Source: a virus
Direction: 5' to 3' (one strand)
IMG/VR virus record: IMGVR_UViG_3300042527_000698
Location: 1-44,773 of that record
DNA: 44,773 nt
Shown: positions 1 through 44,773 of the stretch, one piece after another
Layout of the letters: each line of letters begins with the position of its first letter
How positions within the stretch are numbered: the first letter of the stretch is position 1
Made by a program: the position numbers and the translations under genes
The notes under the pieces: generated by a model
Database searches by the model: none
Seen by the model: the letters and a program-made list of their open reading frames with translations, nothing else
What the model was told of the DNA's origin: nothing

Positions 1-3000
1 ATAAGGTTTGTCGTTTAACGCGTTGAATCCGGCAGTCACCGCCTGCCCAACGATAGGCGCAAACGCAAGCAGATATTTTCCTTGCGTCTCAAGCGTGTAG
101 GTCAACCAGTCATTAAGGTAGCCGTCATCTTCCTCGTCTTCTGGAAGTTGACCGCGCATGGCGTCTGCAATGACTTGGCCAATTACCGCCGGAATAGCAA
201 AACCTAAGAAATACAGGTACAGCAACCGCCCTGCGCCCTTCCTTAAGCCCATGTCGCGGATGGCAATCTGAAACTCTGTCGCCAGCAAATTGGCGTTCAT
301 GTTAAAATAGTTGTACATGTGCGTGAACAAGCGCAGCCCGACATTGCCCGCTTCAGCGCGAGAAATGTCTTCAGGCAAAGTCGAAGACTGTGTTTGGCGC
401 ACAACACTATCAGCTTGCGCCACGGCTTCATCATGGGTTTCGCCTTTGGCCGTGGCGTCGTCGTAAGCGCCCTGCCAAACCACAACGTCAATGACGTTTT
501 GAAAAGCGATCTGCATAAAGTAGGTGTGGCGAGCGAACCACATTGTCAGCTGTTTGTATTTGTTGTTCGGATCAATGATCTGCTCAATCTCGCCGAATAT
601 GCCGCTGGCCTGGTTGTCGCCGCGCTCCCGCATCATCGCGCTGGCCGCTCGAATGCCATCCGTCACGCCCTTAGGGTTAAGCATATAACGCGCCAAGCCC
701 TGGGCCAGCCGATGTGGCGGAACACGCACGGCCGCTAGAGCAAAGCCCGTCACCTGCTGCACCACGTTCACGAAGTTCATGAACATTAAGCCCATGCCGG
801 AGCGGCGCCGCAGACCACGGAAAAAAGCGTCGATCGCTTTGCCGCCTGTGCCGGTTGTCGGGGTTTCAACAATTTGCCGCGCCGCTCGGTTAAGCCACGG
901 ATCAAGCATGTCATCAAACGCTGTCGGGTCGTAAGCGTGCAGCGATTCCGAAACCTTTTTGTCTTTCAGCACTGACAACACATCGCGCACAGGCGCGGCC
1001 ATGTAGGAGAACTTCAGCACCTTGTCGAGGTGGCCAGAAAGCAAAAGCAAATCCAGATGCATTTTGCCCACATAGTCTGTGCGGTTTTCGGTGAAGCCAT
1101 TAGCCGGAGCGGGGAACATGCTGCTGTCTTCCAGCTTTTCAGCTTCAAGCTTTCGCGCAATATCGGCCGATGTTTGAGGATCATAGATCGCAGGAACGTA
1201 ACCGCCGCGATATGTTCCAAAGGGCGTGACGACAGTTTCCGCTGTGATCTCGTTAAAATAACGTCCGAAGACGCGCCGATGGGTTTCTTGCGCCAACGAT
1301 TTGGTTTCTTCCAGCAAGTCCCAAACGCTTTGGGCAAAGTCAAAATCTGCTTGCGTCAGCGTGCCGTCCGCCGCCATGCGCTCAATCATGGCGCGCCAGC
1401 GGCTGTCATCCACCGTTTTTTTATCAGGCATAAGCGTGCCCCAGCCATAGCCAAGCAGGAGCTTGCGCTTGTTGCTGGCGTTGCCTGTGTGCAGGATGGC
1501 GTGCAGAAGCTGAGACTTGTTCTCAAACGAAAACCCGATTTCAGGCGCGTCAATGCGCCCCGGCTTCATCGTTGGCGCAATCTGATCAAACAGCGCGCGA
1601 TAGCGAGCGATGAAGTCATTACGCGCAATGCGATATTGATCCGCCGCTTGGCTGATTGGCCGCCAGATAAGCCGGGTGAACGGTCCTGTTCGCCCGCCAT
1701 CGGCTTGGCGCGCCCAGCTTTCAACCCGTCGCAGCCACGAACCAAGGCCCGCAATGGCGCGCATGTCGCGTTCGATTTTTGTTGGCGCGCGATCAAGGCC
1801 CCGTTGAGGCTTGGTTTTTGTGACCGCTTGCAGGCGGGTGACAATGCTTTCGACCGCTTCTTCGCGGTCCATTGTGCGACCCTCGATCACAATGATCTGT
1901 TCTTCGCGGGCCAAGTCATACAGGCTTTGGATCGTGTCGCGCAGGCCCGTGAGTTCGGTGACGCTCAGTTGATCAAGCGGTTTCGGGTTGCGTATGGCCG
2001 CTGTCATTGCGGGTTCAATGTTGGCATAGAGCGCGGGATCGTAGTCCTGAACCGCCTTGATGTAACCTTCAATCTCTTCGGCTTGGCGTTCTGTTCCCTC
2101 GCCAAAGGCGCTCAAGATCGCCCTCGCCGCCATGACAAGATCGAAGTTCCGGTTCTTGGCGACGTTTTCTTTTTTGCCAGCACGCACGCGCCGGAAAAGG
2201 GCGCGAGCGCTTTGGTAGGCTTTCTGCTGACGCAGTGTTTCGGCGGTGATCTCGAAGGCAAGAAGCTGATCGCGGCTCGCCTCTGCAGCCGCCGCCAAAT
2301 CGTTTTTGCGCATCGCCATGAGCACACGCCGGCCAGCTTTGCGCTCGGCAGCCACCGCTTGCTTGACGCTCAACTTGCTCGCTCTCTGGCGCCCGACGAT
2401 GATCTCAGCCGCAGCGCGAGCGTTCTCGCGCAGCAAAGCCCTGCTGCCGATTGCTTTAGCTAGCGCCGCATGCTGTGCCGCCAAGAAGCGACCGCGCAAG
2501 CTGTTATGCACGGCTTCTGTAGCTTGCCGCTCCATCTGCTCGGGCGTGTGGGCCTCGCCATATTGCTCCAGCATGCGCCGATCGGTCTCGGCGTTGATCG
2601 CGTCTTGCTGCTTGGGCTGGGTCAACAAATCGTTGAGCAGGGCCTGGCCGCTGTCATAGCCAAGCATGCCGGCAAGGGTGTCCGCGTCCAACCCTACTTC
2701 AGCCAGCATTCCGTATTTGCCATAGCCGAGGCTTTGCCAGTCAAGGCTGTCGCCAAACTGAGCGCGCAGCGCTGCGATCGACAGCTTGTGAGGGCCCGGA
2801 ATAGGCTGACCGTCTGGGCCAACGCCGCGTGAGATAAAGCGCCGCGCCCGGTTGACGGGCAGATTTGCAATTTCCTCCGTGACCTCTGCCTTGATGGCAT
2901 TGCGCAACTTGCGATGCTGGGCTTGCAGCTTGCGCAGCTCCCGGCTTTTGGCGCCGCTCAGCCATTGCATGTCTTTGAGAGCGCGCGCGCCAAGATCGGC

Positions 3001-6000
3001 GGTTGCCTCTTGCGTGGCCTGTTGTCCTAGCTCTTGGTATGCGCGCCATTCCTGTTCGGTCATGAAGGCAGGCTTGGTGGTAAACGCAGGCTTGAGGCCT
3101 AGGCCTTCTTCCGCCCGTTGCGTGTTGCCCTCAGCAACATACAGCCGGTCCATGACCTGGCGCACTTCGTCGGACAGTTCGACATTGAGGCTTGTCATCG
3201 AGCGATAAACTTCGCCCAGCCATTTCTTAAACACGCCGAAAAGATTGTCTAACGCTGGCGTCGGTGACTTGCCCTCCATGAAATAGCGCTCGGTCATCCG
3301 CGCCCACACCTCATGCATGGCCGTGCGATCTTGTAAACTCAGGCTTGCAAACCAGCGGATGAGGTCTGCGCCTTCGGGCGGGGTAGGGCCTGGGGCTGGG
3401 GTCTCGCCGCCGGCAAACAAAGGCAAGCCCTCTTTGCCCAGCTGGCTGCGCATTTCCGGTGTAATGTCGAGAACGTAAGCGGAGGCGTCCCCAGCGGAAG
3501 ACCGCACCCCGCCCTCGCGGACCTCGCCGCCAAATACGCGCGCGACCTTTTCCAATGCGCCGCGCACGTTTGTGTCGTAATGGCCCGCCGCGATGTCGTT
3601 GCCCTGAATAAAGCTTGCGCTTGTCTCACCAGTCGGAAAGCTAATGCTGCTGTAGCCGTCGCGCACGGCGCGCATGACCATCGCTCGCACACCTGCGTTC
3701 GTCCATTGCGATGTGGTTTTGGTAAGCGGCGACAGCTCGATGTTTGCCTCATTTTCAAATTGCGATCGAGCTATGCTGTCTTTTTCTCCGGCGGGCGCCG
3801 GCACATATTGCAATTCACCGTTTACGTTTTCAACGGTAAAGGCCTTCGCTGTTGGGTACCGATCCAGCAGCCGTTGTGCGACTTTGGCCTTTTCAATAAA
3901 TTCACGCTCCGACTGCGCCAGATCGCTTTGGAGTTGGCGCACAAACAATGTGCGTTGGCCTTTTTCGTCGAGCCGATCCGACCACAATATGTGCATCAGA
4001 TCGCCTTCGATGTCGGTGTGAGAGCCTTTCTGTTTTCCGCCAGGCGCATCTGGCGGAAGCACCAGCGTCGTTTGATACCGCGCAATATCGGGGTCTGTGT
4101 CCAAGTCGTAATCGTCGCCAACGCGCAGGCTTTGAAGCGCGGCTTCGTTGCGCTCTTCGGTTTCTACGAAAGCAACGTCTTCGCGCGCTTGTGCCGTTAT
4201 TTTGCGGACCAGCCGATCATAGTTGGCCTCTTTGAATGCCGCGATAATAACCTCATACACTGCGGATTGCGGCACATCGGTCCTGATAACGGTTTGCCCG
4301 TCGAAGAAGCCATAACCAACAGAAACTGTGTACACGTCAGAGCCGGATTGCCGCTTGGCCTTGACGGGTGTAACCCTGAATGGCTTGCCATCATTATCTA
4401 AGGCCTCGCCAGTCGAAATCACTTTCGTCTGTGTGCCGTCAATGGTGTAGGTGTTGTGCTTTAGAGCAACATCAATTTCCGGCCCAATCGCGAAGCCGCT
4501 CTTATCTCCGTGCAAAGAATTGAAAGCCACGGCCCTGTCCACGACCATGGATCGCGTCAAGCGCAGGGGCGCTTGGGGTATATAACTTTCTTCGACCGCG
4601 CTTAAAACCAGGCGGTTGGCTTCGATGTATTCGATCACCTCTTGTTTTGTAACGCGCGCGCGACCCTCAAACTGTTTGCGCAAACCCAGGAAATCAATTT
4701 CGTCTTTGACGCGGCCAGTGTAGCCCTCAACGCCGCGCGCCTTCATAATGCGGCCAACGGCCTCGCTGCCGCGCATCGCTCGATCTGGCAAGGCGCGCGC
4801 AGCTTCCAAGGCGACAGATGCAAAGCCCAACGGATCCAGGGCGCGCCTAGGCGCTTCAGCGCCGAAGCTTTCTTCTTGCGCCAACACATCGCCCTCAGTC
4901 CTGGGCGGCGCCGGCTGCTGTCCTGCCTGCCGTGCTATTTCGGCAATGGCGGTCTGCATGTCTTGAATGTGCTGCAGCTGGCGATCGGTCAGGGTCTCGC
5001 CAGCCGCTTGCCGATCGAGCAGGCTCATTGCCACGTTGACATGCACTTCGAGAAAATGGTGCCCCATCTCGTGCAGGAAGGTGGACATATTGCTGTCGGG
5101 GCCGAGGCGGATCTCGGCCAGGTTGGGGTAGTATTCGCCGATGCGTTGGCGTTGGCCTTCGCCGCGCGCAAACAGCGGCAGCCCTTCCGCGGCCAGCTGG
5201 CTGCGCATTTCTGGCGTAATGTCGAGGATGTAGGCGGGGGCGAGCGCCCCTTTATCGCCCTTCTGAACCGTTAACGCTTTTTGTGCGTCGGCAATTCGTT
5301 CTTGCACACGCTGAATTTCTGAAGGGCTAGCGCCGGTGTCTAGCATTCGCTGGATGGCTCTTGTTTCGCGCGAGATCAAATCTATTAGCGCGGCGTCATC
5401 CATTGACATTCGCATGCGCACCGCGCTCGGAGCGCCCGCTGTAGGGCTGTACTCCACCCCGCCCTCACGGACCTGGCCACCCAGCGCGAGCGCAACCTTT
5501 TCCACAGCGGCCTTAACGTTTGTGTCGTAATGACCGGCGGCTCGACTATTGCCCTGCATAATCGTGCTGGTTTCGCCCGTCGGGAAGCTGATGCTGTCAA
5601 AGCCTTCCCGCGCTGCGCGCAGCACCATTGCCCGCACGCCGGCGCCGGTCCATTGCGACGTTGTTTCCGTGAGCGGCGGAATAGGCTCGTCGCGCTCTTT
5701 TTTGGTTTTGCGCCCTTGCTGCGCCAAATCGCTCTGAAGCTGCCGAATGAAAAGCGTGCGTTGGCCTTGATCGTCGACGCGATCGGCCGCGAGAATGTTA
5801 ATGACCTCACCCTTGACGCGCGTGTGCGGACCAAAAGTTTCGCCGCCCGTCACATTTTCCGGCAGCGTGATAACGAATTCTCGACGCGCAACGCTTGCAT
5901 CTGTGTCCAAGTCGTACGCCAACCCGACGCGCAGGGGCTTGCCGTATGTCTCATCTGCCGCACGATACGCGGCATCACGTTTTTCCTCGGCTTGGCGTAT

Positions 6001-8940
6001 AGCGGCGTCGCGCGTTGCCTCGGCTTGGCGCAAGGCAGCAACGTCACGCGTCGCCTCCGCCAACTCATATGCTTCGCGCGCCGAATTTTTGATAGCGTCA
6101 AAAGTGTTTTGCGCTGCACGTATAGCCGCATTGCGCTGCGCGACACGCGAAAACGTATTATACGCCGCGCGAATAGCGGCTTCGTATGTTGCGCGCGCAG
6201 GATCAACAATAGCGTTGTAGGCCTCGCGCGGAGGATTTGCAAAATCGGCAAATGCCTGCTTCGCCGCCCGCACCTCATCGTCATACGTGGCCCACGCTTG
6301 GCGCAAGGCCGCGTCGCGTTCGGGCGATGTCGCGCGCCGCTCCACCTCGCCAAGCACCAGGCGGTGCAGCTCGATGTACGCGATAATCTCTTCGCGCGTG
6401 ACGCTTTTGCGGTTTTCAAATTCTGCACGCAACCCAAGGAAATCAATTTCGTCCTTGACCCGCCCTGTAAATCCTTTAACGCCGCGCGCTTTTGTAATGC
6501 GACCCACGGCCTCACTACCGCGCATTGCGCGAGCGGGCAGGGCGCGCGCGGCCTCTAAAGCGATCGACGCAAAACCTAACGGATCCAGGGCGCGCCTCGG
6601 CTGTTCAGGCCCTTCTGTCTCGTCCTGCCCAAACCCTTCACCCACCGGCTCTCCCGTCGCCGGATCATAGCCGCGCTCACGCAGAAATCGCTGGCTGCTA
6701 GGAGTAAGCTCCTTGCCCTCACGGATGCGCTGCAGAATGCGGGCAAGCTCTGCCGCCTCTACCCGATCATAGTTCGCGATGATGCGCTCGTTAGCCGTGA
6801 GCCGCTCGCCGCGCGCTTGCTTGTCAGCGACGCCTTGGATCATGGCGGTCCACTCTGGCGTGTCAGGCTCAGGCAAGACCGGGATCTCGCGCGGCGGCTG
6901 GCCGAGGCCCTTATCGGAACGTTGCATAGCGGCAAACCGCAAAGGATAACGCTGCCGCGCCTCGCTGGCGCTGATGCCCTCGATTTGCCCGATCACGGCG
7001 TAGGACTGCGCCGCGATGCGAGCGTAAGGGATCACACCCTTGTCGCCGATCTGCCGCGCTGCACCGTCCGTGATGAGCGGCGCCAAGCCCTGCTCGATCG
7101 CCTGCTGCACTGGCGCCAGTTCGGCTTCAAGGTCCTGCTGCAGATTGATGATCTCGGCCCTGCCTTCAAGGTCTGCCGCCATGTCCACGGCCAGCCGGTT
7201 GGCCACCGCGATCGCTTCATCCGCGCCTTGCTCACGCAAAGCGTCGATCTCGCGCCTCGTAAACAGCAACGGATCGGTTTTGATAATTTGAAGCGTGTCC
7301 GTCTCAAGATCGGTTTTTGCCACCGCGGCGACGAAATCCCCGACTGCGATCTCGATCAGCGTGCCGGGCGCAGCGTCGGCCTGGGCGATCTGTTGTTTCG
7401 TCGCGCCCATGGACTGGGCCAGTGCCTCATAACTCACGCCGCGGTCTTGCGCCAAAGACTGAAGATCCGCAGGCGCGACGTAGATCGTCGAGATGGGGCC
7501 CTCTTCTGCTGCGGCGTTTACGAATTGGGCCAAAGTCGTGCGATCCCGATCGGTGAGCGGCATCGCTTTGGCCACTTCGACGGCGCGCTCTACGGTCGCA
7601 ATGCCGCCCTCAGCGGTGCGGGCGAGTCTCTGCATGCGCTCCAGTTCGCGGCGCTGCAGGTAATTTTCCACCGGCACAGTGAGCGGAGCGGTGGCGATCG
7701 TAAGGCCGCCGCCACCGACCGCACCGCGAAGGGCGGCCTCGCCAGCGCTAGCCAATGCCTCAGGCGTCACCGTCGCCGCCGCAGCGCGCCCGGCAACTTC
7801 AAGCGCGCCCGCGCCTTCGTTAACCGCAGACGCGCCCTCGCCCACGGCGATGCTAACCAGTTGCTGCAAGAACTCTGTGGCGCCCTCAATTGTCGCGGCC
7901 TGGCCGGCATTAACGGTAAGCCGGCGCAAAGTGTCACGGCCCTGGGGCGTGGCCAACAACTCGCTGACAACATCCTTGGCGCCTCTGCCAAGCAGTCGAT
8001 CTAGGCCGGGGATGTTGACCCTTGCGAGAAATACGCCGGCAGCCGTTTCGCCAACGGCGTTAATTACGCCCGCGGTAAGAGCCGCGCCAGCAACCACGTC
8101 GCCGTCGAGAAACTGGCCCTTTTCATCGCGCTGCTCGGCATACTCAACAAAGCTTAAACCGATTTGTTGCTCCACACTAAACGCAAATTGTCCGGCGGTC
8201 ACGCCCACGGAAAAGCCCGCCTTCGCGCCCGGAATTGCGCCAACGCCGCCGACTATGGCGCCTGCAGCTGCACCGCCCGCAGCGCCTATGGCGCCGCCCG
8301 TCGCCAAGGATGGGAGGGCGGCGACAAGCTGGACGCCTGTTTCCGAAACTGCATTGGCCACAAAGGGCACAACGCCTTCTTGCCAGCTTAGAGACGTTTC
8401 GCGCGCTCGTTCGACTTTCAACCTCCGAAGCTCTTCGGCTTTTGCGGCCGGGAACGGCTGCCCCGTAATTTGAGCCTGGAAAGCCTCACGGCCTAACCGC
8501 CCAGTTTGAATTTGCAGGTCACTGATGACAGCCCCGCGCCCCATAAGATCGCTACCGAGGCGCTCGAGCCCAACCACATCTTGAGCGCTTAAAACACGCG
8601 CGCGCTCTTCATCGTTAAACACACGGGTGAGAGTTGGGGTAATGTTCGCCAGACTGCGCTGAGCTTCGGCAGCCTCCAAGCTCTTGACGCCTTGGGCTCG
8701 GGCGATTGCCAAAGGCGTTTGCGTGCTCGCGGCAAGCCGGCGTATCCGGGCCTCTTCCTCCGGGTTGCCGTACATAAACTGTCGTTGCGCGATAGCGCGC
8801 GCGCGGATTTCGGCAGGGCTTGTTGCGGTGGGTGAGCGAACAAGAAACTCTTCTTCTTCTGGCTCCAAATCCAGCACAGACCGTTGGCGCGGCCTAGGCT
8901 CTGGTCGCCTTTGAAGCAACAGTTCTTCTTCATCTTCCAC
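1..8940 (-). CDS. giant phage polyvalent protein (partial, runs off the left edge)
   Basis: One open frame of 2,980 codons without a stop; joined to the copy at the right end it would be about 3,075 residues. An in-frame TAA directly precedes the GTG start, and GGAG lies 9 bases upstream. The N-terminus is acidic and a Gly/Ala-rich hydrophobic stretch follows near residues 210-260. A segment of about 480 residues occurs twice (about 774-1260 and 1357-1841), separated by a piece with an HExxH motif (HEMGHH, residues 1290-1295). Copy A also carries an Ala-rich coiled coil. Each copy has a motif like RTLF.RQLQSDLAQ followed by SISFPTGET, seen in other phage polyvalent proteins. The last 300 residues resemble the LPD38 domain. 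The gene sits after the gp14/gp15-like genes, where T7 has gp16, so it is probably injected with the DNA. That role is inferred from position. Confidence 0.88.
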   Translation of the reverse strand, partial: MEDEEELLLQRRPEPRPRQRSVLDLEPEEEEFLVRSPTATSPAEIRARAIAQRQFMYGNPEEEARIRRLAASTQTPLAIARAQGVKSLEAAEAQRSLANITPTLTRVFNDEERARVLSAQDVVGLERLGSDLMGRGAVISDLQIQTGRLGREAFQAQITGQPFPAAKAEELRRLKVERARETSLSWQEGVVPFVANAVSETGVQLVAALPSLATGGAIGAAGGAAAGAIVGGVGAIPGAKAGFSVGVTAGQFAFSVEQQIGLSFVEYAEQRDEKGQFLDGDVVAGAALTAGVINAVGETAAGVFLARVNIPGLDRLLGRGAKDVVSELLATPQGRDTLRRLTVNAGQAATIEGATEFLQQLVSIAVGEGASAVNEGAGALEVAGRAAAATVTPEALASAGEAALRGAVGGGGLTIATAPLTVPVENYLQRRELERMQRLARTAEGGIATVERAVEVAKAMPLTDRDRTTLAQFVNAAAEEGPISTIYVAPADLQSLAQDRGVSYEALAQSMGATKQQIAQADAAPGTLIEIAVGDFVAAVAKTDLETDTLQIIKTDPLLFTRREIDALREQGADEAIAVANRLAVDMAADLEGRAEIINLQQDLEAELAPVQQAIEQGLAPLITDGAARQIGDKGVIPYARIAAQSYAVIGQIEGISASEARQRYPLRFAAMQRSDKGLGQPPREIPVLPEPDTPEWTAMIQGVADKQARGERLTANERIIANYDRVEAAELARILQRIREGKELTPSSQRFLRERGYDPATGEPVGEGFGQDETEGPEQPRRALDPLGFASIALEAARALPARAMRGSEAVGRITKARGVKGFTGRVKDEIDFLGLRAEFENRKSVTREEIIAYIELHRLVLGEVERRATSPERDAALRQAWATYDDEVRAAKQAFADFANPPREAYNAIVDPARATYEAAIRAAYNTFSRVAQRNAAIRAAQNTFDAIKNSAREAYELAEATRDVAALRQAEATRDAAIRQAEEKRDAAYRAADETYGKPLRVGLAYDLDTDASVARREFVITLPENVTGGETFGPHTRVKGEVINILAADRVDDQGQRTLFIRQLQSDLAQQGRKTKKERDEPIPPLTETTSQWTGAGVRAMVLRAAREGFDSISFPTGETSTIMQGNSRAAGHYDTNVKAAVEKVALALGGQVREGGVEYSPTAGAPSAVRMRMSMDDAALIDLISRETRAIQRMLDTGASPSEIQRVQERIADAQKALTVQKGDKGALAPAYILDITPEMRSQLAAEGLPLFARGEGQRQRIGEYYPNLAEIRLGPDSNMSTFLHEMGHHFLEVHVNVAMSLLDRQAAGETLTDRQLQHIQDMQTAIAEIARQAGQQPAPPRTEGDVLAQEESFGAEAPRRALDPLGFASVALEAARALPDRAMRGSEAVGRIMKARGVEGYTGRVKDEIDFLGLRKQFEGRARVTKQEVIEYIEANRLVLSAVEESYIPQAPLRLTRSMVVDRAVAFNSLHGDKSGFAIGPEIDVALKHNTYTIDGTQTKVISTGEALDNDGKPFRVTPVKAKRQSGSDVYTVSVGYGFFDGQTVIRTDVPQSAVYEVIIAAFKEANYDRLVRKITAQAREDVAFVETEERNEAALQSLRVGDDYDLDTDPDIARYQTTLVLPPDAPGGKQKGSHTDIEGDLMHILWSDRLDEKGQRTLFVRQLQSDLAQSEREFIEKAKVAQRLLDRYPTAKAFTVENVNGELQYVPAPAGEKDSIARSQFENEANIELSPLTKTTSQWTNAGVRAMVMRAVRDGYSSISFPTGETSASFIQGNDIAAGHYDTNVRGALEKVARVFGGEVREGGVRSSAGDASAYVLDITPEMRSQLGKEGLPLFAGGETPAPGPTPPEGADLIRWFASLSLQDRTAMHEVWARMTERYFMEGKSPTPALDNLFGVFKKWLGEVYRSMTSLNVELSDEVRQVMDRLYVAEGNTQRAEEGLGLKPAFTTKPAFMTEQEWRAYQELGQQATQEATADLGARALKDMQWLSGAKSRELRKLQAQHRKLRNAIKAEVTEEIANLPVNRARRFISRGVGPDGQPIPGPHKLSIAALRAQFGDSLDWQSLGYGKYGMLAEVGLDADTLAGMLGYDSGQALLNDLLTQPKQQDAINAETDRRMLEQYGEAHTPEQMERQATEAVHNSLRGRFLAAQHAALAKAIGSRALLRENARAAAEIIVGRQRASKLSVKQAVAAERKAGRRVLMAMRKNDLAAAAEASRDQLLAFEITAETLRQQKAYQSARALFRRVRAGKKENVAKNRNFDLVMAARAILSAFGEGTERQAEEIEGYIKAVQDYDPALYANIEPAMTAAIRNPKPLDQLSVTELTGLRDTIQSLYDLAREEQIIVIEGRTMDREEAVESIVTRLQAVTKTKPQRGLDRAPTKIERDMRAIAGLGSWLRRVESWARQADGGRTGPFTRLIWRPISQAADQYRIARNDFIARYRALFDQIAPTMKPGRIDAPEIGFSFENKSQLLHAILHTGNASNKRKLLLGYGWGTLMPDKKTVDDSRWRAMIERMAADGTLTQADFDFAQSVWDLLEETKSLAQETHRRVFGRYFNEITAETVVTPFGTYRGGYVPAIYDPQTSADIARKLEAEKLEDSSMFPAPANGFTENRTDYVGKMHLDLLLLSGHLDKVLKFSYMAAPVRDVLSVLKDKKVSESLHAYDPTAFDDMLDPWLNRAARQIVETPTTGTGGKAIDAFFRGLRRRSGMGLMFMNFVNVVQQVTGFALAAVRVPPHRLAQGLARYMLNPKGVTDGIRAASAMMRERGDNQASGIFGEIEQIIDPNNKYKQLTMWFARHTYFMQIAFQNVIDVVVWQGAYDDATAKGETHDEAVAQADSVVRQTQSSTLPEDISRAEAGNVGLRLFTHMYNYFNMNANLLATEFQIAIRDMGLRKGAGRLLYLYFLGFAIPAVIGQVIADAMRGQLPEDEEDDGYLNDWLTYTLETQGKYLLAFAPIVGQAVTAGFNALNDKPY
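242..368. repeat. 127-bp terminal overlap, left copy
   Basis: Identical over exactly 127 bases to 44647-44773. The flanks to the left (1-241 versus 44406-44646) align without gaps but differ at about 50 of 241 positions. A length of exactly 127 matches a common maximum k-mer in short-read assemblers, which suggests that the contig closes on itself here. Confidence 0.9.
3415..4870 (-). repeat. intragenic duplication, copy B
   Basis: Second copy of a roughly 1.45-kb segment within the giant gene. Matching blocks include the start (RRALDPLGFAS.ALEAARALP), KDEIDFLGLR, the QSDLAQ and SISFPTGET motifs, and the end (TPEMRSQL..EGLPLFA). At DNA level the matching blocks look about 75-85 % identical by eye. 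Copy B lacks the long Ala-rich coiled coil of copy A and has its own insert of about 100 residues instead. Confidence 0.8.
5160..6620 (-). repeat. intragenic duplication, copy A
   Basis: First copy of the duplicated segment of the giant gene, nearer its N-terminus. It differs from copy B mainly by an Ala/Arg-rich heptad-like region (about 5940-6330) with repeats such as RQAEATRDAAIRQAEEKRDA, which probably forms a long helix. A 280-bp stretch containing the HEMGHH motif separates the two copies. Confidence 0.8.
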
Positions 8941-8946
8941 TTAAGT

Positions 8947-10743
8947 TTACTCCGAAGAGAATTTCGCGTTTTCGCTCAATTCTTGCAAATACATTCTTGA
9001 AATAACTTGCGCTCTGTTTGTTGCTACGTCGTAGCTTGCGGCTAAATCTTCCAATCTTTGCCTTTCATCTGGATTGCGCGCCCTGCCTGCTCTTGCCAAA
9101 TAATTTGCGCGAATGCGTTCGGCGGCTTGCGTTAGGCGCCGCGTGTCTTCGGAAGACACCTCGACAAGCCCTTTTTCGATGGCGTCTTCGATTTGTTTGG
9201 CGCTAAACAGGCGGAACGGCCTGACCCCAACGCCACGAATACCCACCTGCGTTTCTGCAGAAAAGTCTTGCAGGATAATCTCACTTACCTCTTCATCTGT
9301 CGGTGTTTGGCCGGTCCTGGCGATGTAAGCCGCCACGGCCCTGCGCGCGGAAATTTCAAAATCTAGTTTTTGACCAGACGGAATTTTTAGTTCTCGCATG
9401 GCGTAATTCAATGTCGTTTGGTCGATCGTGACGTTGCCCATCGCAACCCGCACTCGCTCCTGCTGCCGCTGACCCGCTTGCCGTTGTTCCGCAAGTGCAC
9501 TCCAATTGTCTTCGCCGATCACCGGCCGCAGGCCTGCAAATTGCAACTCATTCATATTCACAGGGTCAAAGTCGGGCTGGGCAGAAATTTCCCGGTAGGC
9601 CCTTTGCTGGGTAAGAGTTGTTTGCCCGCCGCTGCGGCTGTGCCTTACGGCGTTATCACGCAACCGTGGCGGTAGTCTTTCTGCGTACAGTAAAGCCGCG
9701 TCTGGGTCTTGTTGGTACAAGTCAAGAAACCTCTCCCACGACCGCGCGTCGTTTGCAGCGATGTCGCTTTCAGCGGCGTTGACGTTGCGGTTAAGTACGG
9801 TCCGCGACGCGTCCAAACGCCTTTCATCGACTACGCCATTGGTCGTGGCCGCAGCCAGTAATGCCGCATCTCGAGCGCGCGCCTTGTTATCATCGCGAAT
9901 GACGGGATAGTCCCGCAAAACCTGATCTGCGTCTTGGCGTCCGTAAAACACTGCGCCCGCATTTTTTTGAGCATTTTGCGCTTTCACCAACGCCTCGGGT
10001 TCAAACCAGCTTTTGTATTGCTCCAAAAACTTTTCTGCGGCAGGGATGTTACCGCTATCCAAAAGGCCATCGTACGCGGCAACCACGGCCTCACTGCTGG
10101 ACTTTTGTGCGTTTAGATCAATTGTTTTTTGGTCTAAACCGTTTGCTCGGCCAAGACGTTCGTTCGCCTCGCGAATTTTTTGAAAGCTTTCTTTGGCGAT
10201 TTCGGGATCATTTGGATTGGCGATAAAAGCCTGTTGCGCTTGTTCTTCAACCGTCTCCCAAGTTGTGATTTCAAACGCCTTACTTTGAGTGTTAAAGTGT
10301 CTGTTAAGCCGATCGCCAGCGCGCGCAAGCGTGGCGTCCACCCTAGGGCGAACATACTGCTGAACCGCGGGATTAAGGCGGTTAATGATTTCATCGGCCT
10401 TGCCGCGCAACTCGCCGCCAATAAAAGAAATTGGGCCTTGGTCTCCCCAAGTATCATTGCGTATAGCGTTTAAGCCGGGCAGGGCCTCGTATGAAGTAAC
10501 GCCTTCTTGCGTTAACTTCTCAATCTGATTGAGGGCATCGGCGCCCAAGGCCTCGTTAAGGTCGTTCTGCCGCTGCAAAACATATTGCCCCAGCGCGCTG
10601 CCGACGCGCCCCATGGCCTCGCCAACCTCTTGCATCTGACGGCCAGGCAGGCTTGCCTGCTCAGCCGTGATGACCTGCCTAGCCTCGCCTTGGCGGATGG
10701 TCGGTTGTGGCCCCTGGCTCTCGTATGTTGGGACGCGCGGCAT
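8947..10743 (-). CDS. internal virion protein, gp15-like
   Basis: A 598-residue protein, largely alpha-helical and rich in Gln, Ala, Arg and Glu, with no signal peptide or membrane segment. It lies between a gp14-like gene and the giant polyvalent gene, the slot of T7 internal core protein gp15, and its length is in that range. Its ATG overlaps the TAA of the upstream gene by one base (TAATG), so the two are translationally coupled. I assign the role from length, composition and gene order; I see no diagnostic motif. It would be ejected with the DNA as part of the internal core. Confidence 0.72.
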   Translation of the reverse strand: MPRVPTYESQGPQPTIRQGEARQVITAEQASLPGRQMQEVGEAMGRVGSALGQYVLQRQNDLNEALGADALNQIEKLTQEGVTSYEALPGLNAIRNDTWGDQGPISFIGGELRGKADEIINRLNPAVQQYVRPRVDATLARAGDRLNRHFNTQSKAFEITTWETVEEQAQQAFIANPNDPEIAKESFQKIREANERLGRANGLDQKTIDLNAQKSSSEAVVAAYDGLLDSGNIPAAEKFLEQYKSWFEPEALVKAQNAQKNAGAVFYGRQDADQVLRDYPVIRDDNKARARDAALLAAATTNGVVDERRLDASRTVLNRNVNAAESDIAANDARSWERFLDLYQQDPDAALLYAERLPPRLRDNAVRHSRSGGQTTLTQQRAYREISAQPDFDPVNMNELQFAGLRPVIGEDNWSALAEQRQAGQRQQERVRVAMGNVTIDQTTLNYAMRELKIPSGQKLDFEISARRAVAAYIARTGQTPTDEEVSEIILQDFSAETQVGIRGVGVRPFRLFSAKQIEDAIEKGLVEVSSEDTRRLTQAAERIRANYLARAGRARNPDERQRLEDLAASYDVATNRAQVISRMYLQELSENAKFSSE

Positions 10744-11285
10744 TACCCCTTACCGCCCTTCATCCATGCCGGAAACTCATAGCCCGCTTGCTGCAGGCTG
10801 GCATATGTCATCCCCGTTTGTGCAGCGCCCGTCAAAAGCGATGTTGCGCCAGCCAGCAACGGGCTGATACCTTTGGCTGTCGCTCGCGCCATCATAGCCT
10901 GATTGCGCTGGCCGGTGGCTTCCATGCGATAGCCCCACGCCTGGCGCAAGGCGTTGGCCTCAGCCATGTTGACATCGCGCTCGGCAAGATAGTCGCTCGA
11001 GGTTTGCAGGGCGACGGCCGTGTCTGAGGTCGGGTCGACCATGTTCGCGCCAAACGCCACGCGCTGCTGGCCTCTGATCTGCCCCGCCCGCTCGCGAATG
11101 GCCTGTTGCTGCATCTGGCCTTGCAGCATGGCGTCGCGCGCTTGGCCCTCACTAATGCGCGCATTGATCTCCGCAATCCGCGCTTGGCTTTTGAGCGCCG
11201 TGCGCTGGCCCTGGGCGGCGTAGTAAGAGCCAATGCCGCCAGTGACGGCTGACCCGGCCTGCAATGCGAGAGCGGTTGTGCCCAA
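10743..11285 (-). CDS. internal virion protein, gp14-like
   Basis: A 180-residue protein with a Gly/Ala-rich N-terminus (GSAVTGGIGSYYAAQGQRTA), a central Gln/Ala/Arg-rich helix (EINARISEGQARDAMLQG) and a second small-residue hydrophobic stretch (ISPLLAGATSLLTGAAQTG). This layout is typical of small ejected podoviral proteins that insert into the host envelope. The start is TTG at 11285, chosen because GGAGG lies six bases upstream and the upstream stop abuts it. It follows the tail nozzle gene and precedes the gp15-like gene. Confidence 0.7.
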   Translation of the reverse strand: MGTTALALQAGSAVTGGIGSYYAAQGQRTALKSQARIAEINARISEGQARDAMLQGQMQQQAIRERAGQIRGQQRVAFGANMVDPTSDTAVALQTSSDYLAERDVNMAEANALRQAWGYRMEATGQRNQAMMARATAKGISPLLAGATSLLTGAAQTGMTYASLQQAGYEFPAWMKGGKG

Positions 11286-11287
11286 GG

Positions 11288-13720
11288 TCAGCCTCCGAAC
11301 TGCAGGGTGGTCGTCATTGACACGATTGTCAGCGGCACGGGCGCTGTTTGGCGCACGATGATCTGCCCGTCTTCAGTCCAAGCCGGCGGGATTTCAACCT
11401 CGATCTCGCCGGTGTAGAGGTTAGGCGGTGAGCCGTAGGGTTCTGTCGTGCGGATTTTGGCCTCCTTCAGTTCGTCCGTGGTTGGACCAACAAAAATGCC
11501 GCTACTCTTAAAAACCCGCAACATAACCCGGCTAATGTTTTTTTTCGTACCTTGGGCCAGAGCTTCAGCCTCGATCGCGAGCGGCAAGGTCTGAAGATCG
11601 CACACAACGGGCAAGCCCACATGCACAAGGCTTGCAGCTTTATCGAGCGTGATCTGTCCGCTTGTGACTGCGCGAGGCGTCAGCACTGCGCCATCGGCGA
11701 GCACGGTGACGGTCTTGCCTTCAAGGTGGCCAAGGCCGCTGATCGTGGTGGCCGGCGAGCCTGAGTAGGTCAGGCTGCAATCGGACCCCACAAAGTCTTT
11801 GAGGTCCGGAAAATAGCGGCTGGCGAGGCGCTCGACGTAGCGCTTGGTTGAAGTGCCGATCGTGCGCCGCACGACAGCATAAAGGATATCGTCATTGCCT
11901 TCGCTGACGACAGCCACGCTTTCAAAGGCGCCGTCCTGGGTGTCGTGATAGTGCCAGGCGTAAACCTGCTGCTCGGGAACGTAGGTCATGCCCAGCAAGC
12001 GCCCGTCGCTTGAGACGGCCCAGACGATCGGCGTCGGGCCCTTGGCGTAAGCCATGTCCTTGATCGTTTTGTAGTCAAACAGGTGCGCCGCACGCAGGGA
12101 CAGGTCGACTGAGATGTAAGACTGAATGTCGTTGTCAAAGCCAATGGCGCGCATGTGCCCGCCTCGCGCGGCGGCGTAGATCGCCACAGTGTTGGCCGTG
12201 ACAGGCTGCACATTGCTCGCGCCGATATAGCTCTGCGGGCGGATCGTGATTGTGCTCGGCGTCAGGAGATCGCCAACGCTGGCCACGCGCCACTCTGCGC
12301 TCTCGGTCAGCAGCAGGAGATCGCCGATTACCACCGCATGCTGAATTGTGTTGGCCTCGCGTGCGGCGATCTTGACGCTGATGGCGTCATCGTCTTTGAC
12401 CGGGATCGAATAGTCCAGGTTGCTTTCAGTTCCCGCTTTGGTCATCCAGAAGGTTTGCGGAAAAAGCGGCGTTCCGGCAAAGACGCGGCGTTGCTCGTAA
12501 TAGCACACAGCGCCGGGGAAGTCGGACGCGAACGGGTTTTGGTTGAGCGGCGGGGTGCGGCTCGTGTCTGGCGCAATGTTGTCGTCCACTAGGCTTGTGC
12601 CGGTGGATTGACCGATGAAGCCATAAAGCCCGCCGCTTTCGCGGTAGACATTACGCCTGGCGCTGGTGGCGAAGTTGATCGTGTTGACTGCGCCTGTGTC
12701 GAATAGTTGGTTGCTGGCAGTCACAGCTGCGCTGGCGACACTTTCGTCTAGCTGGTTGTCGCTTACCCGCGTGGCCACATAGCTGTAGGTCTGAGCGAGA
12801 GATGGCGACGATCCCAGGGTTGGCGTTACGCTTGAGATTGTCGGCGCGGCTAGCGTTGAGCCAAAGGTCACCGTGCTCAGGACATACTTTGTCGCGCCCA
12901 GTCTGCGCAGCTCGCGCGGGGCGTAGTTGGGATGGACAATCGTAATGATGTCGCCGCTTTGGATGTAGTGCAGGTCGAACAGGTCTTGCTCGGCGTAAGG
13001 CGACGGAATCTCGTAAACCGTCGGCATTTGATACCATTGCCCCGCGGGGCTGGTGTTGGCCGTGCCAGTGTAGCCGAAATACACAACCGTTTCGACGGGC
13101 TCGAGATCGACGAAAAGCCATTCGTTGAACACAAGCGGCGGCTGGAATGTGTAGGTAATGTCGCTGATGTACAGCTTCTGACCAATTGCGGCTTGAGCGG
13201 GCAAGGTCGTGCCGCTGTTTGAGTAGCCCGCGGGCGGGGTTGATACAGGCCCCACATCCAGCACCCATGTGGCGGTGATGACAGGCGCCGCGCCGTACTG
13301 GTTGCCGGACACAGTGGGATCTGAGTTTGTCGACGGCGCCACGGCGTACCACGTCGAGCCGCCGGCGGTGACCAGATCGCCCGCGACATAGGCTGTTGCG
13401 CTATTCCACGCGCTGAGGCCCGTCGTCGGGGTAAGCAGCGTTGCGCCAAAAGTATGAAAACGGAAATAGGCATTTCCCGCTTCGATGACGACAGTTTGCG
13501 TGGCGCTGTAGCGAAACGGAATGAGGCGGGTTGCCTTGGCGCTGGTCTTAACCTCGCGCACAAACTGCGTGCCTGGGCGATTAACCACAGGCCCTTGCGG
13601 GGTCACGACAAAGTTCCGACACACGGCCAGGCCGGTGTTGTTTTTCACGTCATCGAGCCGCCCGTACATTTCCGGGCTGACGATGCCGCCGTTAAAGCTC
13701 CGCGTGTAGACCTTCCTCAT
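11288..13720 (-). CDS. tail tubular protein B / tail nozzle protein
   Basis: An 810-residue protein opening with RSFNGGIVSPEMYGRLDD and CRNFVVTPQGPVVNRPGTQFV, the usual start of BPP-1-like and T7-gp12-like tail nozzle proteins. It is beta-rich throughout, and the central part (FASDFPGAVCYYEQRRVFAG, followed by LLLLTESAEWRV) is also typical. It would form the distal hexameric part of the short tail, below the gp11-like adaptor encoded just upstream. The two genes overlap by four bases (ATGA). Confidence 0.88.
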   Translation of the reverse strand: MRKVYTRSFNGGIVSPEMYGRLDDVKNNTGLAVCRNFVVTPQGPVVNRPGTQFVREVKTSAKATRLIPFRYSATQTVVIEAGNAYFRFHTFGATLLTPTTGLSAWNSATAYVAGDLVTAGGSTWYAVAPSTNSDPTVSGNQYGAAPVITATWVLDVGPVSTPPAGYSNSGTTLPAQAAIGQKLYISDITYTFQPPLVFNEWLFVDLEPVETVVYFGYTGTANTSPAGQWYQMPTVYEIPSPYAEQDLFDLHYIQSGDIITIVHPNYAPRELRRLGATKYVLSTVTFGSTLAAPTISSVTPTLGSSPSLAQTYSYVATRVSDNQLDESVASAAVTASNQLFDTGAVNTINFATSARRNVYRESGGLYGFIGQSTGTSLVDDNIAPDTSRTPPLNQNPFASDFPGAVCYYEQRRVFAGTPLFPQTFWMTKAGTESNLDYSIPVKDDDAISVKIAAREANTIQHAVVIGDLLLLTESAEWRVASVGDLLTPSTITIRPQSYIGASNVQPVTANTVAIYAAARGGHMRAIGFDNDIQSYISVDLSLRAAHLFDYKTIKDMAYAKGPTPIVWAVSSDGRLLGMTYVPEQQVYAWHYHDTQDGAFESVAVVSEGNDDILYAVVRRTIGTSTKRYVERLASRYFPDLKDFVGSDCSLTYSGSPATTISGLGHLEGKTVTVLADGAVLTPRAVTSGQITLDKAASLVHVGLPVVCDLQTLPLAIEAEALAQGTKKNISRVMLRVFKSSGIFVGPTTDELKEAKIRTTEPYGSPPNLYTGEIEVEIPPAWTEDGQIIVRQTAPVPLTIVSMTTTLQFGG

Positions 13721-14391
13721 GGGTTGTAGGGCTCATCGTTGTACGGCCAGATGAGCGCGCGGTTGGCCAGCCATGGAGCAGTGTGGCGGGTGTCATTGCG
13801 CACGGGGCTGCGGCGGCGCTCGTTCGCATCATTGGCCGCCGCCTTGGCCGCGTAAGACAGGCCCGTCTGCAGCGCCGCTTGGGCTGTTTTAATTCCCTGC
13901 TCGCCCTTGATGATCGGCCCCGCCAGGTGGCTGGCCAGGATCCAGCTCAAAGCCTGGGTAAACCAGGCCGGAAAGCGCGCGCTGTCCGTCACGTCTGAGA
14001 CATAGCGCATGGTGGCTTCATCGCAGTTGGTGAAGATCACGCGCGTGCGGTTGGCGTCGTTGCCAATCTCGAACTCATACTCATGCGCGTTTTCGTCGAA
14101 CTGCCGCGCACCAGAATAGATGCCAATGACCGTCACGAGATCGGACGGGATGGCGTAGCTATACTGCCATGGATGCGCGGGCGGGACGACGAGCGACGCA
14201 TCGGCCAGCAGCACGCGCCGCGTGGCGAACGACCACGGGTGCATGCGCAGCAGCGTGTCGAGCGCCAAAGGGTAAAACCGCGCGCAATGCTCGGCCTGAA
14301 TTGATCCCTCGGGCGGGCTGATGCTGTTGATGTTGGCTCGGTCGCCGATGTGGCTCAGAGCGAGGTTGCAGATATCAATCACGCTGGCCAT
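13717..14391 (-). CDS. tail tubular protein A / head-tail adaptor, gp11-like
   Basis: A 224-residue protein starting SVIDICNLALSHIGD, followed by CARFYPLALDTLLRMHPWSFATRR and WQYSYAIPSDL. These are the hallmarks of the T7 gp11 / P22 gp4 class of adaptors: an N-terminal helix pair, then a conserved YP...LL..HPW.FA..R segment. It joins the portal to the nozzle. Its length matches the family, and its stop overlaps the nozzle start. Confidence 0.88.
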   Translation of the reverse strand: MASVIDICNLALSHIGDRANINSISPPEGSIQAEHCARFYPLALDTLLRMHPWSFATRRVLLADASLVVPPAHPWQYSYAIPSDLVTVIGIYSGARQFDENAHEYEFEIGNDANRTRVIFTNCDEATMRYVSDVTDSARFPAWFTQALSWILASHLAGPIIKGEQGIKTAQAALQTGLSYAAKAAANDANERRRSPVRNDTRHTAPWLANRALIWPYNDEPYNP

Positions 14392-14403
14392 GGGGGCGCC
14401 TCA

Positions 14404-14625
14404 TCACAAATCTGCACGCTTAATGCGGCGGGGAACGGGGTCGGCAGCAGGCTCGGTTGCGGTCTCGGCTGTGGTCTCGGCTGTAGGCTCAAGCCCTCTC
14501 CGCTCCACAGTCTCGAACCAGCTGCCGGTCATGGTGTCAGGCACAGAGAAGACCGTGCCGGGACGAACTCTCGACCCCTTGTAAAAGCCTAAAGCCGTCG
14601 CCTTCACGATCTTCATCTGTACCAT
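14404..14625 (-). CDS. small virion-region protein, unknown function
   Basis: 73 residues. The conserved-looking N-terminal part (MKIVKATALGFYKGSRVRPGTVF) resembles small proteins placed between the cement and adaptor genes in BPP-1-like phages. It is followed by a Thr/Glu/Ala-rich linker (ETTAETATEPAADP) and a basic end. Translation could also begin at the internal ATG at 14616, giving MKIVKATALGF. No catalytic motif is visible. Confidence 0.68.
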   Translation of the reverse strand: MVQMKIVKATALGFYKGSRVRPGTVFSVPDTMTGSWFETVERRGLEPTAETTAETATEPAADPVPRRIKRADL

Positions 14626-14632
14626 CCGTCAG

Positions 14633-15121
14633 TTAGAGATTGATGCTGGCGCCAGGCGCATTAGCCGTGGCGACCCACTTCGACGGATCCTTCGTCAAGA
14701 AGGCGTCGATCGTGCCCGCCGTGGTCGTGGTCGTCGCGGTGACGCAAAGGACGCCAAGGTAACGCTCATACGTTCCCAAAGGGAGAGCGACCATGGCGAT
14801 CGTCGCGCCAGCGTTCAGCAATGCGCTGTTCGCCGCTGCGTCGTCAGTGACGATCGTGCCCGTATCGAAGTGAACCGTGGCCGATCCATCCGTGGCGATT
14901 GCCGCTTGCGCGTCAGAGGCCAGCTGAAACCGGATCGTACCGGCAGAACCGCCGGTAATGATTTCCGTCGCGCCGGTCTTGATGACCAAGAACAGCGGTT
15001 CGCCATTGCCGATGTCTTGGGTCGTGGCCCCAAGGTCGATCACATCGCCGATCAGAGCCGTGCCAGCCGAAGCCGCCACAGACACGTTGTCGGCGAACTC
15101 AAGTCTTTCGTCCATAATCAT
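14633..15121 (-). CDS. Bbp16-like capsid cement protein
   Basis: 162 residues, beta-rich and Ala/Thr/Gly-rich. It starts MIMDERLEFADNVSV, continues with a DLGATTQDIGNGEPLFLVI segment, and ends LGVLCVTATTTTTAGTIDAFLTKDP. This matches the Bordetella phage BPP-1 Bbp16 type of capsid-decorating protein. It sits directly downstream of the capsid gene, as in BPP-1, and GGAGA precedes the ATG. It would sit on the capsid surface and stabilise it. Confidence 0.8.
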   Translation of the reverse strand: MIMDERLEFADNVSVAASAGTALIGDVIDLGATTQDIGNGEPLFLVIKTGATEIITGGSAGTIRFQLASDAQAAIATDGSATVHFDTGTIVTDDAAANSALLNAGATIAMVALPLGTYERYLGVLCVTATTTTTAGTIDAFLTKDPSKWVATANAPGASINL

Positions 15122-15145
15122 AGGAATGTCTCCTGCCCGTTCGCT

Positions 15146-16150
15146 TTAGGCGACGCCGGTTTCAGTGTTAAGCAACGCGTCGCAGCGACGCACAGGGATG
15201 CCCGCGAAGGCCAGCACAAGCTTGCCGCCGATCTGCTCCATCGTCAGGGTTGAGCCTGCGACCTTTTCCAGCATCTGACGACGCAGGAAGGAGCGGGCGC
15301 GGCGGTTCATGTAGAACGCCGGGCGACCGAGGGTCAACGAGGGCGGCACATCAAGCGCTTGGGTCATGAGGTCCAAGAGATCGGGGCCAGAGGCTGCATC
15401 GCCAACAAGGTCTTCGCTGTTGTACTGGATGCGAACCACATAGCGCCAGTCACGCACGGAAAGGCCGCAGTCCCAGCGATAGTGGGTCCGGTAGGCCTCC
15501 ATGCGCCCGCCGGAACCGTCGATGTTTTCGATGGTCACTTGCCCCTTGTCGGTCATCTGCAAGCCGCCGATCGACGCCTTGGGATAGATGCCGTGGCAGG
15601 TGTTCTCACCCCAGCAAATCAGCCAGATCGACGCGTTGTCAGTGCCGTCCGGTTGGGCATTGCTTTGGCGAATGATGTTTTCGCCGTTCTCAGCCGTGCT
15701 GAGATTGAAGCGCGGGGCGAAGCCCGTGATCTCCTCAGGCGCGGTGGCTTCAGACGCGTAGAACAACGAAGACGCAAACTCTTGGTTCATGCCTTCGATG
15801 TGGGCCCGGTCCTCGCTGAGACGGAACGCGGCCGTGTTGCCGTTGAGGTCGGCCAAGGCCTTGTCCACTTCGGCGTAAGCTTCGAGCATCCCGCAGGTGT
15901 CCGTGACTTGCACGGTGCGGGACTTCGTCGGCTGCACGCCGCCATAGAGCTTGCGCCAGGTCGGGGCGGGCAAGCCGCTGCGGATGGTCGTGCGGTGGCC
16001 GGTCGGCAGGTTGCCTTCCGTCCAAACCATGTCTTCGAGGATTTCGTTGGTCTCCGCGAGGATCTCAACGATGGTGTCAATTTTGCCGTCCGGATCGAGG
16101 CGCTTGGCCACGTCCATCAGCGTGGGGTGGATAGTCGAAAGGGTTGCCAT
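15146..16150 (-). CDS. major capsid protein (BPP-1-like)
   Basis: 334 residues, starting ATLSTIHPTLMDVAKRLDPDG and containing ILAETNEILEDMVWTEGNLPTGHRTT in pieces typical of the BPP-1 Bbp17 major capsid family. The C-terminal part has RPAFYMNRRARSFLRRQ and IGGKLVLAFAGIPVRRCDALL, the usual end of these HK97-fold capsid proteins. AAGGA lies about 9 bases before the ATG. It lies between the scaffold and cement genes, and its length is normal for the family. Confidence 0.92.
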   Translation of the reverse strand: MATLSTIHPTLMDVAKRLDPDGKIDTIVEILAETNEILEDMVWTEGNLPTGHRTTIRSGLPAPTWRKLYGGVQPTKSRTVQVTDTCGMLEAYAEVDKALADLNGNTAAFRLSEDRAHIEGMNQEFASSLFYASEATAPEEITGFAPRFNLSTAENGENIIRQSNAQPDGTDNASIWLICWGENTCHGIYPKASIGGLQMTDKGQVTIENIDGSGGRMEAYRTHYRWDCGLSVRDWRYVVRIQYNSEDLVGDAASGPDLLDLMTQALDVPPSLTLGRPAFYMNRRARSFLRRQMLEKVAGSTLTMEQIGGKLVLAFAGIPVRRCDALLNTETGVA

Positions 16151-16162
16151 TGGGCTTGTTCC

Positions 16163-16789
16163 TTATGATAAGTTGGAATTGTCGTAGAGACGCTGCGCCG
16201 GGTTAGCGGGGCGATTGGTCGTCCTGCCTCCAGGCACCAGGCTGTCATCTCCGATGGCCTTGCCGACACGGTGGAACAACCGGATAACCTCCGGGTGATT
16301 GCCGAGGCGGCTTTCGTCCAACAGCTTCGTCAGCTCAGGGGATCCGAACTTGTTCAAGGCTGCTTTGGCGGTGGCAAGGTTGGCGTTAAGCGCCTCTCCA
16401 CCAAGCTCCTTGTCGGTTTTGACCTGTTCAACCCACTGAGCCGTGGCGTCTTGGATCGCTTGCTCTTGGGCCTGAAGCCAGCGCTGGGCTTGCTTCTGGC
16501 CAAGATCGGCAATCATCTGCGCCTGATCGAGCGGTAGCTTAAGATCCTTGGCTAGCGACTTCAGGTCTTCGAGGGAGGTTGCGTCAACGTCGACGTCCCC
16601 CTCGAACTTGAAATCATAGCTGACCTCATCGCCAGTGGCCGCGGGCTGGTTTTCCGCGGGTGGCGTGCTCTCGCCGGCCTTCGGCTGCTGGTCGCCAGTC
16701 ACCGATGCATCGGTGGCGCTGGCCGTCGTAGATGGCGCGCCTGCGGTGATCTCTGCGGCGGTCATCAACGTCTCGGGAATATCATTCAT
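16163..16789 (-). CDS. capsid scaffold protein
   Basis: 208 residues. The N-terminal 65 residues are low complexity (Ala/Thr/Pro/Ser), then an acidic patch (FKFEGDVDVDATSLEDLKSL), then a long helical Gln/Ala-rich region (QAQMIADLGQKQAQRWLQAQ) and HPEVIRLFHRVGKAIGDDSL near the C-terminus. This acidic, helical, disordered make-up directly upstream of the capsid gene is characteristic of podoviral scaffolding proteins. It overlaps the Bbp19-like gene by eight bases. Confidence 0.85.
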   Translation of the reverse strand: MNDIPETLMTAAEITAGAPSTTASATDASVTGDQQPKAGESTPPAENQPAATGDEVSYDFKFEGDVDVDATSLEDLKSLAKDLKLPLDQAQMIADLGQKQAQRWLQAQEQAIQDATAQWVEQVKTDKELGGEALNANLATAKAALNKFGSPELTKLLDESRLGNHPEVIRLFHRVGKAIGDDSLVPGGRTTNRPANPAQRLYDNSNLS

Positions 16790-17087
16790 CGTCAGCCCTC
16801 AGTAAGTTTGGCACTTCTTCGCGCGCATGGGTCCAGGCCTGGCGCAGGATATGCAGCCCAATGGCGCGCTGGCCTTCGCGGTAAAAGGTCTCGCTGCTGC
16901 CTGTAAAACTGGATCGCGCCACGCCAGCCACGTCGAGAAGTTCCCGCACAATGCGCCTGCCTCGCTTGCTGGCGAGCAACCAAGACCAGTCTTCAGCCTC
17001 CGCTCGCCGCTCCATAGCCGCCGTGTGCCTGCGATCATTCTCGCGGGCCTGGGCAGTTTGGATGTCGAAAGGGTCGAAGTCGGTCAT
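16782..17087 (-). CDS. Bbp19-like phage protein
   Basis: 101 residues. The segment [39 protein letters not shown] is the signature of the Bbp19 family of BPP-1-like phages (G.R.....L...G...SSF.G.S.TF..EG.R..GL). No enzymatic function is known for the family. It sits just upstream of the scaffold gene as in relatives, and its ATG overlaps the previous stop (ATGA). Confidence 0.82.
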
Positions 17088-17212
17088 TTCTTTTTCTTGC
17101 CAGCCTTTGACAAAGCAATGGCCACCGCCTGCTTTTGCGGTTTGCCCGCCGCCATCTCGGTGCGGATGTTGGCGCTGATGGTTTTGCTTGATGAACCGCG
17201 TTTAAGGGGCAT
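17084..17212 (-). CDS. small basic conserved phage protein
   Basis: 42 residues, starting [20 protein letters not shown] and ending [19 protein letters not shown] recognise this as a small, lysine-rich protein commonly found in phage capsid gene clusters; its function is unknown to me. It has no cysteine or membrane segment. The stop overlaps the Bbp19-like ATG by four bases, which supports a real, coupled gene. Confidence 0.75.
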
Positions 17213-17230
17213 TGATGCGCTCCAAAAGAC

Positions 17231-19087
17231 TTATAACACCGACGACAAGGCGGGGGTTACGTTAGGAAAACGACGATCAGAAAAGGTGATAGTCGCTGCG
17301 GCATTACTCGAATTTGCGTCCTGACCGCTGGCGCTCTGCCAGCCGGAAAGCGTAGTGCCGAAAGTTGGCGTCAGGTTTATACTCGACCAAACGCGAACGA
17401 GCGTGCTGAACTGGTTGTAATCGCTGGTTGTAATGGGGTTATTAGTGTCGTTGTCGCCTCTGATGGCGCAACCAAGGTTGTGAAACAGCGTGTCCCTGAC
17501 TGTGAACTTAGAAAACGCGCCAAAAGCCTGAATGCCTGTATTATCGTTTTGCAAAACAGCCGCTGTTTTTTGAATGATCATTGTGTCTCTGACATTCACA
17601 GTGACCGGAGACCCTGCCGTTCCAAAGCCTGCTTGAATGCCGTTTGTGCAGTCAATTATCCGCGCGAACACATCGCAGGAACGCCTCAGATCCAGCGCCA
17701 GCTCGCAGTTTTTTGCTTGCACTGATACAAAAGCCCCTGCATCCGCCATTGTCGCGTAGTAAAAGCCCGTCACGCAATTGTCGAACACCCATGACCCGTT
17801 TATGTAGCAGGTCGCCATCGTAGCGCCGGTGTCTTTCAAGATCTGCACGCCGTAACGCATGTTCTGAGTGTAGTTGACGCCCTGGTATTCGCAGATGATA
17901 GACGGTCCATGGTGGAAGAAACCCACTTCCCCAAACGATCCAGCCCCGGCCCAAGGTGTTAACTGGCGTGCGATGCAGTTGCGAATAATCACCTTTGAAG
18001 GTTTCGCGCCGGACTTGAACGCGACAAAGTTGGTTGGATAACTGATAACCTGCCGCTCGCAGTCCTCCGCTAGGCACTCATCAAAAATAAGGTCATCAGC
18101 GATCTCGCCGTTTGCGACCCCGATAGCGTGGTTCCACGCCTGCCTGCCGACACAGTTTTTATAATGACCAGACTTGAACCCGAGTATCGCGTAGCCTTGC
18201 TGACCTGTGCTGGTTTTTGCCCCAGCTTTTTCAGCGATAAGACCCTGAACGAAAAAGCCGTCCCCGCCATGCAAACACAGGGTGCGAACGCTGATTTCGT
18301 AAGTCTTTCCGTTTGTGATCGGGTTTGTGCTGCCAGTCGGATGCACATAGAGAATTTTGTTGACGCTGTCCCACCAGAACGAGCCGGCTGTCGCTTCGAC
18401 ATCCGCAATCGATGCTGGGCGTGTGTAGCCGCTTTGGTTAAACGTCAAACCTAGGCGCGTATTGTTTTCCCACACCATCAGCACATCGCTGTTGGTAACG
18501 CCAACATAGCTGTTTGTCGTCGCGGGGATATTTGAAAGAGCAACGCGATACGTATTTACTTGCGCAGGCGTTAAACTGAAAGAAGCATTGGCGACCAGGT
18601 CAGCCCCTGAAACGATCGGGGCTGCACCGCTTTCTCCGTACACGCCGACATAAGCTTGATCTGGGATCTGAAACTGCTCCCTAAAAACAGACCCGCGTTT
18701 GAGCAATATCTGTGGGTTCGATATTCCAGAAGCCAAGGTCAACGCTTGGGCAATTGTTTGAACTGGCGTTGTGGTGGAGGTACCAGCATTGCTGTTATTT
18801 CCGCCTACGCTGTCGACAAAGAACGTGGGCCCTCTGGTCGACAAACCGTTGTAGAATTGCCGCCGCCAACGCTGCCCAACAGCATCAACCAGAATGCCTG
18901 CGCCATCGTCCAGAGACGTGGTGTCCGTTGGATCTATTTTGTAAACAGCGCCGCCGCCGTCTCCACCTATCAGCAGGCTTGTCTGCGGAAGGTTGGCCGC
19001 CAACACATTGTTAGCTCTGATATAGGCAATATTTGGCGCAAGATTATTGAGCGTCTTGACATTTACGTAGGATTTAGTCACCGCCAT
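17231..19087 (-). CDS. tailspike, right-handed beta-helix protein
   Basis: 618 residues. The N-terminal 90 residues (with LIGGDGGGAVYKIDPTDTTS and VDAVGQRWRRQF) look like a virion-binding domain. From about residue 90 (PTFFVDSVGGNN) the protein has the spaced beta-strand and Asn/Gly-turn pattern of a pectate-lyase-like parallel beta-helix, as in depolymerase tailspikes. The probable role is recognition or cleavage of a surface polysaccharide. Catalytic residues cannot be named by eye. It overlaps the 52-residue gene upstream by 14 bases and forms a tail-fibre module with the next genes. Confidence 0.78.
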   Translation of the reverse strand: MAVTKSYVNVKTLNNLAPNIAYIRANNVLAANLPQTSLLIGGDGGGAVYKIDPTDTTSLDDGAGILVDAVGQRWRRQFYNGLSTRGPTFFVDSVGGNNSNAGTSTTTPVQTIAQALTLASGISNPQILLKRGSVFREQFQIPDQAYVGVYGESGAAPIVSGADLVANASFSLTPAQVNTYRVALSNIPATTNSYVGVTNSDVLMVWENNTRLGLTFNQSGYTRPASIADVEATAGSFWWDSVNKILYVHPTGSTNPITNGKTYEISVRTLCLHGGDGFFVQGLIAEKAGAKTSTGQQGYAILGFKSGHYKNCVGRQAWNHAIGVANGEIADDLIFDECLAEDCERQVISYPTNFVAFKSGAKPSKVIIRNCIARQLTPWAGAGSFGEVGFFHHGPSIICEYQGVNYTQNMRYGVQILKDTGATMATCYINGSWVFDNCVTGFYYATMADAGAFVSVQAKNCELALDLRRSCDVFARIIDCTNGIQAGFGTAGSPVTVNVRDTMIIQKTAAVLQNDNTGIQAFGAFSKFTVRDTLFHNLGCAIRGDNDTNNPITTSDYNQFSTLVRVWSSINLTPTFGTTLSGWQSASGQDANSSNAAATITFSDRRFPNVTPALSSVL

Positions 19088-19232
19088 CCCCTGTGCGTTT
19101 TGCGCTTTCTTTCACTTTCGCCATGAGCTGGCACACGTCTTCTTCGAAAGCGCGAATGCCTATTTGCTTGATTGCGATGTCAAGCAAGCCGGCGAGCACC
19201 TGAAATTGAGCGGGGGTAAGCTCCAAGGTCAT
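19074..19232 (-). CDS. small protein between tail genes, unknown
   Basis: 52 residues (begins MTLELTPAQFQVLAGLLDIA), predicted helical and amphipathic, with one Cys. Its ATG shares one base with the upstream stop (TGATG), and its end overlaps the tailspike start by 14 bases. The tight packing supports it being translated. A short helical protein here could be a tail-fibre assembly factor, but nothing in the sequence proves that. Confidence 0.62.
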   Translation of the reverse strand: MTLELTPAQFQVLAGLLDIAIKQIGIRAFEEDVCQLMAKVKESAKRTGDGGD

Positions 19233-19438
19233 CAGGCGGCTTCCTCTTGTGGGGCTGGCAGGGCGGCGTTGTACGCCTCGCGCGCGGCGGTGATGCCCGC
19301 CTCGAAATCGGCGGCTGCGTACTGGTTGCGGTAGCTCTCAGCGGCCTTGTTCATGACAAAGATCAGATAAGCCGCATTGTCCGCAAACGGACCTTCTGGA
19401 GTCGTGTAGTTGTCTGCAATTGTGATAGTGTAAGTCAT
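19232..19438 (-). CDS. small protein of the tail-fibre module, unknown
   Basis: 68 residues. It starts MTYTITIADNYTTPEGPFAD, continues with a helical, Ala-rich region (AADFEAGITAAREAYNAAL) and ends acidic. The frame fits exactly between the 428-residue virion protein and the next small gene, which overlaps its stop. No known domain is recognised. Confidence 0.65.
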   Translation of the reverse strand: MTYTITIADNYTTPEGPFADNAAYLIFVMNKAAESYRNQYAAADFEAGITAAREAYNAALPAPQEEAA

Positions 19439-19450
19439 AAAATTTGCTCC

Positions 19451-20737
19451 TTAAGTCAGCGCCGCCGTTGAAACCCAACCGCCGTTGTAAACGTAAATTT
19501 TGTTGTTGCTGGTGTCGTAATGCAACGCAACTTGTCCTGTCGGAATGTCTGCCGGAACGCCCGTAGGAGCGCCCGCGCTGGATGGGATCATGACATAACC
19601 AACGGTTGCGCTAGTCGCTAAAGCGGCAGTGCCGAAAGCAATGTTTCCGCGCGATCCCGTTCCCGCGCCTTCGGTGGCGAGGATGGCCGTCGATGAACTC
19701 CAGCCCAGATAAACGCGGCTGTAGTTAGATGCGTCAGTAAACGAACGATACCAGCGATGCGCCTGCGCGTTCGTGCCCCGCCGCTGCGCGAAGGTGTCGG
19801 CGGCGTCGCGGTGGAGAAAAAGGTCTCTGGTCGTGTATTGTATCGTACCACTGGTGCCGCTTTCCCACGAAAGCGGATAAATTGCCGCTAGGCTCATGCC
19901 GTTGGTAGTGCCGTTGGTAACTATTACTCTTGCCGCGCTAGCGCCGCCCGCCAATGTCACGCCGGCTGCGTCGAAATAAGCAAAATCGGAACCAGATACA
20001 CCGGCTTGAGTGGAACGCAATGTCACAGTCGCGCCATGAAACGTCGCGGGCAGTGCGCGCATAGCCAGCGTACCGCCGCTCGTGTACGCGCCGCTTTCCG
20101 ACCCATTCACGACAACTGTCGTGGCGGTTGAAGACACGACAATAAAATTGCCATTATAACCGTTTGGCGTGACGCCAGACACTGTAATGGCTTCGTTAAC
20201 TTGAAACGGTGTCGCAAACCCTACGTTTGCAAATGTGAAGGTAATCTGCGTGCCCGTGCCGCTCGCGCCTGTAAGCGCAATGCTTCCGGTGCTGGTCATC
20301 GACCCTAGTGAAACGCCGTCGCGACGACAGCTTACAAGCGCTGTCTGCCACAGCGACTGCAAAGCCGCTGGTCGCCCGGTTAAATCCCGGCTTAACACAT
20401 GCAACCATGCCACCCCTGTCGCGTCCGTTCCTCCGGTACCGTTTGGGTAAATGTCCAAAGCCGTTGGGCCGTTTGCGGTCGCGCGACGAAACACTGGCAC
20501 GCCAATTCCCGGCGTTTCAGATCCGCGCGCAAACAACTCCACAAGCTCGCCGCCCGAGCCAAAAGTAAGCAGGCCGTCTTTGCTGACACTAAACCGACTA
20601 CTTCCCCCCACCTGCAAATCCAGCAGCAGGCTGCCCGCTGCGGAGGCGGTGTCGGTGACGTTCAAGCCTATGCCCGTAAAAGTCGTGCCGGCGGCGTTCC
20701 ACGTATCGACAAGGGCATAGATTGGCATAGTGCTCAT
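19451..20737 (-). CDS. putative tail fibre or virion appendage protein
   Basis: 428 residues, beta-rich and Gly/Thr/Ser/Ala-rich. The N-terminal half carries repeated short strands (GSLLLDLQVGGSSRFSVSKDG). The end (PTGQVALHYDTSNNKIYVYNGGWV) is a motif often seen at the C-terminus of phage fibres and collar proteins. It lies between the portal module and the tailspike gene, and its ATG overlaps the stop of the 48-residue gene (ATGA). The structural role is inferred from composition and neighbours. Confidence 0.68.
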   Translation of the reverse strand: MSTMPIYALVDTWNAAGTTFTGIGLNVTDTASAAGSLLLDLQVGGSSRFSVSKDGLLTFGSGGELVELFARGSETPGIGVPVFRRATANGPTALDIYPNGTGGTDATGVAWLHVLSRDLTGRPAALQSLWQTALVSCRRDGVSLGSMTSTGSIALTGASGTGTQITFTFANVGFATPFQVNEAITVSGVTPNGYNGNFIVVSSTATTVVVNGSESGAYTSGGTLAMRALPATFHGATVTLRSTQAGVSGSDFAYFDAAGVTLAGGASAARVIVTNGTTNGMSLAAIYPLSWESGTSGTIQYTTRDLFLHRDAADTFAQRRGTNAQAHRWYRSFTDASNYSRVYLGWSSSTAILATEGAGTGSRGNIAFGTAALATSATVGYVMIPSSAGAPTGVPADIPTGQVALHYDTSNNKIYVYNGGWVSTAALT

Positions 20738-20880
20738 AGGTCACGCCCCACAATCGTTGAGCCATCACGGGCTACAAGAAGCAGCCCATCACGAGAGACA
20801 ACTTCGTCAGCTACAGAGCCCCCGGGGCTTGCCCGATCTCCGATAAAGCCTCGCTTAAGCCAAAGCGCCAGAATGCTCAC
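20734..20880 (-). CDS. small protein of the tail-fibre module, unknown
   Basis: 48 residues, starting with GTG (MSILALWLKRGFIGDRASPG). The GTG overlaps the upstream TGA by four bases (GTGA), and its own TGA overlaps the next ATG by four bases. Without it there would be a hole of about 140 bases in an otherwise gap-free operon. The central part (DEVVSRDGLLLVARDGSTIVG) has two similar strand-turn units. Function unknown. Confidence 0.68.
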   Translation of the reverse strand: MSILALWLKRGFIGDRASPGGSVADEVVSRDGLLLVARDGSTIVGRDL

Positions 20881-21230
20881 GGCTGCACCACCAAGGTAAT
20901 CGTTCGCGCGCCGCCCTGGTTAACCGGCGTGCCGGCTGTGCCAGAACGGATCTTCAAAAACCGCACGCCTACCCAATCGCCAATAGCTTGCGCCAGATAG
21001 CGCGAAGCGGCGACCACGAGTGTGCGCTCGGTCCCGCCATCGTACAGGTCATCATAGGTGACGCCATCCACGCTAGCTTGGAAGGTCAGCGACGCGGCCG
21101 TCCAGCTTGAAGGCATGTCGATGGCGACCAGCTTGCGCCCGCCAAAATCCACAGCATCCGACAGGCTCGCGGCGTTGGCGATCGTGGCGGTGCGAACTTC
21201 GAGGGCTTGGGAAACGACGGGCGCACCCAT
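20877..21230 (-). CDS. virion-region beta protein, unknown
   Basis: 117 residues, predicted nearly all beta. It contains FGGRKLVAIDMPSSWTAASL and FQASVDGVTYDDLYD, a lectin- or Ig-like pattern often found in small phage proteins near the portal gene. It has no cysteine and no membrane segment. It is probably a minor structural protein, based on gene order. Confidence 0.65.
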   Translation of the reverse strand: MGAPVVSQALEVRTATIANAASLSDAVDFGGRKLVAIDMPSSWTAASLTFQASVDGVTYDDLYDGGTERTLVVAASRYLAQAIGDWVGVRFLKIRSGTAGTPVNQGGARTITLVVQP

Positions 21231-21231
21231 A

Positions 21232-21342
21232 TCACTTGCCCTTCTGCATTGGTTTCTTGCCGCCGCCTTTTGATGGCGCCATCGGCTTCTTGCTGCCGCC
21301 CTTGCCGGCGGGCTTGGCTCCGTAGGGTTTCATTCCAGGCAT
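21232..21342 (-). CDS. short Lys/Gly/Pro-rich protein
   Basis: 36 residues (MPGMKPYGAKPAGKGGSKKP then more Lys/Gly). I chose the ATG at 21342 because GGAGG lies eight bases upstream; a longer frame upstream lies inside the portal gene and looks like a shadow. It is highly basic and probably disordered. Such peptides are common after portal genes in BPP-1-like phages; the role is unknown. Confidence 0.66.
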   Translation of the reverse strand: MPGMKPYGAKPAGKGGSKKPMAPSKGGGKKPMQKGK

Positions 21343-21343
21343 G

Positions 21344-23011
21344 TTAGGTTCCTCCATAGCCGCTAAAAAGGTTGATGAGATCGGTAGCGGCGTTCTTTTC
21401 GTCGGTCTTGACCGTGCCAAGCTTGGCCGCTGCATCAGCCTGCATCTGCGCGGCCTGCATCTGTTGGGCTTGGGCTTGAGCTTGTGCGCGTTGCTGGCGG
21501 ATAATGGCCACGTTCTCGGATGCGACGATAATGTCGGGATCCACCCCAAGCATGTCGCTGTAGCTGTCAGCCCACTTGTCCACGTCGATCTTGTCGATCA
21601 CCTCAGGGCGCATCTGGGCCACCATGCCTAGGGCGCCAACGAAGCGGTCAACGCCATTAACGCCGATCGCCCGCTGCGCCTGGGCAAGCATGGACACGAA
21701 CTCCACGTCAAGCTCCACGCCCTGCAGGGCCTCGGGTGGTGGCGGGATGAGATCGGCCCGAACCATGCGGGTGAAGGTTTCGTCGATCAGGGGCTTAAGA
21801 AGCTCATTGTGCAAACGCTCGAGCACAGGGCCAAGCATCAGGAGCTTTTCCTCGTGCCGCTCTGCCACCTCAGTCGCGGTCATGCGACCTGGAGAGGTCG
21901 AAGCCAGCATGAGGAAGAGATCGGCATAGAACGCGCCACGAATGCGCTCGCGCACGTCCTGAATATCGAAGAGCAGATGTTGCAGGTCCAGCTGCACGTT
22001 GAACAGGGTCGATACCGCGTTCTGGGCGCCGGGCGCATCAACATAGGTCACGCCGCCGGGCAGATAGTCTAGGTCGCGGCCCTTCATGCCAGCCGGCACT
22101 TGGAGCGGCGGCTTGGTCTGATAGTCGATGGCATTGGCCTTGCGCAGCTGCTCGTGCTGAAGCTGCTTGATGTCGCCCAATGCTTCCATGCCGGGGCTGT
22201 TGCCATACACATCGCCGGGCATTTTGTGCCAGCGCGGGGCTAGGCCGGGGAACCTATCGTAGCCGCTCTCACGCAACACCTTGTCGCCCGCGTCCTCGCG
22301 GCCAGGCTCGAAGTAGACGCTGCGCCATGGCTTGTTCTTGCCATCCGCCTTGCGTGCATCGCGATCGCTGCGCGGCTCAATGCCGTGGATGATCGGCACC
22401 CACGCATCGAGATTGCCTGAGTTGTAAAGCGCTTGGGTCGTGCGCGAGCATTGATCGTACCCAAACTCGGCGACCAGCTCGGCAACGGTCCTCTCGAACT
22501 CGCGGTAAATCGTGTTGACGTTGCCCCTGTAATCCGTGGCCAAGGCAAACTCGCCAACGGGGCTTTGGTAATGGTGGATGAGGGCGTCATAGTCATCCAT
22601 GAGGATCGACGCGCTTGTGCCAAACGCGCCCAGCTGTTCGTAGCACGAATGGAGCATGAGGTAAGTGTTCGATCGAGCAAACACGTTCAGCATGCGCCCT
22701 TGCGTTTCGGCCAGCCATGACTTGACCGGAGCGTAGTCCATCAGATCTTCATCGGGCAAAGCCAAGCGAAACCATGGCCTAGCGGGCGACGTCATGCCGC
22801 TCATCATGCCGGCTGACAGGATACGCAGGGAGCGTGAAGCCGTGCTGTCAAAGATCGCGTTGTGCTTCTTCGTGCCTTTGTTCCGGTCGCTCTTGTAGAA
22901 CCGCGTCGAATGAAACAGGTAATCCGACAGCTCGCGCCAGTGTGCGATCCAACTGGACCGCTCGGTCTGGAGCGCCGTCCAGCGGCGCAGCATGTCGGTC
23001 TTTGGGATCAT
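21344..23011 (-). CDS. portal (head-to-tail connector) protein, T7-type
   Basis: 555 residues. RSSWIAHWRELSDYLFHST, ASRSLRILSAGMMSGMTSPARPWF and SCYEQLGAFGTSASIL are hallmark segments of the podoviral head-tail connector family (Pfam Head-tail_con). The C-terminus is Gln/Ala-rich and probably forms the barrel inside the capsid. It makes the dodecameric ring through which DNA is packaged by the terminase encoded three genes upstream. Its length is normal for the family. Confidence 0.93.
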   Translation of the reverse strand: MIPKTDMLRRWTALQTERSSWIAHWRELSDYLFHSTRFYKSDRNKGTKKHNAIFDSTASRSLRILSAGMMSGMTSPARPWFRLALPDEDLMDYAPVKSWLAETQGRMLNVFARSNTYLMLHSCYEQLGAFGTSASILMDDYDALIHHYQSPVGEFALATDYRGNVNTIYREFERTVAELVAEFGYDQCSRTTQALYNSGNLDAWVPIIHGIEPRSDRDARKADGKNKPWRSVYFEPGREDAGDKVLRESGYDRFPGLAPRWHKMPGDVYGNSPGMEALGDIKQLQHEQLRKANAIDYQTKPPLQVPAGMKGRDLDYLPGGVTYVDAPGAQNAVSTLFNVQLDLQHLLFDIQDVRERIRGAFYADLFLMLASTSPGRMTATEVAERHEEKLLMLGPVLERLHNELLKPLIDETFTRMVRADLIPPPPEALQGVELDVEFVSMLAQAQRAIGVNGVDRFVGALGMVAQMRPEVIDKIDVDKWADSYSDMLGVDPDIIVASENVAIIRQQRAQAQAQAQQMQAAQMQADAAAKLGTVKTDEKNAATDLINLFSGYGGT

Positions 23012-23319
23012 GATCCTAGCAAACTCGTGCGGCCCAGCATGCCGCCGCTGGTTGGCGCACCCATTGTGCCGGTGAGGAATGTGCCGCCTACACCGCCGCC
23101 GCTCATGGCGCGATTGCGCGCGGCGAGCGCTGCGATGTTAGGGCGCTTCTGGTTAGCGCGGTTGAACTCGCGCTCGGCCTGGCGCTGTTGCATCTCGGCT
23201 TGCATGGTAGCTTGGTTGGCGGCGCGGCGTTGGGCCTTCTGGGCCTTCTGGCCTTGGTAAACGCTTGCGCCAGATGCGGCGGCGCTGGCTGCAATCGCTA
23301 GGGTTACAGGATCAGCCAT
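23008..23319 (-). CDS. small virion-associated protein, unknown
   Basis: 103 residues from ATG at 23319 (a GTG three bases earlier is also possible). A hydrophobic Ala-rich N-terminus (TLAIAASAAASGASVYQGQK) is followed by a Gln/Arg/Ala helix and a Gly/Thr-rich tail. The layout resembles the gp14-like protein encoded at 10743-11285, so it may be a second small ejected or capsid-internal protein. It overlaps the acetyltransferase stop and the portal start. Confidence 0.68.
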   Translation of the reverse strand: MADPVTLAIAASAAASGASVYQGQKAQKAQRRAANQATMQAEMQQRQAEREFNRANQKRPNIAALAARNRAMSGGGVGGTFLTGTMGAPTSGGMLGRTSLLGS

Positions 23320-23792
23320 CACAGCACCTGATAGTGGATGGTTTCAAACGGATCGTAGCCCAGTTTTGGAAGCATCCGATCAAGGGTCGTCCCCGGCTTA
23401 GCGTGCCACAGCATCATCTTGACGCCTCTATCCTTGGCCGCGCGCTCAGTCGCCGTGATTAGCCGCATGCCGGTCATACCGCGCCTGTGTGATTTGCGAA
23501 CAAAAAGCAAGTCATTCTGACACATCAGCAAATCGCCATAGTGCAGGTTCGTGCAAACAATGTTCACGCTGTAGCCGACTAGGGTTTCGCCGCCATCGAC
23601 ATGAGTGTCGACATGAGCGAACATGCCAATCGCGAACAGATTGCCCGCCGCCTCGAGGGCCTGATACCGCTCTACGTCAGGCTTGAGCAGCATGATGTCC
23701 GGCACGGTGGCCAGCTCGGCGTAGTGCTCCTCGAGCAGCGGCCAGGCGCGGTCAATCCATTCGCTAGCCACAATCTCGCGCGGGATCGCCAT
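23319..23792 (-). CDS. GNAT-type N-acetyltransferase, phage
   Basis: 157 residues. LVGYSVNIVCTNLHYGDLLMC and DLLFVRKSHRRGMTGMRLITA form the strand 4 / acetyl-CoA pyrophosphate loop pattern (R/Q-x-x-G-x-G/A-like RRGMTG). The end, HAKPGTTLDRMLPKLGYDP, is the usual GNAT C-terminal strand and turn. Similar GNAT genes are common between terminase and portal genes of podoviruses. The substrate is unknown. Its start codon shares one base with the terminase stop. Confidence 0.8.
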   Translation of the reverse strand: MAIPREIVASEWIDRAWPLLEEHYAELATVPDIMLLKPDVERYQALEAAGNLFAIGMFAHVDTHVDGGETLVGYSVNIVCTNLHYGDLLMCQNDLLFVRKSHRRGMTGMRLITATERAAKDRGVKMMLWHAKPGTTLDRMLPKLGYDPFETIHYQVL

Positions 23793-25117
23793 CAGACCAT
23801 ATCCAAGGGGTTGTATTCACCACGCGAGCGAGGCCGGGCCAACTCATCGCGCTGACGTTCAAAGCGGGTTCTGGCTGCAACGGGTGCGGCGAAGGTCAGG
23901 GCCAGGGCATCGCCAAGGTCAGGCGATGGTAGCCCGCGCGCCTTGAGGTCATCCTTGCTTTCCAGCACGCGCCTGCCTGTCTGCGTAAAAGCGTAGGTGG
24001 GCGCGGCGAGATCCTGCTTAAGCGCCACATCATCAGGGATCGCGCCGCCTAGCTTGATCCACTCAGCCAGCCCGCACCACATTTCGGTGCGCTTGTCTTT
24101 GTGCGCCTCGTCGATGGGGCGCCCGCCGAACCAGACTTCGGTGACCTCATACTTAAGCTGGCGCAGGCGATCGATCACGCCTGAGCCATTGCCTGCGTCA
24201 ATGAACACCGCGTCCGGTTGCCACTCGGCGATCTTAGCCGCAACACGCGAGGCCAGGTCCATGTTGTCCACGCCACGCAGGACGATAGGCGGAAAGGCCA
24301 CCATGCCCTGACGCGGGAAGATCACACTGCGATCATCGCCAAAGCGCGCAGGATCCACCCCAAGGATGCGCGGCGCCCACTGGTATTCCGTGATCGCGTA
24401 ATGCCGTTGCGTCGCGGCTTGCACGTCAGACAGGCTAATCAACTGATCCTCGCCCGCCGCGCTGAAATCGCACAGATACTCGCGGCTGAATGATGTCTCG
24501 CTCATATCCCGACGCAAGCGCGCGATTTCGTCGGGGTCAAGGGCGTCAGTGTCGTACACGGTATAAAGATCGGACCGCCAATCCGGCAGGGTCTTGGCGC
24601 GAAAGAAAAGCTCGCTGAAAAGGTTAACGCCGCTCGGCGTGCCGATGAACAGCGCCCAGCCTTTGCGGTCAGACAGCGCGGGCTGGATGATGTCCTGCCA
24701 CACCTCAGGTTTGATCTGGGCGACTTCATCGATGACCACGCCATCAAGGCGCACGCCGCGCAAGGCGTCTGGATTGTCGCCGCCGAAGATGCGGATCACT
24801 GCGCCGTTGTGAGCCAGCTTGATTGACAGCTCGCTCTCGTTCACCGCCACAGCGTTGACGTTCAGGAGCGGGGCCAGCCGTTGCTTGAGCCGCGCCCATG
24901 CGATGGTCTTGGCTTGCTTGAGAAAGGGCGCAAGATAGACGTAGTAGGCTAGGTCCGCGGTAGTCTTAAGCGCTGCGTCAATCAGCTCCATCAGGGCCAA
25001 CTCAGTCTTCCCGGCTCGCCGGTGAAGCGCCAGCACACGGAACCGCGCCTTGCGTCTGTGGCATTCAGCCTGCCATTCGCGTGGGTAGTAGGCGAGGTTA
25101 ATCTGCTTCTGAGGCAT
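23792..25117 (-). CDS. terL: terminase large subunit
   Basis: 441 residues. An ATPase domain with Walker A (HRRAGKTEL, K37), Walker B (LDGVVIDE, 124-131) and a coupling motif (ALFIGTPSG, 155-163) is followed by an RNase H-like nuclease domain. Candidate metal ligands are D255 (ILGVDPARFGDD), D307 (DAVFIDAGNGSG) and D403 (DLGDALALTFA). It cuts and pumps DNA into the prohead through the portal. Its start overlaps the small-terminase-like gene by 20 bases. Its length is normal for a compact TerL. Confidence 0.95.
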   Translation of the reverse strand: MPQKQINLAYYPREWQAECHRRKARFRVLALHRRAGKTELALMELIDAALKTTADLAYYVYLAPFLKQAKTIAWARLKQRLAPLLNVNAVAVNESELSIKLAHNGAVIRIFGGDNPDALRGVRLDGVVIDEVAQIKPEVWQDIIQPALSDRKGWALFIGTPSGVNLFSELFFRAKTLPDWRSDLYTVYDTDALDPDEIARLRRDMSETSFSREYLCDFSAAGEDQLISLSDVQAATQRHYAITEYQWAPRILGVDPARFGDDRSVIFPRQGMVAFPPIVLRGVDNMDLASRVAAKIAEWQPDAVFIDAGNGSGVIDRLRQLKYEVTEVWFGGRPIDEAHKDKRTEMWCGLAEWIKLGGAIPDDVALKQDLAAPTYAFTQTGRRVLESKDDLKARGLPSPDLGDALALTFAAPVAARTRFERQRDELARPRSRGEYNPLDMV

Positions 25118-25400
25118 GCGGGACGCCTGTTGACACCATCAGGTAAATAGCCCCGCCGTTCTCACCGCTAACCACTTGCGTGGCCTTGCCAAACGCGCGG
25201 TCGTACACCTCTTTGACGGCTCCAAGGGCGACGGCCTCATTCTCCGATCGCAATAGCTGACCAAGGCGCTTGGTCGCCTCCGGCTCCATGGTGCGGGCAA
25301 TAGCCTTCAAATCCACGGTCGCCTTGTTGAGCGTACCCTTTTTCCGCCCGCTGCTTTGGGGCTTCTTTACTGTGCCTGGTTGAGGGCCGCGAAGTCCCAT
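25098..25400 (-). CDS. terS: putative terminase small subunit
   Basis: 100 residues. The basic N-terminus (GLRGPQPGTVKKPQSSGRKK) is typical of small terminases, and KATVDLKAIARTMEPEATKRLGQLL and AVALGAVKEVYDRAFGKATQ make a helical, DNA-binding-like core. It lies immediately upstream of terL with a 20-base overlap. It would select packaging sites. The assignment rests on position and N-terminal pattern; the sequence is short and weakly conserved. Confidence 0.72.
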   Translation of the reverse strand: MGLRGPQPGTVKKPQSSGRKKGTLNKATVDLKAIARTMEPEATKRLGQLLRSENEAVALGAVKEVYDRAFGKATQVVSGENGGAIYLMVSTGVPHASEAD

Positions 25401-25436
25401 TTGTCAAAACAACTCTGTTTAACTCTGTTTTTCGCT

Positions 25437-25586
25437 TTAACGCTTCGTTGTTTTCGCGCTCTCGCGAAACGCCTTCGCGGTGGGAGCGCCTTTTGCACCG
25501 GGCTTTCGCATCTTCTCGCCAGACCCCGCTTTGATGCGGGCCTTCTTGGCGTGGATGTTCGCGTAAAGGCCGGGGCGCTTTGCCAT
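25437..25586 (-). CDS. small basic conserved phage protein
   Basis: 49 residues, starting MAKRPGLYANIHAKKARIKA and containing GSGEKMRKPGAKGAPTAKAF. I recognise this as a widespread small phage protein of unknown function, usually near the terminase or capsid genes. It is very basic and may bind nucleic acid. Its ATG shares one base with the upstream TGA (TGATG). Confidence 0.75.
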   Translation of the reverse strand: MAKRPGLYANIHAKKARIKAGSGEKMRKPGAKGAPTAKAFRESAKTTKR

Positions 25587-25747
25587 CAGCCGCCCGCCGT
25601 GCTTGCAGCCTGGATCAAAGCAGGGCCGTGCTTGGTCAGCAGGCCGAACAGGGCGCTAGGCAGCTGCGCGCCGACCCAGAGCAGGGCGCCAGCAACGATT
25701 GTGCCAAGAGCCGTGAAGCCCGGCGGAAGGGCAAAAGAAAGTTTCAT
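25586..25747 (-). CDS. small membrane protein
   Basis: 53 residues, starting MKLSFALPPGFTALGTIVAG. One hydrophobic segment (about residues 9-38, interrupted by Gln and Pro) makes it a likely single-span membrane protein. Start and stop both overlap the neighbouring genes (ATGA and TGATG). Its size would suit a small holin or lysis regulator, but it has no other supporting feature. Confidence 0.65.
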   Translation of the reverse strand: MKLSFALPPGFTALGTIVAGALLWVGAQLPSALFGLLTKHGPALIQAASTAGG

Positions 25748-25974
25748 TGCTGTGCCTCACCGTTGGGGTAGCTGTACGTCTCGCCGGCAACCTCGATGGT
25801 AATCGCCGGCTCAACCGCTGGCGGGCGCTCGAACCAGTTGGTCAAATAGGTTTTGGCCAGATCGCGGCGCTCAGTCTGCTCAGCAAGCAGGCGCTCCAGC
25901 TTGCGGCATTCCTGTTCACTTTCGATCGCGCAGCGCGCGGCGTCCTCGGGTCCGTTGAATTTCATTTCTGCCAT
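25744..25974 (-). CDS. small protein, unknown
   Basis: 76 residues with a charged helix (ESEQECRKLERLLAEQTERR) and a beta-like tail (PAITIEVAGETYSYPNGEAQQ). No membrane segment. It overlaps the upstream gene by 13 bases and the downstream one by four. The chain of overlaps from 26384 to 25437 implies that these four small genes are co-translated. Confidence 0.65.
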   Translation of the reverse strand: MAEMKFNGPEDAARCAIESEQECRKLERLLAEQTERRDLAKTYLTNWFERPPAVEPAITIEVAGETYSYPNGEAQQ

Positions 25975-26384
25975 CCGTTTGGTGTGCGCCTAAAACCTTG
26001 ATCCTCGGGGCGCTCGTTGGCCCGCTCGCGCAGCGCATCATTGGCGGCCTCGGCCTTGCCGATGACGATCCCCTGCGTAGTCGCTTCAAGAGCATTGCGG
26101 TTCATCGTCTGGCCCAGCAAAAACACCACGCCGATTGCCAGCGCAGCCCCCAAGGCGGCGCCACCGCCGCCAATCCACACGTCATTGCGTTTGGCGCGGG
26201 CAACCTCTTCAGCGCGGGCCAGCTTGATCGATTCGTCCCAGCGCTGGTGCAGGAGCGCGACCATCTCGCCAGTCATTTCGTGCGTGCGCTCGACCTTGGC
26301 CAGCATATCGGCCTGGACGCTCTCGGCCGTTGGGCCGGGCAGCGCCACGACCGTTTTGGGTGGCAACGTATGCACTTTCGTCAT
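25962..26384 (-). CDS. membrane-anchored protein with helical domains
   Basis: 140 residues. A helical N-terminal half (AKVERTHEMTGEMVALLHQRW), one clear transmembrane segment (about 92-111, GGGGAALGAALAIGVVFLLG), then a charged helical C-terminus. The architecture recalls small phage inner-membrane proteins of lysis or exclusion cassettes. I do not recognise the family. The roughly 120 bases between it and the GcrA-like gene hold no convincing gene; a TTGACG lies there without a clear -10. Confidence 0.65.
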   Translation of the reverse strand: MTKVHTLPPKTVVALPGPTAESVQADMLAKVERTHEMTGEMVALLHQRWDESIKLARAEEVARAKRNDVWIGGGGAALGAALAIGVVFLLGQTMNRNALEATTQGIVIGKAEAANDALRERANERPEDQGFRRTPNGWQK

Positions 26385-26507
26385 GTCGTACCCCTTGCGC
26401 CCGAGGGGAGATCCCGGACGCAGATCAACGAGCTGACGCTCGCATGCCCTGATTTGTCGGTAAACGTCAAGCGCCTATTGACCGCTGCATCTCCCACAAC
26501 AGTTTAG

Positions 26508-26957
26508 TCAGCGGCGCCCCGTTCGTGGCTGGCTGATCTTTGGCTGCTGCTCTGGCGCAAACACGACCGAAGCGTGATGGCTGCACCAGCTTTTGCCGTG
26601 CAGCGTGAGCGCGCCGCAGTAGATGCCAGGATCACCGGGCGGTGAGCACAGCCACCGGCATTGCCCGTCTCGCGCCGACAGCAAACCAACGCGGTAGCCG
26701 GCGTCTGGCGCCAGCGGCACGTCTGCGGCTGGCGTCCGTAGCGGGTGGGCGCGAAGCCTGGTGCGCGTTGGCGGCGCATCGACCGTGCGCAAGCGGACGC
26801 CCTTTGCTCGCAATCGGTTGATCCTGCCGATCACGGCATTGCGAGATCGGCCGAACACCGCAGCCAGCAATCGCGCGCTTTTGCCGGTGTTCCACTCGCG
26901 GATCAGGTCAGCGTCCTCTTCGGGCGCCCACGTTTTTGGTTCAGACGTTTTGAGCAC
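26508..26957 (-). CDS. GcrA-like cell-cycle regulator
   Basis: 149 residues from GTG at 26957, chosen because AGGAG lies seven bases upstream; the longer frame from 27137 lies inside the previous gene. The N-terminal part (TWAPEEDADLIREWNTGKSA and GRSRNAVIGRINRLRAKG) matches the GcrA DNA-binding helix-turn-helix. The C-terminal part (GQCRWLCSPPGDPG, then YCG and WCSHH) matches the Cys/His-containing sigma-binding end of GcrA. In alphaproteobacteria GcrA works with sigma70 at CcrM-methylated GANTC promoters. It overlaps the winged-helix gene by 17 bases, so the two regulators are a unit at the head of the late operon. Confidence 0.85.
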   Translation of the reverse strand: MLKTSEPKTWAPEEDADLIREWNTGKSARLLAAVFGRSRNAVIGRINRLRAKGVRLRTVDAPPTRTRLRAHPLRTPAADVPLAPDAGYRVGLLSARDGQCRWLCSPPGDPGIYCGALTLHGKSWCSHHASVVFAPEQQPKISQPRTGRR

Positions 26958-27369
26958 GATCGGTCTCCTGTTGCTCGTGATGCATTGCGTCAATTTCCGC
27001 TTGGACTGCGGCGCGGCCGGTCGCTGTGAGGCGGTAACCCACGCCCCATGTTGTCTCGATAGAGCCGGGCGGCAGGGCCTTTCGTGCGCGCCACGCTGCG
27101 ACGCTGGCGCAGCTTTCGGCGCACACATTAGGCCCAAGTTCTTGGACTAGAGCCTCGCGGGACACGACACGCGGATACGCCACATAAAGCCGTGCGACGG
27201 TTTTCACCCCCCAGTTGCGACCATACTGCGTTTGCCCTTTGCCCCGGACCAAACGGCGAGCGGCTTCATGCACGTCCGAAGGCAATTTTTGCTTCGCGCG
27301 CAGTTCGGCAATTTCTGCCTCCAGCTCCTCAATCCGCTGCGCTTGCCATCTGGTCGTTGCTTCACTCAT
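26941..27369 (-). CDS. winged-helix regulator, OmpR/CtrA-type DNA-binding domain without receiver
   Basis: 142 residues. A coiled N-terminus (RIEELEAEIAELRAKQKL) precedes a winged-helix-like domain. VSREALVQELGP, AAWRARKALPPGS and IETTWGVGYRLTATG match the recognition-helix region and the wing (IET..G.GY.L) of OmpR-type transactivators such as CtrA. There is no receiver domain. GGAG lies seven bases before the ATG. It heads the leftward operon and is translated with the GcrA-like protein. Calling it CtrA-like is inference from the wing motif and the partner gene. Confidence 0.7.
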   Translation of the reverse strand: MSEATTRWQAQRIEELEAEIAELRAKQKLPSDVHEAARRLVRGKGQTQYGRNWGVKTVARLYVAYPRVVSREALVQELGPNVCAESCASVAAWRARKALPPGSIETTWGVGYRLTATGRAAVQAEIDAMHHEQQETDRAQNV

Positions 27370-27377
27370 CGCGCTTC

Positions 27378-27417
27378 TCCCATTGCGTTCCCTTCAATCC
27401 CATTGCGTTCCCTTCAA
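27378..27417 (-). repeat. tandem 20-bp leader repeat with micro-ORFs
   Basis: Two adjacent perfect copies of a 20-base unit in the leader of the winged-helix gene. Read on the minus strand, each copy carries AAGGGA-ACGCA-ATG, a ribosome site plus start codon. The ATG at 27383 opens a 5-residue ORF whose TGA overlaps the winged-helix ATG. The ATG at 27403 opens a 13-residue ORF ending just inside that gene. These could couple or delay its translation. Confidence 0.6.
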
Positions 27418-27599
27418 TCACTGCCGCCTGCCTCCACAACTCATTGCGCCAGCCACAAGCCAGCCACAAGCCAGCCAGACCCTGCCAAACCCTGTCAACC
27501 CGCACCCCCCGCCCCCCACCCAACTAAACCAAGTTAGCTAACCAGCTTGCCTTTACGCGCCACCCCCAAACACACCCCCTTCAAACGTCCATGGTGAGC

Positions 27600-27790
27600 C
27601 ATTTCACTCGGTCACTCATTTCCCCCCCCCTACGGGGGGAGGGGAGAAAGTGAATGACTGACCGAGTTAAATAGTGCTCACTTTTGAGCGGTCATCGATG
27701 ACTCACAAATGACCCGAAAGTGACCGATGACTTTGTAACGCAAAGTCATCGATGACTCACCGGTGAGTCACTAATGACCAAAAGTGAGGC
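27600..27790. other. candidate replication origin / regulatory repeat cluster
   Basis: The non-coding block from 27370 to 27745 plus the last codons of the primase gene is dense in symmetry. A cruciform-like element at 27606-27667 has 15-bp arms with one mismatch and an inner C9/G6 hairpin. GTCATCGATGACTCAC occurs twice (27691-27706 and 27745-27760). An 11-bp hairpin (27725-27735 / 27741-27751) has a 5-base loop. TGACTCACCGGTGAGTCA (27753-27770) is an 18-bp perfect palindrome. AAAGTGA recurs several times. Three GANTC sites lie at 27700, 27754 and 27765. Its position beside the primase-helicase gene suggests an origin; a control region for the leftward operon is the alternative. The rest (27418-27600) is low-complexity C-rich sequence with a GTTAGCTAAC palindrome. 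Confidence 0.6.
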
Positions 27791-29842
27791 CCTCCAACCT
27801 GGCTCAATGATAGCCCAACCACCGTCCGAACCGCCGCCTTCGCCCCCCTCTCCATGCGACGCCCTTTGGATCCATCCAGCGTTCAGCAAGTCATGCACAG
27901 GCTTCCCTTTGCTGCCCGGCGCCAGAATGTTTTTGACCGACCCTGGCTTGTAGCCGTCATTTTCCAGCAGTTTGGCCACCGCCTCCCTAAAAACGAACGG
28001 ATCCTCGCCAAGCAATATTTTTCCACCTTCGACCCAGGCCCTGGAAAATAATTTCTGATGGTGATGGATGGCCCCGTGCCCGGCAAAAGCGGCTTCTGTT
28101 GGCTCTGGCGGGGCCTCAACGAACACCGCGCTGGTGACGGCCTCGCCATCCTCATCGACCCATCCGGCGAGGGTGACGGTCTCGAGCTTGGCGTTCAAAG
28201 GCGGCTTCAGCTCAGCGTCTTTGCTCTTTCTCTGGACCAAACGCAGGCACCCGTTGTCGCCGGGGACTACGCTGATCTCGATGTCCAGCGCCCCCCGCCA
28301 AGCGCTCGATCCTCTGGCGCGGTGCTGGGCTTCCTCACTCACGCCTGTGTGGTGAACGAGAATGACCGCGCAGCCAAAGCCCCGCATGAGGTAGGCGCAC
28401 GCGTCCAACATAGTTTTGGCGTCTTGGGCGCTGTTCTCGTCGCCCCTCAGGAAGCGATGCAGGGTGTCCACCACGATCACATCAGGCTGGCGGTTCAGGT
28501 TCCTGATGTGGTCGATGACATGCTGCAGGCCCTCCTTGGTATTAAGATCACACCCTTCCCGGCTTAGCCACATTGTCAGGCTGTCGGCTTGGTGGTGTTG
28601 TTTCCACGCAGCGACGCGCCCTCGCAAGCCATGGTGTCCTTCGCCGGCGAGATAGACCACCGCCCCCGGCTTGACCTTGCATCCGTTCCAGTCGGTGCGG
28701 CCAGCCGCCATGTGCAACATCAGGTCAAGCACGGCGAATGTCTTGCCCCCGCCCGATGGTCCATGGATCATGTGCAGGGCTTCGGCCTGGATCCAGCCCT
28801 TGACAAGCCAACGCAACGGCGCGGGCTGGGATGAAAACTCATCTGCCGGGATAAGCCATTGCTCGATCGGCGGGTTGAGCAGGGCTTGCAGGTCATGGCC
28901 GGCGGCAACGTAGTCATTGGCGTCACCCTGAATAGGAATAACCACCACCTTGGCGCGGTGCTTGGCGGCTGCCTGGGTTGCGTATTTTTCTCCGACGCCG
29001 CTGGCGTCATTGTCCGCCACAATAACCAGCTCAGCGCCCGGGTGGGCCTCGCGTATGCAACCTGTTACAGAAACTAGGTTGTTGGCGCTGTACGCCACCA
29101 CGCAGGGCTTGCCGGTAGTCTCGTGAATGGTGGCCGCTGTGGCGAAGCCTTCGGCGATGTAGACAACCTCGGAGCCGCCCGCCGCTTGAGCATTTATCGC
29201 TTGAGCATTTATCGCTTGAGCATTTGCCGCTTGAGCATTTGTCGCTCCCAAAACCCAATACCGCCCGCCGGTCGCCGCCCCTGCGTGATAGAGCTTGCCG
29301 CCTTCGGCGTCGATATATTGCAGCGACGACAGCGCGCCCGTGTGATCGTAGAGGGGAGCCATCAACCGCCCATCGCCGGTAATGCGAAGGCCGTGTGCCT
29401 TAACCTTCTTGCGCGCGAGGTATGGGTGATCGTCACTGGCGGGACCGGCTTGGCTCCAAATAGCCTCGACCGTTTCGGCGGCTTGCGCGGCCTTGGCGTC
29501 TCGCGCGGCGCGGGCCTCAGCCTGCCTGCGAGTGATAGCCATCTGCTCATGAGCCGTCAGTGGGCGCCCAACCTCAGCCCTAAAGGTCTGCGTCACGCCA
29601 GTGCGCCAGTCGCCAAACATGCCAGCGCACACGCCATCGGGGAAAAACACATACCAGCCTGCCCTATCATGCCCGGCCTGGCCCTTGCTGCCCGTCTGGT
29701 AACGATGCAGCGTGCCGTCGATCACGATCGTGTGGGGTGGCTGTATTCCCGCCGACCGCATGGCGTCTCTGATCTGATCGTCGATCGGCGCTGGCCTTGG
29801 TGGGCTCCATGGACCGCCTAGGATATGCGTCAGGTCAGTCAC
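27746..29842 (-). CDS. primase-helicase (TOPRIM + RepA-like ATPase)
   Basis: 698 residues from GTG at 29842, preceded by a G-rich ribosome site; a TTG start at 29872 is possible. A TOPRIM domain has the catalytic Glu in YIAEGFATA (E231) and the DxD in VIVADNDASG (D277, D279). A RepA/AAA_25 ATPase follows, with Walker A HGPSGGGKT (360-368) and Walker B-like DVIVVDTLHRF. Fused primase-helicases of this kind start phage replication. An Ala/Asn/Gln repeat (202-221) lies just before the TOPRIM core. The last codons run into the palindrome cluster. It is transcribed opposite to the recombination operon. Confidence 0.88.
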   Translation of the reverse strand: MTDLTHILGGPWSPPRPAPIDDQIRDAMRSAGIQPPHTIVIDGTLHRYQTGSKGQAGHDRAGWYVFFPDGVCAGMFGDWRTGVTQTFRAEVGRPLTAHEQMAITRRQAEARAARDAKAAQAAETVEAIWSQAGPASDDHPYLARKKVKAHGLRITGDGRLMAPLYDHTGALSSLQYIDAEGGKLYHAGAATGGRYWVLGATNAQAANAQAINAQAINAQAAGGSEVVYIAEGFATAATIHETTGKPCVVAYSANNLVSVTGCIREAHPGAELVIVADNDASGVGEKYATQAAAKHRAKVVVIPIQGDANDYVAAGHDLQALLNPPIEQWLIPADEFSSQPAPLRWLVKGWIQAEALHMIHGPSGGGKTFAVLDLMLHMAAGRTDWNGCKVKPGAVVYLAGEGHHGLRGRVAAWKQHHQADSLTMWLSREGCDLNTKEGLQHVIDHIRNLNRQPDVIVVDTLHRFLRGDENSAQDAKTMLDACAYLMRGFGCAVILVHHTGVSEEAQHRARGSSAWRGALDIEISVVPGDNGCLRLVQRKSKDAELKPPLNAKLETVTLAGWVDEDGEAVTSAVFVEAPPEPTEAAFAGHGAIHHHQKLFSRAWVEGGKILLGEDPFVFREAVAKLLENDGYKPGSVKNILAPGSKGKPVHDLLNAGWIQRASHGEGGEGGGSDGGWAIIEPGWRASLLVISDSPVSHR
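29183..29242 (-). repeat. in-frame 15-bp tandem repeat
   Basis: Four near-perfect copies of CGCTTGAGCATTTAT in the primase-helicase gene, encoding an (I/A)NAQA repeat. They sit in the linker before the TOPRIM core. Such a repeat can change copy number in 5-residue steps without breaking the frame. Confidence 0.85.
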
Positions 29843-29884
29843 ATCCGCCCCCCTCGAACAGGGCGGGCGCAAAAAGTCGTCAGG

Positions 29885-30055
29885 TCAGTCAACTCTTTCC
29901 CCCAGATAGTCGCTCAGTTTTTTCAACACGGCGTACGACGGCGTGGCGCCATGCATCAGGCGCAGGATTGTTGCATATCCCACTCCCGTCAACCGGCTGA
30001 CCGCCCGCAGGTTTCGATCCTGCAATTGTTTTCGGATAGCTTCAATAGTCTGCAT
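29885..30055 (-). CDS. Cro-like helix-turn-helix regulator
   Basis: 56 residues from ATG at 30055, with AGGA eight bases upstream; a GTG at 30097 would add 14 residues. The body (IRKQLQDRNLRAVSRLTGVGYATILRLMHG, then SYAVLKKLSDYLGE) is a compact HTH like XRE/Cro family proteins. It is divergent from the Sak4 operon. A 29-bp dyad lies between the two starts, so it most likely represses the early plus-strand operon, itself, or both. Confidence 0.75.
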   Translation of the reverse strand: MQTIEAIRKQLQDRNLRAVSRLTGVGYATILRLMHGATPSYAVLKKLSDYLGERVD

Positions 30056-30123
30056 GTGATCAGTCCTGATATTTTTTTCGCTCACTGCTGTTGACACAAT
30101 CGCTCAAATTGCGCAAGGTCCAA

Positions 30124-30152
30124 TTGCTCGACCGGATTGGCCGACTGAGCAA
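30124..30152. promoter_or_regulatory. candidate operator, 29-bp dyad
   Basis: TTGCTC-N3-CGG-N5-CCG-N3-GAGCAA is perfectly symmetric in its outer six and inner three bases. It lies just upstream of the Sak4 start and downstream of the Cro-like gene start. Related CAATCGCTC / CAATTGCTC words lie at 30098-30130. A TTGACA is at 30091, but I see no good -10 at the right distance. Confidence 0.55.
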
Positions 30153-30167
30153 ACGAAAGACGAAACC

Positions 30168-30839
30168 ATGGCTATTACCCTAAAGCGCACGGGCGCCATT
30201 GCCCGTGATGGCGTAAAGCTGCTTGTCTACGGACAGGCTGGCGCCGGCAAAACAAGTTTAATCCCGACCCTTCCCAACCCCATCACCCTGTCAGCCGAAG
30301 GCGGGCTTCTGTCCGTGGCTGGCGCCGATCTGCCATATGTGGAGATCGGAAACATGGGCGACCTCAGGGAGGCGCTGGCTTGGCTGCAGTCGGATCAAGA
30401 CTTTCAATCCGTGGCGATCGACAGCATTAGCGAAATTGCTGAGGTCGTGCTGAACGCCGAAAAGCGCGTCGCCAAAGATCCGCGGCAGGCCTACGGCGCG
30501 ATGCAGGACACCATGACCGAAATAATCCGCGCCTTCCGCGATCTGCCCGGCAAGCATGTTTACATGACGGCCAAGCTTGAAAAGCAGGCCGATGAGATGG
30601 GCCGCATGCTTTACTCCCCCAGCATGCCTGGCAACAAGACCGGCCAAGCCCTGCCCTATTTCTTCGATGAGGTGCTTGCGTTGCGTGTAGAGCGCGACGC
30701 CGATGGCATCCCACAGCGCGGGTTGATGTGCGACAGCGACGGGCTTTGGTTGGCAAAGGATCGCTCCGGCCAGCTCGCGCCATGGGAAGCGCCTGATCTG
30801 GGACAAATCATTGCGAAGATACAAGGGGGTGCGCAATGA
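30168..30839 (+). CDS. Sak4-like RecA-fold ATPase (AAA_24)
   Basis: 223 residues. Walker A is YGQAGAGKTSL (about 22-32), and a Walker B-like strand FQSVAIDSISEI follows about 60 residues later. FRDLPGKHVYMTAKLEKQ and the end of the protein fit phage AAA_24 proteins, the Sak4 group. Sak4 proteins bind ssDNA with the phage SSB and help annealing or recombination. It is the first gene of the plus-strand operon, upstream of an SSB-like gene and an exonuclease, the usual Sak4 context. Its stop overlaps the next start by four bases. Confidence 0.85.
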   Translation: MAITLKRTGAIARDGVKLLVYGQAGAGKTSLIPTLPNPITLSAEGGLLSVAGADLPYVEIGNMGDLREALAWLQSDQDFQSVAIDSISEIAEVVLNAEKRVAKDPRQAYGAMQDTMTEIIRAFRDLPGKHVYMTAKLEKQADEMGRMLYSPSMPGNKTGQALPYFFDEVLALRVERDADGIPQRGLMCDSDGLWLAKDRSGQLAPWEAPDLGQIIAKIQGGAQ

Positions 30840-31198
30840 CCAACCAGCTTACAACCAACCTTGCCGCCGAATGGCTTGAAGCCAAAGAAGCCGAGCTTGC
30901 CGCGATTGAGAAACGCCGCCAGATCGAAGACGCCATGCTGGCCAAGGGTCAAACCGAATGGGCCGGTTACACAGTTCGCATCAGCGAGCGCGACAATTGG
31001 AAAATCGACAGCGACCAGCTTCAGGTTTTGGCCGAAGCCAATGGCCTGACCGATCACCTCGCCACGCTGTTCCGGTGGAAGCCTGAGGTAAACAAGAAGA
31101 TCTGGGACGCGGCGGCAACCAACATCACGAAGCCCCTGCTCCCGGCGATCACCATTACGCCAGGCCGTCCGACCTTTACCATCCGTGCAGACTTTTAA
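30836..31198 (+). CDS. phage protein of the recombination operon, unknown
   Basis: 120 residues. A helical N-terminus (AAEWLEAKEAELAAIEKRRQ) leads into a compact part (GYTVRISERDNWKIDSDQLQ) and PEVNKKIWDAAATNITKPLL. Proteins of this layout commonly sit between Sak4 and DUF669 genes. I see no catalytic motif. The start overlaps the Sak4 stop (ATGA). Confidence 0.72.
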   Translation: MTNQLTTNLAAEWLEAKEAELAAIEKRRQIEDAMLAKGQTEWAGYTVRISERDNWKIDSDQLQVLAEANGLTDHLATLFRWKPEVNKKIWDAAATNITKPLLPAITITPGRPTFTIRADF

Positions 31199-31225
31199 TT
31201 CGCACAGACTTTTAAGGAGACCACG

Positions 31226-31783
31226 ATGAAACTGGACTTTTCCCTCGATGACCTGCCTGAAATGATCGAGACATCCTACGATCCCCTTCCCCCTGGGTGG
31301 TACAAGGCCAGGGTGGCGGCGGTTGAGGCCCGGCCCAACAAGGCCAACACGGGCCAATATCTGGCAGTGCGTTACGACATTATCGGCCCGACGCACCAAG
31401 GCCGGGTGATCTACGGCAACCTTAACATTTCCAACCCATCGGCCAAAGCCGAGCAGATTGGGCGCCAGCAGCTGGGCCAACTTATGATGGCGATCGGGCT
31501 TGAGCGCATTTCCGACACTGATCAACTGATTGGCGGGACGTGCGAGATCAAGCTGGAGATCCGCCCTGCCGATGGGCAATACAAGGCCAGCAATGATGTC
31601 AAAGGCTGGAAAGCTCTTGAGGCGCGGGCCAATGGGTTTAGCGCGCAACCGTCCGCACAGTCTGGCGCACAGTCGGCCGCGCAACCGTCCGCACAGTCTG
31701 GCGCACAGTCTGGCGCACAACCCGGCGCGGCGACAAGCCAAGCGTTGAGCGGCCAAACCCCGCCGTGGAAGAAGCGGTCATGA
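31226..31783 (+). CDS. DUF669-type single-stranded DNA-binding protein
   Basis: 185 residues. LPPGWYKARVAAVEARPNKA, YLAVRYDIIGPTHQGRVIY and GRQQLGQLMMAIGLERISDT match DUF669 phage proteins, which act as SSBs in Sak4 or RecA-type operons. The C-terminal 45 residues are a repeat tail of AQSGAQ / AQPSAQ units ending in TPPWKKRS. The tail is probably disordered, as in other SSBs, but it lacks their acidic tip. A ribosome site (AAGGAG) precedes the ATG. The stop overlaps the exonuclease start. Confidence 0.82.
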   Translation: MKLDFSLDDLPEMIETSYDPLPPGWYKARVAAVEARPNKANTGQYLAVRYDIIGPTHQGRVIYGNLNISNPSAKAEQIGRQQLGQLMMAIGLERISDTDQLIGGTCEIKLEIRPADGQYKASNDVKGWKALEARANGFSAQPSAQSGAQSAAQPSAQSGAQSGAQPGAATSQALSGQTPPWKKRS

Positions 31784-32739
31784 GCGCCCTTCCCGAAGCC
31801 CAGAATGATCTGGCCGCGCTGATTGACAAGGCTCATCAACAAGAGGAGGCGGGGCGCGAGCCTCGCCCCCATCTTGGGGCGTCAATGCTTGGCCACCCAT
31901 GCGATCGATGGCTATGGCTTAGCTTCCGCTGGGCCACGGCGCGCAGCTTTGAAGGGCGCGTGCTGCGCATTTTCCGGCGCGGGCAGCGCGAGGAAGAGAC
32001 GATCCTTAAGGATCTCCAGATGGCTGGGGTTGAGATTGTATCAGAGCAGGCGCGCGTGGCGATCGAGGGTCACGTTGCTGGCACCATTGACGCCATTGTT
32101 CTCGGGCTGCCTGAGGCCCCGGCGAAGAAGCACGTCGCCGAGTTTAAGACCCACAACAAGGCCAGCTTCATCGCGCTTACCAAATCTGGCGTCGAGTCGT
32201 CCAAGCCTGAGCATTATGTGCAGATGCAGGTGTACATGCACGCGACGGGCCTGGAGCGGGCGCTGTATGTGGCGATCTGCAAAGACGACGACCGCTATTA
32301 TTTCGAGCGCGTGAAATACGATCGGTTGACGGCGGAAGACGCCATTGCGCGGGGCTTAAGGGTGTCCTGCTCCGATCATATGCCCGAGCCTATGCATCAA
32401 GCCAGCGCGGCATGGTGGCAATGCAAGACCTGCCCCGGCTTTCACTTTTGCCATGTGTCTAACCTGACCACGGAAGTCAATTGCCGCACATGCGCGCATT
32501 ACACAGCGCGGCCAGATGGCACGAGCCATTGCGCGGTGTGGGACGCAGAAATCCCTGTGGACGCACAGATCGAGGGCTGCCCCAAGCACGTGCTGCACCC
32601 GGATTTGACGCCATGGAAAATGCTCGACAGCCTGGACGGAGTGGCGGGCGTTTACGCGATCGACGGACAGAGGGTCATTAATGGCGACGGCCATGTGTCG
32701 TCGCGGGAATTAATCGAAAAACATTGGACGCCGTTTTAA
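31780..32739 (+). CDS. PD-(D/E)XK exonuclease, Cas4-like
   Basis: 319 residues from ATG at 31780 (ATGA overlap with the SSB gene; a GTG 15 bases earlier is possible). The N-terminal GASMLGHPCDRWLWLSFRW supplies the first Cys. GTIDAIVLG and VAEFKTHNKAS form the nuclease D...ExK core, followed by the QMQVYMHATG helix. CKTCPGFHFC supplies three more Cys, giving a Cas4/AddB-like Fe-S nuclease pattern. A second Cys cluster (CRTC, HCAVW, GCPKH) near the C-terminus may bind zinc. It would make ssDNA ends for Sak4/SSB recombination. Confidence 0.8.
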   Translation: MSALPEAQNDLAALIDKAHQQEEAGREPRPHLGASMLGHPCDRWLWLSFRWATARSFEGRVLRIFRRGQREEETILKDLQMAGVEIVSEQARVAIEGHVAGTIDAIVLGLPEAPAKKHVAEFKTHNKASFIALTKSGVESSKPEHYVQMQVYMHATGLERALYVAICKDDDRYYFERVKYDRLTAEDAIARGLRVSCSDHMPEPMHQASAAWWQCKTCPGFHFCHVSNLTTEVNCRTCAHYTARPDGTSHCAVWDAEIPVDAQIEGCPKHVLHPDLTPWKMLDSLDGVAGVYAIDGQRVINGDGHVSSRELIEKHWTPF

Positions 32740-34331
32740 TGTTAAGAGATTATCAACAGCGCGCTCTGGACATGCTGTTTGAGTATTTCCAGAACCACGA
32801 CGGCCATCCCTGCTTGGTGCTGCCAACCGGCGCGGGGAAAAGCCACATCATCGCCGAGTTTTGTCGGTTGGTGGTGATGGCCTACCCTGATCAGCGCATT
32901 CTCATGCTTACTCACGTCAAGGAACTGATCGAGCAAAACGCCCAGAAAATGCGCCAGCATTGGCCAGATGCGCCGCTGGGGGTTTACTCAGCGGGGCTTA
33001 GGCAACGCGATGCAGGGCAGTCGATCACGTTCGCTGGCATTCAGAGTGTGGCCAAAAAGGTGGACCTGCTGGGCCGCGTGGACATCGTGATTATCGATGA
33101 AGCCCACCGCATCAACCACACGGCTGACGGCCATTATCGGCGGCTGATTGCGCAGCTGACGGCTAAGACGCCTGACTTGAAAGTGATCGGCTTGACGGCC
33201 ACGCCTTACCGGCTAGGCCATGGTTACATCACGGATGCGCCTGCGCTCTTTACGGATCTGATCGAGCCAATTGGGGTGATGGATCTGGTGAAGCAGGGCT
33301 ACCTTGCGCCCTTGCGCTCGCTGGCTACGGCCACGCAGTTTGACCTCGCGGGCGTCAAGAAGAAAGGCGGGGAATATGTGGAGGCGGATCTTGACGCGGC
33401 TGTGAACACAGAAGCGCTAAACAAATCTGTCGCTGAGGAGATTGTTGAAAAGGCTTATCAACGCCAAAGCTGGCTGGTGTTTTGCGTTGGGGTGGGCCAC
33501 GCCTTTGCAATGCGGGATGCGCTGCGGGAAAAAGGCGTGATCGCGGAAACGATTGTGGGGACCACGCCAGCCGAAGAGCGAGAGGAAATCATCCGCGCTT
33601 TTAAGGCTGGCGAGATTAGGGCGCTGACAAACGCGAATGTGCTAACGACCGGCTTCGACGCGCCCAACGTGGACGTGATCGCTTGCTGCCGCCCTACCCT
33701 TTCGACCTCGCTCTATGTGCAGATGCTGGGGCGCGGGACAAGGCTGAAGGACAATGTAGACGATTGTCTGGTTTTGGACTTTGCCGGGCTGACCTACACG
33801 CATGGCCTTTTCGATGATCCGGTTGTTAAGAAGCCCAAGAAGACAGAGGGCGGTGAAGCGCCGGTCAAGGCTTGTCCGGTATGCCACACGCTATGCCACA
33901 CGGCAGTGAGAGAATGCCCCAAGTGTGGATTCAAGTTCCCGCCGCCTAAGCCTGCGGATTTAGAGCTGAAAATCGCGCCGATCATGTCGGATGAAGCGGC
34001 TTTAGGCCGTGAGATGAAAGTCGCCAGCTGGCGGTGGGACATCCATAACAATGGAACCGACATGCTGCGGGTGCGCTACTATCCCGCGAGCTACACTGAC
34101 CCTATCGTGACTGAGTATTTCACCGTGTGGCACGGCGGGGCGGCGTCTTATCGTGCGTGGGAAAAGCTGACAAAGATCCTAGGCGCTTTGGGCATATCGA
34201 CAGGCCACAACGGAGATCAGGTTTATGAGGAGCTACAAAGCGCCCCCGCACCGACGTCGATCACATACCGCCAAGAAGGCCGCTTCTTCCGGGTCATCAG
34301 TCGCCAGTGGGCGCAAGGCCGCGCGTTCTGA
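32739..34331 (+). CDS. superfamily 2 DEAH-box helicase
   Basis: 530 residues from ATG at 32739, which shares a base with the exonuclease stop (TAATG). Motifs: LRDYQQRAL (Q-like), PTGAGKS (29-35), IIDEAHR (118-124), GLTATPYR, TTGFDAPNVD and QMLGRGTRL, all in order. After the two RecA-like domains comes a zinc ribbon (CPVC ... CPKCGFKFPPP). This type, related to RecG/UvsW/RAD25-like phage helicases, acts in replication fork or recombination processing. The 3' end overlaps the VRR-NUC gene by 107 bases. Confidence 0.92.
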   Translation: MLRDYQQRALDMLFEYFQNHDGHPCLVLPTGAGKSHIIAEFCRLVVMAYPDQRILMLTHVKELIEQNAQKMRQHWPDAPLGVYSAGLRQRDAGQSITFAGIQSVAKKVDLLGRVDIVIIDEAHRINHTADGHYRRLIAQLTAKTPDLKVIGLTATPYRLGHGYITDAPALFTDLIEPIGVMDLVKQGYLAPLRSLATATQFDLAGVKKKGGEYVEADLDAAVNTEALNKSVAEEIVEKAYQRQSWLVFCVGVGHAFAMRDALREKGVIAETIVGTTPAEEREEIIRAFKAGEIRALTNANVLTTGFDAPNVDVIACCRPTLSTSLYVQMLGRGTRLKDNVDDCLVLDFAGLTYTHGLFDDPVVKKPKKTEGGEAPVKACPVCHTLCHTAVRECPKCGFKFPPPKPADLELKIAPIMSDEAALGREMKVASWRWDIHNNGTDMLRVRYYPASYTDPIVTEYFTVWHGGAASYRAWEKLTKILGALGISTGHNGDQVYEELQSAPAPTSITYRQEGRFFRVISRQWAQGRAF

Positions 34332-34668
34332 ACACGTTGAACAACGCGAGTTTGTCAGCTGGTTTCGCCAGACCCACAAACCAGTGCGGATCTTTGCCAT
34401 TCCCAATGGCGAGGCTCGAAGCCGCACGACGGGCGCCAGGCTCAAGGTCGAAGGCGTTAGTGCTGGCGTGCCAGATCTCTTCATTCCTGCCTGGTGTTTG
34501 TGGATTGAGATGAAACGCGCCGATGGCGGGGTCGTGTCGGCAGTGCAGGCCGATTGGCATGCCTACCTTGCCAGCGTTGGCCACACGGTCATCATTGGCC
34601 ATGGCTTGGTGGATGCACAAAAAAAGCTACAAGAATGGTTGCTTTTGCAATCATCGGTGATAAGGTGA
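34225..34668 (+). CDS. VRR-NUC domain nuclease
   Basis: 147 residues. FAIPNGEARSRTTGARLKVE, GVSAGVPDLFIP and WIEMKRADGGVVS..Q form the VRR-NUC / PD-(D/E)XK active site (D and ExK). HTVIIGHGLVDAQ closes the fold. These act on branched DNA, like small Holliday junction resolvases. GGAG lies nine bases before the ATG, which is inside the helicase gene; the first 35 residues are therefore overprinted on the helicase C-terminus and are basic and low complexity. Confidence 0.85.
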   Translation: MRSYKAPPHRRRSHTAKKAASSGSSVASGRKAARSEHVEQREFVSWFRQTHKPVRIFAIPNGEARSRTTGARLKVEGVSAGVPDLFIPAWCLWIEMKRADGGVVSAVQADWHAYLASVGHTVIIGHGLVDAQKKLQEWLLLQSSVIR

Positions 34669-34691
34669 CCTCACAACCAAGGAGGTGCGCA

Positions 34692-34928
34692 ATGCACGAC
34701 GACGACGAATACCTGCTCCTGCAGATGATTAGCGACTATGAGCGCCGCGCCGACGAATTCGACGGCAGCGCAGCCAATATGCGCGGCCGGTTGAACGACC
34801 CTGACGATCTGGGCGTGTTGCACTCGCGCGATATGGTGGCGGATTTTCTGCAATCGTATGAGCGGCGCGCGCACGACAGCCGGCGCAAAGCAGCGTTGCT
34901 GCGGCGACTAAAGGAGCACGCAGCATGA
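34692..34928 (+). CDS. small charged helical protein, unknown
   Basis: 78 residues from ATG at 34692, chosen for the strong AAGGAGGT just upstream. MHDDDEYLLLQMISDYERRA and MVADFLQSYERRAHDSRRKA form two similar helical units with YERRA. It is probably a helical hairpin or coiled coil. The stop overlaps the next start (ATGA). Function unknown. Confidence 0.72.
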   Translation: MHDDDEYLLLQMISDYERRADEFDGSAANMRGRLNDPDDLGVLHSRDMVADFLQSYERRAHDSRRKAALLRRLKEHAA

Positions 34929-35224
34929 CCTCCCTTTCCCGCCGCCTACCCGCGCCAGCCCGGCACAGCGGCACGTTTCAGTACGATCTGATCCGGCACG
35001 ATGCGGACGGCGCCGAAATCATCACGCCGCTAACGGTCGAGTACGAGGCGCAGCCCGGCTATCCCGACAGCTGGCACGAGCCCGGCGCGCCTGACACGGT
35101 GTGGGTGGAGTGGACGCCCGCAGTGGAATTGACGCGGCAGGAGAAAGCCGAGATCGAGGCGCTGGCTATGCAGCGCTGGTGCGATGCCGAGGAAGCAGAA
35201 CGGGAACGCTGCAGCTATGAGTGA
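34925..35224 (+). CDS. small protein, unknown
   Basis: 99 residues. A beta-like middle (FQYDLIRHDADGAEIITPLT, VWVEWTPAVELT) and a helical, acidic C-terminus. The context between two small early genes with four- to eight-base overlaps supports expression. No family is recognised. Confidence 0.65.
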   Translation: MTSLSRRLPAPARHSGTFQYDLIRHDADGAEIITPLTVEYEAQPGYPDSWHEPGAPDTVWVEWTPAVELTRQEKAEIEALAMQRWCDAEEAERERCSYE

Positions 35225-35693
35225 CACACCCGACACCGCCACCCTCGCCGACCTGCTGGCGCGAGCCACGCCGGGGCCGTGGCACGCCGGGCGTTCTGAC
35301 ATGATGAGTTATGACGCAAGCGGCACGGTCGCGTTCAAGAACGTGTACGCCGATGACGAGCGCGGCGGCGTGCACTTGGGCGATCCAATGCCGCTCACCG
35401 TGGCCAAAGCTGTTGACGAGTCTGCGCTGTATGACGGCGCGGGCGCAAAGGCTATTCCTGACGCCGAGATAATGACCAACGCCGCCCTCATCGCCCTCGC
35501 CCCCGCCCTTGCCGCCGAGGTGATCCGCCTGCGCGCGGAGCTGGAGGCTGCACTAGACGCCGAGGAGGCGCTGCGGCGGATCGAGCGCGCGCAGGCTCAG
35601 GAAATCCGCGACCTGCTGGCAGAAATTGCGCTGCTGCGGGCGCAGCAAAGCGCGGCAAATTGCCCGCGCCGCAATTGCGGCTATGGCGGGTGA
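35217..35693 (+). CDS. Ead/Ea22-like phage protein
   Basis: 158 residues from ATG at 35217, which overlaps the upstream stop. LADLLARATPGPWHAG and MTNAALIALAPALAAEVIRL are the standard start and core of Ead/Ea22-like proteins. A long Ala/Glu/Arg coiled coil follows and the end has two Cys (NCPRRNCGYGG). These early proteins are common in temperate and lytic phages and have no proven enzymatic role. Confidence 0.75.
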   Translation: MSDTPDTATLADLLARATPGPWHAGRSDMMSYDASGTVAFKNVYADDERGGVHLGDPMPLTVAKAVDESALYDGAGAKAIPDAEIMTNAALIALAPALAAEVIRLRAELEAALDAEEALRRIERAQAQEIRDLLAEIALLRAQQSAANCPRRNCGYGG

Positions 35694-35702
35694 TGCTGGC
35701 AA

Positions 35703-35888
35703 ATGAAAAGCAGTTCTGCCAAATGGGACCGCGCCGCGCCGACCCCGTGCCCCTGGCTGCGCGATACACCGCGCCCGGCAGGTGTTCCGCCGTGGCGCGT
35801 GTGCGTGCGCGACAAATGCCAATGCCACCCCCTCCCAGCCGCGCCGACTGACTCCCCCGCCGCCCTCTCCGGGGAGCCGCAGCCATGA
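35703..35888 (+). CDS. small Pro/Cys-containing protein, unknown
   Basis: 61 residues. AKWDRAAPTPCPWLRDTPRP and VPPWRVCVRDKCQCHPL, with four Cys and many Pro, might bind a metal. Several overlapping frames exist here. I prefer this one because its TGA overlaps the ATG of the 16-codon ORF that in turn overlaps the methyltransferase start, making a continuous coupled chain. Confidence 0.5.
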   Translation: MKSSSAKWDRAAPTPCPWLRDTPRPAGVPPWRVCVRDKCQCHPLPAAPTDSPAALSGEPQP

Positions 35889-35935
35889 GCGCCGCTATGG
35901 GCCTCTGCGCCCTTCTCGATGGGGAGACCCCATGA
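35885..35935 (+). CDS. 16-residue leader peptide before the methyltransferase
   Basis: MSAAMGLCALLDGETP, starting at the ATGA overlap with the previous gene and ending in an ATGA overlap with the methyltransferase start. The methyltransferase ribosome site (GGGGAG) lies inside it. Such a reading frame would bring ribosomes to the methyltransferase start. It may be only a coupling device rather than a functional peptide. Confidence 0.4.
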   Translation: MSAAMGLCALLDGETP

Positions 35936-36750
35936 CCGGGGCTCTGCGCGTCCTCGACCTGTTTAGCGGGATCGGCGCTTACGCCCTGGGCCTTGAGCGC
36001 GCCGGCATGAGCATCGTTGCTTTCTGCGAGATCGAAGAATACCCCCGCCGCGTGCTGCGGCGCCACTGGCCGGATGTCCCGATTTATGACGACGTGCGCA
36101 CCCTCGACGCTGCCGCTCTTCGGCGAGACGGAGTTACCGCCGATGTCGTCTGCGGAGGCTGGCCTTGCCAAGACCTCAGCCCAGCGGGCACAGGCGCTGG
36201 CCTGGACGGAGCACGCAGCGGACTATGGAGCGAAGTCGCCCGAATACTTGGCGACGTTCGACCCCGATGGGCGGTGCTGGAAAACAGCTCAAACCTGCTT
36301 GGGATTAACGGGGGATCTGACTTTGGCCGCGTTCTCGGGGACTTGGCCGCGCTCGGGTACGATGTCGAATGGCATTGCCTCCCGGCTGCAGCCTTTGACG
36401 CACCCCACATCCGTGATCGCCTCTGGATTGTGGCGCGCCGGGGAAGAACTGCTGCCGACGCTGACGAAAACGGACGGTATGGGCGGCCCAGGGCGGTCGG
36501 CCAAACGCAAGGGCGGCGACAATCTGCGCACGGCGGTCCTGCTCCCCACCCTTACGGCCACGCGGCGTTCGGGGCTGCAATCGCACGGCGAGAACGCCAT
36601 ACTTGGGAGCCTGAACCCGACGTGGTGCGAGTGGTACATGGGGCTCCCAATCGGGTGGAGCGCATTAGAGCCCTCGGCAACCTCAACCCCCCGATCGTCC
36701 CCGAACTCATCGGCCGCGCGATCCTCGAAGCGGAAGGGCTGACCCCATAA
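35932..36750 (+). CDS. dcm: C5-cytosine DNA methyltransferase
   Basis: 272 residues from ATG at 35932, with GGGGAG five bases upstream. Motif I is LDLFSGIGAYALGL (8-21), motif IV GGWPCQDLS with catalytic Cys79, motif VI VLENSS (115-120), motif VIII HIRDRLWIVA (159-168) and motif X RALGNLNPPIVPELIGRAIL at the end. The target-recognition region between VIII and X is short and Arg/Gly/Ala-rich. It transfers a methyl group to cytosine C5, probably to protect phage DNA. No restriction partner is present. Most of the gene is also open in the +1 frame (see the next entry). Confidence 0.9.
   Translation: MTGALRVLDLFSGIGAYALGLERAGMSIVAFCEIEEYPRRVLRRHWPDVPIYDDVRTLDAAALRRDGVTADVVCGGWPCQDLSPAGTGAGLDGARSGLWSEVARILGDVRPRWAVLENSSNLLGINGGSDFGRVLGDLAALGYDVEWHCLPAAAFDAPHIRDRLWIVARRGRTAADADENGRYGRPRAVGQTQGRRQSAHGGPAPHPYGHAAFGAAIARRERHTWEPEPDVVRVVHGAPNRVERIRALGNLNPPIVPELIGRAILEAEGLTP
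36143..36742 (+). CDS. overprinted +1-frame protein inside the methyltransferase gene
   Basis: 199 residues if read from ATG at 36143, which has a CGGAG nine bases upstream; the frame is open from at least 36017. The sequence has AGLAKTSAQ, RCWKTAQTCL, FSGTWPRSGTMSNGIASRL, IASGLW, LLPTLT and LNPTWCEWYMGLPIGWSAL. I recall these motifs from stand-alone phage proteins encoded near Dcm genes. Each motif is the +1 reading of a methyltransferase motif: AKTSA over PCQDLS, WKTAQ over LENSS, TWPRSGTM over LGDLAALGYD, and NPTWCEWYMG over PDVVRVVHG. It may be a genuine second product; expression is unproven. Confidence 0.5.
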   Translation: MSSAEAGLAKTSAQRAQALAWTEHAADYGAKSPEYLATFDPDGRCWKTAQTCLGLTGDLTLAAFSGTWPRSGTMSNGIASRLQPLTHPTSVIASGLWRAGEELLPTLTKTDGMGGPGRSAKRKGGDNLRTAVLLPTLTATRRSGLQSHGENAILGSLNPTWCEWYMGLPIGWSALEPSATSTPRSSPNSSAARSSKRKG

Positions 36751-36791
36751 CCGCCCCCAAACATTAACTATCGCACCCGCCACACGATTGG

Positions 36792-36854
36792 CTTTATGCG
36801 CATCGATGCTTGCGCCCCTTGGGTTTCCGGCGACTGCCTCAGATGCGCATAAAG
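36792..36854. repeat. 13-bp inverted repeat between convergent genes
   Basis: CTTTATGCGCATC (36792-36804) and its exact reverse complement (36842-36854) are separated by 37 bases. Each arm holds the 8-bp palindrome ATGCGCAT. It sits between the methyltransferase end and the stop of the 38-residue gene. There is no T-run after it, so it is not a standard intrinsic terminator; an operator or mRNA end structure is possible. Confidence 0.7.
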
Positions 36855-36971
36855 TTAATGCGCCAACCACACGCCTACGCATACGCCGATCACCACAGAC
36901 AGCGATCCCAGATAGATCAGCCAGCCCGGCATGACTTCGCGGCGCGGCTTAAAGATCCATATCACATTCAT
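36855..36971 (-). CDS. 38-residue single-span membrane protein
   Basis: Starts MNVIWIFKPRREVMPGWLIY, then one clear hydrophobic segment (WLIYLGSLSVVIGVCVGVWL). The ATG overlaps the RHH gene stop by four bases (ATGA), so it is likely translated with that gene. Size and topology recall small toxin-like or accessory membrane peptides, but no family is recognised. Confidence 0.6.
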   Translation of the reverse strand: MNVIWIFKPRREVMPGWLIYLGSLSVVIGVCVGVWLAH

Positions 36972-37171
36972 GTGATGAGCCTCCGTTGCAATTCGGCGAG
37001 CAGTTCCTGCGAGGATACCGCGCGGAGATCATAGGCCTCTTCGCTCAGCATGCGAAGGCCTGCAACCAGCGCTGCGCCTTTGCCGCCATGCACTTGGCCC
37101 AAGCGCTCAAGAAGCGCCAGCTCATCATCGGTCATGCGTAATGAGACCGGGGTTTTTACGTTTTTTCCCAT
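36968..37171 (-). CDS. ribbon-helix-helix-type repressor
   Basis: 67 residues from ATG at 37171; a TTG at 37195 is unlikely. KTPVSLRMTDDELALLERLG is a typical RHH start (beta strand then helix A), followed by GKGAALVAGLRMLSEEAYDL as helix B. There is no ribosome site, but the predicted transcript start falls on the ATG, so the mRNA may be leaderless. It is divergent from the membrane-protein gene at 37263 and probably controls both. Confidence 0.72.
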   Translation of the reverse strand: MGKNVKTPVSLRMTDDELALLERLGQVHGGKGAALVAGLRMLSEEAYDLRAVSSQELLAELQRRLIT

Positions 37172-37177
37172 GATCGA

Positions 37178-37206
37178 CAGATAGCAGACATACAAGGGCT
37201 TGACAA
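37178..37206 (-). promoter_or_regulatory. promoter for the RHH repressor, leaderless
   Basis: TTGTCA (37201-37206) and TATCTG (37178-37183) on the minus strand with a 17-base spacer. Only six bases separate the -10 from the ATG at 37171, so transcription would start at or next to the start codon. Its -35 overlaps the -35 of the opposite promoter within CTTGACAAG. Confidence 0.55.
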
Positions 37207-37228
37207 GCAGCCATACAGCGTATATATT
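37200..37228 (+). promoter_or_regulatory. sigma70-type promoter for the membrane protein gene
   Basis: TTGACA (37200-37205), a 17-base spacer, then TATATT (37223-37228): close to the bacterial consensus and the best promoter I see in the window. GATCGACAG occurs just inside each transcript start (37172-37180 and 37234-37242), a candidate RHH operator pair. AAGGAG precedes the downstream ATG. Confidence 0.75.
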
Positions 37229-37262
37229 CTAGGGATCGACAGCAAGCAAGGAGTCACAATCC

Positions 37263-37964
37263 ATGTCGAAAGCACCTTTTACCCCGGCCAGCGTCATTGC
37301 TGCTGGGGCTGCGATCTGGGCGATTGCAGCGGCCTCCGGGCTGCTTAACGCCTGGGGTTGGTGGGCCAGCGCGGCGGGTTTGGTCGCGGTGGTTCTGGTT
37401 ACGCTGGTGTTGGCGTCCGAGATTCTCGGCATCACACTGGCGCTCGCGATCGAACACCACGTCAGCCGCAAGGCTTGGGCTCGTGTTGTGGTTGCGGGAA
37501 TTCTTCTCGTCGGGGTCAGCCTGTTCAATGCCTATTCTGGGCATCGGGCGCTGACCATGATCGAGGCGGAACGGGCGGCGCCCTATCTGGCTGCGCAAGC
37601 GGCACGGGTTGGGGCGCAGGCCGAGGTGGATCGGATCGAAGCGGAAATCGCTGCGGTTCCGGTTCTCCCGGCCAACGTCCCGGCGGCACGGCTTCGCGCC
37701 TATCAAGAAGCGCGCAATGCCGAGTTGGCCCGCCTCGAGCCGCAGCGAGCGGCGGCGCATCAGCGCCTAGCCTCGCTTCCGACGGTCGAAGCCCCGCCGC
37801 CTGCGACACCGCCCATCGTCCTCAAGGCGATCGTGGTGCTGATCGAAGCGCTCAAGGTGGCCGGTCTCTGGGCCGTCAGCCAGCAACGCCAACCAACCCC
37901 GGCGCAAACCGCGTCCAGTCCCGCAAGCCTATTGGCGCAACGCCGATGGGCCAAGGCCAAATAA
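37263..37964 (+). CDS. multi-span membrane protein with coiled coil
   Basis: 233 residues. Three hydrophobic segments (about 9-28, 33-58 and 72-90), then a helical Ala/Glu/Arg region (AEVDRIEAEIAAVPVLPANV), a fourth hydrophobic segment (about 185-205) and a Gln/Ala tail. AAGGAG lies nine bases before the ATG. It has its own promoter, repressor and terminator, the layout of a moron or lysogenic-conversion gene. A role in exclusion or in the host envelope is inference only. The same layout (three spans, helix, one span) is seen in the convergent gene at 38003-39487. Confidence 0.72.
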   Translation: MSKAPFTPASVIAAGAAIWAIAAASGLLNAWGWWASAAGLVAVVLVTLVLASEILGITLALAIEHHVSRKAWARVVVAGILLVGVSLFNAYSGHRALTMIEAERAAPYLAAQAARVGAQAEVDRIEAEIAAVPVLPANVPAARLRAYQEARNAELARLEPQRAAAHQRLASLPTVEAPPPATPPIVLKAIVVLIEALKVAGLWAVSQQRQPTPAQTASSPASLLAQRRWAKAK

Positions 37965-37966
37965 AT

Positions 37967-38005
37967 AACCCCCCCCACGGTTTGCGCTGTGGGGGGGTTT
38001 TTTTA
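37967..38005. terminator. bidirectional intrinsic terminator
   Basis: A nine-bp stem (CCCCCCCAC / GTGGGGGGG, 37970-37978 and 37989-37997) with a 10-base loop is followed by T7 on the plus strand and preceded by an A-rich stretch. It sits between the convergent genes ending at 37964 and 38003; the T-run overlaps the stop codon of the minus-strand gene. Confidence 0.88.
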
Positions 38006-39487
38006 TTCCGCAACCGCCTGCGCTCGCTGATCGTCGACGCGATACCCAAGCGATTGCAGCACAGCGCCAATATCCGCGCCGGCTTGATGAGCTTGCAGCA
38101 CAGCAGGCGCGTGCTCGTCGGTCACGCCCTCAAAACGATCATCGTACACAGTGGCCAGCGGCAGCTCTGGCGTAGGCTCGGGTGTAGGCTCAGGTGTAGG
38201 CTCGGGTGTAGGTTCAGGCGCGGGCTCTGGCGCAGGTTCGGGCACCAACACACCCGCGTTATCGGCGAGCACCACGTCTGCGCTAGTGTCGCGCGCAACG
38301 CGCTCGTCTGATGGCATCAGCACGGGCGGCTCATCGGCCACGCGATCGGCCTCGGGATCGCGCTCCTCGACCACCACTTTCCGGCCCTTCGGCTTGCGCC
38401 GCCAATGGGGCTTGGCTGGCTGCACCTTGACCAGCACATTGCCCTCGTCGTCGTACATCTCCTCGCGCGCCACAGTCTCCGGCCCATCCATCGGCTGCGG
38501 CGCCGCTCGATCTTGGCCGCGCAGATCGGGGATGCCAAGCGGTAGATCGGCCTCGTCGCGCGGGCCGGCAAACATGGCCAACTGCTCCGCCCGCTTGAGT
38601 CGCAGCCGCTCTTTAATCCACGGCATGATCAAGCACACGATGTCCATGACCAGGGATAAGAGCAGGGCGCGTGCGCCCTCAAGCCACGCCAACAGCGCAT
38701 TGACCCAGCCAGTAGCCTGCGTCTCGACACGAGCCGACACGCTCGCCGCCGTGGGCGCCGCTGCGACCTGGCCCACCAGTTCCTCGCGCCGGCGACGCAA
38801 CGCATCAGCGGCCTCCGCAGAGCCAATGGCGCGGGCCATGAGCGCAGCGGACGGATCGCCGCGGCGCTCGGCCTCTGCCACCGTCGCCCGCCAGCCAGCA
38901 ACGCCAGCACGCGCTGCCTGCGCCTGGAAGCGGCTGCCAAGGGATGCCGCCGTCATGGCGTCCAGATCGCGCTCCACGCTGGCAAGCTGCGCGCGCAACG
39001 CCTCGACGCCTGCGTCCCGCTGCTCTGTGGCAATCACGCTGTCGCGCTCGCGCTCCATTAGCGCGTCGCCCTGGACGGCAAAGGTGCCGGCGATAATCAC
39101 CAGCGACACGCTGATTGCGATGATGAGCGCCCACGCTTTTGGCCAGGCGTTGCGCTGCCAGTCGAGCACCATGAAGGTCGGGATGGCCCACTTGGCGACG
39201 TATGGAATGCCGACCGCGACCAAGCCGAAACCGACAATGTAGGGGAACCAAAACGCGAAGTTTAGCCCCTCGCTTAGACCTGCGTTTTCGAGGCGCAGAG
39301 CCGCAGCGCGATCACCGGCAATGTCAAGCGTGTAGGTCCAAAGGAAATAGATCAGCGTGATCGTGGCGACCCAAGACGCTATCGACAGCGCCCGCACCAT
39401 ATCCTCGCTGACTGTCACCCCAGGCGGATCAGGCGCCCGCTTTGGTCGCGCGGCCCACCAAGCCCGCGCGTCGCTAAAAATGCTCAT
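38003..39487 (-). CDS. membrane protein with coiled coil and PE-repeat tail
   Basis: 494 residues. Three hydrophobic segments (about 34-56, 76-99 and 117-138), a coiled coil (about 145-245), a fourth segment (about 273-290) and a long charged tail with PEPAPEPTPEPTPEP repeats and a distal acidic part. I do not recognise a named family. It is the last gene of the leftward late operon, just after the spanin genes, so a lysis or envelope role is possible. Its first half has the same layout as the 233-residue protein encoded convergently. Confidence 0.72.
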   Translation of the reverse strand: MSIFSDARAWWAARPKRAPDPPGVTVSEDMVRALSIASWVATITLIYFLWTYTLDIAGDRAAALRLENAGLSEGLNFAFWFPYIVGFGLVAVGIPYVAKWAIPTFMVLDWQRNAWPKAWALIIAISVSLVIIAGTFAVQGDALMERERDSVIATEQRDAGVEALRAQLASVERDLDAMTAASLGSRFQAQAARAGVAGWRATVAEAERRGDPSAALMARAIGSAEAADALRRRREELVGQVAAAPTAASVSARVETQATGWVNALLAWLEGARALLLSLVMDIVCLIMPWIKERLRLKRAEQLAMFAGPRDEADLPLGIPDLRGQDRAAPQPMDGPETVAREEMYDDEGNVLVKVQPAKPHWRRKPKGRKVVVEERDPEADRVADEPPVLMPSDERVARDTSADVVLADNAGVLVPEPAPEPAPEPTPEPTPEPTPEPTPELPLATVYDDRFEGVTDEHAPAVLQAHQAGADIGAVLQSLGYRVDDQRAQAVAE

Positions 39488-39500
39488 GTCGGTTCTAGTC

Positions 39501-39920
39501 CTAAGCAGCGGCTCCCATAGCCCGAAAAATCACGTCAGATCCCAGTGTGGCGCCGATCAGCATACCGGCCACGATCAGCACGGCCGCGACACCCACAATG
39601 GCGGTCAGGCTGAAGCGGTTCGGTATCGCAGACGCAGGCTGCGCCGTGACTGAGATTGAGGCCCGCTGTGCATCGGCCAGCGCGTGCAGCGCAAGCGCTA
39701 ATTGGCCGTGCTCGGGCGGCGGCGGCGGCGGCGCCATCGTGCTTTGCATTTGCAGTTGTTGCGACACACGCTCATTCAGGCCACGCACTTGCGCCGTCAG
39801 CTCGCTGATCTGCGCAGGCAGCTGCAGCAGCGCCTCCATCCGGCCCTCTAGTCGGGTGACGCGTTGGGCCAAATCGGAATGTTCGCGAAAAACCACATAG
39901 CGTGCATCTAAATCACTCAT
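39501..39920 (-). CDS. tail-anchored coiled-coil protein
   Basis: 139 residues. An N-terminal coiled coil (LAQRVTRLEGRMEALLQLPA, then QISELTAQVRGLNERVSQQL), a poly-Pro stretch (PPPPPPE), and one C-terminal transmembrane segment (SLTAIVGVAAVLIVAGMLIG). A G-rich ribosome site precedes the ATG. The position directly after the spanin pair suggests a part in lysis, perhaps a holin-like or antiholin-like protein; this is not proven. Confidence 0.68.
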   Translation of the reverse strand: MSDLDARYVVFREHSDLAQRVTRLEGRMEALLQLPAQISELTAQVRGLNERVSQQLQMQSTMAPPPPPPEHGQLALALHALADAQRASISVTAQPASAIPNRFSLTAIVGVAAVLIVAGMLIGATLGSDVIFRAMGAAA

Positions 39921-39938
39921 GCCAGCCCCCCGAATGCG

Positions 39939-40289
39939 TCACTTAATCAACCGCGCCCACTCGGCGCAGCGCGAGCGCACGACAGCCTCCTGATCGTAGG
40001 CCACACGCAGATCATCGTATGAGCCCTCAAGGCGCTCGGCATAGGCCCTGAGCCTATCTGCCGCGTTGCGCAACGCCTCAACCTCACTCGCCGGGGTTTG
40101 TATTGCCGGCGGGATCGTTGGCGCCGGGCGCAGGGGCGGGCGTGCTGCCGGGTCCGTCTGGCACTCGGCCGGCGCTATCACCACCGGACGGGGCGGCGGG
40201 CATACTGGGCACGGCTGCGGCTGCGCTGGGCTCGGCAAGCTGGCGCAGGCGGTTATCAAGGTCGATAGGCTCAGGGCGAGTAAACGCAT
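39939..40289 (-). CDS. Rz1: o-spanin, Rz1-like outer-membrane lipoprotein
   Basis: 116 residues from ATG at 40289, in a different frame inside the 3' part of the i-spanin gene and extending 145 bases past it. MRLLALSLSTLITAC is a lipoprotein signal peptide with lipobox ITAC. The mature part is Pro-rich (PAQPQPCPVCPPPRPVV), then helical (ALRNAADRLRAYAERLEGSY). This is the classic Rz1 layout. It would span the periplasm with the i-spanin and fuse inner and outer membranes at lysis. It is somewhat longer than typical Rz1. Confidence 0.82.
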   Translation of the reverse strand: MRLLALSLSTLITACASLPSPAQPQPCPVCPPPRPVVIAPAECQTDPAARPPLRPAPTIPPAIQTPASEVEALRNAADRLRAYAERLEGSYDDLRVAYDQEAVVRSRCAEWARLIK

Positions 40290-41337
40290 TGGATCGGTCT
40301 TTCTCTCTTGCCTGCGCCCGCGCGGCGCGGCGTTGTTGGTCGGCCCTAAGGGCTGCACTGCGCGCCGCGTCCGCACGCTGGCGCTCTTCCAATTCGGCCA
40401 GCGCCGTGCGGTTTGCGTCCGCCAGGCGCTCGGCGTTGTCGGCCCGCTCGCGCCAGATGCGCGCGGTTGTTTCCCGCTCGGCCAGCTTGGCCCGCGCTTC
40501 GTTCTTTTGCGCGTTGGCGATGACGTTGGACGCGCCAAGCGCGAGGATCAGCGCGCCAGCCGCAAGGCCAGCCCACAGCTGCCACTTCGCGCCGGCTGCT
40601 GCCGCCGCAACCACGGGCATCGACACAAAGCCCTGCGCCGTGACGGTCGGCGACGCGATCACCTTCGGCGGTTTAGGCCTGCGCAGCGGCCCAAGCGGAT
40701 CGTCACCGTGGTACTCCAGAGCGGGGATGGTTTGCGCCATGAGCAGAAGCCGTTGCTGGCGCTCTCTGGCCTCTGGTGCATCCGGTGCAACCGCGCCAAG
40801 CGGCGGCTGCATAATTACCTGCACAAACGCCTCGCGCGTGTGCTTGTGGTCGGTTGACAGCGGCTGATCGGGAAACAGGCGGTTGCGCAATTCGGTGACG
40901 TCGTTGACCTCTTGCGGCACGATCTGCACGCGCATCACGACACGCACGCGGCGGGCCAGTGACGGCAGCTTGTCGGGCAACGCGGTGAATGCGCCTGTCA
41001 CACCGCGCTGGCGGACCGTGTTGACGATCTCACCAACGGTCGGCAACGCAACCCACAGGATGCGGACTAGCCGCCCCGGAAGATCGGTCAGCGTGGCGAT
41101 CACGCCGTCGCGGCGCATATCCTTCCAGAAGCCGCGCAGCGCTGGAATGTAAAGCAGACACAGCGCCAGCACGATCCAGCCCTTGAGCGGCGGCTCGACA
41201 AACGCAATGCTTGTCGCTTGCAGGCTCATTGCGAGGAAGGCGGGAAGCCACACATTCATCACGTCTGGGTCTGGCGGGTGCGCTTCGGTCGGCGCCTCAT
41301 CGGGCAGCGGCGGCTGTGTGTCGTAGGGCGTCGTCAT
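40084..41337 (-). CDS. Rz: i-spanin, Rz-like, with an extra N-terminal membrane domain
   Basis: 417 residues. The C-terminal third has one transmembrane segment (about 252-275, WQLWAGLAAGALILALGAS) followed by a long Ala/Arg/Glu coiled coil (276-345) and a Pro/Gly-rich tail, as in Rz. The o-spanin is embedded in this region. Upstream are two more hydrophobic segments (about 28-47 and 51-70) and some 180 residues of mixed, partly basic sequence that I do not recognise. A normal Rz is about 150 residues. A hairpin of the first two spans keeps the expected N-in, C-out topology. Confidence 0.75.
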   Translation of the reverse strand: MTTPYDTQPPLPDEAPTEAHPPDPDVMNVWLPAFLAMSLQATSIAFVEPPLKGWIVLALCLLYIPALRGFWKDMRRDGVIATLTDLPGRLVRILWVALPTVGEIVNTVRQRGVTGAFTALPDKLPSLARRVRVVMRVQIVPQEVNDVTELRNRLFPDQPLSTDHKHTREAFVQVIMQPPLGAVAPDAPEARERQQRLLLMAQTIPALEYHGDDPLGPLRRPKPPKVIASPTVTAQGFVSMPVVAAAAAGAKWQLWAGLAAGALILALGASNVIANAQKNEARAKLAERETTARIWRERADNAERLADANRTALAELEERQRADAARSAALRADQQRRAARAQAREKDRSNAFTRPEPIDLDNRLRQLAEPSAAAAVPSMPAAPSGGDSAGRVPDGPGSTPAPAPGANDPAGNTNPGE

Positions 41338-42059
41338 CTGTTGGAATCCATGTATGCCAAGCCGCCCAACGCAGCCGGCCCAAGATACAAGTTTGCGTCC
41401 ATCAGCGGGTTGCCTAACGCGCGCTCTACGGCAGCAACACGATCCGCAGCAGCGTTAAGCGGACGGGCCAGATAATCGCTAAACACAGTGTCGCCAAGCC
41501 AAATGCGATCAGCTTTTTTGCGCTGCAATTCCCACTGCGCCAAGTCGGCAGCGTCTTCGGCCGCCGATAGTTGGCGGGCATAGGTCGGGATCACGCCGCC
41601 CGCGTATTCAAAGGCCAAGTCAGGGTTGCGCGCAGCCAAGCGGCGCAGCAGCCCATTGTACAATTTACTGCGCGACGCGCTCGTTGGCGCGAAGGTCAGT
41701 TCTTTGGGCCGGATGCCGCCAAGCATGTCCCCATACGTGTCGGCAACCTGGCGCATAGCGGCGAGAGCCTCGGATGGGCTGACGTCGCGCTCGGCGCCCT
41801 CTCGGGCGAACGACAGCATTGATCGCCGGTTTGAGCCCGACGCATCGACACGCATCGGCCCAGCCGGCGTGTCGATCAACCTGCTTAAAGCGTGGCGCGG
41901 GCCATCGGCTTTTTCCATGGTCCGCACCGCGGCGCGATCAAAGGCGCGGCCAACAGAACTTGCGCCCGACGATAACGCGCGCAGCGCTGTGGCCACAGGC
42001 TCAGCAGCCATTTGCGAGCGGCCTGCTGTTACCGCGCGAAGAACATTCAGCAGACTCAC
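41334..42059 (-). CDS. late protein, unknown
   Basis: 241 residues. An Ala/Arg-rich N-terminus (VATALRALSSGASSVGRAFD), helical middle (SEALAAMRQVADTYGDMLGG), and PNPLMDANLYLGPAALGG-like end. It overlaps its neighbours by four bases on both sides (ATGA). It may be a virion or ejected protein, as its composition is like the internal proteins, but I see no known domain. Confidence 0.65.
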   Translation of the reverse strand: MSLLNVLRAVTAGRSQMAAEPVATALRALSSGASSVGRAFDRAAVRTMEKADGPRHALSRLIDTPAGPMRVDASGSNRRSMLSFAREGAERDVSPSEALAAMRQVADTYGDMLGGIRPKELTFAPTSASRSKLYNGLLRRLAARNPDLAFEYAGGVIPTYARQLSAAEDAADLAQWELQRKKADRIWLGDTVFSDYLARPLNAAADRVAAVERALGNPLMDANLYLGPAALGGLAYMDSNR

Positions 42060-42730
42060 GGCCAGGGCGCCTCTTCAACATTGTAAGCCTGCAACATATT
42101 CAACGGCAAATCTGGCAACTGCAGATACAACGACTGAGCAAAGGCGCGGGTTTCGATAATCCAGCGATCCGCAGCTTGCGCCGCATCAAACGCATCGCAC
42201 TCTACGTCAGTGACGGGCAGGGAAAGCGCCACCTTGTTGGTGTGGTTGCTCATGGCTTGCGCCATATCTTGACGCGCGGATGCATCATAGCGCGCCGTGA
42301 TGCGCTGCTCCGCATACTGCGCAATGCGGCCTGTCAGCATGCCGACGCGCCACGCCAATTCATCCTGCACCAGCATAAGGCCAGCGCTTGCGAGCGCGTC
42401 CAGCGATTGCGGCTCTGGATCCGGCTCAGGCTCTGGCTCTGGCTCTGGCTCTGGGTCAAAGAGGTCGGCGACGGACGCTGCTGGGATGGGTGGGGACGCC
42501 TCGTCCGTCGCCTGCTCGAGCGCCACGGGAACCGATTCCGTGGTGGGCTCGAGGTCTCGTGGTCGATCGCCGCGCGCAATCTGATCCATATGAAGCGCCA
42601 AACTGACGCCATCCACTCGCGCGCCGCTGTGCTCAACGCCGCCAAACGATCCGCTGATTGACACCAAATCGCCGACCATCCGCACGCGGACATTCTGCCA
42701 GTCCGCCAAGATTGTGTGTATGTCGTTCAT
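42056..42730 (-). CDS. late protein with acidic PE repeat, unknown
   Basis: 224 residues. The N-terminal part is beta-like (VRVRMVGDLVSISGSFGGVE), then an acidic linker (DPEPEPEPEPEPDPEPQ), then a helical C-terminal half with RVGMLTGRIAQYAEQRITAR. It follows the tail fibre gene with a four-base overlap. It could be a fibre chaperone or structural protein; no domain is recognised. Confidence 0.65.
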   Translation of the reverse strand: MNDIHTILADWQNVRVRMVGDLVSISGSFGGVEHSGARVDGVSLALHMDQIARGDRPRDLEPTTESVPVALEQATDEASPPIPAASVADLFDPEPEPEPEPEPDPEPQSLDALASAGLMLVQDELAWRVGMLTGRIAQYAEQRITARYDASARQDMAQAMSNHTNKVALSLPVTDVECDAFDAAQAADRWIIETRAFAQSLYLQLPDLPLNMLQAYNVEEAPWP

Positions 42731-44121
42731 GACGCCAGAAGCCCCAGATTCTTTAACGCTTTAACCACGTCGCTAATTGTGTAAGCGGCAGATCCAACAT
42801 TGCCGGTGAAGGTGGCGTTGGCGTGAATATTTGTACCGCTGCCACCTGAAACGCCTGTGGTTTCGCCCGTCCCGGCCTGTTGCACAACAGGAGTGGCGTT
42901 GTAGAAAGCCAACTTCTGCCCCGTTGCCGTGCCGATCTTTGTGCCGGTGCCCGTGGCCAGAACAATGTTTCCGGCGTCCGCAATCGTCAGGCCTGCGAAG
43001 GTAGGGCTGTCGCCAGTCCCCACGCCAAGCGTCGTCCTCACGGCGCCAGCGTTGGCGTCGTCAAGCATCGTGCGGGCGAAACTGGTCAGGTCCGTTTGGG
43101 AGAAAGTGTCCGTGCCCGTGCTGTAAACCAGCTTGTCCGCGCCCGTCGCAAGCCCGGCAAGAGCCGTCAGCGTCGCGTCCAATGGCTGCCCGCCTAACGC
43201 CGTCAAAGCTGCGCCTGCCGCTGTTGCGCCCGTGCCACCGTCGGCAATCGGCAAAGGCGAATTGATCACGGCCAGCGAGCCAAGGCCAAGCGTGGTGCGC
43301 CCCGCCGCAGCGTCTGCATCGTCCACCAGGCCAGCGCCAAACGCGCTGACGCTCGCCGCGGGGAAAGCTGCAAGCGGCACAGCGCTCGCCATCACGTTGA
43401 CGACAAACACCACCAAATCGCCAACGGTCAGGCCCGCATTAAAAGTCACCGTCGTGGTGTTAGTCTCCACCCAATCCTGCGTAGAGCCTTGTTCCACCTT
43501 CAAGCCATTGACAAACGCCGTGATGGCGCTGGCGTTCAACACGTAAGGCGTCGGCAAGGTGAAAACCGTCTGGCCCGCCGTGGCCAACACGCGATGCACG
43601 TATTGATAGGTCGTCGTGCCAAGGCCGGTTCCGTTGACGTTTTGCAACGCCGTCGCGCCAGAGTTCCAACCAATCAGCGCGCCGCTCTGCGGCACGGGCA
43701 GGACAGTGTTGATGCCGCTCGACGAAACAGGCACAACCAACGCCCGGTCCAGCCGCTCGTCCAGCTGCTGGATCTGGATGGTAGCCCGGTCGAGGCCGTC
43801 GTTGACGACCTCAGGGTAGAACGCCCCAAGGTTCGCGACCGCCGTGGGCTGGAGGTTGAGCACATTGCTAGTGATCGTGATCGACTGGCCCACCGCAGGG
43901 GTCGTTAGCATCGTCACCGTGCCGCCTGGGTTAAGGTTTTGGTTTGCGTTCAGCGTCACCGTGTAGTGCGTGGTCAGGGTCAGAACCGTGTCCACGCCAG
44001 AGGCGGTGCGCGTGACCTGCACTTCGGCTGTGGTGAAGACCTTGAAGGCAAAGGCAAAGGCCGTGGTGGATCCATTGCCTGCGTAAGGGCCAGCGCGCCG
44101 GGTTTCAGAACTAATGGTCAT
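42727..44121 (-). CDS. tail fibre protein, T7-type N-terminus
   Basis: 464 residues. The N-terminal 130 residues (GPYAGNGSTTAFAFAFKVFT, LTLTTHYTVTLNANQNLNPG and GAFYPEVVNDGLDRATIQIQ) match the T7 gp17-like tail-attachment domain. The rest is Gly/Ala/Thr-rich with repeats like TTLGLGSLAVINSPLPIADG and TLTALAGLATGADKLVY, typical of fibre shafts. The end has a helix but no clear receptor domain. The ATG overlaps the stop of the giant gene. Confidence 0.88.
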   Translation of the reverse strand: MTISSETRRAGPYAGNGSTTAFAFAFKVFTTAEVQVTRTASGVDTVLTLTTHYTVTLNANQNLNPGGTVTMLTTPAVGQSITITSNVLNLQPTAVANLGAFYPEVVNDGLDRATIQIQQLDERLDRALVVPVSSSGINTVLPVPQSGALIGWNSGATALQNVNGTGLGTTTYQYVHRVLATAGQTVFTLPTPYVLNASAITAFVNGLKVEQGSTQDWVETNTTTVTFNAGLTVGDLVVFVVNVMASAVPLAAFPAASVSAFGAGLVDDADAAAGRTTLGLGSLAVINSPLPIADGGTGATAAGAALTALGGQPLDATLTALAGLATGADKLVYSTGTDTFSQTDLTSFARTMLDDANAGAVRTTLGVGTGDSPTFAGLTIADAGNIVLATGTGTKIGTATGQKLAFYNATPVVQQAGTGETTGVSGGSGTNIHANATFTGNVGSAAYTISDVVKALKNLGLLAS

Positions 44122-44773
44122 TGGTTGTTCTTACTTGCCTCCGATGCGGAGCCGGTCACCAAGCCCCGTGCATAATCCAATTCGTCGGCGGGTTCCACAT
44201 CGCCTTCAGCGACGTCGAGCGCGTAGCCGACGGGGCGCGAAGCCGCGGAGAAGGGGATGCCTGTCGCCAAGGTCATGGCGTTCAACAAATCTTTAGCGGC
44301 GCGGCTTTGATCGCCTTCTTCCATGATCGCTTTGTAAACGCTTTCTGGCGTTCTGCTCGCCGACTCGTAAATACTGACGGCTGGCGATGTGCCTACGCGA
44401 TCGTCAAAAGGCTTTTCATTAAAATGATTAAACGCGGCGTTTATTCCCTGCCCAGCGATCGGCACAAACCCAAGCAGATATTTTCTCTGCGTCTCGAGCG
44501 TGTAGGTCAGCCAATCGTCGAGATAGCCGTCGTCCTCCTCATCCTCTGGAAGCTGACCGCGCATCGCGTCTGCAAGGGCCTGGCCAATTACCGCAGGAAT
44601 AGCGAAGCCTAGGAAGTACACATACAGCAACCGCCCCGCGCCTTTTCTTAAGCCCATGTCGCGGATGGCAATCTGAAACTCTGTCGCCAGCAAATTGGCG
44701 TTCATGTTAAAATAGTTGTACATGTGCGTGAACAAGCGCAGCCCGACATTGCCCGCTTCAGCGCGAGAAATGT
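44118..44773 (-). CDS. giant polyvalent protein, C-terminal part (partial)
   Basis: C-terminal 217 codons plus two bases and the stop of the same gene that runs off the left edge; the first 127 bases are identical to 242-368 and in the same frame. It contains FTHMYNYFNMNANLLATEFQ, two hydrophobic helices (LLYVYFLGFAIPAVIGQALA) and an acidic EDEEDDGYLDDW segment, then a charged end (GDVEPADELDYARGLVTGSA). The stop overlaps the tail fibre start by four bases. Confidence 0.85.
   Translation of the reverse strand, partial: ISRAEAGNVGLRLFTHMYNYFNMNANLLATEFQIAIRDMGLRKGAGRLLYVYFLGFAIPAVIGQALADAMRGQLPEDEEDDGYLDDWLTYTLETQRKYLLGFVPIAGQGINAAFNHFNEKPFDDRVGTSPAVSIYESASRTPESVYKAIMEEGDQSRAAKDLLNAMTLATGIPFSAASRPVGYALDVAEGDVEPADELDYARGLVTGSASEASKNNQ
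44647..44773. repeat. 127-bp terminal overlap, right copy
   Basis: Exact copy of 242-368. Immediately before it (44406-44646) the sequence is about 79 % identical to 1-241 by a hand count of 50 mismatches, with no gaps. See the left copy. Confidence 0.9.

Follow-up and report, generated by a model that had tools for sequence, protein, structure and literature searches.

The window analysed here is the complete 44,773-nucleotide stretch of the viral record IMGVR_UViG_3300042527_000698. It contains a primase-helicase gene that encodes, in one polypeptide, a Toprim_3 primase and a helicase domain homologous to RepA (1g8y), with matches to the RepA/T7 gp4 fold (Table 1). The C-terminal domain is predicted to be a winged helix, and its structure matches are generic (ArsR/MarR-like and forkhead; Z at most 7). 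An earlier note on this DNA had described a 190-bp cluster of palindromes, hairpins, a direct repeat and AAAGTGA words beside the gene, and every one of these features is present. The block adjoins the gene as described; however, positions 27746-27790 are also the coding 3' end of the gene.

Table 1. Positions of the block, its elements and the neighboring genes in the window
Feature	Positions	Strand	Remarks
Primase-helicase gene (Toprim_3, AAA_25 and C-terminal winged helix)	27746..29872	-	Stop at 27746; start codon uncertain
Codons of the C-terminal winged helix (~residues 600-690)	27803..28075	-	Predicted
Codons 643-661 (predicted recognition helix and next segment)	27890..27946	-	Word covariation at 648, 651, 654 and 661
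Cro-like HTH gene, upstream of the primase gene	29885..30097	-	Tested as alternative reader
Array of 11 RGTCAY words in mixed orientation	27610..27779		Proposed iterons for the primase-helicase; kept in 12 relatives
Long imperfect hairpin with words in the stem, apex GTAG	27601..27672	-	Apex CTTAG in relatives; stems altered across the family
18-bp perfect palindrome TGACTCACCGGTGAGTCA	27753..27770		Two inverted words
Second stem-loop GATGACTTTGCGTTACAAAGTCATC	27726..27750	-	GGGG/AAAA spacer at the same place in relatives
12-bp palindrome GTCATCGATGAC	27691..27702		Another copy within 27744-27757
Three GANTC sites, one per word copy	27700..27769 (27700, 27754, 27765)		Positions kept in 12/12 relatives

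The palindromes, the direct repeats and the GANTC sites are arrangements of one word, RGTCAY. While the block has 11 copies of this word, the maximum elsewhere in the window is four per 200 bp, and, as a statistic, we prefer this density over GANTC clustering. No other perfect palindrome of the window is as long as the 18-bp one, the repeat GTCATCGATGAC(TCAC) lies at 27691 and 27745, and AAAGTGA/TCACTTT is found at 27647, 27678, 27717 and 27781. The long hairpin has 20-nt arms that are 90% complementary, and DNA folding gave z = -9.3 for the minus strand of the window and z = -5.1 for the related locus L003. AT-richness is mild, with a GC content of 0.50 in the block vs. 0.57-0.60 in the flanks, and a search of Rfam at the block returned nothing but a chance-level microRNA match far under its cut-off. 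The word profile of the window is less uniform than that of most relatives.

Conservation of the block in related phages

The block, including positions in the hairpin, is retained in viral contigs whose primase is 87-91% identical, and the sequence past it diverges. The comparison with related phages that the earlier note had proposed thus shows a conserved block, with the GANTC positions kept in all 12 close relatives. The inner hairpin has two self-complementary versions, CTCCCCTCCCCCC-GTAG-GGGGGGGGG and TTCACTCACACC-TTAG-GGTGAGTGAA, and L008 carries the window-type hairpin inside the other background. Next to primases that are 50-58% identical, other words are present at the same place (AGGGTCA, CGGTAAC, CGTACC, AGGGGGC, CGGAAC and others). 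Among named phages, the word is GGGGACA in Salicola phage CGphi29, GGTACA in Idiomarinaceae phage 1N2-2 and GGTTCA in the Alteromonas phages PB15 and XX1924.

By a simple word-array cut-off, an array lies 3' of the same gene in 174 of 214 aligned related loci; at least six further loci have an array that this cut-off did not pick up (L027, L041, L043, L044, L099 and, with a displaced array, L045), giving ~180 of 214 when the missed ones are included. The arrays of the family have many copies in both orientations, comprise more than 20 different words and contain the top 7-mer at 13.4/kb inside the blocks vs. 0.10/kb elsewhere. The hairpin apex (CTTTAG, CTATAG or CTTAG) is constant across the family while the stem sequence varies: hairpins with the apex C-TNTA-G or CTTAG were found in 50 of 103 phages and with 36 different perfectly paired stems (expected, 0.16). 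Perfect DnaA boxes (TTATCCACA) are ~90-fold enriched in the blocks of the family (47 in 47 kb of blocks vs. 8 in 757 kb elsewhere) and are found in 28 of the 103 phages; the block of the window itself has none.

In L045, an insertion (6186-7180) parts the primase stop codon from the array, and the whole unit lies intact ~1 kb away. Compared with L048, the displaced unit has kept the DnaA boxes and the hairpin, and the word spacing is nearly unchanged. The insertion has a 283-codon open frame that is acyltransferase-like by eye (NHQSWVD motif). Upstream of the primase gene in the same locus, at ~1850, CTCTGGC is repeated 22 times within 300 bp.

A clade of ~30 loci (L207-L246) has the primase and no array after the gene. 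The recognition segment also differs in this clade, the origin of which probably lies elsewhere. L107 retains an NNY-type helix, for which its locus yielded no matching array. Host prophages gave two matches only, both of them partial, and a description of this array family was not found in the open-licence literature.

Covariation of the word with the predicted recognition helix

For each residue of the primase-helicase, we compared the mismatch between protein pairs with the distance between their words, with overall divergence removed, in 103 non-redundant phages. Residue 654 tracks the word best, with a partial r of 0.44-0.47 compared to 0.28 for the next best column and a permutation maximum of 0.17; because the permutation ignores relatedness, the other columns are the fairer yardstick. 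After residue 654, the C-terminal residues that track the word are 661, 648 and 651. In close pairs, the mismatch at residues 648, 651 and 654 is 0.65, 0.62 and 0.81, respectively, when the words differ, and 0, 0.04 and 0 when the word is the same, with a few clades dominating the same-word pairs. For instance, L019 has 86% core identity to L051 and a different word, while its helix and word are common to the 70% identical L039. Among distant phages, word similarity is better predicted by helix similarity than by primase or helicase similarity. At residues 648/651/654, TQK is mostly found with TGGGACA, TKK with GGGGACA and NNY with AGGGTCA; a strict residue-to-base code based on automatically aligned word profiles is only partly clean.

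Because the array adjoins the 3' end of the gene, linked transfer could mimic such covariation. Synonymous third positions in the C-terminal part gave values of 0.03-0.06 (~0.045 at the helix), whereas amino acids 641-660 average 0.178; residues closer to the array track the word less than the recognition helix does. Linkage accounts for part of the covariation between word and helix, but linkage alone does not explain it because synonymous sites give only ~0.045. The values for the two neighboring proteins that served as controls were low (0.17 for the Cro-like HTH protein and 0.10 for Sak4), and both were rejected as readers of the word because they do not covary with it.

A candidate replication origin

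Based on the sequence comparisons reported here, we suggest that the block is likely the replication origin of the phage, and that the phage's own primase-helicase reads its words through the C-terminal winged helix. In this model, the many copies of the word (here RGTCAY) would be bound by the winged helix of the TOPRIM-primase/RecA-type helicase encoded immediately upstream, and the binding of several copies would gather the helicase on the DNA. The hairpin beside the array would be exposed or extruded and provide a single-strand signal for priming. Host replication proteins would then take over, and in many family members the flanking DnaA boxes may help. From the sequences we infer that the words are physically bound, that the helicase is loaded, that the hairpin serves in priming and that the block acts as an origin. 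An origin is favored because the DnaA boxes cluster, the hairpins persist, the unit in L045 is intact and the layout matches that of described origins. The suggestion in the earlier note that the block may be an origin is, therefore, supported by a conserved word array and hairpin tied to the primase-helicase and by the clustering of DnaA boxes in the family. GC skew, which had been proposed as a check, gives no clear sign at the block, where it is confounded by gene direction.

Among the alternatives, it is conceivable but unlikely that, in this clade, host methylation of GANTC at three of the words modulates binding of the initiator to this same origin and couples phage replication to the host cell cycle without GcrA. 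GANTC is strongly avoided in the window (21 sites vs. 143 expected) and 5- to 7-fold avoided in the genomes of its clade (observed/expected ~0.13-0.15), yet all three positions in the block are retained; at one of them, GANTC is preserved although the window and most relatives have different middle bases. However, the sites lie wholly within the word, which in this clade reads GAGTCAY or TGACTCA, and the entire block is conserved. Moreover, other lineages that avoid GANTC equally (L254, L206, L104, L229 and L230) carry this element, too, in arrays free of GANTC, and the retention of GANTC is, therefore, explained by the word. In L224, an unrelated word (GAGTCCG) likewise includes a GANTC site. 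The clustering of three GANTC sites beyond chance, as described in the earlier note, holds in so far as the sites are present and the probability of any three of 21 sites falling within 65 bp is ~0.009, but the three are not independent because they lie inside copies of one repeated word. Thus, the methylation sites are mostly a by-product of the word of the phage.

We consider it improbable that the block is an operator array through which the primase-helicase would regulate its own transcription or a phage repressor would act on the downstream operon, with no role in replication. The block lies upstream of the next minus-strand gene and a Cro-like gene is nearby, but the Cro-like HTH protein does not track the word, a search of the region found no sigma-70-like promoter, the downstream genes vary among the phages, and a unit of DnaA boxes and hairpin fits an origin better.

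A GcrA-type, methylation-dependent late promoter, in line with the late-operon control by GcrA-read methylation put forward in the earlier note, is very improbable. The GcrA-like protein is indeed encoded in the window (PF07750, E = 1.1e-11; 26508-27137, minus strand), where GANTC sites cluster at the block. Among 20 records of relatives, however, none has a PF07750 match; several of these are fragments, but the two 43-kb records L008 and L016, which keep the block, are not small. In addition, the promoter search, which covered the sigma-70-like type, gave no match, and the GANTC-free arrays of the other GANTC-avoiding lineages argue against this reading. The GcrA-like gene is apparently a recent or clade-specific acquisition.

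Equally improbable are a terminator of transcription or a structure in the 3' untranslated part of the primase transcript, for which a stable hairpin directly 3' of the stop codon would speak but which lacks a T-run, gave no hit at the block in a terminator scan, is at odds with the unit in L045 that lies ~1 kb off behind another open frame, and leaves the word array unexplained, and a packaging (pac/cos) site, which would fit the terminase genes within a few kb after the block in the window and CGphi29 but not PB15 and XX1924, in which no terminase is annotated in the ~4 kb after the array, nor an array that stays with the primase and covaries with its winged helix. TIGR-Tas RNA arrays, in work on which CGphi29 is cited, were set aside, the element being an array of short words linked to the primase.

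Comparison with known replication systems

The proposed replication origin resembles iteron-type origins recognized by their own initiator in that several copies of a short repeat adjoin the gene of the putative initiator (~1 kb off in L045). As in the alpha protein of P4, primase, helicase and winged helix are united in one polypeptide. The helicase of P4 alpha is of the SF3 type, while the helicase here is of the AAA_25/RecA type; also, different from P4, the array is 3' of the gene and the word is hypervariable. In P4 alpha, the winged helix binds the origin repeats (PMC4234260). In SaPI and SCCmec elements, the C-terminal domain of the helicase recognizes short iterons that lie immediately 3' of the helicase gene (PMC7581432). 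The arrangement described here is similar, with a C-terminal domain as the proposed reader, except that helicase and primase are separate proteins in SaPI/SCCmec whereas here a RecA/RepA-type helicase is fused to a TOPRIM primase. The IncQ plasmid RSF1010 has RepA, RepB' and RepC together with iterons and ssi hairpins (PMC4234260), and shares with our system a RepA-homologous helicase domain and iterons, here proposed ones, plus stem-loops. By contrast, RSF1010 has a separate RepC initiator and RepB' primase, while primase and helicase are fused here and the primase is of another type; and its iterons contrast with the short, diversified words described here. ORF904 of pRN1 and its counterpart in Bordetella phage BIP-1 are also primase-helicase-winged-helix proteins with a poorly conserved stem-loop downstream of the gene (PMC4234260), which parallels the sequence-variable stem-loop downstream of the gene here; unlike the element in the window, these systems have an archaeo-eukaryotic primase, an SF3 helicase and no iterons. 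In the Vibrio cholerae PLE, RepA and the origin covary and swap as modules (PMC8263062). The covariation of the DNA-binding domain of an initiator, here a putative one, with an origin is common to both systems, but the PLE has few known variants and a RepA_N family protein with no primase or helicase, as opposed to more than 20 words and a residue-level signal here.

The primase-helicases T7 gp4 and Twinkle have the same overall fold, to which a C-terminal winged helix is added here. To our knowledge, T7 gp4 has no origin-binding domain. A T7-gp4-like fork enzyme has seemingly gained its own origin-recognition domain.

We also suggest, tentatively and with less confidence than for the origin itself, that the words function as private passwords. 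Word and helix would change or be swapped together so frequently that more than 20 words coexist, the word would be predictable from a few residues of the helix, and the driver would probably be avoidance of cross-talk with other phages in the same cell, with satellites or with origin-directed nucleases. The family provides a natural library: more than 20 origin words together with the winged helices by which they are apparently read. As a result, the joint change in specificity of an initiator and its origin, as well as a recognition code for winged helices, become directly testable, and likely origins can be placed in many unannotated phages.

Additional observations

GATC is present 339 times in the window vs. 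160 expected (~2-fold), while GANTC is 7-fold avoided, and the same is the case in L008 and L016. The window also has a phage gene for a C5-cytosine DNA methyltransferase (35782-36750, plus strand). At its left end, a 2980-codon open frame on the minus strand (1-8940) runs off the contig; if the contig is circularly permuted, this frame may continue at the right end at 44118-44735.

Follow-up and report, generated by a model that had tools for sequence, protein, structure and literature searches.

The window, by which we mean the whole 44,773-base stretch of DNA analysed, is an IMG/VR virus record with phage tail, terminase, primase and helicase genes. On the strand shown, it contains a gene for the large chain, alpha, of a C5-cytosine DNA methyltransferase. 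The gene begins with an ATG at 35932, ends with a stop codon at 36748–36750, and specifies 272 aa (Table 1). Alpha matches PHROG 363 (E = 1e-71) and, over residues 6–173, positions 2–165 of the 324 positions of PF00145 (E = 5e-38)—the first half only. Motifs I, IV, VI and VIII are all present in this chain (DLFSGIGA, PCQDLS, LENS as a variant of ENV, and HIRDR), and so is motif X, with its GN, in the sequence ALGNLNPP at 36670. The linker between motif VIII and motif X is 78 aa long and poorly conserved. The original prediction took this frame for a complete methyltransferase. It is not; motif IX is absent from the frame, and the match to the PF00145 profile ends after motif VIII, at 165/324.

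The same DNA is also open in the +1 frame, from 36011 to 36742, which confirms an earlier claim that this frame stays open for over 700 bases. Its protein matches PHROG 1008 (E = 9.6e-20) and no Pfam or NCBIfam model. At 36017, first proposed as its start, the frame merely has its first TTG; the conserved start, MSSAE, is the ATG at 36143, and the protein that would begin there we call beta. The form MSSxx, ahead of AKTS or ARTS, recurs at the beta start of related loci (L008, L107, L108, L112, L113, L115, L119, L138 and L140). In another clade the start reads MSWLFSQAL, with M1, S2, W3 and L4 each conserved in >90%. In the Acinetobacter/Pseudomonas group, the ATG of beta sits 4 nt inside the start of alpha (ATGAATGAG), and it is kept even where the alpha-start codon is GTG, TTG, TTA or CTA. 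Shine-Dalgarno sequences are not enriched ahead of beta starts: 3 of 26 relatives have the core, versus 5.4 expected by shuffling.

The peptide stretches TWPRSGTM and LNPTWCEWYMGLP lie within beta. Five motifs of the +1 frame had been predicted to fall on named parts of the methyltransferase, and at all five places the overlay is exact. Just ahead of motif X, beta NPTWCEWYMGLPIGWSA overlies alpha EPDVVRVVHGAPNRVER at 36613.

Table 1. Features of the overlapping methyltransferase genes (window coordinates)
Feature	Position	Strand	Basis or remark
Alpha, C5-cytosine DNA methyltransferase large chain	35932..36750	+	motifs I–VIII and X, no in-frame IX
Alpha motif I (DLFSGIGA)	35956..35979	+	upstream of overlap
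Beta frame (+1), stop to stop, 243 codons	36011..36742	+	open frame; PHROG 1008 match
GGAG, candidate ribosome binding site, 9 nt before ATG 36143	36130..36133	+	sequence, weak
Beta, likeliest translated form, 199 aa + stop, starts MSSAEAGLAKTSA	36143..36742	+	conserved ATG
Alpha motif IV PCQDLS / beta LAKTSA	36163..36180	+	sequence
Alpha motif VI position, LENS in place of ENV / beta WKTA	36277..36288	+	sequence
Alpha GDLAALGY / beta GTWPRSGT	36337..36360	+	sequence
Alpha motif VIII HIRDRLWIVA / beta TSVIASGLWR	36406..36435	+	sequence
Beta motif IX-like segment LNPTWCEWYMGLPIGWSAL	36611..36667	+	profile alignment; low fourfold divergence of alpha
Alpha motif X (ALGNLNPP)	36670..36693	+	sequence

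Selection on both reading frames

Long open frames can arise as by-products of GC-rich codons and a conserved methyltransferase, or persist as relics, and the window taken alone leaves some room for this. When synonymous methyltransferase codons are shuffled within each gene, such that the protein and its codon usage are kept, 9% of the window's shuffles leave the +1 frame open, and the score of the shuffles averages 37 bits. The window's own +1 score is 101 bits, however, versus at most 67 bits in 200 shuffles (z 6.9), with a scoring profile built from another group only (L018–L097), the window excluded. The 54 related loci together contain no +1 stop, versus 273 predicted by synonymous shuffling, a count that is partly biased, since the matched stretch had been delimited inside a single open frame. 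The +1 profile score and the binned test described below are free of this open-frame bias, and for every one of the 53 scorable loci the score is higher than in any of 200 shuffles. Shuffling is a conservative test, because the codons it reuses have already been shaped by the second frame.

In the binned test, loci were picked by their methyltransferase and not by their +1 frame, and the +2 frame served as control. Between codons 91 and 240 there is one stop in the +1 frame versus 112 expected, and the +2 counts are near expectation; over codons 211–240, which hold the C-terminal motif of the +1 protein, alpha fourfold divergence is 0.147, versus 0.61–0.70. Among relatives with 85–99% alpha identity, divergence at codon positions 1, 2 and 3 of alpha is 0.022, 0.009 and 0.222 before the overlap and 0.121, 0.057 and 0.116 inside it, and divergence at fourfold sites falls from 0.264 to 0.104. 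Synonymous sites of the methyltransferase are ∼2.5–4 fold less divergent in the overlap. The +1 frame is still open at GC contents of 0.33–0.45 (L003, L012 and L128). Restriction-type methyltransferases have no such frame: in 78 of them from bacterial genomes, used as a negative control, 1765 +1 stops were observed versus 1711 expected, and in four from plasmids the +1 stops are as numerous as expected.

By these recoding and codon-position tests, with the restriction-type enzymes as control, we reject a by-product frame at the level of the family, and for the window, too, we regard a by-product or relic as exceedingly improbable. What the +1 frame holds is a genuine overlapping gene, and selection acts on both frames at the protein level. 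Since both readings are selected, both proteins are probably made. The original prediction, that a second protein family is overprinted on the methyltransferase and that both readings coexist, is in this respect real. It survived the test proposed along with it, which concerned free variation at synonymous sites and +1 stops in relatives (0 seen, 273 expected).

Motif IX and the identity of beta

Positions 206–225 of the beta profile align with the in-frame motif IX of 83 of the 159 one-chain phage methyltransferases, LNPxWVEWLMGFPxGWTDL in beta pairing with RLTPxECERLQGFPDxYT in these enzymes. Single E-values for this alignment are weak (best 0.0016), and the argument is one of consistency of position. 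In the window, it is the C-terminus of beta, LNPTWCEWYMGLPIGW, that aligns with this motif. The +1 frame carries motif IX in 151 loci, and the main frame does so in five; no locus has it in both frames. A one-chain relative of 455 aa, L165, matches PHROG 363 and PHROG 1008 in a single frame, the latter over residues 225–451 (E = 5e-56). On the long profile PHROG 116, alpha lies at 207–401, and two betas (L098 and L101) lie within 424–494. Mycobacterium phage Catdawg and Arthrobacter phage ArV1 divide the enzyme differently again: alpha stops after motif VIII, and an overlapping, out-of-frame beta has both IX and X. From the motif alignment, the frame counts, the fused L165 and the split Catdawg and ArV1 enzymes, we conclude that the +1 protein is, by sequence comparison, the C-terminal, small-domain side of a C5-methyltransferase. 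The beta profile has no match among PDB sequences, and AlphaFold2 models of beta alone, made with 111 and 73 homologues, are of low confidence (pLDDT 60 and 51).

Nested genes among phage methyltransferases

With the window's +1 protein as the query, tblastn finds 15 phage records, and with that of Acinetobacter phage ABMM1, 116; a scan of viral contigs finds at least 600 stretches that encode the protein. All 94 loci examined have an open methyltransferase frame at −1 to the +1 protein; the offset is constant, and GC contents range from 0.33 to 0.66. Of the actinophage-type loci, 79 of 80 contain the methyltransferase, and the remaining one is cut by the end of its contig. When the 80 loci found with the beta of ArV1 are sorted by the whereabouts of IX and X, 44 have them in the alpha frame, together with a nested +1 N-part; 31 have them on an overlapping +1 beta; four are irregular, and one is cut. 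Free-standing copies of the +1 family were sought among the +1-selected loci (the 94 and the 80 of actinophage type), and none was found. MM1 ORF14, Jacopo gp57, Catdawg gp5 and ArV1 67b, copies annotated as ‘separate’, turn out to be this same gene, nested or overlapping. The nested beta gene is therefore widespread in phages, and mostly unannotated; in Paenibacillus phage Jacopo and Streptococcus phage MM1, both frames are annotated.

The ‘stand-alone family’ represented by PHROG 1008 is, as these comparisons indicate, the nested beta gene itself. Its supposed origin by frame-shifted copying of Dcm is unsupported, given that 94/94 and 79/80 loci contain the methyltransferase. The proposed link between two protein groups was right, but the groups are not unrelated, for beta carries the enzyme's own motif IX, as the precedent of M.EcoHK31I would have it.

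Several of the loci have peculiarities of their own. In Rhodococcus phage ReT1v-2 (L011, 1335–2534), annotators called the +1 frame a hypothetical protein; of the 400-codon methyltransferase frame, which has motifs IX and X, only a short stump is annotated. In Escherichia phage ESSI2_ev129 (L105, 550–2408), a divergent alpha, with FGEQ for ENV, contains a nested +1 beta, directly 3′ of a gene for an adenine-type methyltransferase; querying E. coli genomes with the ESSI2 copy yielded two partial matches only. In Mycobacterium phage Llama (L106, 1354–2269), the methyltransferase and the +1 reading both switch frame near 1880, which is what a single indel would produce, and the two-piece annotation is common to several records of the group. 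Two AT-rich loci (L169, 1414–2360 and L170, 1435–2381) have motifs I and IX on one frame, and IV–VIII and X on the other. In a 645-aa methyltransferase (L176, 235–2169), GGFPC is followed by a large insert with HNC at its end, which looks by eye like a motif IV intein. L043 and L136 change frame locally near their 3′ ends, perhaps through sequencing errors or mutations, and these two loci were left out as functional evidence.

A second nested +1 family, PHROG 16143, occurs in one-chain phage enzymes whose motifs IX and X are both in frame. Loci of this type include L181 (1270–1752), L180 (1285–1779) and the dmt gene of phage P1 (L182, 1531–2019), and further L178, L179, L183, L184 and L185–L343. 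Their +1 proteins share the motif YFLSxKACxGILRRAEKRGK. In the streptococcal/lactococcal type, there are three +1 stops versus 407 expected over codons 61–180, and in the Vibrio/P1 type, none versus 191 over codons 121–240; fourfold divergence in these two types is as low as 0.12, versus about 0.69. In P1 dmt, the +1 frame is open for 163 codons, and 0.65% of shuffles are open. The PHROG 16143-type product has no motif IX. It holds the segment LSDILExxVxeKYFLSxKAxxxxLRRAEKR, instead, which aligns, at one place in the profile, with the in-frame segment that follows motif VIII in many restriction-type methyltransferases (LGDILEKNVDEKYTISDKLYEGHLRRK); the best E-value is 0.00024. It thus looks like the start of a target-recognition domain, a piece of the small domain furnished in trans.

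In L446 and other loci of the actinophage type, codons 181–240 of alpha show very low divergence at positions 2 and 3 (0.13, fourfold 0.08). Codon position 1 is spared, and the stretch adjoins the site at which LLPTP repeats switch frame. It could mark a programmed event or the conserved end of a +1 protein.

Nested +1 genes may be general in tailed-phage C5-methyltransferases, with the small domain split and moved repeatedly between frames, and most of the enzymes made of two chains, one of them so far unrecognised; we put this forward tentatively, as somewhat more doubtful than likely. If true, it would cover the seemingly complete enzymes of P1 (dmt) and of streptococcal, lactococcal and Vibrio phages, too.

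A probable two-chain enzyme and its known counterparts

The window's C5-cytosine methyltransferase is quite likely an enzyme of two polypeptides, of the M.EcoHK31I kind, whose beta gene is nested inside the gene for alpha. Alpha would supply the catalytic domain (motifs I–VIII) and motif X, and beta, parts of the small domain, including the motif IX that is missing from the frame of alpha. The two chains would be translated from one stretch of DNA and then assemble into a single active enzyme, which would methylate the phage DNA—presumably against host restriction, because no restriction gene was identified adjoining the locus. We infer that beta is made as a protein, associates with alpha and is required for activity, and that target recognition may reside wholly or partly on beta.

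Alternatively, beta might be a genuine protein with a separate role—a regulator or inhibitor of the methyltransferase, or an anti-restriction factor—and its likeness to motif IX might reflect no more than common descent. What keeps this idea alive is that one-chain methyltransferases with their own IX and X retain a constrained +1 gene, so that the +1 family must do more than provide motif IX. The actinophage type is a further example of such enzymes, with no +1 stops, versus 32 expected, over codons 121–210. In the class to which the window belongs, however, motif IX sits on beta and not in the alpha frame, the split and fused relatives show beta to be the C-terminal half of the enzyme, and even the second +1 class bears a canonical methyltransferase segment, DILExxVxxKYxLS. 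We consider a separate job for beta unlikely. Motif IX and its neighbourhood switch frame between relatives, and actinophage types are very conserved at the frame switch (codons 211–240, fourfold 0.08), as might be seen if a programmed +1 ribosomal frameshift joined motifs I–VIII of alpha to motif IX of beta in a single protein. But a single shift would call for neither the overlap of the frames, which extends through all of motifs IV to IX, nor the constraint on beta, which sets in at IV; to reach motif X, in the alpha frame, a second shift would be required, and the beta starts are conserved (MSSAE, and MSWLFSQAL in the other clade). Such a frameshift strikes us as very improbable. The actinophage ShiLan has an out-of-frame protein within its phage methylase gene (PMC11855218), and a mobile homing endonuclease gene might by analogy be lodged here. 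Beta, however, spans the catalytic core and is not an insertion, it is present in nearly all relatives, and it has no HNH or other nuclease match in Pfam or NCBIfam, on which ground we rejected a homing endonuclease identity for it; of all the explanations weighed here, this one has the faintest chance.

That two chains jointly form the enzyme, the reading we prefer, would have practical consequences. Annotation often gives a phage methyltransferase a single gene; here the choice made by the gene caller conceals a second chain, and at times it conceals the catalytic chain instead. A single annotated chain, if expressed, would be expected to be inactive, and surveys of the specificities of orphan methyltransferases from phages and prophages may overlook active enzymes. 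These loci also offer a large natural data set on long overlap between genes of the same strand; the overlap is kept at GC contents from 0.33 to 0.70, and conserved enzyme motifs have changed frame within it.

M.EcoHK31I and M.EaeI are two-polypeptide YGGCCR methyltransferases. According to Lee, Kam and Shaw (1995), the small gene of M.EcoHK31I is said to be nested in the large one, in a different frame, and both proteins are reportedly needed. The M.EcoHK31I system has a known restriction gene, in contrast to the window's locus, at which none was identified. In M.EcoHK31I, motifs I–VIII and X are on the large chain, and motif IX is on the small chain (PMC3404938). The partition in the window is the same, the likeness being one of described motif partition. 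The target-recognition domain of M.EcoHK31I is predicted to be on the large chain (PMC3404938), whereas the alpha of the window has only the 78-aa linker between VIII and X. In M.AquI, another split C5-methyltransferase, alpha has I–VIII, and beta has IX and X (PMC3404938). The window differs in that its motif X is on alpha, but Catdawg and ArV1 fit the AquI partition, with genes that partly overlap. The out-of-frame protein of ShiLan is an HNH endonuclease (PMC11855218), a homing insertion with an HNH domain and no part of the enzyme, whereas beta is without HNH and covers the core motifs. PHROG 1008, ‘DNA methyltransferase’, is matched by the window's +1 protein and by all other class members tested; its record gives no sign that the members nest in, or overlap, a methyltransferase gene. 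In the open-access literature searched, we found no description of nested methyltransferase subunits in phages. The locus appears, then, to belong to a known kind, the two-chain C5-methyltransferases of EcoHK31I type. Three things go beyond the open literature that we found: how widespread the family is, that motif IX and pieces of the start of the target-recognition domain have changed frame, and that one-chain enzymes, too, contain a nested gene.
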